From positions 1 to 44,634 of the IMG/VR virus record IMGVR_UViG_3300045742_000078: a stretch of DNA of 44,634 nt; one strand, 5' to 3'. Source of the DNA: a virus. The translations under genes were made by a program, and so were the position numbers. Below, one piece after another: positions 1 through 44,634 of this stretch. Position 1 is the first letter of the stretch, and each line of letters opens with the position of its first letter. The notes beneath the pieces were generated by a model that was given only the letters and a program-made list of their open reading frames with translations, searched no databases and was not told the DNA's origin.

Positions 1-1715
1 ATCAAGATGGCGCAGTCCTGAGCACCGGCGGGGAGCAACTTGCGGGTGATGGTCTTGATCTTCTTCTCGACACGCTCGTCCGTATCCAACTCGCCGTCGA
101 TGTCATCGAACACCATGAAGTCGGGGCGCTGGTCCTCCAACTTCACACCACGAGCAGCAGAGTCGAGGCCCATGGCGTCGAGGGTGAACCCGGTCTTGGT
201 GCGGATACGGTTGCGGCGCCAGCCCTTGGACGTGCCGAACTTGCCCATGAGGCGCTCGCCGAGTTCCGGGTAGGCCATCTCGATGGTGTCGGATTCGAGC
301 ATGGCCGCGACGTTGGCAACGTGGTCGTCCGCCTGGTCCTGAGTCTCAGAGACGTAGATGCCGTACTTGCGCTTCTTGCGGGCGGCGACGGCGACCACCG
401 CCAACTCGGCGGAGGTTGAGTTATGGGTGGGGATGAGATCGCGTCCAGCGAGGTAGAGGCCATCACCCCTGGTCACCTCGATACAGCGCCCAGATTCGCT
501 GGCCACCGGGGCGATGGAAATGATCGCCACCTGTTCCCGGCGTCCAAACGTGGGGACACACTTACGTCGTAGCAACCCGTGCCCCAGGCCATCGTGGGGG
601 GTCCACGAGGCCACCCATCGCACGCCACTGGTGGGGACCATGGTCACGTCTCCGTTGAGGTCGGTGACGGGGTGCGGCTCTCGATCATCTTCCTCGGTCC
701 AGAGCCGAGCGTTGTATCCAAGGGTCCTAGCAAGGGTCTGCACGGATCGAGCAAGTGACTCAGAATGGGAGACGTACCGAACACGCCCGCGACGCCGGTC
801 AACGTGACCGTCAGAATCGACCAAGCCAGCAAGAAGTTCTCGTCGTTGGCGCTCGGAACAGGTGAAATATTCGTCAGGGATATGCTTGTTGCCCAGCAAC
901 CGGGCTGCGTCCAGGCGACGCCGAAGCCCCTCGACCAAGATGTAGTTGCAGCCCGTGTTCTGTTGGACATACCTGTTCTTGATCACTTCGCCGAACGATT
1001 CAACAATCGCTGCGATTTCGTCCGAATCGCTTGAGGCCCCCGCCGCCAATACCCCGGTCTGAGAGTTGCCATCACCGAGCCAATACCCAAGGAGATATGG
1101 CGAGATGGTGAACTCGCGGTCTGGCCCTTGCAACGCATCGCGGTGCGGCATCATGAAGCGCCCGCGCCCACCAGTGAAGAACGCCTGAGCGGCGATCTGC
1201 TGGGTTTCCATCGTGCGCCACTTGCGGGGACTGCGATCCAGAACGGTCCACTCGTGTTCCGGGTCAGCATCCAGCCAAGTCCCGTCACTGAGGGTGACTC
1301 GATAGAGGGGTCGTTCAGTCCTTGGGCCAACCCAGGTCACGGAAGTCGATTCGCCGTCCGGCCCGTACACCATGTCGCCCACTTGAAGGTCACCGTGACG
1401 CTTCCATCCGTTAACGGTCAGGACCTCTGTCGAATCCGTTAGGCGCTTACCATGCCCTCTTGGCCAGATCGACACCCATGGACGCGGGCGCTTGGCTGGC
1501 TCAACTTCCCAGACCCAATCCCAGAACTTCTGGTGGCCTTCCGACATCGGCCGGTCGGCGGCGGCCGGGAAGAACATGTTGATCCATGGCTGCCACAGGT
1601 CGGCCTCGACCACACGGGCCAAGAGGTACTGGTAGTACGCCTCGCGCTCCTCGGGGCTAGCCTTGGCCAGCAACTCCTCAGAGATGACGACGAAGCCGTC
1701 ACCCGCCTCGGCCAT
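1..1715 (-). CDS. terL: Terminase large subunit with in-frame intein, 3' end outside window
   Basis: DNA-packaging ATPase/nuclease of the phage head. The start is ATG at 1715, overlapping the terS stop (TGATG). Residues 1-90 are the N-extein and end in the Walker A start WPRGHGK. An intein occupies residues 91-432. The C-extein resumes with STSAEL, so splicing restores the P-loop GHGKST. Further on, VFDDID is a Walker B/DExx-type motif. The nuclease domain lies past the left edge. The N-extein fits the usual TerL ATPase layout, with an aromatic-rich segment before the P-loop. Without splicing the ATPase would be inactive. Known from the family: the P-loop is a common intein site. Inferred: head genes (portal, capsid) follow to the left, outside the window. 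Confidence 0.93.
   Translation of the reverse strand, partial: MAEAGDGFVVISEELLAKASPEEREAYYQYLLARVVEADLWQPWINMFFPAAADRPMSEGHQKFWDWVWEVEPAKRPRPWVSIWPRGHGKRLTDSTEVLTVNGWKRHGDLQVGDMVYGPDGESTSVTWVGPRTERPLYRVTLSDGTWLDADPEHEWTVLDRSPRKWRTMETQQIAAQAFFTGGRGRFMMPHRDALQGPDREFTISPYLLGYWLGDGNSQTGVLAAGASSDSDEIAAIVESFGEVIKNRYVQQNTGCNYILVEGLRRRLDAARLLGNKHIPDEYFTCSERQRRELLAGLVDSDGHVDRRRGRVRYVSHSESLARSVQTLARTLGYNARLWTEEDDREPHPVTDLNGDVTMVPTSGVRWVASWTPHDGLGHGLLRRKCVPTFGRREQVAIISIAPVASESGRCIEVTRGDGLYLAGRDLIPTHNSTSAELAVVAVAARKKRKYGIYVSETQDQADDHVANVAAMLESDTIEMAYPELGERLMGKFGTSKGWRRNRIRTKTGFTLDAMGLDSAARGVKLEDQRPDFMVFDDIDGELDTDERVEKKIKTITRKLLPAGAQDCAIL
420..1445 (-). mobile_element. Class 3-type intein with LAGLIDADG endonuclease in TerL
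   Basis: 342-residue in-frame insertion exactly between Lys and Ser of the P-loop. Residue 1 is Arg (codon CGC), not Cys/Ser. The C-terminus is THN followed by Ser+1. Block B reads PEHEW (His64, Trp66). Block F has Cys321, in SGRCIEV, where class 1 inteins usually carry another residue. The penultimate block has Thr340 before His341-Asn342. Trp66/Cys321/Thr340 match the W-C-T signature of class 3 inteins, which splice from an internal Cys when residue 1 is not a nucleophile. Two dodecapeptide-like motifs, LLGYWLGDG and LLAGLVDSDG, indicate a LAGLIDADG homing endonuclease. The reading frame is open throughout, so it is probably active. Confidence 0.88.
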
Positions 1716-2290
1716 CAGGTCCGATCCTGCCAGGGGTCGTCGTCATCGAGGTCAGAGATGTCGTCGGGGACCGCAAGAGGTTCGCCAGCCTCCAACTCGG
1801 CCCGGTACTCATCGATGATCTCGGCGTCCTCGATTTCCTTCTGGTCCTGTTGGTTTCGAGTGGCGAGGCGCTGAGCCAGGGCGACCATGGACGCGTCATC
1901 GAGTTCGATCCCAGCGACTACCTTCACAGGCCCACCGCCCTCACCGACCAACTCGACCCGGTTGGTGTCTCGGCGCCCCCATCGTTCGGGCCAAGAGCGT
2001 TCCAGATACCAGGCGGACGCCTGCCAGGCACCTTCGCCCGCGGCCTTCTGGATCTTGGCAAGCGAGGCCACCTCGGCGTCGGCTCGGGCCTTCTCCAAGG
2101 CTTCCTTGAACTCGACGTACTCAGGTGGGGCGTCGGGGTCGTCGGCCTTGAGAATCCAGCGACGGAGCGTGCTGTAGGAGAGGCCCGCATAGCGCGCCGC
2201 CGTCTCCAAGTAGTTGCCACCGCGAACGGCCTGCAGCAACTTCTCGGCTCGATCCTCATTGAACTTGGAGGGGTGTCCACCTTCGGCCAT
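1715..2290 (-). CDS. terS: Terminase small subunit-like DNA-binding protein
   Basis: 191 residues. Residues 8-45 (EDRAEKLLQAVRGG.. AARYAGLSYSTLRRWI) form a helix-turn-helix of the type used by phage small terminases to recognise the packaging site. A helical middle section rich in Lys/Glu/Ala follows, and the C-terminus is acidic (DDISDLDDDDPW). It lies directly upstream of terL and overlaps it by one base (TGATG), the usual terS-terL arrangement. The ATG at 2290 is preceded by a TAAGAT -10-like box only 6 nt away and by no clear Shine-Dalgarno sequence, so a leaderless start is likely. Assignment rests on position and the HTH; sequence alone could also fit a generic HTH regulator. Confidence 0.82.
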   Translation of the reverse strand: MAEGGHPSKFNEDRAEKLLQAVRGGNYLETAARYAGLSYSTLRRWILKADDPDAPPEYVEFKEALEKARADAEVASLAKIQKAAGEGAWQASAWYLERSWPERWGRRDTNRVELVGEGGGPVKVVAGIELDDASMVALAQRLATRNQQDQKEIEDAEIIDEYRAELEAGEPLAVPDDISDLDDDDPWQDRT

Positions 2291-2296
2291 GCGGGC

Positions 2297-2302
2297 ATCT
2301 TA
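2297..2302 (-). promoter_or_regulatory. Predicted leaderless -10 box for terS-terL
   Basis: On the minus strand TAAGAT is followed by GCCCGC and then the terS ATG at 2290. That places a TAnnnT -10 hexamer at the distance expected if transcription begins at the start codon. No Shine-Dalgarno sequence is visible. Inferred, by analogy with the other TAnnnT/start pairs in this window. Confidence 0.45.
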
Positions 2303-2321
2303 CCTCATGCGGACAATATAG

Positions 2322-2343
2322 CGTCACAGGTACATGGTAAGGT
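2322..2343 (+). promoter_or_regulatory. CGTCAC-N10-TAnnnT element, plus-strand copy
   Basis: CGTCAC (2322-2327), ten bases, then TAAGGT (2338-2343), upstream of the only plus-strand gene (2382). It is the same element, with the same spacing, found upstream of several minus-strand genes, and here it is inverted to match the gene it would serve. That orientation match is the best argument that it is a promoter. A leader of about 32 nt with an AAAGGA ribosome site would follow. Confidence 0.55.
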
Positions 2344-2381
2344 GCTGCAGAACGTAATCGACACCGATGAAAGGACACACC

Positions 2382-2840
2382 ATGATCCCCAAGGAGAGTC
2401 TCAACACCACCGCAAGAATCCGGCTCGTTATGGTTCGCAACAACGACAGCATCGACTGCTTCGAGTTGCGAGTCACCGACGAGCGCTCCGGCACCTTGTT
2501 CTTCGAGGCCAAGATGACCATGGAGCAGTACGCCATCATGGTCGGCGGCAACACCGAGGTGGGCGAGATCCCCCTCGAACTCCGGGGCCTCGAACTCGTG
2601 GGCCTCCGGCGCGAGAACAAGACCGTCAAGGTCGAGTTCCCGCTCGATGGCGGCCCCGGCTGGGGTCAGCCCATGCTCGACGCCGTGCGCGAGCACGTCG
2701 AGGCCACCTACAGCGCCGACGGCTGGAAGGCCAGCGAGTACGAACTGTCGAACTTCAACGGCCACCGTCTCAAGAAGAACCGCGACGCCGGGGTCCAGAC
2801 CTACTCCATCGGCATCGCCCGCTACGTCGAAGCGGATTGA
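2382..2840 (+). CDS. Hypothetical protein, only plus-strand gene
   Basis: 152 residues starting MIPKESLNTT. AAAGGA lies 7 nt upstream of ATG 2382; the earlier in-frame ATG at 2367 has no ribosome site. The protein is soluble and mixed alpha/beta, with no membrane segment and no cysteine cluster. Features include NDSIDCFELRVTDE, a Lys/Glu-rich strand region (RRENKTVKVEFPL) and a C-terminal basic loop (GHRLKKNRDAG). Codon third positions are strongly GC, as in the neighbours, while the opposing minus ORF (2256-2765) lacks a ribosome site. It is divergent from terS and convergent with the gene ending at 2971, so it forms its own transcription unit. Phage genes placed alone on the opposite strand are often regulatory or early, but I do not recognise this family. 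Confidence 0.8.
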   Translation: MIPKESLNTTARIRLVMVRNNDSIDCFELRVTDERSGTLFFEAKMTMEQYAIMVGGNTEVGEIPLELRGLELVGLRRENKTVKVEFPLDGGPGWGQPMLDAVREHVEATYSADGWKASEYELSNFNGHRLKKNRDAGVQTYSIGIARYVEAD

Positions 2841-2905
2841 CCCTTACCTTGGGGCCGAGTAGGGCGAGGCTGCTTCTCGTGGCGGTTGTCGTGGCGATGC
2901 CCTGA

Positions 2906-2924
2906 TCTCCGCCCCCTACGGAGA
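2906..2924. terminator. Hairpin between converging genes
   Basis: TCTCCG (2906-2911), 7-base loop, CGGAGA (2919-2924). It lies in the 130-bp gap between the plus gene ending at 2840 and the minus gene ending at 2971, where a bidirectional terminator is expected. The stem is short and no T-run is present, as is common in GC-rich actinobacterial systems. Nothing else was recognised in the gap. Confidence 0.45.
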
Positions 2925-2970
2925 GTCTGACCCTGGGCGCAGCACTTGCGGCGCCGTGGCGGGGGGTTGA

Positions 2971-3300
2971 TCACGTTTCCAGCGCAGCCGCCTGTCCAGC
3001 CCACTGAGCCAAGCACGCAGACGAGCAGAAGTGCACGACGGCCATCGGGGGTTCGGAGTCAAACTCCACCTCGATGGCCTCGTCGCCATCCTCGAACTCG
3101 GGCATCGAGTCCATTTCGACCATGCCCTGGCCGGTGAAGAACACTGAGTGCATGGACACCATCGGCATCTGGCTTGCCGGGGCGCCAGGCTCCTCGATCC
3201 AATCGGCGCCGTAGCGCGTGAGGCGCCACCACGTCTGGAAGTCCTCGTCATGCTCGGAGACTGCCTTGGAGCAGCCATCACACCTCAGGCACACCGACAT
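2971..3300 (-). CDS. Small cysteine-containing, probably zinc-binding protein
   Basis: 109 residues. An N-terminal CLRCDGC and a C-terminal FCSSACLAQW motif look like the two halves of a treble-clef or MYM/TRASH-like zinc finger, separated by an acidic middle (EFEDGDEAIEVEFDSE). No other domain was recognised. ATG 3300 lies 6 nt after a TACGCT box in a CATCAC element, so the transcript may be leaderless. It is the last gene of the clamp-helicase region before the convergent terminator. Function unknown; a protein-protein or nucleic-acid adaptor role would be speculative. Confidence 0.72.
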   Translation of the reverse strand: MSVCLRCDGCSKAVSEHDEDFQTWWRLTRYGADWIEEPGAPASQMPMVSMHSVFFTGQGMVEMDSMPEFEDGDEAIEVEFDSEPPMAVVHFCSSACLAQWAGQAAALET

Positions 3301-3306
3301 GAAGCC

Positions 3307-3326
3307 AGCGTAACCGAGGTGTGATG
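3307..3326 (-). promoter_or_regulatory. Variant CATCAC-N8-TAnnnT element
   Basis: Minus strand: CATCAC (3326-3321), eight bases, TACGCT (3312-3307), six bases, ATG at 3300. It differs from the consensus by one base and has a spacer two bases shorter. The match continues into the A-C-C that often follows CGTCAC. Confidence 0.42.
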
Positions 3327-3355
3327 TCTACGACCTGCGATGTTGAGCGGGGTCG

Positions 3356-4450
3356 TCAGCGGGTGTGGACGGGCATCAGGAGCCGCATCCGAGAGGCACC
3401 GGCGCAGTAGTCGGCCGCCTCCTCGATCCCCCAAGGCTTGAGGGAGTCCTGGCCGAACATCGAGTCCACGTTGGTGCCCTCGAAGAAGTCAGCGAGGAAC
3501 TGCGGGTTGAATCCGACCTCATGTTCGATGTGGCCAAGGGCCTTGATCTCGATGGTGCTCTCGTCGCTGTTCATGGCGAGCATGACGGTCGTGGAATCCA
3601 CCTGGGTGATCTTCACCGGGGTGTCCCAGGACCACTTGTTGCGGCCGAGGGCCTTGGAGAGCCGGTGGATCTTGAGGGCAGCGTCACGCAGTTCCTCAGT
3701 GATCTTGGCCCCGGAAGGCTTGCCGTCGGGGATCAGGCTCTTGTAGCCAGGAAAGTTCCCATCGCGCAGGCGGCAGACCACCTGGGCGTCACCGTGGTCG
3801 GTCCACATGTGGGTCTGGTCGGTCCACGCGGTGAAGAACTTGGGGTCCCCCAGGCGACACATGGCCTCAGCCGCGGGCCGCGGGATCAGGAACTCGCCGT
3901 CCCAGGCGTGCTCGGGGACCTCGACCATCGACAGGCGGTAGGAGTCCGTCGAGACGTAGGAGCCGCCGTCGTAGAACACGGAGTGCAGCACGGGGCGGTG
4001 CTCGTCCTTCGAGGCGAACAGGAGGGCCTCGTTGAGCGCCCCACCGTGCAGCCGCACCTCGGCGGCCGAGACACCCTTGAGGGGGGCCGAGGGCATCTTC
4101 TCGGTGGTGGAGGGCTTGATGGTGAGGGTCGTCTTGCCGGAGGTGATCCGCAGGACCCCCTCGACCATCTCGGCCTCGATGGCTTCGTCCTTCATGGCGC
4201 CCATGAGGCGCTTGAAGCGGGTGAACGGGATGACGACCGAGCCGGTGGACTCCACCTGCTGGCCCTTCACCTTGATGGATTCCCAGCGGTCGCGCAGGTC
4301 AGTGGTGGTCAACTTGATGACCCCCTTGCCGCGGGCCTCGATCTGGACGCCGCCCGTGTGGGGCATGGCGAAGCGGTAGTTGCCCGACTCTCCGGGCCTG
4401 ATGAGATCGAGGGCCTTCTTGATGGCCGATGCGTCTGCGGTGAACTTCAT
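3356..4450 (-). CDS. dnaN: DNA polymerase III beta subunit-like sliding clamp
   Basis: 364 residues, the usual length of a bacterial beta clamp (three repeated domains). It starts MKFTADASAIKKAL at ATG 4450 with AAGGAAAGC upstream; the start overlaps the helicase stop (ATGA). Recognisable family features are STDSYRLSMVEVP in the middle domain, DGNFPGYKSLIPD (domain 2-3 region) and the C-terminal MRLLMPVHTR, resembling the LMPVR end of DnaN. It is a ring-shaped processivity factor that would tether a polymerase or other clamp-binding proteins to DNA. No DNA polymerase gene is in the window, so it may recruit a host polymerase or one encoded elsewhere. It may also compete for host clamp partners. 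Confidence 0.9.
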   Translation of the reverse strand: MKFTADASAIKKALDLIRPGESGNYRFAMPHTGGVQIEARGKGVIKLTTTDLRDRWESIKVKGQQVESTGSVVIPFTRFKRLMGAMKDEAIEAEMVEGVLRITSGKTTLTIKPSTTEKMPSAPLKGVSAAEVRLHGGALNEALLFASKDEHRPVLHSVFYDGGSYVSTDSYRLSMVEVPEHAWDGEFLIPRPAAEAMCRLGDPKFFTAWTDQTHMWTDHGDAQVVCRLRDGNFPGYKSLIPDGKPSGAKITEELRDAALKIHRLSKALGRNKWSWDTPVKITQVDSTTVMLAMNSDESTIEIKALGHIEHEVGFNPQFLADFFEGTNVDSMFGQDSLKPWGIEEAADYCAGASRMRLLMPVHTR

Positions 4451-7200
4451 CGCTTTCCTTTCTTGGCGGCCCAGGCGGGCCGGTTCCGTGAGCGAGCCTT
4501 CTTGGCGGCGATGTGGGCAGACAGGGCGTCGCTCAGTTCGCCAGCCGTCCACTCGGGATCGATCTGCATGCGCCACTTCTCAGCGGCACCGATCTGCTTC
4601 TCCGTCGGCTTCCGCTTGCGCCATGCAGCGTTGCGGTCAGTGAGGGCGGCGGCCCCGTTCTTGCGAACGAAGTCCTCGCCGACACCCTGAGCCATCTCAA
4701 GGTCCACGTTGTTGATGAGAGTGCGGAAGCCCGACCCGTCGGGACGCTTGGTCGCACCCTGGTCGGCCGGGACGTAGCCGTCCTCCCACTGCAGGTAGGA
4801 GTGGTAGCGGCGGCCGTGCTCGGCCTCGACCTCAGGCTCCACGGCGATCGGTTCGATCACCACGCTGCCCACCTCGCGGTCGCCCAGGCTGATCTGGTAG
4901 CAGGTCTGAGCGTTGGCGTTGTTGTAAGTGATCCACGCCATCGGCGACTCAAGAACCTTGCGGAACAGGTCGGCCTCGGCGGCCTTCAACTTGCCTTCCT
5001 TGATCTCCTCCTCGACCTGCTCGTCCATGGCCTCGGTTACAGGCATCTCACCCTTCTCGAAGGGGTCCTGCTTCTTGATGCCGAACAGGGAGGGGACGGT
5101 CACGAGCGAGTGCTCGGCGGAGGCGCCCACCACATCCATGACGAGGCAGTCGGTCTTGCCGGGGTGGCGGCGAGTGCCGCGCCCGATCATCTGGGTGTAG
5201 AGCGCCCGGCTGCGCGTGGGACGGGCCACCACGATGCAGGAGGTGTCGGGGTCATCGAACCCCTCGGTCAGAACGGCACAGTTGGCGATGACACGCACGT
5301 CGCCCGCGGCGTAGCGGGAGAGGATGTCGCGACGCTCATCGATCGGAGTCTCACCCGACACCATCTCGGCGACGACACCGCGCTCGCGGAGTTCGTCACG
5401 GCACTCTTGGGCGGTGGCGACCGTGGGAGTGAACACCAGGGTCTTGCGCTCGCTGGCGTACTTGAGCCAGGCGTCGGCGATCAAGGAAGGGGCGTCGGCG
5501 TCATGAAGCATCTGGCCCGACTGTCCGGTGTCGTAGTCGCCCCGCACCTTCTTGACCTTGGAGAAGTCGGCGTCGAGGGTGACGCGCATGCCTCGGAGGT
5601 CGGAGAGATAGCCCGAGCGGATGCCCCAGAGCATGTCGTAGGTGAACGTGATCTCATCGAACACGTCGTTGAGGCCCTTGCCGTCGCCGCGGTCTGGCGT
5701 GGCGGTGACGCCGACCAGCAGTGGGCCATCCTCGCTCCCGGCACCGAGGTGCTCGATGATGTTGAGGTAGGAGATGGCCTTGGCGTGGTGCGCCTCATCG
5801 ATCACGACGAGGCCGAACCTGTCGGCTGGCAACTGCTCACGGCGCTTGGCCCGAGCGAGTGTCTGGACTGAGGCCACGACGACCTGATGGTCAACCTCGT
5901 TGCGCTCAGCCTTGACCACGCCGATGTCGGCTCCCGGCCAGACCTGCAGCATCTTGTCGGCGGCCTGAGTGATCAACTCGTCGCGATGGGCGAGGATCAG
6001 GGTCGGCACTCCCATGCGCTGGGCCAGAGACGAGAACATGATGGTGTTGTGAGTGACGATGTAGCCACGCGTGACGTAGAGGCCGTCGGGGTTGGCGACC
6101 TTGATGCACACCTGCTCGACATCGGGGCCGTCTGGCTCCACGGAAGCGACGATCTTGGCCGGGTCGTACTTGGTGGGGGCGACCCAGGTGGCAGTCTTGC
6201 GGGGGAGACGGAAGGGGCACATGTCGGCAGGCAACTTGACGTTGACTCGCCAAGAGGTGCGCCCCTGCTTACGCTCCCCCCGGTAGGTGTAGGTGGGGGT
6301 GCGGCTGGTGATGTTCCGGGCGATACCGCCGAGGCTGCGAGTCAACTCCGCGACCGCCTCCACGAGCGCCTTGCTTGCTGACGCAAACTCCGCCCCGCCG
6401 TTCCTCATGGTGCAGCCATCGGTGTCCATGAGGCCACGCAGGAGTGCGAGGCGCTGGCCGGGCGAACCCAGCAGGTAGATCGCCGGGACGTGCTTCTCCC
6501 ACGACCGGCTTCCCAGGAGGCCCATCGAGTCGAGGGCCGCCACTATCCGCTTGGGAATCTTGCTGTAGGAGGTGTAGGGGCTGGTCTCATGGGGTCGATC
6601 CACGGGCCAACCGAGATGGTCGATGATCTCGGTGTCGGTGCAGATGGTCGGCCCCCACGACGAGATCGACCCATCCCCCAGGATGGCCCCGAGGGTGTAG
6701 GGGTCGATCGGGAGAGGAACATCATCGAGGTGCACCGGCTCCACCACGGGGATGTGCCAGCCAGGCTGCAGTTCGGCGGCCGTGACGGTGCGCCACGGGC
6801 GATCCCGGTACTTGTCGTGCTTCGAGCGCGTGGTCCACAGGTGCTCGGGTCCACAACGGGTCCACGATCCGTCTCGGAAGGTCACCCGCACGACGGGCTG
6901 AATCCCCTGGGGGTGGATCGACTCCACCACCACGGGCTTGCCGTCCACCCCGATGACCTCATCGCCAGGCTGCAGGTCACCCATGGTGGCCCACCCGGCC
7001 GGGGTGAGAACCGGCTCGTCCAGAGGGGCCTGCTTACCCAGGCCGGTGGCAGCGACCCCGAGTTGGCTTCTGACTCCGCGATCCGCTGCGTCAGAGATGT
7101 GCCCGAGGGCTTCTTCTTGGTAGGGGCGCAGAGCGATCTGCGGGGCCTCCGTTGTTGGCGGGGCGACGTGTCGATCGAATCCCATTGAAATCTGGCTCAT
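4447..7200 (-). CDS. SF2 DEAH-type helicase with in-frame intein
   Basis: 917 residues before splicing, about 588 after. ATG 7200 has AAAGGA upstream; the longer N-terminal extension is out of the mRNA context. A Q-motif-like segment (ALRPYQEEAL) is followed by Walker A TGLGK, the intein (residues 57-385), then TIMFSS. Motif II is VVIDEAHH, motif III GVTATP, motif V region VLTEGFDDP and motif VI QMIGRGTRR. These define a RecG/UvrB/Rad25-like superfamily 2 helicase with two RecA lobes. A Lys/Arg-rich tail (AKKARSRNRPAWAAKKGKR) probably binds DNA. It is translationally coupled to dnaN, suggesting a replication or recombination role. Confidence 0.92.
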   Translation of the reverse strand: MSQISMGFDRHVAPPTTEAPQIALRPYQEEALGHISDAADRGVRSQLGVAATGLGKQAPLDEPVLTPAGWATMGDLQPGDEVIGVDGKPVVVESIHPQGIQPVVRVTFRDGSWTRCGPEHLWTTRSKHDKYRDRPWRTVTAAELQPGWHIPVVEPVHLDDVPLPIDPYTLGAILGDGSISSWGPTICTDTEIIDHLGWPVDRPHETSPYTSYSKIPKRIVAALDSMGLLGSRSWEKHVPAIYLLGSPGQRLALLRGLMDTDGCTMRNGGAEFASASKALVEAVAELTRSLGGIARNITSRTPTYTYRGERKQGRTSWRVNVKLPADMCPFRLPRKTATWVAPTKYDPAKIVASVEPDGPDVEQVCIKVANPDGLYVTRGYIVTHNTIMFSSLAQRMGVPTLILAHRDELITQAADKMLQVWPGADIGVVKAERNEVDHQVVVASVQTLARAKRREQLPADRFGLVVIDEAHHAKAISYLNIIEHLGAGSEDGPLLVGVTATPDRGDGKGLNDVFDEITFTYDMLWGIRSGYLSDLRGMRVTLDADFSKVKKVRGDYDTGQSGQMLHDADAPSLIADAWLKYASERKTLVFTPTVATAQECRDELRERGVVAEMVSGETPIDERRDILSRYAAGDVRVIANCAVLTEGFDDPDTSCIVVARPTRSRALYTQMIGRGTRRHPGKTDCLVMDVVGASAEHSLVTVPSLFGIKKQDPFEKGEMPVTEAMDEQVEEEIKEGKLKAAEADLFRKVLESPMAWITYNNANAQTCYQISLGDREVGSVVIEPIAVEPEVEAEHGRRYHSYLQWEDGYVPADQGATKRPDGSGFRTLINNVDLEMAQGVGEDFVRKNGAAALTDRNAAWRKRKPTEKQIGAAEKWRMQIDPEWTAGELSDALSAHIAAKKARSRNRPAWAAKKGKR
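6046..7032 (-). mobile_element. Class 3-type intein with LAGLIDADG endonuclease in helicase
   Basis: 329 residues inserted between Lys and Thr of GLGK/T. Residue 1 is Gln, not a nucleophile. The end is VTHN followed by Thr+1. Block B is PEHLW (His64, Trp66), block F has Cys309 (EQVCIKV), and Thr327 precedes His328-Asn329: again the W-C-T set. LAGLIDADG-type motifs are TLGAILGDGSI and LLRGLMDTDG. The N-terminal blocks align with the terL intein without gaps (His64/Trp66 fall at identical positions), so the two inteins look related, although they sit in different host proteins at analogous P-loop sites. Confidence 0.88.
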
Positions 7201-7229
7201 GTGTTTGGTCCTTTCGTCGTGGTAGACCG

Positions 7230-7238
7230 ATAATAGCA
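7230..7238 (-). promoter_or_regulatory. Extended -10 candidate upstream of the helicase
   Basis: TGCTATTAT on the minus strand (7238-7230), an extended -10 (TGn-TATTAT). A leader of about 22 nt would carry the AAAGGA ribosome site before ATG 7200. No -35 hexamer was convincing. Confidence 0.4.
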
Positions 7239-7260
7239 CATCCCCCTGACGGGAGTCGAG

Positions 7261-7273
7261 CCTGTTCTACAGG
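7261..7273. promoter_or_regulatory. 13-bp inverted repeat, possible operator
   Basis: CCTGTTCTACAGG is CCTGT-TCT-ACAGG, a perfect 5-bp dyad just upstream of the helicase promoter candidates and overlapping the TAACCT box by three bases. Its position suits repressor binding; the short dyad could also be chance. Confidence 0.3.
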
Positions 7274-7292
7274 TTACTCGGAGGGTGTGACG
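7271..7292 (-). promoter_or_regulatory. CGTCAC-N10-TAnnnT element upstream of the helicase
   Basis: CGTCAC (7292-7287), ten bases, TAACCT (7276-7271). The first part lies inside the last codons of the upstream gene, so its match to the element is constrained by coding and could be partly chance. The spacing and the A-C-C-C after CGTCAC nonetheless match the copy at 38237. Confidence 0.45.
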
Positions 7293-7756
7293 TCGGACTT
7301 CCAGACGAGAGCGCACGGGCCGTAGGAAGGCTCGCCGTCGCACTCGCAGATTGGATCGGCGCGCCCACACCGCTGGCAGTTGGGCCATCCGAATGGGTGG
7401 CCCTCATCCACGCCCTCGTCGGGGCCAACCCAGCAGGTGCAGTCGCCGGAGTTGGTGCACTCCATCTGCATGTGGATCATCTGGGTCAGGCCGGGGATGG
7501 CCTTGCCGAAGCGGACACCACCGACCTGCCATGACTCCTGGCAGTGATAACAGAACCCCGTTTCGAGGTACTGCTCCATGGCCCCAAAGTCGCCGAAGCG
7601 GATGTGCGGGCCGTCGTCCCCCAGGGGGTCGATGCGCTCCCACTCGGCGTTGAGCGCCTTGAAGGACTCCACGTCGCCCTTGAGCACGGCGTCCAGAACG
7701 CCCTCCATGATCTCGACGCGGTGGGCGTCGGACGCGCTCATCGGCTCCTTGTCCAT
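7274..7756 (-). CDS. Cysteine-rich, probably zinc-binding hypothetical protein
   Basis: 160 residues, start MDKEPMSASD at ATG 7756. Helical acidic N-terminal half. The C-terminal half has CYHC, CTNSGDCTCW and CQRCGRADPICEC, an array of Cys pairs typical of structural zinc sites. No catalytic motif recognised. The start lies 6 nt after a TAACAT box and has no ribosome site, so leaderless translation is likely. It is followed by the helicase after a 73-bp gap with its own promoter candidates. Family unknown. Confidence 0.75.
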   Translation of the reverse strand: MDKEPMSASDAHRVEIMEGVLDAVLKGDVESFKALNAEWERIDPLGDDGPHIRFGDFGAMEQYLETGFCYHCQESWQVGGVRFGKAIPGLTQMIHMQMECTNSGDCTCWVGPDEGVDEGHPFGWPNCQRCGRADPICECDGEPSYGPCALVWKSDVTPSE

Positions 7757-7762
7757 CACCCC

Positions 7763-7784
7763 ATGTTACGGCACGGCTGTGACG
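7763..7784 (-). promoter_or_regulatory. CGTCAC-N10-TAnnnT element, leaderless type
   Basis: CGTCAC (7784-7779), ten bases, TAACAT (7768-7763), six bases (GGGGTG), ATG 7756. The element begins one base after the stop codon of the upstream ParB gene and fills the intergenic gap. Confidence 0.58.
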
Positions 7785-8558
7785 CTAAAGCCAGCGTTCG
7801 GCCCCCTGGGCCACGGCAGGTTCCACGGCCTCTGAATCGAGGCCCAACTTCACGGCGGCCGAGACACCGGCGAGCGCCAGGTCCCCAGAGTGCTCCTTCA
7901 AGAAGCCCCGGACGAACCGCTCGTAGGAGGGCCGCGGCACCTTGGCCCGCAACTCGCCGAAGCGGAAGATCACGAACTCCACAGGCTCGGAGCCGATGGT
8001 GTCGGTGATGGGGGCCGGGCTTGATGATTCGATGAGGTCGTCCGACTCGTCCTCGATGTCATCGCCCCCCGGCATGATCTTGTCGAGCACGGAGGCAGCG
8101 AGGCCCACGTCCTCGACCCCCTCATCGGCGGGCAACTCGAAAGCGGTGGAGGCCGCCAGGAGATCATCCACCTCGTCGGTGGTGTAGCCGGTCCCTTCGA
8201 GTAGGGCGTCGCTCTCGTCCAAGATGTCCGAGAGGAGGTCAGCCAGCAGGCGCTCGTCGTAGGTGCCGCGGTCGGCGATCTTGTTGGCCGCCAGCAGGAT
8301 GCGCTTGGCTTGGATGTCGTCCACATCGACGTAGACCACATCGATCTCGTCCCAGCCGAGTTCGCATGCGGCGCGGTAGGTGTGGTTGCCCGAGACGATG
8401 TACCCGGTGGACTGCTGGACCACGATCGGGGCGAACTGCTGGTTCTCCGCCAGCGACTCCATGATGGCCTCGATGTCGCCAACCCGAGGGTTGCCGGGGT
8501 ACTGCTCGATGAGATCGACGTTTACCCTGACGATCTTGTCGAGGAGAGATTCAGTCAT
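7785..8558 (-). CDS. ParB-like nuclease/CTPase-fold protein (first copy)
   Basis: 257 residues. The ParB_N-type domain occupies residues 1-120: NPRVGDIEAIMESL, then IVVQQSTGYIVSGNHTYRAACELGW, where GNHTYRA replaces the G-E-R/H-R motif of ParB. A helical extension and an acidic stretch (GGDDIEDESDDLIESSS) follow, then a C-terminal conserved block. ATG 8558 has GGAAGGAAC upstream and overlaps the methyltransferase end by 8 bp. In phages, short ParB-domain proteins often accompany DNA methyltransferases and are not partition proteins. Here two such genes flank one methyltransferase. No HTH or centromere-like repeat was seen, so a plasmid-partition role is not supported. Confidence 0.85.
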   Translation of the reverse strand: MTESLLDKIVRVNVDLIEQYPGNPRVGDIEAIMESLAENQQFAPIVVQQSTGYIVSGNHTYRAACELGWDEIDVVYVDVDDIQAKRILLAANKIADRGTYDERLLADLLSDILDESDALLEGTGYTTDEVDDLLAASTAFELPADEGVEDVGLAASVLDKIMPGGDDIEDESDDLIESSSPAPITDTIGSEPVEFVIFRFGELRAKVPRPSYERFVRGFLKEHSGDLALAGVSAAVKLGLDSEAVEPAVAQGAERWL

Positions 8559-11238
8559 CGGATGTTCCTTCCGAGAAGTCCATCGCCATGACGGGGCCGC
8601 ACGCCCTGGTTGCCTTGCGCGGGTCGCCCTTCACGAAGGTGAGGAGGTTCTGGTGGGTCTTGCCCAACTTACGCGTGGCGTCGAATTGACGACCGGCTCG
8701 CAGGGGGAGGCTGGCGGCATGAGTGACGAGCACGGCCTCGTTGTAGAGGCGTAGCCCGGCCGCCTCCATGATCTTCACCGTGTCGGCAGGGAAGCCGTAG
8801 TAGAAGCCCTTCTTGTCGCGGAAGTCCCCGACCACGACGACGGCGAAACGATCGTCGGCGAGACGCTTGGCGCTGTTCGCCATGATCTCACCGAACGCCT
8901 TGATGAAGTCCGGGTACTCCATCGTGGAGAGGTCGCGAGGGTCGTCGCTGTAGACCTCCAAGTCGCCGTAGGGCGGGCAGTTGTGGGACACCACGCCTTC
9001 GGCGAGGTAGGAGTGGTCCTCGTCTACTTCGATGTTGAACACCGGGAGTGCATCCACGGCTTCCACGTCGATAGACCTGATCTTGTAGTGGGCGAAGCCC
9101 CTATCGATCCATGGGCCGCGACCGGGGCGACGGTGAGGTGGGGTATTGATCTCCTCGTCCAAGAGTGAGGCCAGAGCGTCGGCGTGGATGCCACGCACCT
9201 CAAGGGTCCAGAAGGGGGCTGGATCGGTTGCGTAGTTCGACTTACGCTGCACGCGGCACCGAACGCGAGCGATCACGCCGAGACGCAACAGGGCACGCCG
9301 CATGTCCTCAGCCAACTGACGAGAGATGGTGCCGAACCCCATGCGGCCAGACCTCTCGATCCAGCCGTCCCCGCGCCAGGCGCCGATGACAACTTCGGCG
9401 AGAAGTTCGTCCGAGCAGCCCCACACCCATCCGGGGAAAGACTTGTTGGCGGCCCCGCGCCCACACGACTCGGAGAAGAAGTTCACCCCGACCACACCGT
9501 TGCACCCAACGAAGGACTGCTTGCCTTCCCCCCAGGTGACAAGACGGGCGCCAAGTTCGGCGCCGAAAGTTGCCTTGTACCGCTGGATCACATCATCGTG
9601 ATACTCGACCTCATCGGCGTGGAAAGCGAACTGAGTCGCCCCCTTGCTACACGAGCCTTCGGCGAGGTAGTACCCAACGAGACGACAGAGATCACTGGTG
9701 GCGGAAGCCGTCCTGGCTCCTTGTGCCCGACGGCCACGATTAGACGAGCGCTCCGGCTCCTCGTACTCCCAGATGGTCTCACCATCCAGAACCTTGTCCG
9801 GCTCTACGGGGACCGGCTCAACCAACGCGTCGCCCACCCGGACCTCATCCGCCCTACGCCACTCCATCACTCCGTCCCGCCACACGAGAAGCGGGTGCTC
9901 GGCCGTGGCCATCAGCGGCATCGGGGCGTAGTCGCGGTGGAAGGTGAACAGGTTGCCCGTGTAGTTGAACTGGAACGTCTCGGTCACAACTCGGGGCTTG
10001 CCGGAGTGGGCAATCACTGAGTCGCCTTCTCGCACTTCTTCGATGGGGGTCAATCCGTTCACCCCAGAGATGATAGTCCCCGTAGGGTGGCAGGTGAAGA
10101 TCATGTCAGCCGTCTCGTCCGTGAGTTCCATCACATCCATGCCGTCACCCTCGATCCAGACGGGATCAGGGGCGATCACCGGCACAGCCGAAGGGCGGAT
10201 GGCGCTGACCCACAGAAGGTCGCCTTCACGGAGGTACGGTAGGCACTTGGCCTCGTAGTAGGCGTCGAGCAGGACGCCATCAAGGTCGGTGCGGGTCGCC
10301 GCGACGTGGTAGTCCGACTCCTCATCGATCAACTCCACCATGTCGCGCCAACCCTCGGGCGCCCAACGGTCGAGTCGCTCCTCAGGGACGCTGCCCACGC
10401 AGACGGCAGTGACGGGGATGTCGATGCCCTGCTCGACCAGGCCGTGAAGGATGCCCGCCAGGGTCATGCCGGAGCCACAGGCGTTGACGATGCGCTTGGC
10501 GCCGTCGGGGATGTTGACCACCTGGGGCTTGGTGTAGTCCACCGCCTCCTGGGACTCCATGCCGTAGGGGACCTCGATCCACCCTCGCTCCTGGGCGTCC
10601 TCTCGGGCACGAGCGATGATGACGGAGTTGTAGCCGTACTCGTGCTGAGTGATGGCCGCGCCAGCGGCGCGAGCGGCGATCAACTCAGAGGTGAGCGGAC
10701 CGGAAGGGACGTGGACCCGGCACTTGACCCCCATCTCGTAGGCGATCTGCGCGACGAAGTTGACCTGCGGTGACATACGACTACCTGCGGTGACAACCCC
10801 GACGCCCTTCTCCTTCGCCTCGGCGATGAAGTGCATGCAGGTGCGAACCTTGGCGCCGCGCACCCCGGCGTAGACGTACTTGTCCTCACGCTTGAGCCAG
10901 ATGCCGCGGTCCTCCAAGAACTCGACCGGCGTCACCTTGGGCATGTCGTTGGCGGGGGTGTCGGGAACGATCCCGAGGCCATCGGTCAACAACTCCTTGG
11001 ACTGCTGGTAGTTGGCCTCGATCTGATTGGCCCGCACGTCGATACCGATGTACCGACGACCCAACTTGGCCGCCACGATGCCGCGCACCGAGCCTCCGGC
11101 GAAGGGGTCGAGCACCAGGCCCTTGGGTGGGCAGAACCAGCGGTAGGCGATCTCGCACAGCACCGGGTCAAAGATCGAAGTAGCGCCGTCGCCGTAGAGG
11201 AGTTCGGAGTCGTTGGACTCGACCTCGGTGTCACTCAT
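8551..11238 (-). CDS. DNA methyltransferase with inserted PLP-enzyme domain and intein
   Basis: 895 residues before splicing. Start MSDTEVESND at ATG 11238 with GAGGAAGC upstream. Residues 41-72 carry methyltransferase motif I (LVLDPFAGGSVRG) and an acidic ribose-binding segment (YIGIDVR). Residues about 105-350 resemble a fold-type II PLP enzyme (ACC deaminase/cysteine synthase superfamily): WLKRED, GAKVRTC with candidate Schiff-base Lys130, TAGSRMSPQVN, and a phosphate-binding loop GSGMT at 255-259. Motif IV (T/CPPYGDLE) is split by an intein at 383-753. The C-terminal part (VVVVGDFRD, THQNLLTFVKG) completes the methyltransferase. Target base (N6-A or N4-C) cannot be read from sequence. The PLP domain's substrate is unknown. 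Flanking ParB genes suggest one DNA-modification cassette. Confidence 0.88.
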   Translation of the reverse strand: MSDTEVESNDSELLYGDGATSIFDPVLCEIAYRWFCPPKGLVLDPFAGGSVRGIVAAKLGRRYIGIDVRANQIEANYQQSKELLTDGLGIVPDTPANDMPKVTPVEFLEDRGIWLKREDKYVYAGVRGAKVRTCMHFIAEAKEKGVGVVTAGSRMSPQVNFVAQIAYEMGVKCRVHVPSGPLTSELIAARAAGAAITQHEYGYNSVIIARAREDAQERGWIEVPYGMESQEAVDYTKPQVVNIPDGAKRIVNACGSGMTLAGILHGLVEQGIDIPVTAVCVGSVPEERLDRWAPEGWRDMVELIDEESDYHVAATRTDLDGVLLDAYYEAKCLPYLREGDLLWVSAIRPSAVPVIAPDPVWIEGDGMDVMELTDETADMIFTCHPTGTIISGVNGLTPIEEVREGDSVIAHSGKPRVVTETFQFNYTGNLFTFHRDYAPMPLMATAEHPLLVWRDGVMEWRRADEVRVGDALVEPVPVEPDKVLDGETIWEYEEPERSSNRGRRAQGARTASATSDLCRLVGYYLAEGSCSKGATQFAFHADEVEYHDDVIQRYKATFGAELGARLVTWGEGKQSFVGCNGVVGVNFFSESCGRGAANKSFPGWVWGCSDELLAEVVIGAWRGDGWIERSGRMGFGTISRQLAEDMRRALLRLGVIARVRCRVQRKSNYATDPAPFWTLEVRGIHADALASLLDEEINTPPHRRPGRGPWIDRGFAHYKIRSIDVEAVDALPVFNIEVDEDHSYLAEGVVSHNCPPYGDLEVYSDDPRDLSTMEYPDFIKAFGEIMANSAKRLADDRFAVVVVGDFRDKKGFYYGFPADTVKIMEAAGLRLYNEAVLVTHAASLPLRAGRQFDATRKLGKTHQNLLTFVKGDPRKATRACGPVMAMDFSEGTSDD
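8980..10092 (-). mobile_element. Class 1 intein with LAGLIDADG endonuclease in methyltransferase
   Basis: 371 residues, starting CHPTGTIISG (Cys1) and ending GVVSHN before Cys+1 of CPPY. Block B is ATAEHPLL with the usual T-x-x-H. Block F is FNIEVDEDHSYLAEG. This is the classical class 1 pattern, unlike the other two inteins here. LAGLIDADG-type motifs are LVGYYLAEGS and VIGAWRGDGWI; the first has Glu in place of the usual Asp, so one half-site may be altered. Splicing rebuilds the catalytic motif IV. Confidence 0.9.
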
Positions 11239-11998
11239 TGTCGGCTCGCTTCCTCTCCTCGGCGGCTCCCTCAGCGACGAAAGGCCGATCGGGATTGTGA
11301 TGGCGTTGCGGTGCGGCCAGGTACCACGTCCGGGGCTTGTCGTCGCGGCCCAACTCACCTTCGAGTCCGAGGCCGATCCATGTGTTCTTGCGGTCCTGCC
11401 ACCAGCCCTCGCGAGCGTTGAGCACGGTGAAGGGCGACACCATGAAGCGATCCATCAGGGACAGGGTGGCCCGCTTGGGGCCATCTTCCTTGCGCTTGAG
11501 GTCCGCCAGGGGATTCTCTCCTGGCGGCTCGTCATCCTCAGCGCCAGCCTCCTCCAACTCCTCAGGGGCGGCCGTCTCACCCAGGAGGGCTTCGAGGTCG
11601 TCCATCGTGTAGGAGGCATCCTCAAGAAGTGCCTCATCGGCTTCGAGCACATCAGCGATCATGGCCGCCAGGGCGTCGTCGTCATAGGTGCCCAACTCGG
11701 CGGTGCGGTTGTCCGCCAGAGCGAAGGCTTTGGCCGTGGCCTCATCGTCGTCAGTCCATAGGACCGCGATCTGGGTCCATCCCAACCGGCGTGCCGCTTG
11801 CAGGGTGTGATTGCCTGCGATGACCTGCTTGGTGGATCGCTGGACGATAATTGGCTTGCGCTGCTTGAATCGCTTGAGTGACTTCGCTACGGATTCGATG
11901 TCGCCGACGCGCGGGTTGCCCTCAAGCAACTGCGGCTCGGCGATTGGGACGCACAGCGGCCACAGCGACTCTGCGATGTAGTCGGGACCCTCAGGCAT
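11231..11998 (-). CDS. ParB-like nuclease/CTPase-fold protein (second copy)
   Basis: 255 residues. The N-terminal ParB-like domain has NPRVGDIESVAKSL and IAGNHTLQAARRLGW. The middle parallels ParB copy one (DNRTAELGTYDDDALAAMIADVL versus DRGTYDERLLADLL), showing common descent. The C-terminal third (RDKNTW-like region and PQRHHNPDRPF) differs from copy one. ATG 11998 has GGGAGGGG upstream. It overlaps the HNH gene end by 8 bp and the methyltransferase start by 8 bp, so the three are co-transcribed. Its first 45 codons are duplicated, in diverged form, at 12562-12698. Confidence 0.85.
   Translation of the reverse strand: MPEGPDYIAESLWPLCVPIAEPQLLEGNPRVGDIESVAKSLKRFKQRKPIIVQRSTKQVIAGNHTLQAARRLGWTQIAVLWTDDDEATAKAFALADNRTAELGTYDDDALAAMIADVLEADEALLEDASYTMDDLEALLGETAAPEELEEAGAEDDEPPGENPLADLKRKEDGPKRATLSLMDRFMVSPFTVLNAREGWWQDRKNTWIGLGLEGELGRDDKPRTWYLAAPQRHHNPDRPFVAEGAAEERKRADNE
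11853..11977. repeat. Direct repeat A, copy 1 (5' part of ParB gene)
   Basis: Pairs without gaps with 12562-12686 (125 bp each, about three quarters identical by eye). Both encode the ParB N-terminal segment ending QRKP; similarity stops abruptly there. Confidence 0.8.
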
Positions 11999-12539
11999 CG
12001 CCCCTCCCGTCGTGGCGGCTCAGATTGCAGTGAAGATGGGTGAGCCTTACGTTCCCTGGCCCGTCTGGGCCTCCCTTGGAAACGGGGATGGTGTGGTCGA
12101 TTGAGCGAGCCATAGGGTCAGGCCATTCCAGCGTCGGGTCTACTCCCTTGTGGCACAACTGACAGACCCAGCCGTCACGCTCGAAGATGTCCAGGCGGTC
12201 GTAAGGCTCGAAGCCGTTGCCAGCCCGCATGGCGCGACGCCTTTGGTTCCACGCTCGGTACTGCTCGGGGTTCTCTTGGCGGTGCTTCGCCTTGACCTTC
12301 AACCGTTCATCACGAGTGGCGTGGTAGTAGGCCAGGCAGCGCTCTCGCTCAGCAGTGGGGTCGGCGGCGTACTTCTCCCGCTTCTCCTTGAGCACACGGT
12401 CCCGGTCGCGGTAGTAGGCGTCCAACTTCTGACGCTTGCGGCACTTCCGGCAGTGGTTGCGGTGGCCCGACTTCATCTTCGGCTCCGCCTCAAAGGCCTC
12501 TACCGGGAGGTCGTGCTCGCACGTCTTGCAGATCGGCAT
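11991..12539 (-). CDS. HNH homing endonuclease next to a ParB gene remnant
   Basis: 182 residues from ATG 12539 (MPICKTCEHD). An N-terminal zinc module (CKTC.. CRKC), a long basic helical linker (YRDRDRVLKEKREK and following) and a C-terminal HNH motif: CQLCHKG, SIDHTIPVSKGG, VRLTHLHCN. TATCGT lies 6 nt before the ATG, so a leaderless transcript is possible. The reading frame also continues upstream without a stop to GTG 12698, through a ParB-like N-terminus, so a 235-residue fusion could be made. Free-standing HNH enzymes of this type are mobile and cut near their insertion site; the neighbouring ParB gene is the likely target. Confidence 0.88.
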   Translation of the reverse strand: MPICKTCEHDLPVEAFEAEPKMKSGHRNHCRKCRKRQKLDAYYRDRDRVLKEKREKYAADPTAERERCLAYYHATRDERLKVKAKHRQENPEQYRAWNQRRRAMRAGNGFEPYDRLDIFERDGWVCQLCHKGVDPTLEWPDPMARSIDHTIPVSKGGPDGPGNVRLTHLHCNLSRHDGRGDA

Positions 12540-12698
12540 ACCACTACGATAGCACCGTGGCGGCTTGCGCTGGCCAAAGCGATTCAGCGACTTGGCAACC
12601 GACTCGATGTCACCAACGCGAGGGTTGCCTTCAAGCAACTGTGGCTCGGCGATCGGGACAGCGAGAGGAAGGAGGGACTCCGCGATCTTGTGGCTCAC
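12540..12698 (-). pseudogene. Truncated ParB N-terminal fragment upstream of HNH
   Basis: GTG 12698 (GTGA overlap with the upstream stop) opens about 45 residues that match the start of the next ParB gene: IAESLLPLAVPIAEPQLLEG versus IAESLWPLCVPIAEPQLLEG, then NPRVGDIESVAKSLNRFGQRKP. After QRKP come seven unrelated residues and the HNH ATG. It is the remnant of a third ParB copy whose 3' part was lost or replaced by the HNH gene. It may still be translated as an N-terminal extension of the nuclease. Confidence 0.75.
12562..12686. repeat. Direct repeat A, copy 2
   Basis: Partner of 11853-11977. It lies in the truncated ParB fragment upstream of the HNH gene, so the HNH gene sits between two copies. 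Confidence 0.8.
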
Positions 12699-13213
12699 GG
12701 CTTGTTCCACTTCTTGAACTCGCCGGGGGGCTTGCCTGCGGAATCCTTGGCGATCCGGGCCACTAGGTCCACTTTCGGCTCTGGGATGACCGTTTCGATG
12801 ACCGGCTCAGGATCAAGGTCGATCTCGGAGGGATCGGCGATGCCCCCGGTGGCGAACTCTTGCTCCGGCTTCGGCGGGTTGAACGGCAGCGACGGCACAC
12901 GCTCCATCGGCCCCGTCACGATGTCCTCAGGCGGCTCAGGAGCCTCCTGGGGCGGCTCCGGGGCCTCTGGGGCGTTGATGGCCGCCAGGAAGGACTCCAC
13001 GACCTCCTGGGACTCCTCAATCGCCCTCTTGGGGGTCGGGGTTGAGATGTCCTCGTCCTCGGGCGTCAAGGGCGCCGGAGGTTCGCCGAGGGGCCGGTCC
13101 CAGCCTTCATCGAGAATCTCGTGGTGGCGCTCCACGGCGCGGAAGATGACGGCGAACAGAACGATGCCCGCTAGGACTACGAAGATCAGGAGAGCGATCA
13201 AGGCGACGGCCAT
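12695..13213 (-). CDS. Single-span membrane protein with acidic Pro-rich tail
   Basis: 172 residues from ATG 13213. Residues 2-25 are one hydrophobic helix (VALIALLIFVVLAGIVLFAVI), followed by a charged region rich in Pro, Glu and Asp with repeats such as EAPEPPQEAPEPPED, and ending EFKKWNKP. A TACGAT box lies 7 nt before ATG 13213; the alternative ATG 13222 overlaps that box, so 13213 is preferred. No domain recognised. Topology suggests an N-terminal anchor with an extended cytoplasmic or external tail. Confidence 0.72.
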   Translation of the reverse strand: MAVALIALLIFVVLAGIVLFAVIFRAVERHHEILDEGWDRPLGEPPAPLTPEDEDISTPTPKRAIEESQEVVESFLAAINAPEAPEPPQEAPEPPEDIVTGPMERVPSLPFNPPKPEQEFATGGIADPSEIDLDPEPVIETVIPEPKVDLVARIAKDSAGKPPGEFKKWNKP

Positions 13214-13220
13214 GGGGGCC

Positions 13221-13226
13221 ATCGTA
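13221..13226 (-). promoter_or_regulatory. Leaderless -10 candidate for the membrane protein
   Basis: TACGAT on the minus strand, 7 nt before ATG 13213. No CGTCAC lies at the expected distance. Confidence 0.35.
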
Positions 13227-13232
13227 TCTAAC

Positions 13233-13248
13233 TCCCTCTACAGAGGGA
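13233..13248. terminator. Hairpin between two small genes
   Basis: TCCCTC-TACA-GAGGGA, a 6-bp stem with a 4-base loop, in the gap after the gene ending at 13253 and before the -10 box at 13226. It may be a terminator or an operator. Confidence 0.4.
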
Positions 13249-13252
13249 AGGA

Positions 13253-13462
13253 CTACCCGACAGGATTCCCGTCATCGTCTACCCGGCGCCCGCAATCTAC
13301 GCAGATCACTACAGTCATGTTGCCGATCACCCGGTCCGTTCCGGCTGCCGTGACCTTCACGGGCCACCGGCAGGCGGAGGGCAGCATGCACCCGTTACAC
13401 CAGAGGCTCGTCTCGATGGCGCCTTCCGGGCGCTCTCGATCCTCCTCATCCATGACCGGCAT
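13253..13462 (-). CDS. Small zinc-ribbon-like protein
   Basis: 69 residues from ATG 13462 (MPVMDEEDRE). WCNGC and CVDCG pairs plus a further Cys (SAC) suggest a zinc-ribbon fold. It starts 3 bp after the stop of the preceding gene; an internal ATG at 13453 is also possible. Function unknown. Confidence 0.62.
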   Translation of the reverse strand: MPVMDEEDRERPEGAIETSLWCNGCMLPSACRWPVKVTAAGTDRVIGNMTVVICVDCGRRVDDDGNPVG

Positions 13463-13464
13463 GA

Positions 13465-13671
13465 TCAGTCGTAGTTCTTGAGGCCAGCGCGCGCGATGAT
13501 CTCGGCATACCACTCAGCGGTGTCCTCGCGCTCGTCGGGCATAGCCGAAGGCATGGACCTCCCGAACGTCGAGCAGTGCCGGGACTCCAAGAAGGCCACG
13601 ATGTGGTCCTTCCACTCCTCTTGGGAGAGTTTGGGAGTGCGCTCCGTTTCGGCTCGCTTCCCCTTACCCAT
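13465..13671 (-). CDS. Small hypothetical protein
   Basis: 68 residues from ATG 13671 (MGKGKRAETE), basic N-terminus and a helical EEWKDHIVAFLESRHC segment. It overlaps the end of the exonuclease gene by 8 bp and is followed after 2 bp by the zinc-ribbon gene, an arrangement consistent with coupled translation. Family not recognised. Confidence 0.62.
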   Translation of the reverse strand: MGKGKRAETERTPKLSQEEWKDHIVAFLESRHCSTFGRSMPSAMPDEREDTAEWYAEIIARAGLKNYD

Positions 13672-14269
13672 CGGCCAGGCCACCCTGCGGGATCGTGTCG
13701 AACAACTCGGCGTAGGCGCGCATCTCATTGAGATGGTCGCGCACGTCGGCAAGACCGCGATGGGGCTTGTCGTCCTTGGTGGCGAAGGTCTGCCCGAAGG
13801 CGTCGAGATCCTCACGCCCACAGAACGAGAAGGCGCGTCGGATGACACCCACATCGAGGTTGGGGTACTGCAGCCAGCCGCAGAACTCCGGCATCTGGGT
13901 GGCCAGGAACTTCCGATCGAAGTGCCCGACTCCCGACCCGGCGATCATGAACTGGTGCTCGCGACCAACTTCCGAGAGGGCGGCGATCATCTCCTGCTCC
14001 ACCCTGGCGGCGCTCTTGGCGGCGCCCGTGGTGATGTCGTGGATCAGGCCGTTCTTGGTGTGCATCTCCGTGACGTAGGAACCCATCAACCCGCGCCAGT
14101 TCGGGAACCGCGTCGGGTTGGGTTCGATCACGGCCTCGTAGTCGCCAAGTTCGGTGAAGGGGGCCTTGGACTCAGTGATGACCATGCCGACTTCGAGGAT
14201 GGGGTCGTTGTGCTCGCTGACCCCGGTCGTCTCAAGATCGATCCAGGCCAGATACTTGGCTCGCGCCAT
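13664..14269 (-). CDS. DEDDh 3'-5' exonuclease, oligoribonuclease-like
   Basis: 201 residues; ATG 14269 with AAGGAAC upstream. Exo I: WIDLETTG with Asp11 and Glu13. Exo II: SGVGHFDRKFL with Asp. Exo III: HRGLADVRDHL with His and Asp. The order, the PILEVGMVITE segment after Exo I and the MHTKNGL block closely follow bacterial oligoribonuclease, with about 20 additional residues. Orn degrades 2-5-nt RNAs (nanoRNA). Phage homologues may recycle nucleotides or act as a DnaQ-like nuclease. All five catalytic residues are visible, so it is probably active. Confidence 0.85.
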   Translation of the reverse strand: MARAKYLAWIDLETTGVSEHNDPILEVGMVITESKAPFTELGDYEAVIEPNPTRFPNWRGLMGSYVTEMHTKNGLIHDITTGAAKSAARVEQEMIAALSEVGREHQFMIAGSGVGHFDRKFLATQMPEFCGWLQYPNLDVGVIRRAFSFCGREDLDAFGQTFATKDDKPHRGLADVRDHLNEMRAYAELFDTIPQGGLADG

Positions 14270-14281
14270 GATGTTCCTTTC

Positions 14282-14521
14282 TCAGCAGGGATTTCCTGCA
14301 GCAGTCAACATTGCGTTTCGCCACATGACCAGCGGCTCCTCTCCCCGTTCTTCGGCGAGAGAGGTGATCGTCTGGGCACTCAACTTGGAGAGGGCGATCA
14401 TCAGGTAGGCCGCTTCCTCGGGGTCCTCGGGGACCAGAGTCTTGCAGGCTCGAAAGTCTCCCACCAGCGAAGCCGTCACGAGGGCCTTTGCGGTGTCGGT
14501 GGCGTCGGTAGCGATGCTCAT
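14282..14521 (-). CDS. Small helical hypothetical protein
   Basis: 79 residues from ATG 14521 (MSIATDATDT). Alanine-rich helices (AKALVTASLVGDFRACKTLV) and a tail ending AAGNPC. ATG 14521 is 10 nt after a TAGTGT box; GTG 14533 lies within the element and is less likely. Followed after 12 bp by the exonuclease, so the element may serve both. Not recognised. Confidence 0.65.
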   Translation of the reverse strand: MSIATDATDTAKALVTASLVGDFRACKTLVPEDPEEAAYLMIALSKLSAQTITSLAEERGEEPLVMWRNAMLTAAGNPC

Positions 14522-14531
14522 AGGAGTTCCC

Positions 14532-14553
14532 ACACTAGCCGCTACCCGTGACG
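14532..14553 (-). promoter_or_regulatory. CGTCAC-N10-TAnnnT element
   Basis: CGTCAC (14553-14548), ten bases, TAGTGT (14537-14532), ten bases to ATG 14521, in the 81-bp gap after the HNH gene. Confidence 0.5.
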
Positions 14554-14602
14554 CCGAACCCCGCCTCAGGCGAGCGAGAAGTACCGTCCTCTGTCAAGGG
14601 GA

Positions 14603-14974
14603 TCATGACCACACTCTCTGTTGGATGAAGGTGACCGCATCATGGCAATGAGTGCACAGCACTTCGAGGTTGTCGAGGTGGTGCCAGCACGAGGGCTTGT
14701 AGCCCATGCCCCTCAGGGGGCGGATGTGATTGACCTCGACCCCCTCGGCCGAGTTGCATTTCACGCACCGGCCACCATCGCGACGTAGAGCGAACCGACG
14801 CGCCGTGGACCAATGGTGGTTGACCCTCCACTGATGCTCGCACCAGTCCGAGCACCATTGGATGCGCCCGCGATGGATCTCCTTGCCGCACCAATCACAA
14901 CCATCGGGCCACACGCCCGCGGCGAGATCACACGTCGTCGGCGTCGGCAGGGGGAGGGTCGGCTTGGTGGTCAT
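14603..14974 (-). CDS. HNH endonuclease
   Basis: 123 residues from ATG 14974 (MTTKPTLPLP). Two zinc pairs (CDWCGKE; WCSDWCEHQW) are followed by CVKCNSAEGVEVNHIRPLRGMG and NLEVLCTHCHDAVTF: Cys-x2-Cys, the His of VNHIRP, the Asn and the final His make up an HNH site. It overlaps the RHH-like gene by 47 bp in another frame. It is probably a free-standing mobile nuclease; phage HNH proteins next to terminase can aid packaging, but this one is not beside terL. Confidence 0.82.
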   Translation of the reverse strand: MTTKPTLPLPTPTTCDLAAGVWPDGCDWCGKEIHRGRIQWCSDWCEHQWRVNHHWSTARRFALRRDGGRCVKCNSAEGVEVNHIRPLRGMGYKPSCWHHLDNLEVLCTHCHDAVTFIQQRVWS

Positions 14975-15107
14975 GGGACCATCTGACGATGATGCGACGA
15001 GCAAGGTCGGCAACCCCGATGTCCTCCTCGACCGCATGGGCCTCAAGATTGTCGTACACGCCCGGAGCGATGTCGAGGCGCAGCGTCCGGCACCGTTCAA
15101 AGGCCAT
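14928..15107 (-). CDS. Small RHH-like DNA-binding candidate
   Basis: 59 residues, MAFERCRTLRLDIAPGVYDN and onwards. A strand (TLRLDI) followed by two helices (GVYDNLEAHAVEED; VADLARRIIVRW) fits a ribbon-helix-helix (Arc/MetJ) dimer. The tail is Pro/Asp-rich. It overlaps both neighbours (11 bp upstream, 47 bp downstream), which argues for real coupling but also weakens codon-based evidence. If real, it may be a small transcription regulator. Confidence 0.55.
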   Translation of the reverse strand: MAFERCRTLRLDIAPGVYDNLEAHAVEEDIGVADLARRIIVRWSHDHQADPPPADADDV

Positions 15108-15456
15108 CGATGCTGCCCGGAGTCAAGATGCGCTTGATGGCGGCCCCGAGGGTGAGGTCAACCGCCGGACCGCTGCCATAGGCACAGGTCGCCTTCTTGA
15201 AGCGGCCGTTGCGATAGACGATGCAGGTGATTTCACCGATCGGACGCCCATCGACGCTACGCGAGGTCACCGTCACCTGGGTGATGTTGTCCTTGCCCAT
15301 CGTCTCGATGGCTTGGAACTCGATGAGGCGATCGATCTCGTTGTGGCGTTGCTCGGAATCGAAGATGGCATTCTGGATGCGCTTCATCGAGCGAGGGGGG
15401 ACGTGGATGGCATCGGGGTAGCCGATGTAGCCCGCCAGGGCGGTGCTCGATGGCAT
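15097..15456 (-). CDS. Hypothetical protein
   Basis: 119 residues from ATG 15456. Helical N-terminal half (PPRSMKRIQNAIFDSEQRHN and a basic EIDRLIEF), then beta strands (ITQVTVTSRSVDGRPIGEIT) and CIVYRNGRFKKATC. No family recognised. Compact layout: it starts at the stop of the upstream gene. Confidence 0.65.
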   Translation of the reverse strand: MPSSTALAGYIGYPDAIHVPPRSMKRIQNAIFDSEQRHNEIDRLIEFQAIETMGKDNITQVTVTSRSVDGRPIGEITCIVYRNGRFKKATCAYGSGPAVDLTLGAAIKRILTPGSIDGL

Positions 15457-15674
15457 CAGGATTCCAGTTCGTCGTGGAGGGACAACTGACCCTCGCAGTG
15501 AGAGGTGATCTCCCCGGAGTCCTCGGGGGTCACGGGGATTCCCTTCAAGATCGAGACTGCCGTCCCCGCCGCCAGGGAAATGGCCCCGTAGGAGAAGTGG
15601 GAGGGGTGGTCCCTGATCGCGGTGAGAGTGGTTGTGATGGCCCGGATGTCAGGCTCCTCGTCGCCGACGTGCAT
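15456..15674 (-). CDS. Small hypothetical protein
   Basis: 72 residues from ATG 15674 (MHVGDEEPDI) with a strong AGGAGG upstream, which decides the start. It overlaps the MazG-like gene end by 26 bp and the next gene by one base. Helical with a short hydrophobic patch (YGAISLAAGTAVSILKGI), too weak to call a membrane span. Not recognised. Confidence 0.68.
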   Translation of the reverse strand: MHVGDEEPDIRAITTTLTAIRDHPSHFSYGAISLAAGTAVSILKGIPVTPEDSGEITSHCEGQLSLHDELES

Positions 15675-16155
15675 GGTTATCCTCCTTGGGGTCGATTCCC
15701 AACACCTTGGCGATGTCGGGAGGGAAGTAGTTGGGTCCCTTGAGCGTCTTTCCATCTTCGCGCCTGAGGGGTTGCCCGTCCTCACCCAACTTGGACATGT
15801 TGGAGCGGTGCACCTCAGCCACCACGGCATCGAGGTCGATGCCATGCACGATGGCCGCGCCGTAGACGACATAGGCGAGGTCCGCCAAGGCGTCGGCGAT
15901 CTCCACGAGGTCGGGGGTGTAGGTGGCCTCCGTCGCGTCGGTGAGGTGACCGTGACCCACCTCGGTCGTGATCGTCACGTCCACCCTGGTGGTGTCATTC
16001 CCCGTGATGCCCTGCGCGAACTCCTCGAACTCCTCGCGAATCAACTCGATGCGGAGCCGGGCAGTCTCGTCGTCCACCGGGGTGAGGCCCTCGGGGACCG
16101 GATGCCGAAACACCTCGTGGAACTCCCGCACCATCTCCTGTGCGCTCTTAGTCAT
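15649..16155 (-). CDS. MazG-like nucleotide pyrophosphohydrolase
   Basis: 168 residues from ATG 16155 (MTKSAQEMVR), overlapping the upstream nuclease stop by ATGA. All-alpha NTP-PPase signature: RIELIREEFEEF (E-x2-E motif) and LVEIADALADLAYVVYGAA (E-x-x-D motif), with GIDLDAVVAEVHRSNMSKLG and a Lys-Gly-Pro-Asn-Tyr-x-Pro-Pro loop as in phosphoribosyl-ATP pyrophosphohydrolase-like MazG proteins. It would hydrolyse NTPs or dNTPs to monophosphates. A phage may use it to cleanse modified nucleotides or lower (p)ppGpp; the sequence does not show which. The catalytic acidic residues are present. Confidence 0.8.
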   Translation of the reverse strand: MTKSAQEMVREFHEVFRHPVPEGLTPVDDETARLRIELIREEFEEFAQGITGNDTTRVDVTITTEVGHGHLTDATEATYTPDLVEIADALADLAYVVYGAAIVHGIDLDAVVAEVHRSNMSKLGEDGQPLRREDGKTLKGPNYFPPDIAKVLGIDPKEDNHARRRRGA

Positions 16156-16748
16156 GATGCGGCCCTTCGGATGTAGTCCGCTGCCGCGATCAACCGATCG
16201 GGGCAGTCCTTGAACTGCCCCAGCGCACGGTTGCAGTCGGAGCACAGGAGGCCCCGGACCTCTCCGGTGTCATGGCAGTGGTCAACGTGAAGTCGGGGAC
16301 GGCGCGGGTCGCCGGAGGTGGGACTCGCGCAGATGGCACACCCACCCCCCTGCTTCGCTAGCATCTCGTCGTAGTCGTCGGCGGTGATGCCGTAGGTCCG
16401 ACGAAGGTGGCGATCGAAGTTGGCGCGCTGGTACTCGGGACGTTGCTGACGCTCCCGCTGGTACTCGGTCAGCCGGTCAGCGTTCTCAGCGCGGTACCGC
16501 TTGCCATACTCCTTGAGCCGGTCAGCGTTCTCCCTATAGTAAGCGGCGTGGCGCTCTCGCCGGGCTTCCTTGTTCTTCTCGGCGTAGGCGCGGTCCTTGG
16601 CCCTCTTGCACTCGACGCACTGCGTGTAACGCTTGCCCCCGTACCAGAACATCTCGATGGGGAGGTGCTTCTCGCACGCCCTGCAGGTGAGTTCGGTGCA
16701 AGAGCACTCGGCCACCGAGGGGCACCCACACCTGGGCTTACCGGCCAT
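16152..16748 (-). CDS. Recombination endonuclease VII-type HNH protein
   Basis: 198 residues from ATG 16748. N-terminal zinc module (CRACEKHL.. QCVECKRAK), a basic helical linker with two copies of ENADRLxEY, then YGITADDYDEMLAKQGGGC and the endonuclease VII core: CAICASP, LHVDHCHDTGEVRGLLCSDC and NRALGQFKD. TACCAT lies 7 nt before the ATG, suggesting a leaderless start; an upstream TTG at 16766 is possible. Known family (T4 gp49-type fold) resolves branched DNA, but these phage versions mostly behave as mobile nucleases. Overlaps the MazG gene by ATGA. Confidence 0.83.
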   Translation of the reverse strand: MAGKPRCGCPSVAECSCTELTCRACEKHLPIEMFWYGGKRYTQCVECKRAKDRAYAEKNKEARRERHAAYYRENADRLKEYGKRYRAENADRLTEYQRERQQRPEYQRANFDRHLRRTYGITADDYDEMLAKQGGGCAICASPTSGDPRRPRLHVDHCHDTGEVRGLLCSDCNRALGQFKDCPDRLIAAADYIRRAAS

Positions 16749-16763
16749 GACCAACATGGTACT
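16743..16763 (-). promoter_or_regulatory. Leaderless -10 candidate, endonuclease VII-type gene
   Basis: TACCAT followed by GTTGGTC and ATG 16748. The box lies in the few bases after the stop of the upstream gene. No CGTCAC at the expected place. Confidence 0.35.
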
Positions 16764-17248
16764 CAACTTGCGACTCGACGCAAGTTAGCAGCGATGGTCT
16801 GGAAGGCGTTGAGACGTGCCTCGATAGCCCGCATGGCGCGAGCGGATGAATCAGCGGCAGCCTCGGTGGTCTTGTAGTCCTCGTACAACTCATGGCCGGG
16901 CTTGCCGGTGAGGGGGTCGATCGAATCGCGGGCCAGAGCCTCGCGGTAGTCCGCGGCCGTGCGCTCCTCGTTCTTCACCGTATGCACGATCACCGTGTCG
17001 CGGTGGCGCTTCCACGAAGCCTCAGCCTTGGCGGCGTTGTCGGAAAGGTCCATGTGGACAGCGGTGAGGTCGGCCAACTCGTCGTCAGCGCGCACAAGGC
17101 GCTCCTCAACCTCGGCCATGGTGAGAGGCTGCTTGTGGGGAAGCCCATCTCCCCCGGAACGCTCGTAGCGCTGAGGGCGCGGGGCGGAGGGGCGTTGTTG
17201 CCCCCTGCGCCGAGGTCGTTCCTGTTCCTGCCAGCCGGGGTCGCTCAC
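16763..17248 (-). CDS. Coiled-coil hypothetical protein
   Basis: 161 residues from GTG 17248. Arg/Pro-rich N-terminus (QERPRRRGQQRPSAPRPQR), then a long alpha-helical, probably coiled-coil segment (MAEVEERLVRADDELADLTA onwards). No enzymatic motif. GTG 17248 is 7 nt after TAGTCT and lacks a ribosome site, so leaderless translation is likely. Basic tail plus coiled coil could suit nucleic-acid or scaffold binding; function unknown. Confidence 0.72.
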   Translation of the reverse strand: MSDPGWQEQERPRRRGQQRPSAPRPQRYERSGGDGLPHKQPLTMAEVEERLVRADDELADLTAVHMDLSDNAAKAEASWKRHRDTVIVHTVKNEERTAADYREALARDSIDPLTGKPGHELYEDYKTTEAAADSSARAMRAIEARLNAFQTIAANLRRVAS

Positions 17249-17255
17249 ACCGGAG

Positions 17256-17277
17256 AGACTACCTGCTAGGTGTGACG
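17256..17277 (-). promoter_or_regulatory. CGTCAC-N10-TAnnnT element, leaderless type
   Basis: CGTCAC (17277-17272), ten bases, TAGTCT (17261-17256), seven bases, GTG 17248. Located 3 bp beyond the stop of the upstream gene. Confidence 0.58.
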
Positions 17278-17280
17278 GGG

Positions 17281-17475
17281 CTAGATGCCCACCAACCAGC
17301 CAGCATCGATCATGGCGGGTACGCCGGTACCGGCCACCCAGAACTCGGAGTTCGCCCTGAGTCCCATCACCGTGACCGTGGCGCGCACGTTGATCGGCGG
17401 CTCCCCGGTCGGCTCACCGAGCACCAGGGGGCTGGACTCGGAGTAGGTACGAACCTTGTTACATCCACAACCCAT
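17281..17475 (-). CDS. Small hypothetical protein
   Basis: 64 residues from ATG 17475, beginning MGCGCNKVR, then polar sequence with alternating strands (INVRATVTVMGLRANSEFWV) and GWLVGI at the end. The Cys-x-Cys start may bind metal or be cosmetic. Follows the Ser/Arg-rich gene by 9 bp. Not recognised. Confidence 0.6.
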   Translation of the reverse strand: MGCGCNKVRTYSESSPLVLGEPTGEPPINVRATVTVMGLRANSEFWVAGTGVPAMIDAGWLVGI

Positions 17476-17484
17476 GAGTGCAAC

Positions 17485-17976
17485 CTACTCGTCAGTCGAT
17501 GACTTGCGAGAACGCGAGCGGCTCGAACTCCCTGAGGACTTGGAGCGGCTGCCGGACGACTTCTTGGCCGGAGACTTGGACGAACGCGATCCCGAATAGG
17601 AGGGCCTCTCCGGCTCGGGGTCAGGCTCAGGATCGGGTTCCGGGGCGACTGCCGTGGTGACCGAAGTGGTCACAGAGGTGGAGACGGGGGACTCCTCGGG
17701 GGCCTCGGCCTCCTCGACCTTCGCTGCCGCCCTCTCCGCCGCTTCCTTGCGCTTCTGGATGAGGGCAGCCTTCACGGCCGAGACGGTATCGCCGGTGTGA
17801 ACCTCCGGCTTGGCCCGCATCTCCTCGATGCGCTTGAGCGCCTCGGCAGAGACATCGACGGGGATGAGGTGGCCTTCACTGACCAGGCGGAGGGTGCGCT
17901 TGTCGGCATCGGGGAACTCCCCGATCTTGCCCCTCTTGGCTCCGGCCATGTTCAGTGTTGCGCGGTATTTACCCAT
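17485..17976 (-). CDS. Hypothetical protein with Ser/Arg/Lys-rich tail
   Basis: 163 residues. N-terminal 75 residues are a small globular region (GKIGEFPDADKRTLRLVSEG, AEALKRIEEMRAKP). Then Thr/Ser and (Pro-Glu-Pro-Asp) repeats, and the last 45 residues are low-complexity Ser/Arg/Lys (SSGSRSKSSGSSSRSRSRKS), probably disordered and able to bind DNA or RNA. ATG 17976 lacks a clear ribosome site; the internal ATG at residue 10 is possible. Confidence 0.68.
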   Translation of the reverse strand: MGKYRATLNMAGAKRGKIGEFPDADKRTLRLVSEGHLIPVDVSAEALKRIEEMRAKPEVHTGDTVSAVKAALIQKRKEAAERAAAKVEEAEAPEESPVSTSVTTSVTTAVAPEPDPEPDPEPERPSYSGSRSSKSPAKKSSGSRSKSSGSSSRSRSRKSSTDE

Positions 17977-17979
17977 GAA

Positions 17980-18276
17980 TCAGGCGCCCGGCTTCGAGTA
18001 GGTGGGCTGCTTGGGACTGCCGAGAAGCCAACCGGCCTTCGGCCACTTCTGCTCCAACACGCGGACGATGGTGTACCACAGCGAGCCACCGATGGTGACG
18101 ACGGCTGCGTTCACCTGGGCAGCGTCAGCGTCAAGGCCGCGCTCGGCCAGGTAGGCCACAACGCCAGCCGTGATGTAGGGCACAGCGGTGCGGATGATCG
18201 CCGCACCGAAGTCCACAGGGATGGCCCCCGCGGTGCCCTCGGTCACGACCGGCTGGTTTGCGTTCGGATCACTCAT
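17980..18276 (-). CDS. Small membrane protein, possible holin
   Basis: 98 residues from ATG 18276 with GGAGGAA upstream; overlaps the PAS gene stop by ATGA. Two hydrophobic stretches (AAIIRTAVPYITAGVVAYLA and NAAVVTIGGSLWYTIVRVL) separated by a short acidic loop, with a Lys/Gly-rich tail. Size, two-span topology and position after the tail genes suit a holin. It is coupled to the PAS-domain membrane protein. No endolysin gene was found next to it, so the assignment is positional. Confidence 0.62.
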   Translation of the reverse strand: MSDPNANQPVVTEGTAGAIPVDFGAAIIRTAVPYITAGVVAYLAERGLDADAAQVNAAVVTIGGSLWYTIVRVLEQKWPKAGWLLGSPKQPTYSKPGA

Positions 18277-19115
18277 GCTTCCTCCACTGCTGAGGCAGTT
18301 TCGACCAACCCAAGGATAGTCGATCGTTCGATGGCGTCGAGGGTTCCCACCCAGCCGACTACGTTCTTGTGGGCGTCGTGCAGGGGATTGGCCGAGGCCC
18401 GGACCTCTGCCACGTCGTTGGTATTGACGTTGACGAGACGGAACAGGGCTGTGAAATCCGTCGGGTCCCCAACGGCTCGGCCCCACATCTCGAACACCCG
18501 AGTTCGGTCCTCGGGGTGCAGCGAATGCGCCCAGCCCTCACCGCGAGCGTCCTCGACTGCCAGGCCGGTCAGTCGTCGGAAGGCCGGATTGGTGTAGGTG
18601 AACCATCCATTGGCGTCGGCCTCGAAGATGGGGACCTCCAAGGCTCGGTACAACTGACGGATGCGCTCCTTGGCCCCAATGGCCTCAGCGAGCACCTCCT
18701 CGGCGTACTCGGTCAACTTCTCCATGCGCTCATGGGTGTCGGCGAAGCGCGTGTCGAGGCAGTGGTGGATGTTCTCCAACGCCTGCTTGATGTCGGCCTG
18801 ATTGCTGGTCGTCTCGGAAGCCCACTCCGTGAGAACCTCCTGCCCGTTGTTGAGGGAATCCACCTGATCACGCAAGGAGGAACCACCGTTCTTTCCTGCG
18901 ACCTTGGACTCGACCACATCCCCGACCACGCGGGTGGACCAACTTGTGAGCGGCTCAGAGACGAGGCGCTTCCACACCCACTTGACGGCGCGCAAGATGG
19001 CTTGCCCGATCGGCGTCTTGATGATGATGCCGATGGCTGCGACTACGGCAGCGACCCAGAGGGTCCATTCCCCGTGGGTGTGCCACCACGAGTGATCTGC
19101 GAGAACTGAGTTCAC
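18273..19115 (-). CDS. Membrane-anchored coiled-coil protein with C-terminal PAS domain
   Basis: 280 residues from GTG 19115, with GAGGAG about 9 nt upstream. Residues 17-40 form one membrane helix (WTLWVAAVVAAIGIIIKTPI). Residues 60-160 are polar and helical (LNNGQEVLTEWASETTSNQA; HERMEKLTEYAEEVLAEAIG). Residues about 160-265 match a PAS/PAC fold: PIFEADANGWFTYTNPAFRR, LTGLAVEDARGEGWAHSLHP, RTRVFEMWGRAV, then ALFRLVNVN and NVVGWVGTLDAIER. PAS domains sense ligands, redox or light, or mediate dimerisation. There is no kinase, cyclase or HTH attached. Lying between tail genes and a putative holin, it may sense the host and influence lysis timing, an inference only. Ligand unknown. Confidence 0.8.
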   Translation of the reverse strand: MNSVLADHSWWHTHGEWTLWVAAVVAAIGIIIKTPIGQAILRAVKWVWKRLVSEPLTSWSTRVVGDVVESKVAGKNGGSSLRDQVDSLNNGQEVLTEWASETTSNQADIKQALENIHHCLDTRFADTHERMEKLTEYAEEVLAEAIGAKERIRQLYRALEVPIFEADANGWFTYTNPAFRRLTGLAVEDARGEGWAHSLHPEDRTRVFEMWGRAVGDPTDFTALFRLVNVNTNDVAEVRASANPLHDAHKNVVGWVGTLDAIERSTILGLVETASAVEEA

Positions 19116-19128
19116 CGATCACGACTCC

Positions 19129-19554
19129 TCAGGGGGCGGCAAGGATCGCATCGATCGAGGCTTGGGAAAGGCGATAGTTGACCCGCAGGGATTCAGCGGC
19201 CCCCTGGGGAACGACGTACTGATCGGCCATGGGATTGACCGGGGCAGCGGGGACAAGGGTTTCAGCGGTGGCAAGAAGAACCCCCGCCGCAACGAGATCA
19301 TCCACTTGGGTCTGGCGATCGATTTCAGCCTGGGAGATGGCAACGTCCGTGAGCGCCTTCTGGGAGGCCCGGACATCGATGTCGTTGAGGTACTGCGCCC
19401 GTAGCAGGTCGGCGAACTCGGATTCGGTCAACTCGGTCGCCCCTTCGGGCATGGGGTTGCATTCCACGACTAGGTTGTCATCCTCGTCGTGCTTGCAGTA
19501 GAACACCCCGAAGTCGGAGCCGTCCTGCCACCACTTGGTCGTCTCGGTAGCCAT
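19129..19554 (-). CDS. Hypothetical tail-region protein
   Basis: 141 residues from ATG 19554 (MATETTKWWQ), TGATG overlap with the fibre gene upstream. N-terminal WWQDGSDFGVFYCKHDEDDN with aromatic and acidic residues, then a helix (QAEIDRQTQVDDLVAAGVLL) and AAESLRVNYRLSQASIDAIL. Small proteins immediately after fibre genes are often fibre-assembly chaperones, but I see no chaperone motif. Confidence 0.65.
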   Translation of the reverse strand: MATETTKWWQDGSDFGVFYCKHDEDDNLVVECNPMPEGATELTESEFADLLRAQYLNDIDVRASQKALTDVAISQAEIDRQTQVDDLVAAGVLLATAETLVPAAPVNPMADQYVVPQGAAESLRVNYRLSQASIDAILAAP

Positions 19555-20444
19555 CAGTCAATCGTCCATGCTTCGATGGTGACGGAGGTCCCGAACCGCC
19601 ACTCGACGGAGTTGCCACCTGGCGGGACCTGGCCGGGGCCATTGGCGATCTGCAGCGAGGCTGCCACCTCGGCCGTGACGGTCTGGCCGGGAAAGAGGGT
19701 CAGGCCCCCGGCGCCATAGATGCGTGGAGGGAAGGTGTACCCAACGGCAGCGTTGGCGTTGTAGGGCGAAGTCGAGGTGTTGACCTCGATGAAGGGCGCT
19801 TCTTGAGTGAATCCGCCGACAGGGAAGTTTCGATTCTGGTAGACGCCGTTGTAGATCGTCCATCCGTTCGAGCAGGAGATACGCGGGATGCCCGCGTATG
19901 CCAGACGGAACAGCATGGTTCGGCAGGTGTTGTTGGTGAGTTGAGCCTGCGCCCGCAGTGACGTTTCGATGCCGGGGGTCTGGTTCGCCGGGAAGCCACC
20001 TGTTCCGGCGTAGGCGGCGAAGAAGGCGTCCACGTCACAGAGGATCGATCCGAAGGCGCCCTGCGAAACACCGACAACCCCAAGGTCGGCCACTGTGGCG
20101 CTGGCCTCGGCGTACTCATGGTCGTGGTCGGCGGAGTAAAGGCCGCTGACGGTGTGGCTGATGGCGTTGCAAGCCGAGGGGTTCAACTTGACGTAGAGGC
20201 CGTTGCCGTCGCAATCGAGGCCGCGGGCGGTGTCGTAGTCGATGCCGAGATCGAGTTGGTTGGCGCCGTTGATGACAGCGCTGATGCCACAGGACGCTCC
20301 ACCGAGGTTGATCCCGACGCCCTCGTTCTCGGTGCAGATCAATCCGCCATCGGGGTCCAAGATGACCTCGCCGGTCAACTTGTTCTCGTCGGTGATTTCA
20401 AGGTCGAGAGAACAGGAGTCCTCAACGCATGGGACAGTAGCCAT
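19554..20444 (-). CDS. Minor tail/fibre protein with C-terminal jelly-roll-like region
   Basis: 296 residues from ATG 20444, AGGAGGT upstream. N-terminal repeats in the style of the next fibre gene (LDPDGGLICTENEGVGINLG; CDGNGLYVKLNP), which look like short beta-rich units each with a Cys and GLxV turn. The C-terminal half is beta-strand-rich (GWTIYNGVYQNRNFPVGGF; SVEWRFGTSVTIEAW) and could be a C1q/TNF-like jelly-roll used for receptor binding. Probably a tail-tip or fibre component. Confidence 0.72.
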   Translation of the reverse strand: MATVPCVEDSCSLDLEITDENKLTGEVILDPDGGLICTENEGVGINLGGASCGISAVINGANQLDLGIDYDTARGLDCDGNGLYVKLNPSACNAISHTVSGLYSADHDHEYAEASATVADLGVVGVSQGAFGSILCDVDAFFAAYAGTGGFPANQTPGIETSLRAQAQLTNNTCRTMLFRLAYAGIPRISCSNGWTIYNGVYQNRNFPVGGFTQEAPFIEVNTSTSPYNANAAVGYTFPPRIYGAGGLTLFPGQTVTAEVAASLQIANGPGQVPPGGNSVEWRFGTSVTIEAWTID

Positions 20445-20827
20445 CAGGTGCTACCTCCTGGGGTCCACACGAGATCGATCGCGTCGAGCCACTGCTGGCA
20501 TCGGCTAGAGCACTCGGTCGCGGCGGGGACGTTGATGTTGAGAGCGGCTTGGATGTCGGCCGGGAGGGCCAAGTCAGCATCCGCTTGGGCCTTGGCGGCT
20601 TCGTAGCCGTCCCTCACGGCCTGAACGTACTCGTCGGTCTTGGCCTGCAGGTCGGCAGGGGCCGTTTCTCCGGCGGCGTCAAGGGCGGCAAGGGTTGCCT
20701 CGGCGGCGTCGAGGGCTTCCTGCTGAGGTTGGATCTTGCCGCCGATGTCGGAGGCCAACTGCTTGGTGATCTCGGCCATGACCCGAACGCAATCGTTCTG
20801 GTAGTAGCCCTCATCGATAGTGCTCAT
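20444..20827 (-). CDS. Helical tail-region protein
   Basis: 127 residues from ATG 20827 (MSTIDEGYYQ). Long predicted helices rich in Ala, Glu and Gln (ITKQLASDIGGKIQPQQEAL; AKTDEYVQAVRDGYEAAKAQ) consistent with a coiled coil, and a Cys pair near the C-terminus (ECSSRCQQW). It lies between two fibre-like genes with 1-4 bp overlaps. Could be a fibre trimerisation or attachment factor; family not recognised. Confidence 0.7.
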   Translation of the reverse strand: MSTIDEGYYQNDCVRVMAEITKQLASDIGGKIQPQQEALDAAEATLAALDAAGETAPADLQAKTDEYVQAVRDGYEAAKAQADADLALPADIQAALNINVPAATECSSRCQQWLDAIDLVWTPGGST

Positions 20828-21987
20828 GGCAGACCGATCCTCGTCATTTGCAGGAAGGGGCGCCCTGCGTTGGGTGGCCCTGGGGCGCCAGCCCCGTAGG
20901 TCGGCCCGACATCGAGCGTGGCCCCAGCGAAGGCCCCGTTGTAGTCCTCCACGGCAAAGTCGCAGGCGATCACGTCACCGACAGCCAAGGTGATCGTTCG
21001 GGAGACATGAAGGTAAGGGGCGTTGAAGGCGGCGTTGGCCTGCTTGTAGTTCCCTTGCGCTGATTGGCCGATACCATCAGACGGTCCACCCGCCGTCGTA
21101 CCGCGGTACAGGCGGAGACGCATGATCAGGTCGCCTGCGTAGATCGGCAGCCCGGACCATGCCGGATGGGTGGCCTGAACCAGATACACGCCAGCGCCCC
21201 CAGCCGGGACCTCGATGTAGGTGTTGGCGTAAGCCGGACCGCCGCCAAGATGGGTGATCAGGCCAACGACCTCCTCGTCCACGTCGTAGTCGATCGGGAT
21301 GCTGGAAGTGGCCCCCAGCGCTGCTGGCGGGAGGATGGAGGAAAGGAATCCGTTATGGAGCACGGTGGCGCGCATGTCCACGGCGGCTTGGGCCACAGCG
21401 GGAACAAACAGGCCGTCGCCACGACATTCGACCGTGTTGCCGGGGTCGGCGGAGAGGTTGAGGACCGGGGAGAGCGGGGCGGCAACGCTGCCGTCTCCAC
21501 CGAGGTTCACGCAGTCATCGAGGTTGCTGACCGCGAGTCGCGCCCGGAGGCCCTGGTCGGGGTCGGGTGAGGCGACGCACTCAAGCAGATTGGCCACGTC
21601 GGGCGAGATGATGGGAGTGGCCGTGACGGGATCGCCAACGGTACCGACGCCTTCGAGATCGATGCAGTCGGTGTCGGCGACCACGATCTCCGAGGGCGGG
21701 ACATAGAGGCCGTCCACGTTGCAGACGAGGCGGTTGTCCACAAGGGGATCGACCTCGACGCTGATGGTCGCAGGGACGGCCGCATCATCCACGGCAATGC
21801 AGTCACCAGCGAGGGGAGGCTCGACCAGCAGGCCGTCGTCGCCGCAGGCTGCCTGGTTATTGGCGGCCGGGTCAATTTCGAGGTTGACGATGTAGGGCGC
21901 GCCGGGGTTCCCGCTTCCGGCGACCGTCGTGCAGTCGCCTTCCACGATCACGCAGTTGCATTCACTTAGGCAGCCACACCGCGCCAT
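20824..21987 (-). CDS. Cysteine-rich repeat fibre protein with jelly-roll-like C-terminus
   Basis: 387 residues from ATG 21987, AGGAGG upstream. The first 190 residues contain about four units of roughly 40 residues with D-C-I/V-x-V ... N-x-x-x-C-x-x-D-G-L-x-V-P (CGDDGLLVEPP, CNVDGLYVPPS, CRGDGLFVPAV), a ladder suited to a beta-helix or beta-prism. The C-terminal 190 residues have GVYLVQATHPAWSG and AYLHVSRTITLAVGDVIACD, resembling the C1q/TNF fold used by phage fibres. Probably the receptor-binding fibre. Followed immediately by a helical protein and a shorter paralogue-like fibre gene. Confidence 0.8.
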   Translation of the reverse strand: MARCGCLSECNCVIVEGDCTTVAGSGNPGAPYIVNLEIDPAANNQAACGDDGLLVEPPLAGDCIAVDDAAVPATISVEVDPLVDNRLVCNVDGLYVPPSEIVVADTDCIDLEGVGTVGDPVTATPIISPDVANLLECVASPDPDQGLRARLAVSNLDDCVNLGGDGSVAAPLSPVLNLSADPGNTVECRGDGLFVPAVAQAAVDMRATVLHNGFLSSILPPAALGATSSIPIDYDVDEEVVGLITHLGGGPAYANTYIEVPAGGAGVYLVQATHPAWSGLPIYAGDLIMRLRLYRGTTAGGPSDGIGQSAQGNYKQANAAFNAPYLHVSRTITLAVGDVIACDFAVEDYNGAFAGATLDVGPTYGAGAPGPPNAGRPFLQMTRIGLP

Positions 21988-22028
21988 CGACAGTCCTCCT
22001 GGGGTTCTAAGGGCCTAGTGTAGCCCGA

Positions 22029-22220
22029 CTACTTGGCCCCGATCTCAGGTCCCATCATTCCGGTGGGGACGTAGAGATAGTGCAGGCTGTTGTCAACCTC
22101 TCGAAGCACCCATCCTGGGTCGGGAGGAAGGGCGCCTGGCTGCTCCAAGTTCCGCAGTCGCCGCTCCATCTCAGCCATGCGGTCGGCCATGGAGAGGGCT
22201 TCTCGATCTCGAAATGCCAT
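22029..22220 (-). CDS. Small tail-region protein
   Basis: 63 residues from ATG 22220 with AGGAGG upstream. A coiled-coil-like helix (ADRMAEMERRLRNLEQ), then Pro/Gly-rich sequence and NSLHYLYVPTGMM. It is between the baseplate hub and fibre genes. Length and helix suggest a fibre adaptor; not recognised. Confidence 0.62.
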   Translation of the reverse strand: MAFRDREALSMADRMAEMERRLRNLEQPGALPPDPGWVLREVDNSLHYLYVPTGMMGPEIGAK

Positions 22221-22229
22221 GGAGCCTCC

Positions 22230-23606
22230 TCAGGTCACCGTCGTCTCGGCGTCCGTGCCGCCCTCGGTGTACCCGAGGGGCTGCAGGTCAATCGAGACGT
22301 TACCATCGAAGTTCACGGTGACCTGCTGTAGCCGGAAGTCGTTGACGACCTGGCGGCAAGTTGACTGCGTATCAACCCTGATACGCATTCCGGGGATCAA
22401 CTGCTCCACCGTGATGGGGGCGGTGGTCTTGAGGCCAGCCCCCTGTGGAGTCTCGATGAACTGTGGGTCCTTCAACAGATCGACCCGAGTCTCGGCTGCC
22501 AAGCGCACTGAGGGGGCGTCCAAGATGTCTGGCTCCTCAAACACGCGGACGAGTACGCCGTAGAAATCGATGTAGGACTGCGGCGCCCGAGCGACGGCCT
22601 GCACACCCTGGCCCTTGACCACCACGATCGTGGCCTGTTCGTTGCCGCGGTCACACACGATGGGAGGTTCGGTCCAATGCTCGTCCAGCAGGGTCACGAA
22701 GGGGGTGACATCGACTTCCTCGCCTCCCACGATGACGTTGCGGGAGAACGCTGTGAAGTCCAGCCCGGTGTCGGCCAATTCCTTGATGGCGTCCATGGCG
22801 TACATGTAGGAGTTGCCGTTGTAGGCCCGGTCGCCCACCACTCCGGTCAACTGGGTGATGAGGTTGATGTTCGGAGACTCGTCCGGCTTCATCGCCTCGT
22901 CGTAGATGCGGAGGAAGATGTCCGTGAGGTCGTCGCCGAGGAAGTTGAGTGAAGGGATGGTACGTCGATCCCACCAGGCGGTGAGGTCGTCGGCTTCGAC
23001 GGCGATGGTGCCGTAGCCGAAGGACACGTCAGTGACCGGCCCAGCCCATTGGTCCCGGCCGTCGCGGTACACGATGACCTCGGTGGCCCATGGACGGATG
23101 TCCTCCCAGCCGTCGCAGCAAGACTCCTCAAGGCGCCCGGAGACGACGCCGCCCATCGACAACATCGAGGTGTCATCGAGGACGCGAGTGAACTCACCCG
23201 AGATGGGCTTGAGTTCGGCGATGACGTTCCGCGCCCCGCGAGTCACGAGGAGCACTCGCAGATCGTTGCCGTCTCCGAGCAGGCCGCCCGACTTGCAGGA
23301 GGTGAAGCCCTTGATGTCGAGAGGGGTCGGGCAAGTCTGCTCGCACACGCAGTCGATGGCGATGGTGGCCTCAAGAACGCGCTCAGGCACCAATTCGTAG
23401 ACTTCGATCCCCCAGACCTGCCCGCAGGTCAAGGTGATCTCGACACAGCCCTCCTCGTCCTCCACCAAAGCAAGGAAGGTGGCCGTTGCCGTGATCGGGT
23501 TGACGATCTCGACATCAGCCGGTCCGCCGATGGCCGTGACGCACACGTTGGCCGTCGGATTGCAGGTGTCGTCGGCCGTCACCTCGGAGGTGACCTCAAT
23601 GGCCAT
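22230..23606 (-). CDS. Minor tail protein, ReqiPepy6 gp37-like
   Basis: 458 residues from ATG 23606. An N-terminal Cys-containing beta region (about 100 residues), then a hub-like domain: GGNVIAELKPISGEFTRVL-type segment, YRDGRDQWAGPVTDVSFGYG, then AWWDRRTIPSLNFLGDDLTD and CRQVVNDFRLQQVTVNFDG. This follows the layout of tail-tip hub proteins of actinophages named for ReqiPepy6 gp37. It would form part of the tail tip joining tube to fibres. Lies directly downstream of the large SLH-bearing protein (3-bp gap), as a tail-tip neighbour should. Confidence 0.75.
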   Translation of the reverse strand: MAIEVTSEVTADDTCNPTANVCVTAIGGPADVEIVNPITATATFLALVEDEEGCVEITLTCGQVWGIEVYELVPERVLEATIAIDCVCEQTCPTPLDIKGFTSCKSGGLLGDGNDLRVLLVTRGARNVIAELKPISGEFTRVLDDTSMLSMGGVVSGRLEESCCDGWEDIRPWATEVIVYRDGRDQWAGPVTDVSFGYGTIAVEADDLTAWWDRRTIPSLNFLGDDLTDIFLRIYDEAMKPDESPNINLITQLTGVVGDRAYNGNSYMYAMDAIKELADTGLDFTAFSRNVIVGGEEVDVTPFVTLLDEHWTEPPIVCDRGNEQATIVVVKGQGVQAVARAPQSYIDFYGVLVRVFEEPDILDAPSVRLAAETRVDLLKDPQFIETPQGAGLKTTAPITVEQLIPGMRIRVDTQSTCRQVVNDFRLQQVTVNFDGNVSIDLQPLGYTEGGTDAETTVT

Positions 23607-23609
23607 GGG

Positions 23610-26600
23610 TCACCACCCCGAGGAAACGAAGCGGCCGACGGCACCGATGCTCACGGTGGCATCGGCCGCAGTCTGGCGGCAATCGGCCTGGGCGATGATG
23701 CAGAAGGTCGAGCACTGCCCGATGTCGAACCAGGCGAAGGGCTTGCCATCCCCGGAGTAGATGTAGCGCAGGGCGTTGACCACGCGGCCGCTCTCCAACT
23801 CCAACTGAGCGATGCGCTGACGGGAGTCGATGGTCAACTTGGACCGAGCGGGCAACTGCGGCACCAAGATCGTGGCGCATGGCTCGCGGCACTCCCAGAA
23901 GTCATCCTCGGGGTCACATGGGCATGGCACCTTCTCGCCGAAGGGGTTGCGGTATGCCTCGATCTTGAAGTTCCGCATCTCCTCTGACCCCGTGTAAACC
24001 TCGACAAGCGTGGTGGCCTCGTTCCAGTCGGCGGGGTTGGTGAAGGTGCAGCACTCTCGCGCCGACTCCCACGGTTCGCAGAAGCAGTCGCTTGAGAAGA
24101 TCGTCTGGGGTGGTGGCAACGACGGGAAGGGTCCGCAGTCGGGCACGAACTCGTCGTAGGGGACTTCGATGTCCTGAATGATCGGGCTGGTGTCCTGCAC
24201 GGCGCCATTGACCGTGGCGATGACGAAGTTGCACGCGGTCGGCGGGAACTCCTCGGCCGGGTTGAAGTCCCATCCGAGTGGCTCCCACGCCTTGGCATTG
24301 ACGAAGCCGAGAGAGATACCGGCGTCGTGCATCCACTCGATCTGCTGGAATTGAGGATCGCTCTCGGGCACGTCGGCGAAGTAGGGGGGCAGCGTCGGCT
24401 CGTAACAGCCGGGGACGTAGACGGGGCTACCAGCGTTGCGGTAGAAGAAGGTCGCCATGGCCCGGCGCGTCGTGGCGTCCAGAGGACGGAAAGTCCCGTC
24501 AGGGAAGCCGAGCACGATCCCCTGCATCGCGCACCATTCGATCTGCAGGTAGAAGGGGTGAACCGGAGGAACGTCGGTGAAGGTCTGAATCGCCGGAGGA
24601 ACGAAGGGGGGCGCCCCATTCTCGTTGTAGAACGCGACGGCAGCGGCCTGGCGGCTGAGGGCGATGTCGGGCATGAAGTTCGGGCCAGGGAAGCCCGTCA
24701 TGATGCCCACCGAGTTCACCCACTCGATCTCAAGGTACTGAGAATCCGTCGTGGGCACGTCCAAGAAGGTGGGGACGCCGGGTGGGATGAAGGGCGGGCT
24801 ACCGGCATTGCGGTAGAAGGTGAGAGCGGCCGTGCGGCGCAACAGGTCGTTGTCGGGACGGAAGGTGCTGTCGGAGAAGCCGAGGAAGATTTCCACCGAC
24901 CGCGACCACTCGATCTCGGTGTAGGAGTCATCGTCGCACGACACGTCGGTGAAGGTCGGCTGGATGTCCGCGTAGCGATAGAACACGATGGCGGCGGCGC
25001 GTCGGCTGAGGCAAGAGCCAGGCCGGAAGGTGCCGTCGGGGAAGCCGTAGAACAGCAACTCCGCGGCGGACCACTCGATCTCCAAGTAGAAGGGGTTGGT
25101 GGCAGGCACGTCGGAGAAGGTCGGGGTGACCGGGGGGACGAAGGCGGGTGACCCAGCGTCGCGATAGAAGGCCGCTGCGGCTGCCTGGCGGGTGATCCCG
25201 TCCTCGGGCTGGAAGGTGCCGTTGGCGAAGCCCGTCATGATGCCGACGGAATTGGCCCACTCGATCTCCAAGTAGAAGGCGTTGTAGATCCCCACATCAG
25301 AGAAGGTGGGGGTGACCGGGGGCACGAACGGGGGTGAGCCGTTGTAGCGGTAGAAGAAGGCTGCCATCGCCTGACGCGTCGTGCACTGATCGGGGCGGTA
25401 GGCCGTGTCACAGATGACGTTGATCGGGCAGGACATCTCGTCCTCGCACGCCGCCTCCTCCGAGCGCGTGACAACGATCTCTGCGATCTGCATGCAGTCA
25501 CAAGTAGAGGGCAACGGGATGTCGCCGCTCCATCGGATCGGCTCCCAAGTCTGGGCGCCGGTCGTCTCGTCGTAGAACACCCGGACCAAGCAAGGCTCGA
25601 CGCCCTCAATCACCCATTCGGTGACTTGGAAGCAGTCGCAGTCGCCATAGCCCGTCACGCCGGGGCCAGCCCCAGCGATGAAGGTCAGCGGCTCGAAACG
25701 GTAGGTGTTGTTGCCCTTGTTCCAGATCAGCCGGATGGGACACTTGACCGGCTCACCGTCGTCGGCGCAGTCGGGGCGGCATGGGTTGCAGTCCCCGCAC
25801 GGGTCACACCCGCGGGTGCAGTCCTCGGGGTTGTACCAGACGCCGAACCCGCAATCGATGACGGGATCGGGGGTGGGAGGCTCTGGGGGCGCAGGGCGCG
25901 CCGCCGTCGGCGGGCACTCGCAAAGGCCGGGAACGACCTCGACCACACAGGGGGAGGGCGGCCATCCCGTGGAGATCGGGTCCCACAAGAAGGGGGTCCA
26001 AGTGTAGGAAGGGAATGGGTCGATGGCGGCGAAGTAGGTGCACTCGCTGGCGCCCTGAGCGACGGCGTACTGATCCTCGATGTAGTCCTGGGCGCAGTTC
26101 CCGCCATTGAACGGGTAGATGTTCGCCCTCGTCGGCGGCATCTCACTGGCAGGGTCGAAGTTGACCGGCGACCAAGTGCCGTCGTCGTTGAAGTTGATCA
26201 GCAGGGTGTCGGTCAGCGTGGCCGTGCCGGGAGAGGATTCGGCGTTGTTCTCGGGGACGTACTCCTCCAAAGTGCCGACAACCAACTCGCAGTCCTCGGG
26301 AGGGCAGCCTTCCTCGGACTCGCTCCACCCCTCAGAGCACCAAGTGTTGTCGTGGCGCAAAGTGATGTTGCACTTCGGGCGCTGAGTTTCGCGCTGAACG
26401 ATCTTGGTGCTGTCGTTGGTCCTGCAGTTGTTGCACAACTGGCGCGTGTCGTAGCAATAGCAGTTGTCGAAATCGAAGGTCTGGTCCTCGATGCAGTAAT
26501 CCACATCCGAGAAGATGTGGGGGTACTCCGAGCAGATGGTGAACTCAACTCGGAGGGCGGTGCAGCCGCACTCGTTCTGGCAGCAGGTTCCCATCCGTTC

Positions 26601-27662
26601 CAGAACGGTGGGGCCTTCGGTAAGTCCAACGCGATGGAGGAGGCGGATGTAGTCCTGGGGATCGATGCCCGCGACCGTCTCGAAACACCGGACTTGGGTG
26701 GGGGAGTTGGTGACAATCGCGTCACCTGAGTCATGGGTGCCAAGGTAGATGCCGACCTGATCGGTGAAGCGCAGGATGTAGCGCGCCACGTCATCACAGG
26801 AACCCTCGACGGTGGTGTCCACCGTGAAGGTGGCGCTGGCACCAGCCCCGGAAGGGGCGGTGATGAATGAGGTGACAGCCTCGAAGGGGACGAAGAAGGT
26901 GAAGATGGCGCCAACGTCGTCAGCGAGGACGAAGCGAAAGGAGTTGCCAGCGCCGTAGCAGGCAGGGATCGGGCCGTCGGTGTTGTTGACGGCGCCATCC
27001 GGGTCTGAGATCAGGTTGGCCGGAACCGCGTCGTCCACCACGATCGTGTAGGTGCCATCGGCGTTGTCGGTGAGCGTGAAGCCCACGTCCGTACCAGCGA
27101 CCGTTTCGGTGACGCCGACTTCCTCGGTGTGGCAGGTGTCCTCGTCTGGCGGGCAGCACTTGAGCATGTAGAGGTCGCCGTAGGCGCAGTCCTCACAGAA
27201 GTTGTTGCCCATGAGGGCTTCCTGCAGCCACCGCAGGCCGTACTCAGTTCCACAGCAGGTGCGACCCAAGAGCCAGCCCGTGACAGTCATGCAGCGCCCA
27301 GCGAGGCGCAGGGGGCCGAGCGAGCCGCCCGAGATGGCGCCGTCGGTGAACTCTCGGCTCACCGTCGAATCGAAGCCGGTCATCTCCTCGATGAAGAACC
27401 CAGCGAACTCCTCGGAGTCGGGCACGTCCGGGTCGAACCAGGGGGCGTCATCGAGGCGCGGGGAGGTGTATGCCCCGTCCACCCCAGACCCCTGGTCGCA
27501 GTAGAGAGGGCGAGCATTCGTACAGCCACAAGAGGCCGCCACCGACATGTTCGGGTTGGCCAGGCCCTCGATCCCGTTTACGGGGTCGCCCTTCAAGTAC
27601 GCGGTGACGCGCTCGTTGTTTCCGATCTCCGATGAATTGAAGTAGAGGTAGCCGGTATACAC
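23610..27662 (-). CDS. Large minor tail protein with inserted SLH repeats
   Basis: 1350 residues from GTG 27662 (AGGTGAGG upstream). The N-terminus (MYTGYLYFNSSEIGNNERV) begins a Cys-rich region. Residues about 185-345 share a domain with the 397-residue protein at 41813. Residues about 480-750 have four degenerate beta units with a W-x-P ... P-P-x-x-C pattern (DDGTWSPVNFDP; SYTWTPFLWDP; AQTWEPIRWSGD). Residues about 751-1122 are the SLH block. A fifth unit (KAWEPLGWDFNPAEEFPP) follows, so the SLH block interrupts the array. The C-terminal part (GRVVNALRYIYSGDG, WFDIGQC) looks like a tail-tip domain. Probably a surface-exposed tail-tip protein. Confidence 0.85.
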   Translation of the reverse strand: MYTGYLYFNSSEIGNNERVTAYLKGDPVNGIEGLANPNMSVAASCGCTNARPLYCDQGSGVDGAYTSPRLDDAPWFDPDVPDSEEFAGFFIEEMTGFDSTVSREFTDGAISGGSLGPLRLAGRCMTVTGWLLGRTCCGTEYGLRWLQEALMGNNFCEDCAYGDLYMLKCCPPDEDTCHTEEVGVTETVAGTDVGFTLTDNADGTYTIVVDDAVPANLISDPDGAVNNTDGPIPACYGAGNSFRFVLADDVGAIFTFFVPFEAVTSFITAPSGAGASATFTVDTTVEGSCDDVARYILRFTDQVGIYLGTHDSGDAIVTNSPTQVRCFETVAGIDPQDYIRLLHRVGLTEGPTVLERMGTCCQNECGCTALRVEFTICSEYPHIFSDVDYCIEDQTFDFDNCYCYDTRQLCNNCRTNDSTKIVQRETQRPKCNITLRHDNTWCSEGWSESEEGCPPEDCELVVGTLEEYVPENNAESSPGTATLTDTLLINFNDDGTWSPVNFDPASEMPPTRANIYPFNGGNCAQDYIEDQYAVAQGASECTYFAAIDPFPSYTWTPFLWDPISTGWPPSPCVVEVVPGLCECPPTAARPAPPEPPTPDPVIDCGFGVWYNPEDCTRGCDPCGDCNPCRPDCADDGEPVKCPIRLIWNKGNNTYRFEPLTFIAGAGPGVTGYGDCDCFQVTEWVIEGVEPCLVRVFYDETTGAQTWEPIRWSGDIPLPSTCDCMQIAEIVVTRSEEAACEDEMSCPINVICDTAYRPDQCTTRQAMAAFFYRYNGSPPFVPPVTPTFSDVGIYNAFYLEIEWANSVGIMTGFANGTFQPEDGITRQAAAAAFYRDAGSPAFVPPVTPTFSDVPATNPFYLEIEWSAAELLFYGFPDGTFRPGSCLSRRAAAIVFYRYADIQPTFTDVSCDDDSYTEIEWSRSVEIFLGFSDSTFRPDNDLLRRTAALTFYRNAGSPPFIPPGVPTFLDVPTTDSQYLEIEWVNSVGIMTGFPGPNFMPDIALSRQAAAVAFYNENGAPPFVPPAIQTFTDVPPVHPFYLQIEWCAMQGIVLGFPDGTFRPLDATTRRAMATFFYRNAGSPVYVPGCYEPTLPPYFADVPESDPQFQQIEWMHDAGISLGFVNAKAWEPLGWDFNPAEEFPPTACNFVIATVNGAVQDTSPIIQDIEVPYDEFVPDCGPFPSLPPPQTIFSSDCFCEPWESARECCTFTNPADWNEATTLVEVYTGSEEMRNFKIEAYRNPFGEKVPCPCDPEDDFWECREPCATILVPQLPARSKLTIDSRQRIAQLELESGRVVNALRYIYSGDGKPFAWFDIGQCSTFCIIAQADCRQTAADATVSIGAVGRFVSSGW
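24295..25410 (-). repeat. SLH (S-layer homology) repeat block inside the tail protein
   Basis: Six copies of a T-F-x-D-V ... I-E-W segment (PTFSDVPATNPFYLEIEW is typical), at 25258, 25072, 24907, 24721, 24535 and 24334 on the plus-strand coordinate of the cactcg/cattcg core, spaced 165-201 bp. Between them are GFPDGTFRP and RxAAAxxFYR segments. Five complete repeats plus one half-unit at each end. SLH domains bind pyruvylated secondary cell-wall polymers in other bacteria. Confidence 0.85.
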
Positions 27663-27743
27663 GCTTATGGCCTCACCTAGTTGCGGGCACTGAGGGGCAT
27701 TCCCTACATGTTCGCACGTTCAGGCCCCCGAGGGCGCCTTCCA
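27663..27743. other. Short gap after the tape measure gene
   Basis: 81 bp without a gene. A G/C-rich imperfect dyad near 27724-27740 (GGCCCCCGAGGGCGCC) could be a weak terminator or attenuator. The ribosome site of the 27662 gene is at its other end. Nothing else is visible. Confidence 0.4.
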
Positions 27744-30700
27744 TCAACGGCGCTTCCGCATGGAGGCACGGTCCCTGTTCCTGATCTTAGTCTCGACTTC
27801 CCTGGCTGACTGCCCGTGGATGTGGTAGGTGTTCCCCGGTCCACCCCCGAGAGGGCCTCCGGTAGCGCCGGAAGCGTCCACCGATCCACGCGTCGCGCCC
27901 CGCTGCCCGGAGTTCTGGGCCTGCGCCAGCACTCCCATGAGGTTGTGCTGACGAGCCAGGCTGAGCGCCCGAACGGGGTCGTTCATCGGCAGCACCAACT
28001 CGGGGCCAGCCTCGCCGAGCATGGCGAACACGAGATCCTTGACCAGACCACCGTCACGCAGCGCGGCGTGAACGTGGTTGTGGTGCATATCGCGGGTGAT
28101 GCCGGTGTACGCCTGGGTCTGGATCGAGCCGGGGCCGGAGTAGATCAATTCCGAGAGGAGGTCCATCACCGGGGCGAAGGCGTGGTTGATCCGCAACATC
28201 TCGGGCGTGTCCACACCGCCAGATGGGCCGATCACGTCGATGGCTCGGCCGAGCGCGTGATTGGAGAGGTTGCCCGTTGCGGTGATCGAGCCGGGACGGA
28301 AGGTCGAGGTGATGATGTGGGGGATGCCCGTAGCGTTCAGGTAGGCAGCCAGCAGAGGCCAATTGCCGGACTTCCCCCGGTTCGCCCCGAGCACGGCACG
28401 CCAGCCAGGGATGTCGAACCCAGCCGGGACCGTACCCGCCAAGTCGTAACCAGAGGGAAGGCCAATGGCCTGAGCGCGGGCCTTGCCGATCTCGTCGGCG
28501 TAGCCACGGGCGTACTCCAAGGTGGCCTCGCCGACCTGATTCATCGAGGCAGAGGCGACGGCGGCGATCTGGTTGTTCGGGAAGGCGCCAGCCACCCCAT
28601 CGATCATGGGCCTGATGTTGGTGTTGTAGGTGTCAACGAGTTCCTGATAGTCGATCAGGTCCGCCAAGGGGTCATGGCCGCTAGCGACGCGACCGGCCGC
28701 ACCGGCACCACCGTCCTCGTACGGGCCACCCACGGCCCACCAGCGCTTGTTGCCAGACTCGAAAGCGCTCAACTGAGCGGAGGTCATGCTGGCCATCATT
28801 TCCTGAGTCATGACGCCTTCGCCACGCTGCAGGAGGGCCAGAACCTCCGCGCTCCCCATCGAGTCCCTCGCTGGGTTGAAGGAGTCCCCAGTGGGATTGC
28901 CAACGATGCCGCCATCGTGGAACACGGGGATGCTCAGGCCGGTGGGGAGGATGTTCCCAAGACCCACGGCGGTCGAGGCCGAGTTGATGAACCGCGCAAA
29001 GGGGTTCCAGACCTGAGAGGCGATCTTGGAGAAAGGCTCAGAGAAACCATGGGTCAGCGCTCGCGACACCCCGGCCATCACGACTGGAATCTGGTTGAGC
29101 GCAGCGACGATGCGGTTGATGGCCCCGATGATCACTGAGGATGCGGAAAGGAAGTTGCTGGACAGAGAGTCGATCAGCCGGGCGACCGACGAGGACAGGG
29201 CCGAGAAGGACAGCATGATGAACTGGATCATCGAACCCATCTGGGCGATGACCCCGCTGGTCATGCGCTGCACCTCGGCGAAGATTCCTGTGGCAAAGTT
29301 GGAGAACAGGGCGATGGTTCGGACCAGAGCATCCATGGCCGCGATCGGGATGGCTCCGAGTCCATCGACAACAGCGACCATGATGGTCCCGACTCCACCG
29401 GCGATGCCGAGAAGCGTGGAAGCGGCCCCCTGTGCCACCCCAGTGAGCAACTGCGGGATCGCGAGGATGGCCTGCATGGAGTTGATGACGGTATTGACAA
29501 CCGCCATGCCGACAAGCACAGCGCCGGTGGCAACCTCGACCAAGAGGGCCTGGATGGAATCTGCCCACCCCTGGATCTCGGTGAGGGCAGCGTCCATATT
29601 CTCAACAGCCTCGAAGGTGATCTTGACCGCTACCTGGGAGGGGATGCCATGGGAAGGGAGTCCAGCCGTAGCATCAGCAGCAATCACTACTTCACCAGGG
29701 ACTTGGATGGTGGGCAAGCCCCCCTCGATCCCGAGGGCCTCCAACTCCTCTCGACGGAGAGCGTTGACACCACCAGCGAACATGAGCGCAACCTCCGGGT
29801 CCAAGCCGGGGTATTCGATTGCCAACTCCGCCAGGTAGCGCCCCTCGGAATCAGCCAGCGTCTCATTGAGGACCTCGGCCTTGACCTGCATGTCATCGAG
29901 TCCGGTTGCCAACTCAGCGAAGTCCGCATCGTAGGAGAGTTCCTTGACGCCAGAGAGGTCGATGGCCGCCCCCGCTAGAGCCTCGGCTTCCGCGATGGTG
30001 GCCCCTTGGTCCACCAAGAGGTCGATGAACTGCTGGCGGAGGGCAAGGACGCCGAGGGCGTATCCCTCGGCGCTCTGAGAGCCAGCGCCGAGGGCGAGCA
30101 CCTGATCTCGGAAGGCTTCGGAAAGCCCATCGACCTGATCCCGCATCTCCCTGGCATGCTCGGTATTCTCCTCAAAGCCAGGGACCGAGAAATCGAGCGT
30201 CCCACCCTCGCCAGCCAGACGCTCAAGCGCCCCACCCAAGCCATCCACGGTGTCGATGAAGTCGTCCTTCGCTGCCCTGAACTCCCTGGCCGGGTCGAAA
30301 CCGTCGAGCCGCGACTCTAGTTCGTTGAAGAAGGTGTCCATCGCCGACGTAACGGCGTCCCAGGCGCCACCAAGGGAAAGGACTTCCTCCTCCAACTCCC
30401 CCGTGATCTCCGCCGCTTGTTCCTCCGTGACCCCCAAGCCCTCAAGAACCTCGCGGTATTCCTCAAGGCTCACACGGCCCGTCTGGAATTGCGTGGCGAT
30501 GTTCTTGACTCGCTCAACGTCGAAGCGCTCGTCGAACGCCTCGCCGACCCTCTCGCGTGCCTCGGCCATCGAATCGTAAGTGTTGATGAGCGCCCCGTTG
30601 GCGTTGGTCAGCATGAAGGTGCCGTCAGTCAACTCCTCGATGGAGAACTCACCAGCGCCGATCGCCCGGCTGATGTCCGCCTCGCGCCATCCAGCGATGA

Positions 30701-33700
30701 ACTCCTGGGTCGCCTCATCCCCCAGGACCAGAGCCTCTACGAACTTGTGCATCTCGATGCCAGCATTCGCCATACTGTTCTTGACCGTGACGAAGCCGGT
30801 CTGGCCCTCCTCCACAGAACCGATCTCATCGAAGGCCCGGATAATCTCATCCAGAGCGGCCTGCTGTTGATCCAACTCCTCCTGCATGGCCAGGGCATCT
30901 CGGAAGGCGTTGATCGAATCCGTGGCCGCCTCGGCCTCATCGCTGACCTTGCCTAGCACGGTTCCAGCCAGAACAGCGAGGGACTGGAAGGCGGCGATGA
31001 TAGCGAATACGGGGCTGGTCTTTAGAACGCCATCGATGATCTGGAAGGCCATGGCCATGGTCGTTCCAATCGAAACGATGACCGGGATCAGGGCGCTCAA
31101 CTTGCCCCTGAGGTCCGTGGCCTCAGCGATCATCAACCCCTGCATGAATCCGATGCCGATTTGACCAGCGACCTGCATGGCGGCGCCCACCGCCTGCATC
31201 GATGTCGAGATGATGTTCTTCATTGACGTGAACGCATTGGACGCTCCCGTCTTAACGCGCTCCCATAGGTTGCTGAACATGGTGCCGATGCTGGAACCGC
31301 TGGTCCCCATCTGGGTGGCGGCCTCGCGCATCTTGATAGGCAACTGCTTGAGGGCATCCGCCGCACGCGAGATCGCCCCGCCGATGTCGATGGACTGTAG
31401 GCGGTCGCGCATGTTCTGCCAGGCGACGGTGACGTTGAGGACGACCGCGTCCATGATCCCAGCGGCCACCGTGCGGGCCTTCGTGAAGGCGTCTCGGAAA
31501 GCGTTGGGGACGGTGGAGGTAAGGAAGATGCCAGCCCTGAGCCAGCCATCGCGAACACCGTTGCGGACGTTGTTCATCAAGGTGGTGACGGCAGTCATGG
31601 CGCGCGTGGAGGCGGAGAGGAAGGCGTCCCGCAGGGCGTCGCCCACCATCGTCGCGATAGCGGCCACGTTGAGGCGAGCGCCCAAGATCACCCGGTTGAG
31701 AGCCTCGGTGATGGCCCCACTGTTGAGGTTGGTCAGGAAACTCAGCGCTCGGTTGATGGCGCCACTCAGGGCTTGGCCCATCTGCGATGCGATGCTGCTA
31801 CTGCGGAGGAAGGCTCGGAGAAGGCCGTCGGAGAGGGCGGAGGCCAACTTTGACATGACGGCCGGGAGGGAGACGGTGGCGAACGTGATGGCAGCGATCA
31901 GGCCCCGGTTGATCGCATCACCGAGTCGAGCGGAGGCGGCAATGAAGGTGGACTGAATCGCGACCATCCCTCGCAGGAGTGGGTCACCGATGTTGCGCTT
32001 GATGAGGCCCGAGATGCCCCCGTTTCGGAGTGTGGCGTCGAACCGGGACAGGAAGCCACCAACGGCCTTGAGGATGTCCCCCAGGGCGTTGGCGAAGGGC
32101 TGGACGACAGCCGCAGCCGCCCTCGTCAGATCAGAGAACACGTTGCCGATGGCCGCCCCAAGTCCAACACCGGCGCCGCTGCCCTCCCTCAACTTCTTAA
32201 ACCCAGCGCTCAGCGTTCCGAAGAAGGACGCCATGCGGCCCTTCGACTCCAAGACCTTCCCGTCGGTCAACTTAATCTCGGCCCGGAACTGCCGGAAGGT
32301 TTCCAAGAACTTGAACCCGTTGCCGCGGGCGAGGAGGAACAGTTGGGCCATTCCCAGGAGAGCCGGACCAAGCACGTCACTGATGATGTCCGCCACCGGG
32401 ATGAGGAACCCCAGGGTGGCGTCGAGGACGTTCAGGAATACCCCGGCGGCCTCCCAGGCGGCGAGCCATGCAGCGGTCAGGACGGGGAGAACGGCCCTGG
32501 CCATGTTGGCCAAGCCCTCGGCCACTTCTCCGACGATCTCGTGGACGAGATCGAAAGCCGTGCTAGCCACCTCCCCAATCTCGGTGAAGGCTTGAGTCAG
32601 GGCAGGCTTGGCGCGGGTCCACAAATCTCGGAGGGCCTCGAACACGTCGATGATGTCGATGACCAACCGAGCCAGCCCCCCGGTGGAAACCCACTCGTTG
32701 ATCCCGAGGGTGAGTTCATTGAAGAACTCGGTCACCTGGGTGGTCAGGCCACCGATCGCCTCACCAGCCTCACCACTGAACGCGTTGAAGATTTGCTTGC
32801 CGAGAATCTCGAAAGGTCCCACGAGATTCTGGATAGTGTCGAACAGATGCCCGAGTGCCTCTCGTAGCGGCTCCGACCGGGCGGCCAGGAAAGCGAGTCC
32901 AGCAGTCAGGGTCCCGACCGCCAGGACAAAGGCCCCAACCGGGGTCAGTCCGAAGGCGAGCAACTTCAACCAGTTACCCATGGCCTGCTGCATGAGGCCG
33001 AACACGATGCCAAGGGGTCCGATGGCAGCAACCATGGCGCCGAGGGCCGCCACCCACTTGAACACCTCTGGGCTGGTATCAGCGAGTCCGAGAAGGAAGT
33101 CGGCCAGCCTCTTGGCCATGTCGGAGAAGAACTCCAACAGTCCCGACTCACCAACGGCGATGGCCACCTCGGTGATCGAGTTCTTGAGCAACTTGAACTG
33201 CACGTTGGCCGAGGACCTCATCCGCTCGGCCATGATGGCCAGGGAGCCGTCGGCGCCGTCGAGGTCGCGAGTCAGGTCCTCCAAGGCGTCAGCGCTGTCC
33301 ATCAGACCCAAGAAGGCCGGACCGGCGCGCTGGCCGAACAACTTCATCACGTCACCAGTTCGGGCACCCTCGTCGTTGAACTTCCGAACCACTTCGATGA
33401 GGGGGATCATGTTGCCCTCGGCGTCGAATAGGTCGGTGGCGTACCGCTCCGCGACTGCCTGCATGGCGTTGAACTCGTCAGCGCCCGCCCCGATGATCTC
33501 GTTGATCTCCTCCTGGGAGGCGCCAACGCTCCGCAACTGCTCCTCAAGTTTCCCGATGTTCTCGGGAGTGAAGGCTTCGTCCACTGACAAGCCGAACTTG
33601 TCGAAGATTTCCTGCGACACCTTGGTGGGGATGGCAAGCCGGGTGATGATGTTTCGCAGGGCCGTACCACCACGGCTCGCGTTCACACCAGTCTGGGCCA

Positions 33701-34502
33701 GGATGCCGAGAGCGGCAGCCGTCTCCTCGAACGAGAGGCCGACCTTCGAGGCGACGGGACCGGCGAACGAGAAAGCGGTAGCAAGGTCGGTGATGTCGGT
33801 AACGGTGCGCTGCGAGGTCAGCGTCAACACGTCAGCCATTTGCTCGAACTCGGCCGCCAGGTCGTCAGTGTCCGCTCGGATTTCGCCGAAGATGGTGTGC
33901 ACATCGCCACCCATCTCCTCGAAGGAGCCACCGAAGCCCGTGAAGATTTCGACCATCTTCTCGGAGAAGTCCTCGATGTTGCCGCCCTCAACCAGCGCGA
34001 TGTTGGAGACGGTGCTGATGACCGACCGCAACTGATCGCCGCTCGTCAGACCGGCGCGGGTCAGGTCCACAAAGGCTTGCTGGATCTCGGTTGAGGAGAA
34101 TGTCGTGTCCCTGGCGACCTCGCGGGCCAGGTCCTTGTATTCCTGAACGCGGCCCTCGAACTGTTCAAGGGTTTCGTCCTGGCCCGGAAGCGTGACGGCA
34201 GCGACGGTGCGGGCGGCTTCATCGAAGTCACCAGAAGCAGCGAGGGCGGCACGGCCGAGATCGAGAAGTGGGCGGGTCAGTCCGTGAGTGAACGCCTGGC
34301 CGACAAGGGCGGCTCGGGTACCGGCTCGGTCCAGCGAGTTGCCCAGCGTGTTGAGTTGGGTGGAGAGGCCCCCGGTGATGTTCCGGCTACCCATCGCCCC
34401 GATGCTGCCGGAGAGGTTCCCGATCTGGCTCCGCAGTTGCGCGCTGAATGCAGAGGTGTCAGGAATGATTCGGATGGATGCAGAACCAACTACGCCTGCC
34501 AC
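27744..34502 (-). CDS. Tape measure protein with C-terminal M15-like peptidase domain
   Basis: 2252 residues from GTG 34502 (AGGTGA upstream). It sets tail length. The N-terminal third has the phage tape-measure signature (RVVGASASIR-like start, AAALGILAQTGVNASRGGTA), then long Ala-rich helices and hydrophobic stretches in the middle. Residues about 2025-2150 contain TSTFRPGSITATGNLSNHAL, GRAIDV and HHNHVHAALRDGG: a Zn-peptidase signature (S-x-H-x-x-G-x-A-x-D and H-x-H) as in M15/VanY-type D,D-peptidases. That domain may cut peptidoglycan during DNA entry. Length implies a tail of roughly 300 nm if 1.5 A per residue, an inference. It follows the tail chaperones by 23 bp. Confidence 0.93.
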   Translation of the reverse strand: MAGVVGSASIRIIPDTSAFSAQLRSQIGNLSGSIGAMGSRNITGGLSTQLNTLGNSLDRAGTRAALVGQAFTHGLTRPLLDLGRAALAASGDFDEAARTVAAVTLPGQDETLEQFEGRVQEYKDLAREVARDTTFSSTEIQQAFVDLTRAGLTSGDQLRSVISTVSNIALVEGGNIEDFSEKMVEIFTGFGGSFEEMGGDVHTIFGEIRADTDDLAAEFEQMADVLTLTSQRTVTDITDLATAFSFAGPVASKVGLSFEETAAALGILAQTGVNASRGGTALRNIITRLAIPTKVSQEIFDKFGLSVDEAFTPENIGKLEEQLRSVGASQEEINEIIGAGADEFNAMQAVAERYATDLFDAEGNMIPLIEVVRKFNDEGARTGDVMKLFGQRAGPAFLGLMDSADALEDLTRDLDGADGSLAIMAERMRSSANVQFKLLKNSITEVAIAVGESGLLEFFSDMAKRLADFLLGLADTSPEVFKWVAALGAMVAAIGPLGIVFGLMQQAMGNWLKLLAFGLTPVGAFVLAVGTLTAGLAFLAARSEPLREALGHLFDTIQNLVGPFEILGKQIFNAFSGEAGEAIGGLTTQVTEFFNELTLGINEWVSTGGLARLVIDIIDVFEALRDLWTRAKPALTQAFTEIGEVASTAFDLVHEIVGEVAEGLANMARAVLPVLTAAWLAAWEAAGVFLNVLDATLGFLIPVADIISDVLGPALLGMAQLFLLARGNGFKFLETFRQFRAEIKLTDGKVLESKGRMASFFGTLSAGFKKLREGSGAGVGLGAAIGNVFSDLTRAAAAVVQPFANALGDILKAVGGFLSRFDATLRNGGISGLIKRNIGDPLLRGMVAIQSTFIAASARLGDAINRGLIAAITFATVSLPAVMSKLASALSDGLLRAFLRSSSIASQMGQALSGAINRALSFLTNLNSGAITEALNRVILGARLNVAAIATMVGDALRDAFLSASTRAMTAVTTLMNNVRNGVRDGWLRAGIFLTSTVPNAFRDAFTKARTVAAGIMDAVVLNVTVAWQNMRDRLQSIDIGGAISRAADALKQLPIKMREAATQMGTSGSSIGTMFSNLWERVKTGASNAFTSMKNIISTSMQAVGAAMQVAGQIGIGFMQGLMIAEATDLRGKLSALIPVIVSIGTTMAMAFQIIDGVLKTSPVFAIIAAFQSLAVLAGTVLGKVSDEAEAATDSINAFRDALAMQEELDQQQAALDEIIRAFDEIGSVEEGQTGFVTVKNSMANAGIEMHKFVEALVLGDEATQEFIAGWREADISRAIGAGEFSIEELTDGTFMLTNANGALINTYDSMAEARERVGEAFDERFDVERVKNIATQFQTGRVSLEEYREVLEGLGVTEEQAAEITGELEEEVLSLGGAWDAVTSAMDTFFNELESRLDGFDPAREFRAAKDDFIDTVDGLGGALERLAGEGGTLDFSVPGFEENTEHAREMRDQVDGLSEAFRDQVLALGAGSQSAEGYALGVLALRQQFIDLLVDQGATIAEAEALAGAAIDLSGVKELSYDADFAELATGLDDMQVKAEVLNETLADSEGRYLAELAIEYPGLDPEVALMFAGGVNALRREELEALGIEGGLPTIQVPGEVVIAADATAGLPSHGIPSQVAVKITFEAVENMDAALTEIQGWADSIQALLVEVATGAVLVGMAVVNTVINSMQAILAIPQLLTGVAQGAASTLLGIAGGVGTIMVAVVDGLGAIPIAAMDALVRTIALFSNFATGIFAEVQRMTSGVIAQMGSMIQFIMLSFSALSSSVARLIDSLSSNFLSASSVIIGAINRIVAALNQIPVVMAGVSRALTHGFSEPFSKIASQVWNPFARFINSASTAVGLGNILPTGLSIPVFHDGGIVGNPTGDSFNPARDSMGSAEVLALLQRGEGVMTQEMMASMTSAQLSAFESGNKRWWAVGGPYEDGGAGAAGRVASGHDPLADLIDYQELVDTYNTNIRPMIDGVAGAFPNNQIAAVASASMNQVGEATLEYARGYADEIGKARAQAIGLPSGYDLAGTVPAGFDIPGWRAVLGANRGKSGNWPLLAAYLNATGIPHIITSTFRPGSITATGNLSNHALGRAIDVIGPSGGVDTPEMLRINHAFAPVMDLLSELIYSGPGSIQTQAYTGITRDMHHNHVHAALRDGGLVKDLVFAMLGEAGPELVLPMNDPVRALSLARQHNLMGVLAQAQNSGQRGATRGSVDASGATGGPLGGGPGNTYHIHGQSAREVETKIRNRDRASMRKRR

Positions 34503-34525
34503 GGCTCACCTCAGGAAGCGATCAA

Positions 34526-34870
34526 CTACCCGATTGTATGCTGATTCGCGAAGGGGTCGTGATCTCCCTCCCACCACGACGGGGCTTCCTTGCCCTGCAG
34601 GCTCTCGGGGAGCGTCTCGTCATCCACCACAATTCCGCCACCTTCACCCACTCTACCTTCGAGGGCAGCGTTGATCTTCTCGCGAGCCTGGGGGTCCGCA
34701 TCCTTCACCAGCAGCATGTAGACGAAGTTCAGCAACTCCATGGCGGAGACGTTGGTGATCCTCAAACCTCGATCGAGCAGTCGCCCATCGACCTCGTAGA
34801 TGTTGGCGAGTGCCCAAATCAGGAGGGCGTGGGCGACTCGGTAGGGCGTGCGCCGATCTGCGCCAACAGA
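34526..34870 (-). CDS. Tail assembly chaperone, frameshift-extended (T-type) part
   Basis: An open frame, -1 relative to the upstream chaperone, running to TAG at 34526. Its own start candidate (TTG 34765) is weak, and the frame is open upstream through the end of the first chaperone, giving RVAHALLIWALANIYEVDG then NVSAMELLNFVYMLLV and a charged tail. This is the usual G/G-T arrangement of siphovirus tail chaperones just before the tape measure gene. The upper limit given is approximate because the slip site could not be fixed; no perfect slippery heptamer was found in the overlap. Confidence 0.75.
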   Translation of the reverse strand, partial: SVGADRRTPYRVAHALLIWALANIYEVDGRLLDRGLRITNVSAMELLNFVYMLLVKDADPQAREKINAALEGRVGEGGGIVVDDETLPESLQGKEAPSWWEGDHDPFANQHTIG

Positions 34871-35256
34871 CGCTCCACGATCCCGTTCAGTTCCTCGATG
34901 TCGATGATCGGGCGAGCGGAACGAAGGTAGTGCTCGAACTTGCCGAGGTCGTCCTCGTGGAGAGCGGCCTTGAGGAACTCGCGCAGCGCCCGCAACTGCT
35001 CGCCCTGGGTGGCAGAAGGATCAGAGGCAACACCGAGGTCCAGAAGGACGATGCCGGGGAGGTTGGAGACGACCCGGAACTTCTGATCGCGGACCTCGAC
35101 CATGAGTGATTCCTCGCCCTCAGTGGCCTCGGCCTTCATGGCGTCAAGCGCTTCCTTGTTCAGCCCGCCATCTTCGATGGGCTTGGCCTTCACCGGCTCC
35201 GTGTCCCCCTGGGGGTCCACCGGCTCTGAGGTTTCGGCAGTCGAAACGTCGCTCAT
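34819..35256 (-). CDS. Tail assembly chaperone (G-type)
   Basis: 145 residues from ATG 35256 (MSDVSTAETS), GGAG upstream; the longer start at 35271 lacks a ribosome site. An acidic N-terminal region (DPQGDTEPVKAKPIEDGGLN) and a helical C-terminal half (QLRALREFLKAALHEDD; NGIVERLLAQIGARP). It lies upstream of the tape measure gene and overlaps the -1 frame product. Family role: binds the tape measure protein and promotes tail tube polymerisation around it. Confidence 0.78.
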   Translation of the reverse strand: MSDVSTAETSEPVDPQGDTEPVKAKPIEDGGLNKEALDAMKAEATEGEESLMVEVRDQKFRVVSNLPGIVLLDLGVASDPSATQGEQLRALREFLKAALHEDDLGKFEHYLRSARPIIDIEELNGIVERLLAQIGARPTESPTPS

Positions 35257-35266
35257 GAGTTCTCCA

Positions 35267-35293
35267 TACATAGGGTCGAGGTGAGTGTGTCAA
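35267..35293 (-). promoter_or_regulatory. Possible sigma-70-like promoter before tail chaperones
   Basis: TTGACA (35293-35288) is a perfect -35 hexamer. TATGTA (35272-35267) lies 15 bases downstream, shorter than the usual 16-18, and a 17-base spacer gives only a poor match. Position in the gap between the connector gene and the chaperone gene supports it, but it could be chance. Confidence 0.35.
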
Positions 35294-35305
35294 CCATATC
35301 AGACA

Positions 35306-35731
35306 TCAAGCGGCGCGGGCTACAGCATCCTTGAGAGATCGCCACAGGAAGGGGTTGGCCGCCCGAGGTCCCTGAGTGACCTTGGGAGCGTAGACGATAG
35401 TCCCGGCCTTGTTGGGGAAGCGCAGCACCCTGCCGGGCTTGGCGTGGATGGTGACAGAACCAGTGCGACCCTCGTGGATTGTGTAGGCGTAGTCCACGTC
35501 AGCGATGACGGAGGCTGCCGCCCCGTTGCCCAGGATTCCCTGCTCGACCCGGATGTTCCGACGCAACGCTCCGGTCTTAACGGGGGCCTGCACCCGCGCT
35601 TCTCGGGCCACGTCGTCGGCGAGGTTCAAGATGAACTGCCCGACGAGGCCACGGGGGGACGTGAGCATCTGGTTGATGGCGGACTGATCCAACTTCACGT
35701 CCAACTCGAACCTGACCTTGATGTTGGCCAT
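35306..35731 (-). CDS. HK97 gp10-like head-tail connector
   Basis: 141 residues from ATG 35731. Core features of the gp10/minor-capsid family: ARVQAPVKTGALRRNIRVEQ, DVDYAYTIHEGRTG, and a C-terminal PKVTQGPRAANPFLWRSLKD. The family joins the head connector to the tail terminator. Gene position between connector genes and tail chaperones agrees. Start has no strong ribosome site; ATG chosen because MANIKVRFEL matches the family beginning. Confidence 0.85.
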   Translation of the reverse strand: MANIKVRFELDVKLDQSAINQMLTSPRGLVGQFILNLADDVAREARVQAPVKTGALRRNIRVEQGILGNGAAASVIADVDYAYTIHEGRTGSVTIHAKPGRVLRFPNKAGTIVYAPKVTQGPRAANPFLWRSLKDAVARAA

Positions 35732-35743
35732 GGCTCACCCCCC

Positions 35744-36310
35744 TCAGGACGATGGAACGTCTCCGTAGGCGCAGGAGTCGAGTTCGATGCCGAAGGTGAG
35801 GGTCCAGCCAGCACACCCGCCACGCGGGCACTCGGGGGTAGCGTCACCGATGGCGAACTCAAGGCAGTTGGCATCCTCGGAGTCCGGGTAGAGGATGCCC
35901 ATGCAGTTGGCCTCTTGGATGCAGCACCGAAGGATCTGCAGATCGATGAGGAGCGCCTCGGCGGCGGTCTGCATCTCCACGCCTGAGGGGAACGGGTTGG
36001 TGGCGTTGTCCTTCACCACCGGGTAGCAGTCCCGCATGATGCGGAGAGAGATGTCGGCCACGCCGCCCACATCGCCACACTTGGCCCAGACCTTCTCACC
36101 CGTGATGTAGGCCGCGTTCTCAAACCCCTGGCGGGGCCTGATGCGGTCCAGCCAGATCGAGAGGAAGTCGCAGCAGTCGTCGGGCGGAGCGCAATGGCTG
36201 ATGAAGCAGTCCGAGGGCGCCCCGAGCGGAGAGTCCTCAAGGCAGGTGCAGGCCACGTCAAGGACGGACTGCATCATGTTGTTGATGTGGTCAGGGTTGA
36301 GGAGCGGCAT
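35744..36310 (-). CDS. Head-tail connector/tail terminator-like, Cys-rich
   Basis: 188 residues, 15 Cys (8%). Features: SDCFISHCAPPDDCCDFLSI, WAKCGDVGGVADISLRIMRD, and a helical LLIDLQILRCCIQEANCMGI. Position (after the adaptor and before the gp10-like gene) suits a connector or tail terminator. Strictly, no family motif is diagnostic. Cysteine density is like the neighbouring virion proteins. Confidence 0.65.
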   Translation of the reverse strand: MPLLNPDHINNMMQSVLDVACTCLEDSPLGAPSDCFISHCAPPDDCCDFLSIWLDRIRPRQGFENAAYITGEKVWAKCGDVGGVADISLRIMRDCYPVVKDNATNPFPSGVEMQTAAEALLIDLQILRCCIQEANCMGILYPDSEDANCLEFAIGDATPECPRGGCAGWTLTFGIELDSCAYGDVPSS

Positions 36311-36313
36311 GAG

Positions 36314-37156
36314 TCAGCCCGTGTAGGTCGTGATGTTGCCCGGACGATCCGGGCGGTGGAGTCGGGCGCGCCGCTTCAACTTGGAGGGGTTGACCGACTG
36401 CAGCCACATGTCCACCTCGTAGATGCCGGTCTGGCTCTTTTCCAAGAACTCCAACGGATCGGCAAAGGCCATCTCCACGCCTTGGCGCGTGATCTCCTTG
36501 AGTCGCTGAGGCAGACAGGACTCGCCACCGCAGTTGTTCTTGGCGAGTTCGCAGGCGAACTTGGAGGCGGCGAAACGGCCATCGACGGGGACGGGCTTGC
36601 CGTAGTTGAAGGAGATGGTCCAAGTGCCGGGGTCGCCCACGTCGCCGGTCAGATCGTTCGTGCATGGCCATGAGCCGCCATCGACTCGAACCACTCGGCG
36701 GTACGCCTGAATGGCGTAGGCATCAGGAGGCAGTACCTCGCCGTTGATGACGATTTCGATGATCTCGTTGACCGTCGCGGGGAGCGAGACGCTGGGGACG
36801 CAGCACTTGCCGCCGCAGGGGCCACAGTTGATCCATGACCCAGCAGCCGTGCGGACAGGGTAAGAGGGGTAGTTGTTCCACGCCCACCACCAGTCGTTGC
36901 CAAGGGCGCCAGCGAAGCCGCCACAGCCGTCCTCTCCGCAGCCACATCCGCAGCCGCAGTTGTTGCCCGAACACGGCCAGACGGTCCGCTCACACTCGCC
37001 GGGGAACTGCCGTCCCGAGAGCCGAAACAGGAGGGCCGAGGCGAAGTTGATGACGGCCGTGAGGTCGTAGCCGGGGTCGAGGTCGGGGCAGCACAGTAGG
37101 ACCTCCTCAGGGGTGGTCCAAGGGCTGCACGGCACTTGCTCGGGTGGGGCTGCCAT
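36314..37156 (-). CDS. Head-to-tail adaptor-like protein, extremely Cys-rich
   Basis: 280 residues from ATG 37156, GCAGGAGGTCGCC upstream. N-terminal VPCSPWTTPEEVLLCCPDLD and DLTAVINFASALLFRLSGRQ resemble adaptor proteins of actinophages. It contains 18 cysteines, including GNNCGCGCGCG. The C-terminal half has FNYGKPVPVDGRFAASKFAC, then RLHRPDRPGNITTYTG. Attaches to the portal to start the connector. Its first 12 codons are duplicated, in altered form, at the start of the upstream HNH gene. Confidence 0.78.
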   Translation of the reverse strand: MAAPPEQVPCSPWTTPEEVLLCCPDLDPGYDLTAVINFASALLFRLSGRQFPGECERTVWPCSGNNCGCGCGCGEDGCGGFAGALGNDWWWAWNNYPSYPVRTAAGSWINCGPCGGKCCVPSVSLPATVNEIIEIVINGEVLPPDAYAIQAYRRVVRVDGGSWPCTNDLTGDVGDPGTWTISFNYGKPVPVDGRFAASKFACELAKNNCGGESCLPQRLKEITRQGVEMAFADPLEFLEKSQTGIYEVDMWLQSVNPSKLKRRARLHRPDRPGNITTYTG

Positions 37157-37162
37157 CAGGCG
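37122..37162. repeat. Direct repeat B, copy 1 (adaptor start)
   Basis: Ribosome site plus first 12 codons of the adaptor gene. It pairs with 37586-37626 at the start of the HNH gene: MAAPPEQVPC versus MAAPPVEVPC. Confidence 0.7.
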
Positions 37163-37620
37163 ACCTCCTGCTTCCTGGCGTGATACCGGCGACGGTCACG
37201 GAGTCGCTGACATGCTCGACACTGGCGATGGCCGTCGTTAGGGCGAATATAGGTGTTGGCCTCGTCGTAAGGATGGCCGCGAGGGCACTCCATGATCGCC
37301 TGCAAGGCAGCCGAAATCCTTGGGGCTGCCCGCCTGATGTTCTCGGCGTGCGTTACCGGCTCAAGGTGATCTGGGTTCACACAGATCGTGTTCTCACAGA
37401 GATGGTCCAACTCCAACCCGTCAGGAACCTTGGAGACATACAACTCGTACATCACGATGTGGGCCTTGCTCAGACGCCCACCCCACTTGAGGTGCCCATA
37501 GCGTCCAGCACTAAGGCCACCCGTCCACTCCCAGCACCCCGAGGGGACCTTCTCGATCTTGGCCCACAGCCGCGCCAGGTCGGACGGCTCGCATGGGACT
37601 TCAACTGGTGGGGCAGCCAT
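37156..37620 (-). CDS. HNH endonuclease whose start copies the adaptor gene
   Basis: 154 residues from ATG 37620. The first 12 residues (MAAPPVEVPCEP) resemble the adaptor beginning. Then comes an HNH_3-type domain: GCWEWTGGLSAGRYGHLKWG, HIVMYELYVSKVPDGLELDH, LCENTICVNPDHLEPVTHAE, with a zinc-type C-terminal segment (CPRGHPYDEANTYI; QCRACQRLRDR). It ends one base inside the adaptor ATG. Probably a mobile homing-type nuclease inserted upstream of the adaptor gene. Confidence 0.88.
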   Translation of the reverse strand: MAAPPVEVPCEPSDLARLWAKIEKVPSGCWEWTGGLSAGRYGHLKWGGRLSKAHIVMYELYVSKVPDGLELDHLCENTICVNPDHLEPVTHAENIRRAAPRISAALQAIMECPRGHPYDEANTYIRPNDGHRQCRACQRLRDRRRYHARKQEVA

Positions 37621-37626
37621 CTGGCA
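37586..37626. repeat. Direct repeat B, copy 2 (HNH start)
   Basis: Partner of 37122-37162; about three quarters identical over the ribosome site and first codons. Confidence 0.7.
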
Positions 37627-37633
37627 CCTCAGG

Positions 37634-38179
37634 CTAGGACGATTCCTCCACCGAGTCTACCTTGGCAGCCTTGGCCGCTCGGGCGACGGCCAGGCGATCT
37701 CTCAGAACGGCCTTCTGTTCCTCTGTGAGCGGCTTCCGCTTGCGGGGTGCTCGGAACCTCACCTTGTTGCCCTTGTAGGCGCTCTTGAGGGCCTCAGCGG
37801 CGTCTCGGCCCATGTAGTGCTGGACGAGTTGGAGATAGACGGCGCAGAACTCCCAGCCGTGCCATGCCGCCGAGTTGTTGTGGCGGTTGGTGATGATCAG
37901 GTGAGTGAGTTCGTGGAGGACCACCGGCTCACGTCGCGCCCAGACGCCGAGAGTGATGAGGCCGTAGCGGCCCCCTAGCGCCCAACCCCCGCCCCGGCCG
38001 TGCTCCACCCGGACCCCCCAAGAACCCCCGAAGTTCTTGGTGAACCACTTCTGGCTGGTGATCTTGTCGATGTACGCCTGGCACTCCTCGATGGTCATGT
38101 CCTTGCGCCCCATGTTCTGGATGGTGGAGCGCTCGGATCGGTAGACCTTCTCGCGTTGGCTGTCCCGTGGTCTGGCCAT
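37634..38179 (-). CDS. HExxH metallohydrolase
   Basis: 181 residues from ATG 38179 with AAAGGGG upstream. PVVLHELTHLIITNRHNN carries the HELTH zinc motif, and WHGWEFCAVYLQLVQHYMG downstream may supply the third ligand. The family resembles putative metallohydrolases (TIGR04338-like) of mycolic-acid actinobacteria and their phages. Substrate unknown. The tail is Lys/Arg-rich (PRKRKPLTEEQKAVL). It is an accessory gene between structural genes, with its own promoter candidate (38237-38216), so it may be expressed outside the virion programme. Confidence 0.75.
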   Translation of the reverse strand: MARPRDSQREKVYRSERSTIQNMGRKDMTIEECQAYIDKITSQKWFTKNFGGSWGVRVEHGRGGGWALGGRYGLITLGVWARREPVVLHELTHLIITNRHNNSAAWHGWEFCAVYLQLVQHYMGRDAAEALKSAYKGNKVRFRAPRKRKPLTEEQKAVLRDRLAVARAAKAAKVDSVEESS

Positions 38180-38215
38180 GGTGATGAACCCCTTTCGTTG
38201 TCATGTCGTACATCT

Positions 38216-38237
38216 ATTGTACCACTAGGGTGTGACG
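38216..38237 (-). promoter_or_regulatory. CGTCAC-N10-TAnnnT element for metallohydrolase
   Basis: CGTCAC (38237-38232), ten bases, TACAAT (38221-38216), a near-perfect -10. A leader of roughly 30 nt would follow with AAAGGGG. This is the best -10 of the group; a TTGCGC at about 15 bases upstream of the -10 could add a weak -35. Confidence 0.6.
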
Positions 38238-38240
38238 CGC

Positions 38241-38272
38241 AAGAGGGGCGCCCCCGAAGGAACGCCCCTCTT
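38241..38272. terminator. Hairpin after HNH gene
   Basis: AAGAGGGGCG (38241-38250) pairs with CGCCCCTCTT (38263-38272), 10-bp stem, 12-base loop. It lies between the HNH gene end (38314) and the metallohydrolase promoter element; likely terminates transcription from the structural side. Confidence 0.7.
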
Positions 38273-38313
38273 GAGGCCCCAGGTTCCGCCCGAGGTCCTA
38301 AGGTGCAGCAGCC

Positions 38314-38814
38314 TCAGGCTACCGCGATCCACTCCTCCCAGGAGGGGTCCATGGCGCCGATGACGAGCACCATGCGCCGCATCCCTTCTGGCTCGGTGGG
38401 CTTGAACCGCATCTTCCAACCCATTTCGTCGGGGGTGCGGTCGTCCTTGGTCTGGTTACAGTCGTAGCAGCACGCGACGATGTTCTTCCACGAGTGCTGT
38501 CCACCACGGCTACGAGGAATGAGGTGGTCCATCGTGTCGGCCTTGCCGCCACAGAAGCAGCACTCGTAGTCGTCCCGCTTCAAGATGGTCTTGCGGGTGA
38601 GGTACGCCTTACGGAAGCGCGGGATGGCGACGAACCGCACGAGCCGAATGACGGCAGGGACGGGCAGAGCCAGGGATTCCGAACGGAACTCCTGTCCATC
38701 GCGCGCAGTGATGACCTCGGCCTTCTCAGCCAAGACCAGCACGACGGCGCGCTTGAGGGTGACCGCGCAGATCGGCTCATAGGTTGCGTTGAGCAACAGC
38801 ACTCGGTCCGACAT
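38314..38814 (-). CDS. HNH endonuclease, actinobacterial type
   Basis: 166 residues from ATG 38814 (MSDRVLLLNATYEP), which is 7 nt after a TACGAT box; an earlier in-frame ATG at 38820 is also possible. RVLLLNATYEPICAVTLKRA is the hallmark beginning of a common actinobacterial HNH family. Catalytic core: ECCFCGG, DHLIPRSRGG, NIVACCYDCNQTKDD. The tail FKPTEPEGMRRMVLVIGAMD ends the protein. Mobile endonuclease or, as in hosts, an unexplored domestic nuclease. Confidence 0.86.
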   Translation of the reverse strand: MSDRVLLLNATYEPICAVTLKRAVVLVLAEKAEVITARDGQEFRSESLALPVPAVIRLVRFVAIPRFRKAYLTRKTILKRDDYECCFCGGKADTMDHLIPRSRGGQHSWKNIVACCYDCNQTKDDRTPDEMGWKMRFKPTEPEGMRRMVLVIGAMDPSWEEWIAVA

Positions 38815-38821
38815 GGACATG

Positions 38822-38843
38822 ATCGTACACCAGGGGCGTGACG
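38822..38843 (-). promoter_or_regulatory. CGTCAC-N10-TAnnnT element, leaderless type
   Basis: CGTCAC (38843-38838), ten bases, TACGAT (38827-38822), seven bases, ATG 38814. Confidence 0.58.
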
Positions 38844-38876
38844 GGAGGGCAAGAGGTAATTCGAGACGCGAAAGAC

Positions 38877-39269
38877 CTAGGGGGTGCCCAAGTAGGAGAT
38901 CGCTCGTTCCAGTGAGGGAATTGAGTCCTTGAAGAACCCAAGTCCAAGATTGCAATTCCGGCAGAGCAGTCCCCGACCTCGGCCGGTGACGTGACAGTGA
39001 TCAACATTCGGAGGGTCATCCCCGAAGGGGGAATCGCAGATGGCGCACTTTCCATCTTGGGCGACCAGGGTGGCCTGGATGTCCAGGCCGTGGCGACGCC
39101 TACTCTTGTAGGCCCGCTTGCGTTGGCGTAGGACCTCGGCACATCGCCAAACACCCCCTCGGTCCCCGCCGTAACTCCTGAACCGAACTTCAACCTCACC
39201 ACAAGACGAACAGACCCCCGTCCTGCTGTCCTCGTCTACCCCTGAGATCGAATGCTCCCACTTGCCCAT
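38877..39269 (-). CDS. Endonuclease VII-type HNH protein
   Basis: 130 residues from ATG 39269 (MGKWEHSISG). An N-terminal zinc pair (CSSCGE), then LVAQDGKCAICDSPFGDDPP, NVDHCHVTGRGRGLLCRNCN, LGLGFFKDSIPSL. These are the endonuclease VII hallmarks, similar to the protein at 16152-16748 but shorter. TATCGT lies 5 nt before ATG. It sits between two strong hairpins/elements, suggesting an independent unit. Confidence 0.82.
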   Translation of the reverse strand: MGKWEHSISGVDEDSRTGVCSSCGEVEVRFRSYGGDRGGVWRCAEVLRQRKRAYKSRRRHGLDIQATLVAQDGKCAICDSPFGDDPPNVDHCHVTGRGRGLLCRNCNLGLGFFKDSIPSLERAISYLGTP

Positions 39270-39274
39270 CCCAC

Positions 39275-39280
39275 ACGATA
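39275..39280 (-). promoter_or_regulatory. Leaderless -10 candidate, endonuclease VII-type gene
   Basis: TATCGT followed by GTGGG and ATG 39269. Same box as before the HNH gene at 12539. Confidence 0.38.
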
Positions 39281-39287
39281 ACGCGAA

Positions 39288-39320
39288 GGACCCCCCGCAA
39301 CGTAGCGAAGCGGGGGGTCC
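39288..39320. terminator. Strong hairpin after tail tube gene B
   Basis: GGACCCCCCGC (39288-39298) pairs with GCGGGGGGTCC (39310-39320), an 11-bp perfect stem and 11-base loop, 29 bp past the tail tube stop. It probably limits read-through from the abundant tail tube mRNA into the nuclease genes. No T-run. Confidence 0.78.
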
Positions 39321-39349
39321 AACAGGATCGGTCTTGCGTCAGGGTTGGC

Positions 39350-40177
39350 TCAGGAGGAGGCCGCCGTGACCGGGACGTAGCCGCAGTCATCGATCGGGTC
39401 CGGCAGAGCACCGACGCACTTCCAAGCCAGGGGACCGCCCGCCTGGATCGCAGCCTGATCGGCCAGGGTCCAAGGGTCGGCGATGACGCCCGGCGGCAGA
39501 ACCGGGGGCGGCGGGCCGATGGGGACGCCCGTGGGGTCGCCAGCCGACGGGGTGTCGGGAGCGGCCGGGGGCGACGGGAGGACGTAGGACGGGAAGTCCG
39601 GTCCGGGGTAGGACGGGAACCACAGCGGGTTGTTCTCCGCGTAGCCCATGAGGGTGACCTCAAGAGGGCCGGTGGTGAAGTTGAGTCCACCACTGATCTC
39701 CCAATTGATCACCCGAGGCAGAACCCACTGGATGTAGAGGTTCTGGGTGGTTCCGTCCACGGAGCAGACACCCTTGTCGGCGTTCTTGGACCAGAACTCC
39801 ACGGCCTTGGAAGGCTCGCACGCCGCGTCCTTGGACTCCCGCATCACAGCGCCGGTCATGTTGCCGGAGCCGTCATCGAGCAGGGTCGCACCCGTGAGCA
39901 TCTCGATCACGGGGAGAGGGACGCCGCACAACTTGAGTTCGACCTCGAACCCCTTGAGGCGGTCGCAGTCCTTGTCGCGGATGCAGATGTCGCCGCAACC
40001 GTTCTTCGTGGTGATGTCCTCACCAGCCTCGACATCCGGTGACAGGTTGAGTTCCATGAACCCAGCGGTCTGGATGCGGCTGTTGGGGACCAACGGATCG
40101 AGTGCGATGTCGCACTCGCTCTGGCGCGTGATACGCATGGCACACGCCTTGATGGACTTGGGGCAGCAGATTGCCAT
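39350..40177 (-). CDS. Major tail (tube) protein, copy B
   Basis: 275 residues from ATG 40177 with AGGAGG upstream. Tail-tube family features: RIQTAGFMELNLSPDVEAGE, GCGDICIRDKDCDRLKGFEV, ELKLCGVPLPVIEMLTGATL, YAENNPLWFPSYPGPDFPSY. A strongly conserved N-terminus (MAICCPKSIKACAMRITR) is shared with copy A at 43006-43893 (about 60% identical by eye over the first 200 residues). Tube protein would polymerise around the tape measure protein. The C-terminus ends CGYVPVTAASS without the extension of copy A. Strong downstream terminator suggests high expression. Confidence 0.82.
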   Translation of the reverse strand: MAICCPKSIKACAMRITRQSECDIALDPLVPNSRIQTAGFMELNLSPDVEAGEDITTKNGCGDICIRDKDCDRLKGFEVELKLCGVPLPVIEMLTGATLLDDGSGNMTGAVMRESKDAACEPSKAVEFWSKNADKGVCSVDGTTQNLYIQWVLPRVINWEISGGLNFTTGPLEVTLMGYAENNPLWFPSYPGPDFPSYVLPSPPAAPDTPSAGDPTGVPIGPPPPVLPPGVIADPWTLADQAAIQAGGPLAWKCVGALPDPIDDCGYVPVTAASS

Positions 40178-40212
40178 GTGTCTTGCCTCCTGTGGCTTGA
40201 CCGATCACCGCC

Positions 40213-40218
40213 ATTGTA
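40213..40218 (-). promoter_or_regulatory. Candidate -10 box upstream of tail tube B
   Basis: TACAAT on the minus strand about 35 nt before ATG 40177 in a 65-bp gap. No matching -35 or CGTCAC was found at standard spacing. Confidence 0.35.
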
Positions 40219-40242
40219 GGTCGGCGGCCCTTGCGGGTGTGT

Positions 40243-40560
40243 CTATGCTCCTCGCAACTTGCGAAGTAGCGTCTTGCGCGCCTTGCCTGATTCCTCGCGA
40301 GCGAGGGCGTAGGCGCGGCGTTCTGAGTCGTCTCCGACCCACCTGAGGACCTCTTTGGTCGTCTGACCATCGATGTCCTCACTGAACTCGGGGGCCACGA
40401 CTTCCTCCTCGGCGGGAGTGTCGTCAACGACGACCTCCTCAACCTCGGGGGCCTCGGGGACCTCGACCTCAGGTTCGGTGACCGGGGGAGCGGGAGCCGC
40501 AACAGGCTCCTCCTCCACCGGATCGCGATTGATTGCTGGGTAGCGACTGAATCGTCCCAT
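40243..40560 (-). CDS. Hypothetical virion-region protein, acidic Pro-rich N-terminus
   Basis: 105 residues from ATG 40560 (MGRFSRYPAI). A long acidic stretch rich in Pro, Glu and Val (PPVTEPEVEVPEAPEVEEVV) is followed by a helical basic end (GKARKTLLRKLRGA). Overlaps the upstream gene by TGATG. Resembles small disordered proteins of head-tail junctions but cannot be assigned. Confidence 0.66.
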   Translation of the reverse strand: MGRFSRYPAINRDPVEEEPVAAPAPPVTEPEVEVPEAPEVEEVVVDDTPAEEEVVAPEFSEDIDGQTTKEVLRWVGDDSERRAYALAREESGKARKTLLRKLRGA

Positions 40561-41054
40561 CAGGATGGCTCCCAACCAGTGTTGACTGCCTTGGTGCAGT
40601 AGAAGGTGCCGCCCTGGGTCTGGCCTTCGCCCAGGAGGCGGAAGGGACGCGATGCAGGGAAGTAGCCGTAGGTGCCAGGGCCGGGTGGGGCCACGGGGTC
40701 ATCGCTGCTGGTGAACCAGGGAGCGGTGCACAATCCTTCGGCGCAAGGGCAATCGATCGTGAAGATGTGGCCCTCGGCACCCAGGTCCACGATGGCCTGC
40801 TCGGTCATCTCCCATGGGGACGTGCCGGGGTGACCGGGGTCGCCCCACATGTAGGCAACCCACCAACCGGCGGGGTCGGCATCGGCGAAGTTGCCGAGCA
40901 CGAGAATGCCCACGATCTGGGGACCCTCAGTGTTCACCCAGAGACGCGTCTCGGTGGCAGCATCGAGAGCCTTGGTGACCCAGCCTTCTCGCAGCCCCTC
41001 TTGGGGTGCCGCGATGAAGTCTCGGATCTCCTGTTCGGTTGCTTCACGAGCCAT
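40560..41054 (-). CDS. Hypothetical virion-region protein
   Basis: 164 residues from ATG 41054. An N-terminal helix (TEQEIRDFIAAPQEGLREGW), then aromatic-rich beta sequence with WWVAYMWGDPGHPG, CPCAEGLCTAPWFTSSDDP and GTYGYFPASRPF. Cysteines and tryptophans suggest a structural role. Not recognised. Confidence 0.65.
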   Translation of the reverse strand: MAREATEQEIRDFIAAPQEGLREGWVTKALDAATETRLWVNTEGPQIVGILVLGNFADADPAGWWVAYMWGDPGHPGTSPWEMTEQAIVDLGAEGHIFTIDCPCAEGLCTAPWFTSSDDPVAPPGPGTYGYFPASRPFRLLGEGQTQGGTFYCTKAVNTGWEPS

Positions 41055-41319
41055 CGGTGTTGTCCTCTTGGGTGTCGAGGTGGCGGTAGGCCAGGAGTTC
41101 TCCGTCCTGACTTTCCCGACGCACCTCCACGATAGTCGATTCTGGGTTCGGACTAAGGTTTACCGAGTAGCGGGCGTTCCCGTCGAGGTCGATCCAGCAC
41201 TCAGGAACCACACCCGAGACGTGGAACTTCTCGGGATGGCCGGTCCGATTGGCCAGCAGGACGGCAATGGTCCCACCCTCGTTGGCCCTCAGGGCGGCCT
41301 CGACCTCGCTGCGCTCCAT
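41044..41319 (-). CDS. Small hypothetical protein
   Basis: 91 residues from ATG 41319. Strands such as GGTIAVLLANRTGHPEKFHV and VPECWIDLDGNARYSV suggest a small beta domain. TGATG overlap with the upstream sulfotransferase-like gene and 11-bp overlap downstream. Not recognised. Confidence 0.63.
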   Translation of the reverse strand: MERSEVEAALRANEGGTIAVLLANRTGHPEKFHVSGVVPECWIDLDGNARYSVNLSPNPESTIVEVRRESQDGELLAYRHLDTQEDNTDGS

Positions 41320-41813
41320 CAGTCTCCTAGGTACTTCGAGTTCTCGTCGGTTACCTCGATCGTAGATTCCCAGCGAGGGATACCCAACGCGTCAGCAACC
41401 CGGTCCAACTCTGCATCGCGGTCGGCCACGAGTGCCTCGTAGGAGAGGGCAGGTCGCGTGGGGTACTTGTCGGCGACCGTCGCTTCGGTGGTATCCACGA
41501 ACGTCTCAGCCTGTTCCTGAGTCACGATGGCGGAGAACATAGGCATGTCATCACGGGCAAGGACCGAAGCGATGCGAGCGTCGCGGTCGCGATGGATACG
41601 GACGACCTTAGTGAGAGGTGCGTCCGTCTTGCCATGTGAACGATCATGGATTGCGTCAAGGCCGGACTCCGCCATGAGGCGGCGGGCCAGCCGGGTCCCA
41701 CTTGAGGGCGGTCCGACCACAATGAGGTCAGCGCCTTCCATGCGCTCGGTCAGCCGCCTACGCCGCGGCGGAGTCGGCAACTTCTTGGACGGAGGAATGA
41801 CTACGGGTTCCAT
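41319..41813 (-). CDS. Sulfotransferase-like P-loop protein
   Basis: 164 residues from ATG 41813. The N-terminus is Pro/Lys/Arg-rich. LIVVGPPSSGTRLARRLM at residues 30-47 resembles the PAPS 5'-phosphosulfate loop; HRDRDARIASVLARD at about 74-88 resembles the 3'-phosphate-binding motif (R-D-P-R-D); and SYEALVADRDAELDRVADAL near 124-143 matches the Y-E-D-L-V helix of the family. Much shorter than host sulfotransferases, so it may be a minimal domain or a related P-loop kinase. If active it might sulfate a virion protein or cell-surface glycan. It lies between virion genes. Confidence 0.66.
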   Translation of the reverse strand: MEPVVIPPSKKLPTPPRRRRLTERMEGADLIVVGPPSSGTRLARRLMAESGLDAIHDRSHGKTDAPLTKVVRIHRDRDARIASVLARDDMPMFSAIVTQEQAETFVDTTEATVADKYPTRPALSYEALVADRDAELDRVADALGIPRWESTIEVTDENSKYLGD

Positions 41814-43006
41814 CAGCCCTGCCCGACTCCTTGCAACTCGATGAGCGCCCCGCCAGGAGTGAGTGACCCACAGTCCATGTCGAACGACTCGATATTGGAG
41901 AAACCCGGCTCCGGGTTGTAGTCGGATGACTGAGGCACGATGAACCCGGCAGCAGCCGGGATGAGGGTGGCAACCGGCAAGAGTTGGTTCCAGCGGTCAG
42001 TGCACTGCAGGGCGTCGATCGAGGCGTTCTCGATCATTACGGGAGTACCGCTTCCGTAGGTCACGACCCAGGCAGCGAAGAAAGCGCCAGCATCAGCGAT
42101 GGCCTGCAGAAAGTCGGCCGAGCAGTCACCTGCCCATTGAGCGGGGTCGAGCCGGTAGGTGATCTCGGTGCCAGCCCCCGAGGGACCTTGGAAGAACAGG
42201 TTGTCGATGATCGGGATGGTGTAGGGGGTGACACCTTCAAGGGCGTCTAGGAACCACATCGGGGAGTAACCGTTGGGCAGGCAGTCATTGGAGCACGCGA
42301 ACAGGGCGCCCGAGGAGAACCCCGGAGCACTAGCGGGGTCGGCCACAGTTCCGGTGGGGGCGTCGTCATCCAGATTGATCTCGTAGATCCCTCCACCGAT
42401 GTCAGTCACCGTGATCGTCATGGGGACGCCGGTCAGGAGAGTGGCCCCAGAGAACTCGGTCGTCGGTCGGCAGGAGAGATCGAAGTTGCACTCAAGCGGC
42501 CCGGCGATGCCGCAGACGTTGGTGATGTCCACCTTGGAGAAAGGGGAGCCGTTGATGTCTGTCTCGCAGAGGACCGTGCAGTCCTCGCACCAACTGAGTC
42601 TGATCTCCCAAGTGTCGTCGTCAGCCAGGACGGCCCCGTCGAAGGACTCGCTCCCCTGGTACTCGCCCCCATTGGAGTCGATGTAGTAGTAGTTGATGAA
42701 CACCTCCGAATAGGAGGTGTAGCCAGGCTGCTGGTTGTAGCCCCCGGCGAAGTAGGAGATGTTGACCGAGAAGTACCCGCCGTTGGGCATGATGAAAGCG
42801 ATGGCTGGCGAATACCAGAAGTTGAAGGTGGAGTAGTAGTACCCGTAGGTGTATTGCTCCTCCGCGATATTGACGGTGCCCGTGGCCGTGATGGTCTGGC
42901 ACGTTTCCTCGCAACACTCGGTCAGGATTGGTACGAGTGCTGCCTGCGAATCTTGGTTGTTGGAAACGATGTCGCCGTTGCCGGTGCGGACAGGAAGGGT
43001 TGTCAT
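41813..43006 (-). CDS. Large Cys/Tyr-rich virion protein
   Basis: 397 residues from ATG 43006. An N-terminal beta-rich, Tyr-rich region (EEQYTYGYYYSTFNFWYSPA; YFAGGYNQQPGYTSYSEVFI), a Cys-rich middle (SWCEDCTVLCETDINGSPFS) and residues about 190-330 sharing a domain with the large minor tail protein (GVPMTITVTDIGGGIYEINL versus FTLTDNADGTYTIVVDDA; both contain GPSGAG/APSGAG and end near a single Cys). Probably a tail or head appendage; no enzymatic motif. Confidence 0.72.
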   Translation of the reverse strand: MTTLPVRTGNGDIVSNNQDSQAALVPILTECCEETCQTITATGTVNIAEEQYTYGYYYSTFNFWYSPAIAFIMPNGGYFSVNISYFAGGYNQQPGYTSYSEVFINYYYIDSNGGEYQGSESFDGAVLADDDTWEIRLSWCEDCTVLCETDINGSPFSKVDITNVCGIAGPLECNFDLSCRPTTEFSGATLLTGVPMTITVTDIGGGIYEINLDDDAPTGTVADPASAPGFSSGALFACSNDCLPNGYSPMWFLDALEGVTPYTIPIIDNLFFQGPSGAGTEITYRLDPAQWAGDCSADFLQAIADAGAFFAAWVVTYGSGTPVMIENASIDALQCTDRWNQLLPVATLIPAAAGFIVPQSSDYNPEPGFSNIESFDMDCGSLTPGGALIELQGVGQG

Positions 43007-43893
43007 CAGTTCCCTCCCCCGCTCTCGAAATCCCAGAGTTGCCAGGGAGCCTCAAGGGGACCGGCCCCAGCGAAGTCGTCGGAGAACGAGTCCGGGTCGC
43101 ACGCGGTGGACTCGTAAGGCATGTAGTCGCAATCACTGATGGGCGAGGGCAGGGAGTCCACACACTTCCACGCGATGGGGCCGGACTCTTGGATCACATC
43201 GCGGTCATCGGTGGTCCAAGGGTCAGCCAGGATGCCGTCAGGCAGCACGGGCGGGGGGGCACCAGCCGGGAGGCCAGCCGGATCGCCACCGCCAGGGACG
43301 TAGGACTCGAAGGCGGGACCAGGGAACGAGGGGTAGAAGTTCGGGTTGTTCTCGGCGTAGGCCGACAGGGTGAACTCCAACGGGCCGTTGGAGAAGTCCA
43401 GACTCCCGCTGATTTCCCACTTGGTGGTGCGCGGGAACACCCAATGAATCCAGAGGTTGGTGGGGACGCCATCGACATCGCAAGAACCCTTGTCGGCGTT
43501 CTTGGTCCACAACTCGATCATCTTGGCGTCAGAGCACTGCTCGCTACGCCCCTCCCGAATGGCGCCGCCGAGGAAGTTGCCCTCAGCGTCGGCGAGCAGG
43601 GTGGTCCCCGTCAGCATCTCCAAGACGGTGAGGGGAACGCCGCACAACTTCAACTCGACATCGAAGCCCCTGACCTCATCGCAGTCGTTGTGGGTGATGC
43701 AGGTGGTCCCGCACTGCGAGGCGATGTCGGTGCGCTCGCCCGTCTCGATGTCGGGGTTGAGGGTCATCTGCATGAACCCGGCCGTCTGGATGCGGCTATT
43801 CGGCGTGAGTGGGTCCAGGGGCGCGTTGGAGCGCCCGAGCCGCGTGATGCGAAGGGCGCATGCCTTGATGGACTTGGGGCAGCAGATGGCCAC
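43006..43893 (-). CDS. Major tail (tube) protein, copy A
   Basis: 295 residues from GTG 43893 with GAGGAGGTCAAC upstream. Shares the family signature and MAICCPKSIKACALRITR beginning with copy B, plus RIQTAGFMQMTLNPDIETGE and YAENNPNFYPSFPGPAFESY. A C-terminal extension of about 35 residues (CDPDSFSDDFAGAGPLEAPW) is absent from copy B. Six genes separate the copies. Either could be the main tube protein; the other may be a minor or alternative subunit. Confidence 0.8.
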   Translation of the reverse strand: MAICCPKSIKACALRITRLGRSNAPLDPLTPNSRIQTAGFMQMTLNPDIETGERTDIASQCGTTCITHNDCDEVRGFDVELKLCGVPLTVLEMLTGTTLLADAEGNFLGGAIREGRSEQCSDAKMIELWTKNADKGSCDVDGVPTNLWIHWVFPRTTKWEISGSLDFSNGPLEFTLSAYAENNPNFYPSFPGPAFESYVPGGGDPAGLPAGAPPPVLPDGILADPWTTDDRDVIQESGPIAWKCVDSLPSPISDCDYMPYESTACDPDSFSDDFAGAGPLEAPWQLWDFESGGGN

Positions 43894-43914
43894 GTTGACC
43901 TCCTCCTCCCAAGA

Positions 43915-44496
43915 CTAGGACATCATCGGGATGAACTCGCCGCCCGAGTACCGCGTGACCCATTCGATGAAGTGGGCCTCCGAGGCGGTCCACGGGGCAC
44001 CCCCGCCGGGGGCGTAGGTCGTGTTCCACTCCGAATCGGCGAGGACCGAGAGGACCGCAGCGTCCAGCGCATCCCACCAGAGTGCCGGACACGTCGGATT
44101 CGCTGCGGCGTCGCCCGTGGTCGCGTCGGCGTAGATGTGCTTCTGCGTGTCCTCGTCGGGGCGGAAGCGGCCAGAGATCATCGACAGCGTGAGAAACTGC
44201 TGCAGGACGGCCTGCTTGAGCGGGTTGTCGGCGTCGTCGGTGAGCAGCAAGGTGATGATGCCTTCGCTCGTCCACTCCATCTCGCCGCCGACGAGGAGCA
44301 TCTGCATGGTGACGCCAGGCGCGTTGATCGGATCGACCTCGGTTTCGTCATCGAGGTAGGCCATCACGAAGCCCGTGATGTCCTCCGCATCGCCGTGGTC
44401 GATGGTCGCACCGATGGCGGTGAGAGTGAGTGAGCCGTTGTCACGCGCCTCGGTGCGGAAGAACGAGTGATCGACCTGGCCGATATCCTCAATCAT
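43915..44496 (-). CDS. Hypothetical virion-region protein
   Basis: 193 residues from ATG 44496. Beta-strand-rich start (GSLTLTAIGATIDHGDAEDI), then MQMLLVGGEMEWTSEGIITL and a C-terminal aromatic segment (EWNTTYAPGGGAPWTASEAH). TGATG overlap with the partial upstream gene. Probably a head or tail connector protein by position; not recognised. Confidence 0.65.
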   Translation of the reverse strand: MIEDIGQVDHSFFRTEARDNGSLTLTAIGATIDHGDAEDITGFVMAYLDDETEVDPINAPGVTMQMLLVGGEMEWTSEGIITLLLTDDADNPLKQAVLQQFLTLSMISGRFRPDEDTQKHIYADATTGDAAANPTCPALWWDALDAAVLSVLADSEWNTTYAPGGGAPWTASEAHFIEWVTRYSGGEFIPMMS

Positions 44497-44634
44497 CAGA
44501 ACTCCTCCAAGATGAGCAAGTCGTTGTTGCCAGCGTTGGTCTTGACCGTCAGTGAGCCGGGCTTCTGATAGATCAAGGCCCCTCCGCCACCCACGACCGG
44601 ATCACCGTTCACCGTTGGGCGGGCGCGCTTCGGC
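44496..44634 (-). CDS. C-terminal end of a gene cut by the right edge
   Basis: Last 45 codons of a minus-strand gene, ending LLILEEF with TGA at 44498-44496. Visible part: PKRARPTVNGDPVVGGGGAL and SLTVKTNAGNNDLLILEEF. Beta-rich, Gly-rich turn; could be the end of a head decoration or fibre protein. Too short to identify. Confidence 0.6.
   Translation of the reverse strand, partial: PKRARPTVNGDPVVGGGGALIYQKPGSLTVKTNAGNNDLLILEEF

Follow-up and report, generated by a model that had tools for sequence, protein, structure and literature searches.

The window, the whole stretch of DNA analysed here, is a metagenomic viral contig of 44,634 nucleotides. Its minus strand encodes an N6/N4-type DNA methyltransferase (MTase), with methyl transfer to DNA predicted, whose N-terminus reads MSDTEV and whose catalytic domain is interrupted between motifs I/II and III/IV by a PLP domain (Table 1). 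The motifs DPFAGG, WLKRED (at residue 114), GAKVR, TAGSRMSPQVN, GSGMT and CPPY all lie in the ORF at the residue positions given in the original prediction. CPPY stands at residue 754 of the precursor and at residue 383 of the spliced protein, because residues 383–753 are an intein.

Table 1. Features of the MTase–PLP locus, in window coordinates
Feature	Coordinates	Strand	Basis or remark
DNA methyltransferase ORF with inserted PLP domain and intein	8551-11238	minus	895 aa precursor; 524 aa post-intein
MTase N-terminal part, residues 1-95 (FDPVLCE, motif I, motif II region)	10954..11238	minus	Pfam N6_N4_Mtase 35-75; alignment
Motif I DPFAGGSVRG, residues 44-53, predicted AdoMet-binding	11080..11109	minus	alignment
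Inserted fold-type II PLP domain, residues ~96-352	10183..10953	minus	PALP; model/structure match 96-351
Lys130 (GAKVR, from residue 128), predicted PLP Schiff-base lysine	10849..10851	minus	conservation; aligns with GNKxR of D-cysteine desulfhydrase/ACC deaminase
TAGSRMSPQVN loop, residues 150-160, predicted substrate-carboxylate loop	10759..10791	minus	alignment
GSGMT, residues 255-259, predicted PLP phosphate loop	10462..10476	minus	alignment, conservation
YEAKC, residues 328-332; Glu at PLP N1 position, cf. ACC deaminase YEGK	10243..10257	minus	conservation
MTase motif III region, residues 353-382 (WIEGDG...DMIFT)	10093..10182	minus	alignment
Intein with LAGLIDADG domain, residues 383-753, between IFT and CPPY	8980..10092	minus	profiles; absent from L001-L005
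MTase C-terminal part, residues 754-895, starts with motif IV CPPY	8554..8979	minus	phrog_12517 / phrog_498; alignment
Upstream ParB-like domain gene, split-off N-terminal half of ParB-MTase	11231-11998	minus	phrog_723/phrog_498; overlaps MTase start codon
Second ParB-like gene, directly downstream of MTase	7785..8558	minus	PF02195 above cut-off; phrog_723

The intein begins with Cys1, carries a LAGLIDADG domain, ends in HN followed by Cys (...VVSHN before CPPY) and occupies a site that is empty in relatives. It scores above the cut-offs of the intein_Cterm (TIGR01443; 32.3 versus 15.6) and LAGLIDADG_3 (35.5 versus 22.5) profiles, and just under that of the intein profile PF14890 (34.3 versus 35.8). 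No intein is present in the relatives L001–L005, and intein-free relatives with 82–92% identity retain the same domains as the window protein. The long insertions before CPPY in L021, L041 and L050 were considered as inteins and rejected, being a Cys-rich domain.

Both flanking ParB genes of the original prediction are present, but they do not constitute an equivalent pair: the upstream gene, which shares 8 bases with the start of the MTase gene, is the split-off N-terminal part of a ParB-MTase. In L005, phage Pam4 and L097, ParB and the PLP-bearing MTase form a single polypeptide.

The MTase half scores above the Pfam gathering cut-off for N6_N4_Mtase (PF01555; E 1.3e-8, 35.5 bits versus 26.7), contains both DPFAGG and CPPY, and has 2zie and 8s9n as its nearest PDB entries, with a motif order (X-I-II-III-IV) that is permuted relative to 2zie. 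A Foldseek search with an MTase-only model returned generic class-I MTases and nothing more specific. Of the 17 contigs checked, 13 carry this MTase with no PLP gene, as do several cultured phages. Since such PLP-free MTases are common and no active-site residue separates them from the PLP-bearing ones, motif I and CPPY being the same in both, the MTase could simply methylate DNA.

The inserted domain scores above the gathering cut-off for PALP (PF00291; E 5.7e-13, 49.3 bits versus 35). In a structure model built on an intein-free relative that is 90% identical to the window protein, alignment of residues 96–351 gives Z scores of 26.1 to 1j0a, an ACC-deaminase homologue, and 25.6 to the D-cysteine desulfhydrase 4d92. 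The original prediction had been staked beforehand on a PLP fold in residues 105–350, and this fold is present in the predicted structure of the relative. Together with the fold, a Schiff-base lysine and a glycine-rich phosphate loop (GSG) identify the domain as fold-type II. Among 97 non-redundant members, the Schiff-base lysine is found in 96, the remaining one having a gap there, and the tyrosine, acid and lysine of Y-[ED]-x-K in all 97; the phosphate loop is conserved as well. These elements are essentially invariant even in stand-alone copies. In addition, both halves of the protein are under purifying selection, with dN/dS of ~0.1 in the PLP part and in the MTase part. Such invariance, and selection equal to that on the MTase, argue against a catalytically dead PLP fold recruited for target recognition or MTase scaffolding; although alpha-class MTases have their target-recognition domain inserted at a similar position, between motifs III and IV, we regard this explanation as very unlikely.

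Viral contigs contain several hundred members of the PLP family, spread over cyano-, proteo- and staphylophages as well as many metagenomic ones, whereas cellular genomes almost lack it. A search for the same insertion in other phage methyltransferases, as originally proposed, recovered it at many phage loci and revealed three topologies, in which the PLP domain is inserted into the MTase, fused to its C-terminus or encoded adjacent to it. In subfamily 1 the domain is mostly inserted, with C-terminal fusion or adjacency also found; the inserted form occurs at 60 loci and as one annotated CDS in the cultured phage Pam4, and five contigs from three clusters contain no close MTase. The subfamily-2 PLP protein partners this MTase at 79 of 80 loci, mostly on the same strand and across a gap of 21–102 bp, and the sole locus without the partner lies at a contig end. 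Furthermore, a divergent PLP subfamily occupies the same MTase site in the Erythrobacter phages R6L and ZS04, and an alignment of 32 fused proteins taken from diverse phages extends over their full length. The ORF-fusion architecture is real and far beyond chance. The metagenomic origin of the window might suggest an assembly chimera or a chance ORF fusion, but the independent genomes with the same architecture (the subfamily-1 loci, the Pam4 CDS and, with the other PLP subfamily, R6L and ZS04) led us to reject this explanation as hardly credible. PLP identity between the subfamilies is low and does not fix the substrate.

When a further shared neighbour gene was sought, only MTase and ParB recurred, the other neighbours being ordinary phage genes. 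A nucleotide search of the window region among phage records and a search for the subfamily-2 PLP protein in plasmids gave no match, and PADLOC reported type II/orphan MTase and homing-endonuclease models only, with a weak mad2 match in two relatives. In the literature searched, no paper brings together PLP, a phage DNA MTase and ParB, and none describes the pairing.

Our phylogenetic comparison, whose cellular side comprises only 18 rows, places subfamily 1, subfamily 2 and the M6-type PLP enzymes in one clade apart from D-cysteine desulfhydrase, ACC deaminase and other PALPs (bootstrap/SH-aLRT 100/99), with subfamily 2 nearest to the M6-type enzyme (98/91). The DNA of phage M6 contains 5-(2-aminoethyl)-deoxyuridine, and its PLP enzyme is presumably placed to form or remodel the amino-acid-type substituent on thymine. 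In phage Lydia, the M6-type PLP gene follows an 'amino acid:DNA transferase' gene and precedes a radical SAM gene, and the SN1 counterpart is listed in a thymidine-modification cassette (PMC9476957). No MTase of the present family was found across the 34 kb of M6 scanned. HMUDK, detected in M6 as a positive control, was found neither in the window, which is possibly incomplete, nor in the four cultured carriers Pam4, R6L, ZS04 and Mae-JY30; the same genomes yielded no thymidylate-synthase-fold or -type hydroxymethylase and, in searches run without a positive control, no ADDT or TET/JBP. As the thymine-pathway genes tested are missing, the chemistry cannot copy that of M6.

These observations also bear on whether the MTase merely methylates and the tethered PLP domain is metabolic, for example a deaminase or lyase that gives ammonia, sulfide or a keto acid or clears a by-product. 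The closest solved structures, D-cysteine desulfhydrase and ACC deaminase, are consistent with such a role, as are the frequent same-family MTases that lack PLP and have identical catalytic motifs. However, near-exclusive pairing with one DNA MTase family and two entries into the same internal site are not expected of a metabolic tether, and the PLP domain groups with the M6 DNA-modification enzyme rather than with the two metabolic matches; we consider this reading unlikely.

The PLP part belongs to the family of an M6 pathway enzyme and is fused to, or neighbours, the MTase in hundreds of unrelated phages, and the MTase–PLP pair therefore probably makes a DNA base so far undescribed. We find it somewhat probable that the pair is a two-cofactor (AdoMet and PLP) DNA hypermodification enzyme operating independently of an M6-type thymine pathway. 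The original idea of one polypeptide for both cofactors holds in its anatomy, both predicted active sites being fully conserved, and such a protein would bind AdoMet and PLP; modification of DNA beyond methylation gains partial support, at the sequence level, from the M6 PLP clade and the regular MTase pairing. In the scheme that we infer, from PLP and AdoMet binding and action on DNA to step order, base identity and protection, the ParB-like and MTase parts would find and flip the target base. The MTase part would act with AdoMet on this base, presumably, as a CPPY family member, on the exocyclic amino group of adenine or cytosine. By analogy with the M6 enzyme on thymine, the PLP domain may then form or remodel an amino-acid-type substituent through a Lys130–PLP aldimine, and the resulting hypermodified base would shield phage DNA from host nucleases.

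Tentatively, a single enzyme might use AdoMet and then PLP on one base, with an aminocarboxypropyl or methyl handle on the exocyclic amino group converted into an amine-bearing base. A specific version of the two-cofactor reading, which we judge quite unlikely, takes AdoMet itself as the amino-acid donor, the MTase fold transferring its 3-amino-3-carboxypropyl group and the PLP domain decarboxylating or rearranging it. The two domains would then need no amino-acid donor other than AdoMet, and ADDT and HMUDK went undetected in the window and in the four cultured carriers; the acid at PLP N1 (Y-[ED]-x-K), as in ACC deaminase, would favour quinonoid chemistry; and class-I MTase-fold aminocarboxypropyl transferases exist, TYW2 being one. 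Against this version, PLP-free MTases have the same CPPY and motif I, and neither a residue nor a structural sign of altered AdoMet orientation was found.

Most phage DNA hypermodifications described to date depend on long pathways starting from 5-hydroxymethyl-pyrimidines. If a single enzyme does use AdoMet and then PLP on one base, this would be a DNA hypermodification route independent of these pyrimidines in several hundred known phages. The cassette joins a PLP class from a hypermodification pathway directly to a DNA methyltransferase of ordinary appearance, and the pathway genes tested were not detected around it. An active cassette would let phages reach undescribed DNA bases in few steps and would amount to a new anti-restriction strategy. 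The prediction of a modified base concerns phages already in culture (R6L, ZS04, Mae-JY30 and Pam4), and many phage genomes may hold parts of a hypermodification system among their genes labelled 'DNA methyltransferase' or 'threonine dehydratase'.

Among known systems, the phage DNA methyltransferases of phrog_498 (ParB-MTase) and phrog_12517 represent the same MTase, with DPFAGGSVRG, CPPY and a ParB-like N-terminal domain; their PLP-free relatives, such as Listeria B054 gp77 and Enterococcus phiFL3A gp36, lack the PLP insertion between motifs II and III. In the R6L paper, ORF 1 appears as a DNA modification methylase in which a single CcrM-like domain is recognised, and the PLP domain was missed. 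Bce_0392 of Bacillus cereus, similar in its described domains, is also a fusion of a ParB domain, which nicks DNA, to an adenine methylase, with no PLP domain reported (cited in PMC5512222). On the PLP side, phrog_7093 ('threonine dehydratase', a homology label) and phrog_3650 (unknown) match the two PLP subfamilies, and their annotation does not mention the MTase link. D-cysteine desulfhydrase and ACC deaminase (4d8t, 1j0a, 1f2d) are the best solved-structure matches by sequence and fold, and ACC deaminase shares the Glu at PLP N1. However, the phage domain (~255 residues) is shorter than these proteins, falls in a separate clade and scores far below their NCBIfam cut-offs (TIGR01275, TIGR01274 and PRK03910; 26.1 versus 289.4 bits for TIGR01275, and also 18.4 versus 392 bits). 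Their QSN[HQ] substrate loop is absent, with SPQ in subfamily 1 and GGAQ in subfamily 2, so that the Asn is replaced. By comparison, the M6-type PLP enzymes (M6 DQ163916 39165-40115, SN1_023, phage Lydia PaL_00087 and YuA gp11) have the same Y-[ED]-x-K and Lys as the window domain, and share a C-terminal PFP...YDxKAW...FWN pattern with subfamily 2. The M6 pathway relies on HMUDK, kinase, radical SAM and aGPT-Pplase proteins; from this set, HMUDK was sought in the window and the four cultured carriers and not detected. In both settings the PLP gene stands with a DNA-acting enzyme, the amino acid:DNA transferase beside the M6-type gene and the MTase paired with the window domain.

Translation of the methyltransferase (MTase) ORF with its inserted PLP domain places every motif where the original prediction had put it. 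The +1 residue of the intein is the Cys of MTase motif IV (CPPY), and splicing leaves an MTase–PLP protein of 524 residues. The intein is absent from four related loci, L001–L004 (82–92% identity to the window's protein), and from the related locus L005. A second intein lies in the helicase of the window; it occupies the same Walker A site in L004 and is missing from L001–L003. In comparisons of the window with L001, L003 and L004, dN/dS is ~0.1 for the PLP part and 0.02–0.14 for the MTase parts.

An AlphaFold2 model of the intein-free L001 protein, built from a 30-row alignment, reached a pLDDT of 86.6 (mostly >88 in the PLP part) and a pTM of 0.73. Its best Foldseek matches were D-cysteine desulfhydrase and ACC deaminase structures, and VIA-align matched model residues 96–351 to 1j0a (Z 26.1, 2.7 Å, 255 residues, 26% identity) and 4d92 (Z 25.6). 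Because both matches span this region, the PLP fold anticipated for residues 105–350 is present in the predicted structure. Among 97 non-redundant PLP-family members, the predicted Schiff-base Lys occurs in 96, the remaining one having a gap, and all members have the first Gly of the phosphate loop as well as both the Tyr and the Lys of a C-terminal Y-[ED]-x-K motif. The acid of this motif is Glu in subfamily 1, to which the window's domain belongs, and Asp, with one Glu, in the divergent subfamily 2. ACC deaminase has YEGK at this position, with Glu as in subfamily 1, and D-cysteine desulfhydrase has YTGK. Since the Glu of ACC deaminase is located at the PLP pyridine nitrogen, the acid of the phage enzymes suggests quinonoid-type chemistry.

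A PLP-domain search of viral contigs yielded 132 relatives, of which 80 were kept. In most of these, the PLP domain sits inside the MTase at the same point, behind the helix after motif II; in some (L010, L011, L042, L048 and L070) it is fused to the MTase C-terminus, and the remainder stand alone, in most cases near a PLP-free MTase from the same family. Searching with the MTase revealed subfamily 2, adjoining the MTase in 37 of 80 loci. With subfamily 2 as query, 480 relatives were found and 80 kept; the MTase adjoins the PLP gene in 79, mostly on the same strand with a gap of 21–102 bases, and in the single locus without it a contig end is 109 bases away. Erythrobacter phages R6L and ZS04 have a subfamily-2 domain inserted in the MTase at the subfamily-1 site. 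As this domain nests among stand-alone subfamily-2 enzymes in the PLP tree, at least two insertions, or domain exchanges, took place. The dependence runs one way, since no PLP gene is present in 13 of the 17 MTase contigs that were scanned over their whole length. The MTase-partnered PLP family is almost absent from cellular genomes, with one match among 84,980 species (single peptide pattern) and one further genome, from Pseudomonadota, out of 397, the latter match again adjacent to the MTase.

Eight subfamily-1 loci also carry a Cys-rich domain with the pattern CGGRCC...GC...CHLYPL and a sub-threshold resemblance to DUF3109 (E 9e-5). It lies between PLP and motif III or is encoded by a gene of its own, and may be a further catalytic part or third component of the system.

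The two ParB-domain genes predicted to flank the MTase are both present; the upstream one is a split-off part of a ParB–MTase, because ParB domain, linker and MTase–PLP form a single polypeptide in L005, phage Pam4 (gene Pam4_70) and the gammaproteobacterial MAG L097. In Microcystis phage Mae-JY30, ParB, MTase and PLP are three adjacent genes overlapping by 8 and 4 bases. The first ~50 residues of the window's HNH endonuclease are almost the same as those at the beginning of the upstream ParB gene, as if the HNH gene had entered a ParB copy with duplication of the ParB start.

Features of the window and of related loci
Feature	Locus	Position	Remarks
MTase–PLP ORF	window	8551-11238, minus	895 residues
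N6_N4_Mtase	same ORF	residues 35-75	Pfam, above cut-off
PALP	same ORF	residues 105-283	Pfam, above cut-off
Intein with LAGLIDADG domain	same ORF	residues 383-753	ends ...VVSHN, then CPPY
ParB-like gene	window	11231-11998	upstream; last 8 bases overlap MTase start
Second ParB-like gene	window	7785-8558	downstream of MTase ORF
HNH endonuclease gene	window	11991-12710	
DNA helicase	window	4447-7239	intein at Walker A (GLGK|T)
MazG-like nucleotide pyrophosphohydrolase	window	15649-16245	early region
Sulfotransferase-like small protein	window	41319-41813	among structural genes; PF13469 above cut-off
Locus of divergent stand-alone subfamily-1 PLP enzyme	L007, Staphylococcus phage Alsa_1	2957-5717	related MTase ~1 kb upstream; 202-aa gene with CMSCFKC directly before PLP enzyme
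PAPS-reductase gene	L177, R6L	2374-3417	~2 kb upstream of MTase–PLP gene
PAPS-reductase gene	L178, ZS04	1-917	~2 kb upstream of MTase–PLP gene; annotated misc_feature
Cys-rich domain	L021, L041, L050		inside fused ORF, between PLP and MTase motif III
Cys-rich domain	L042, L048		fused or beside MTase–PLP pair
Cys-rich domain	L057	6976-7560	fused or beside MTase–PLP pair
Cys-rich domain	L066	2600-3106	fused or beside MTase–PLP pair
Cys-rich domain	L082	5806-6222	fused or beside MTase–PLP pair

The DNA of phage M6 contains 5-(2-aminoethyl)deoxyuridine (PMC6449724). At a distance of ~2 kb from the HMUDK gene, M6 has a single PALP gene, to which both PLP profiles match, at E 4e-12 and 1e-13; no MTase of the window's family occurs in the 34 kb of M6 scanned. 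The SN1 counterpart of this gene is listed among thymidine-modification genes (PMC9476957), and in phage Lydia an M6-type PLP gene lies between amino acid:DNA transferase and radical SAM enzyme genes. A tree was built with a small cellular sample, made up of 13 PALPs besides D-cysteine desulfhydrase and ACC deaminase. A branch supported at 100/99 sets these cellular enzymes apart from the M6-type enzymes and subfamilies 1 and 2, with subfamily 2 nearest to the M6 type (98/91). M6 carries HMUDK, whereas the window and four cultured carriers yielded no HMUDK gene (the search being positive in M6 as control), no thymidylate-synthase-like gene and, in searches run without a positive control, no ADDT or TET/JBP gene.

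We propose that the ParB and MTase parts would select and flip a DNA base, on which the MTase part would act using AdoMet and the PLP domain would build or remodel an amino-acid-type group. The analysis establishes the anatomy, conservation, selection, MTase–PLP partnership and clade shared with M6; cofactor binding, DNA as the substrate, the order of steps and the product of the MTase–PLP enzyme are inferred. A more specific version, in which AdoMet donates an aminocarboxypropyl group that is then decarboxylated by the PLP domain, is consistent with the lack of a detected amino acid:DNA transferase, but no result here favours this route in particular. Because the MTase catalytic motifs are alike in PLP-bearing and PLP-free members, the MTase may also methylate, with PLP chemistry afterwards or alongside.

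In PHROGs, subfamily 2 carries the name 'threonine dehydratase' and subfamily 1 has no assigned function; the R6L genome paper named the MTase–PLP fusion a CcrM-like methylase. We found no description of the MTase–PLP pairing in the literature searched, which did not cover the two most relevant papers. PLP enzymes are already known in phage DNA hypermodification; what is new is a PLP enzyme fused to, and regularly paired with, an AdoMet-type DNA methyltransferase.
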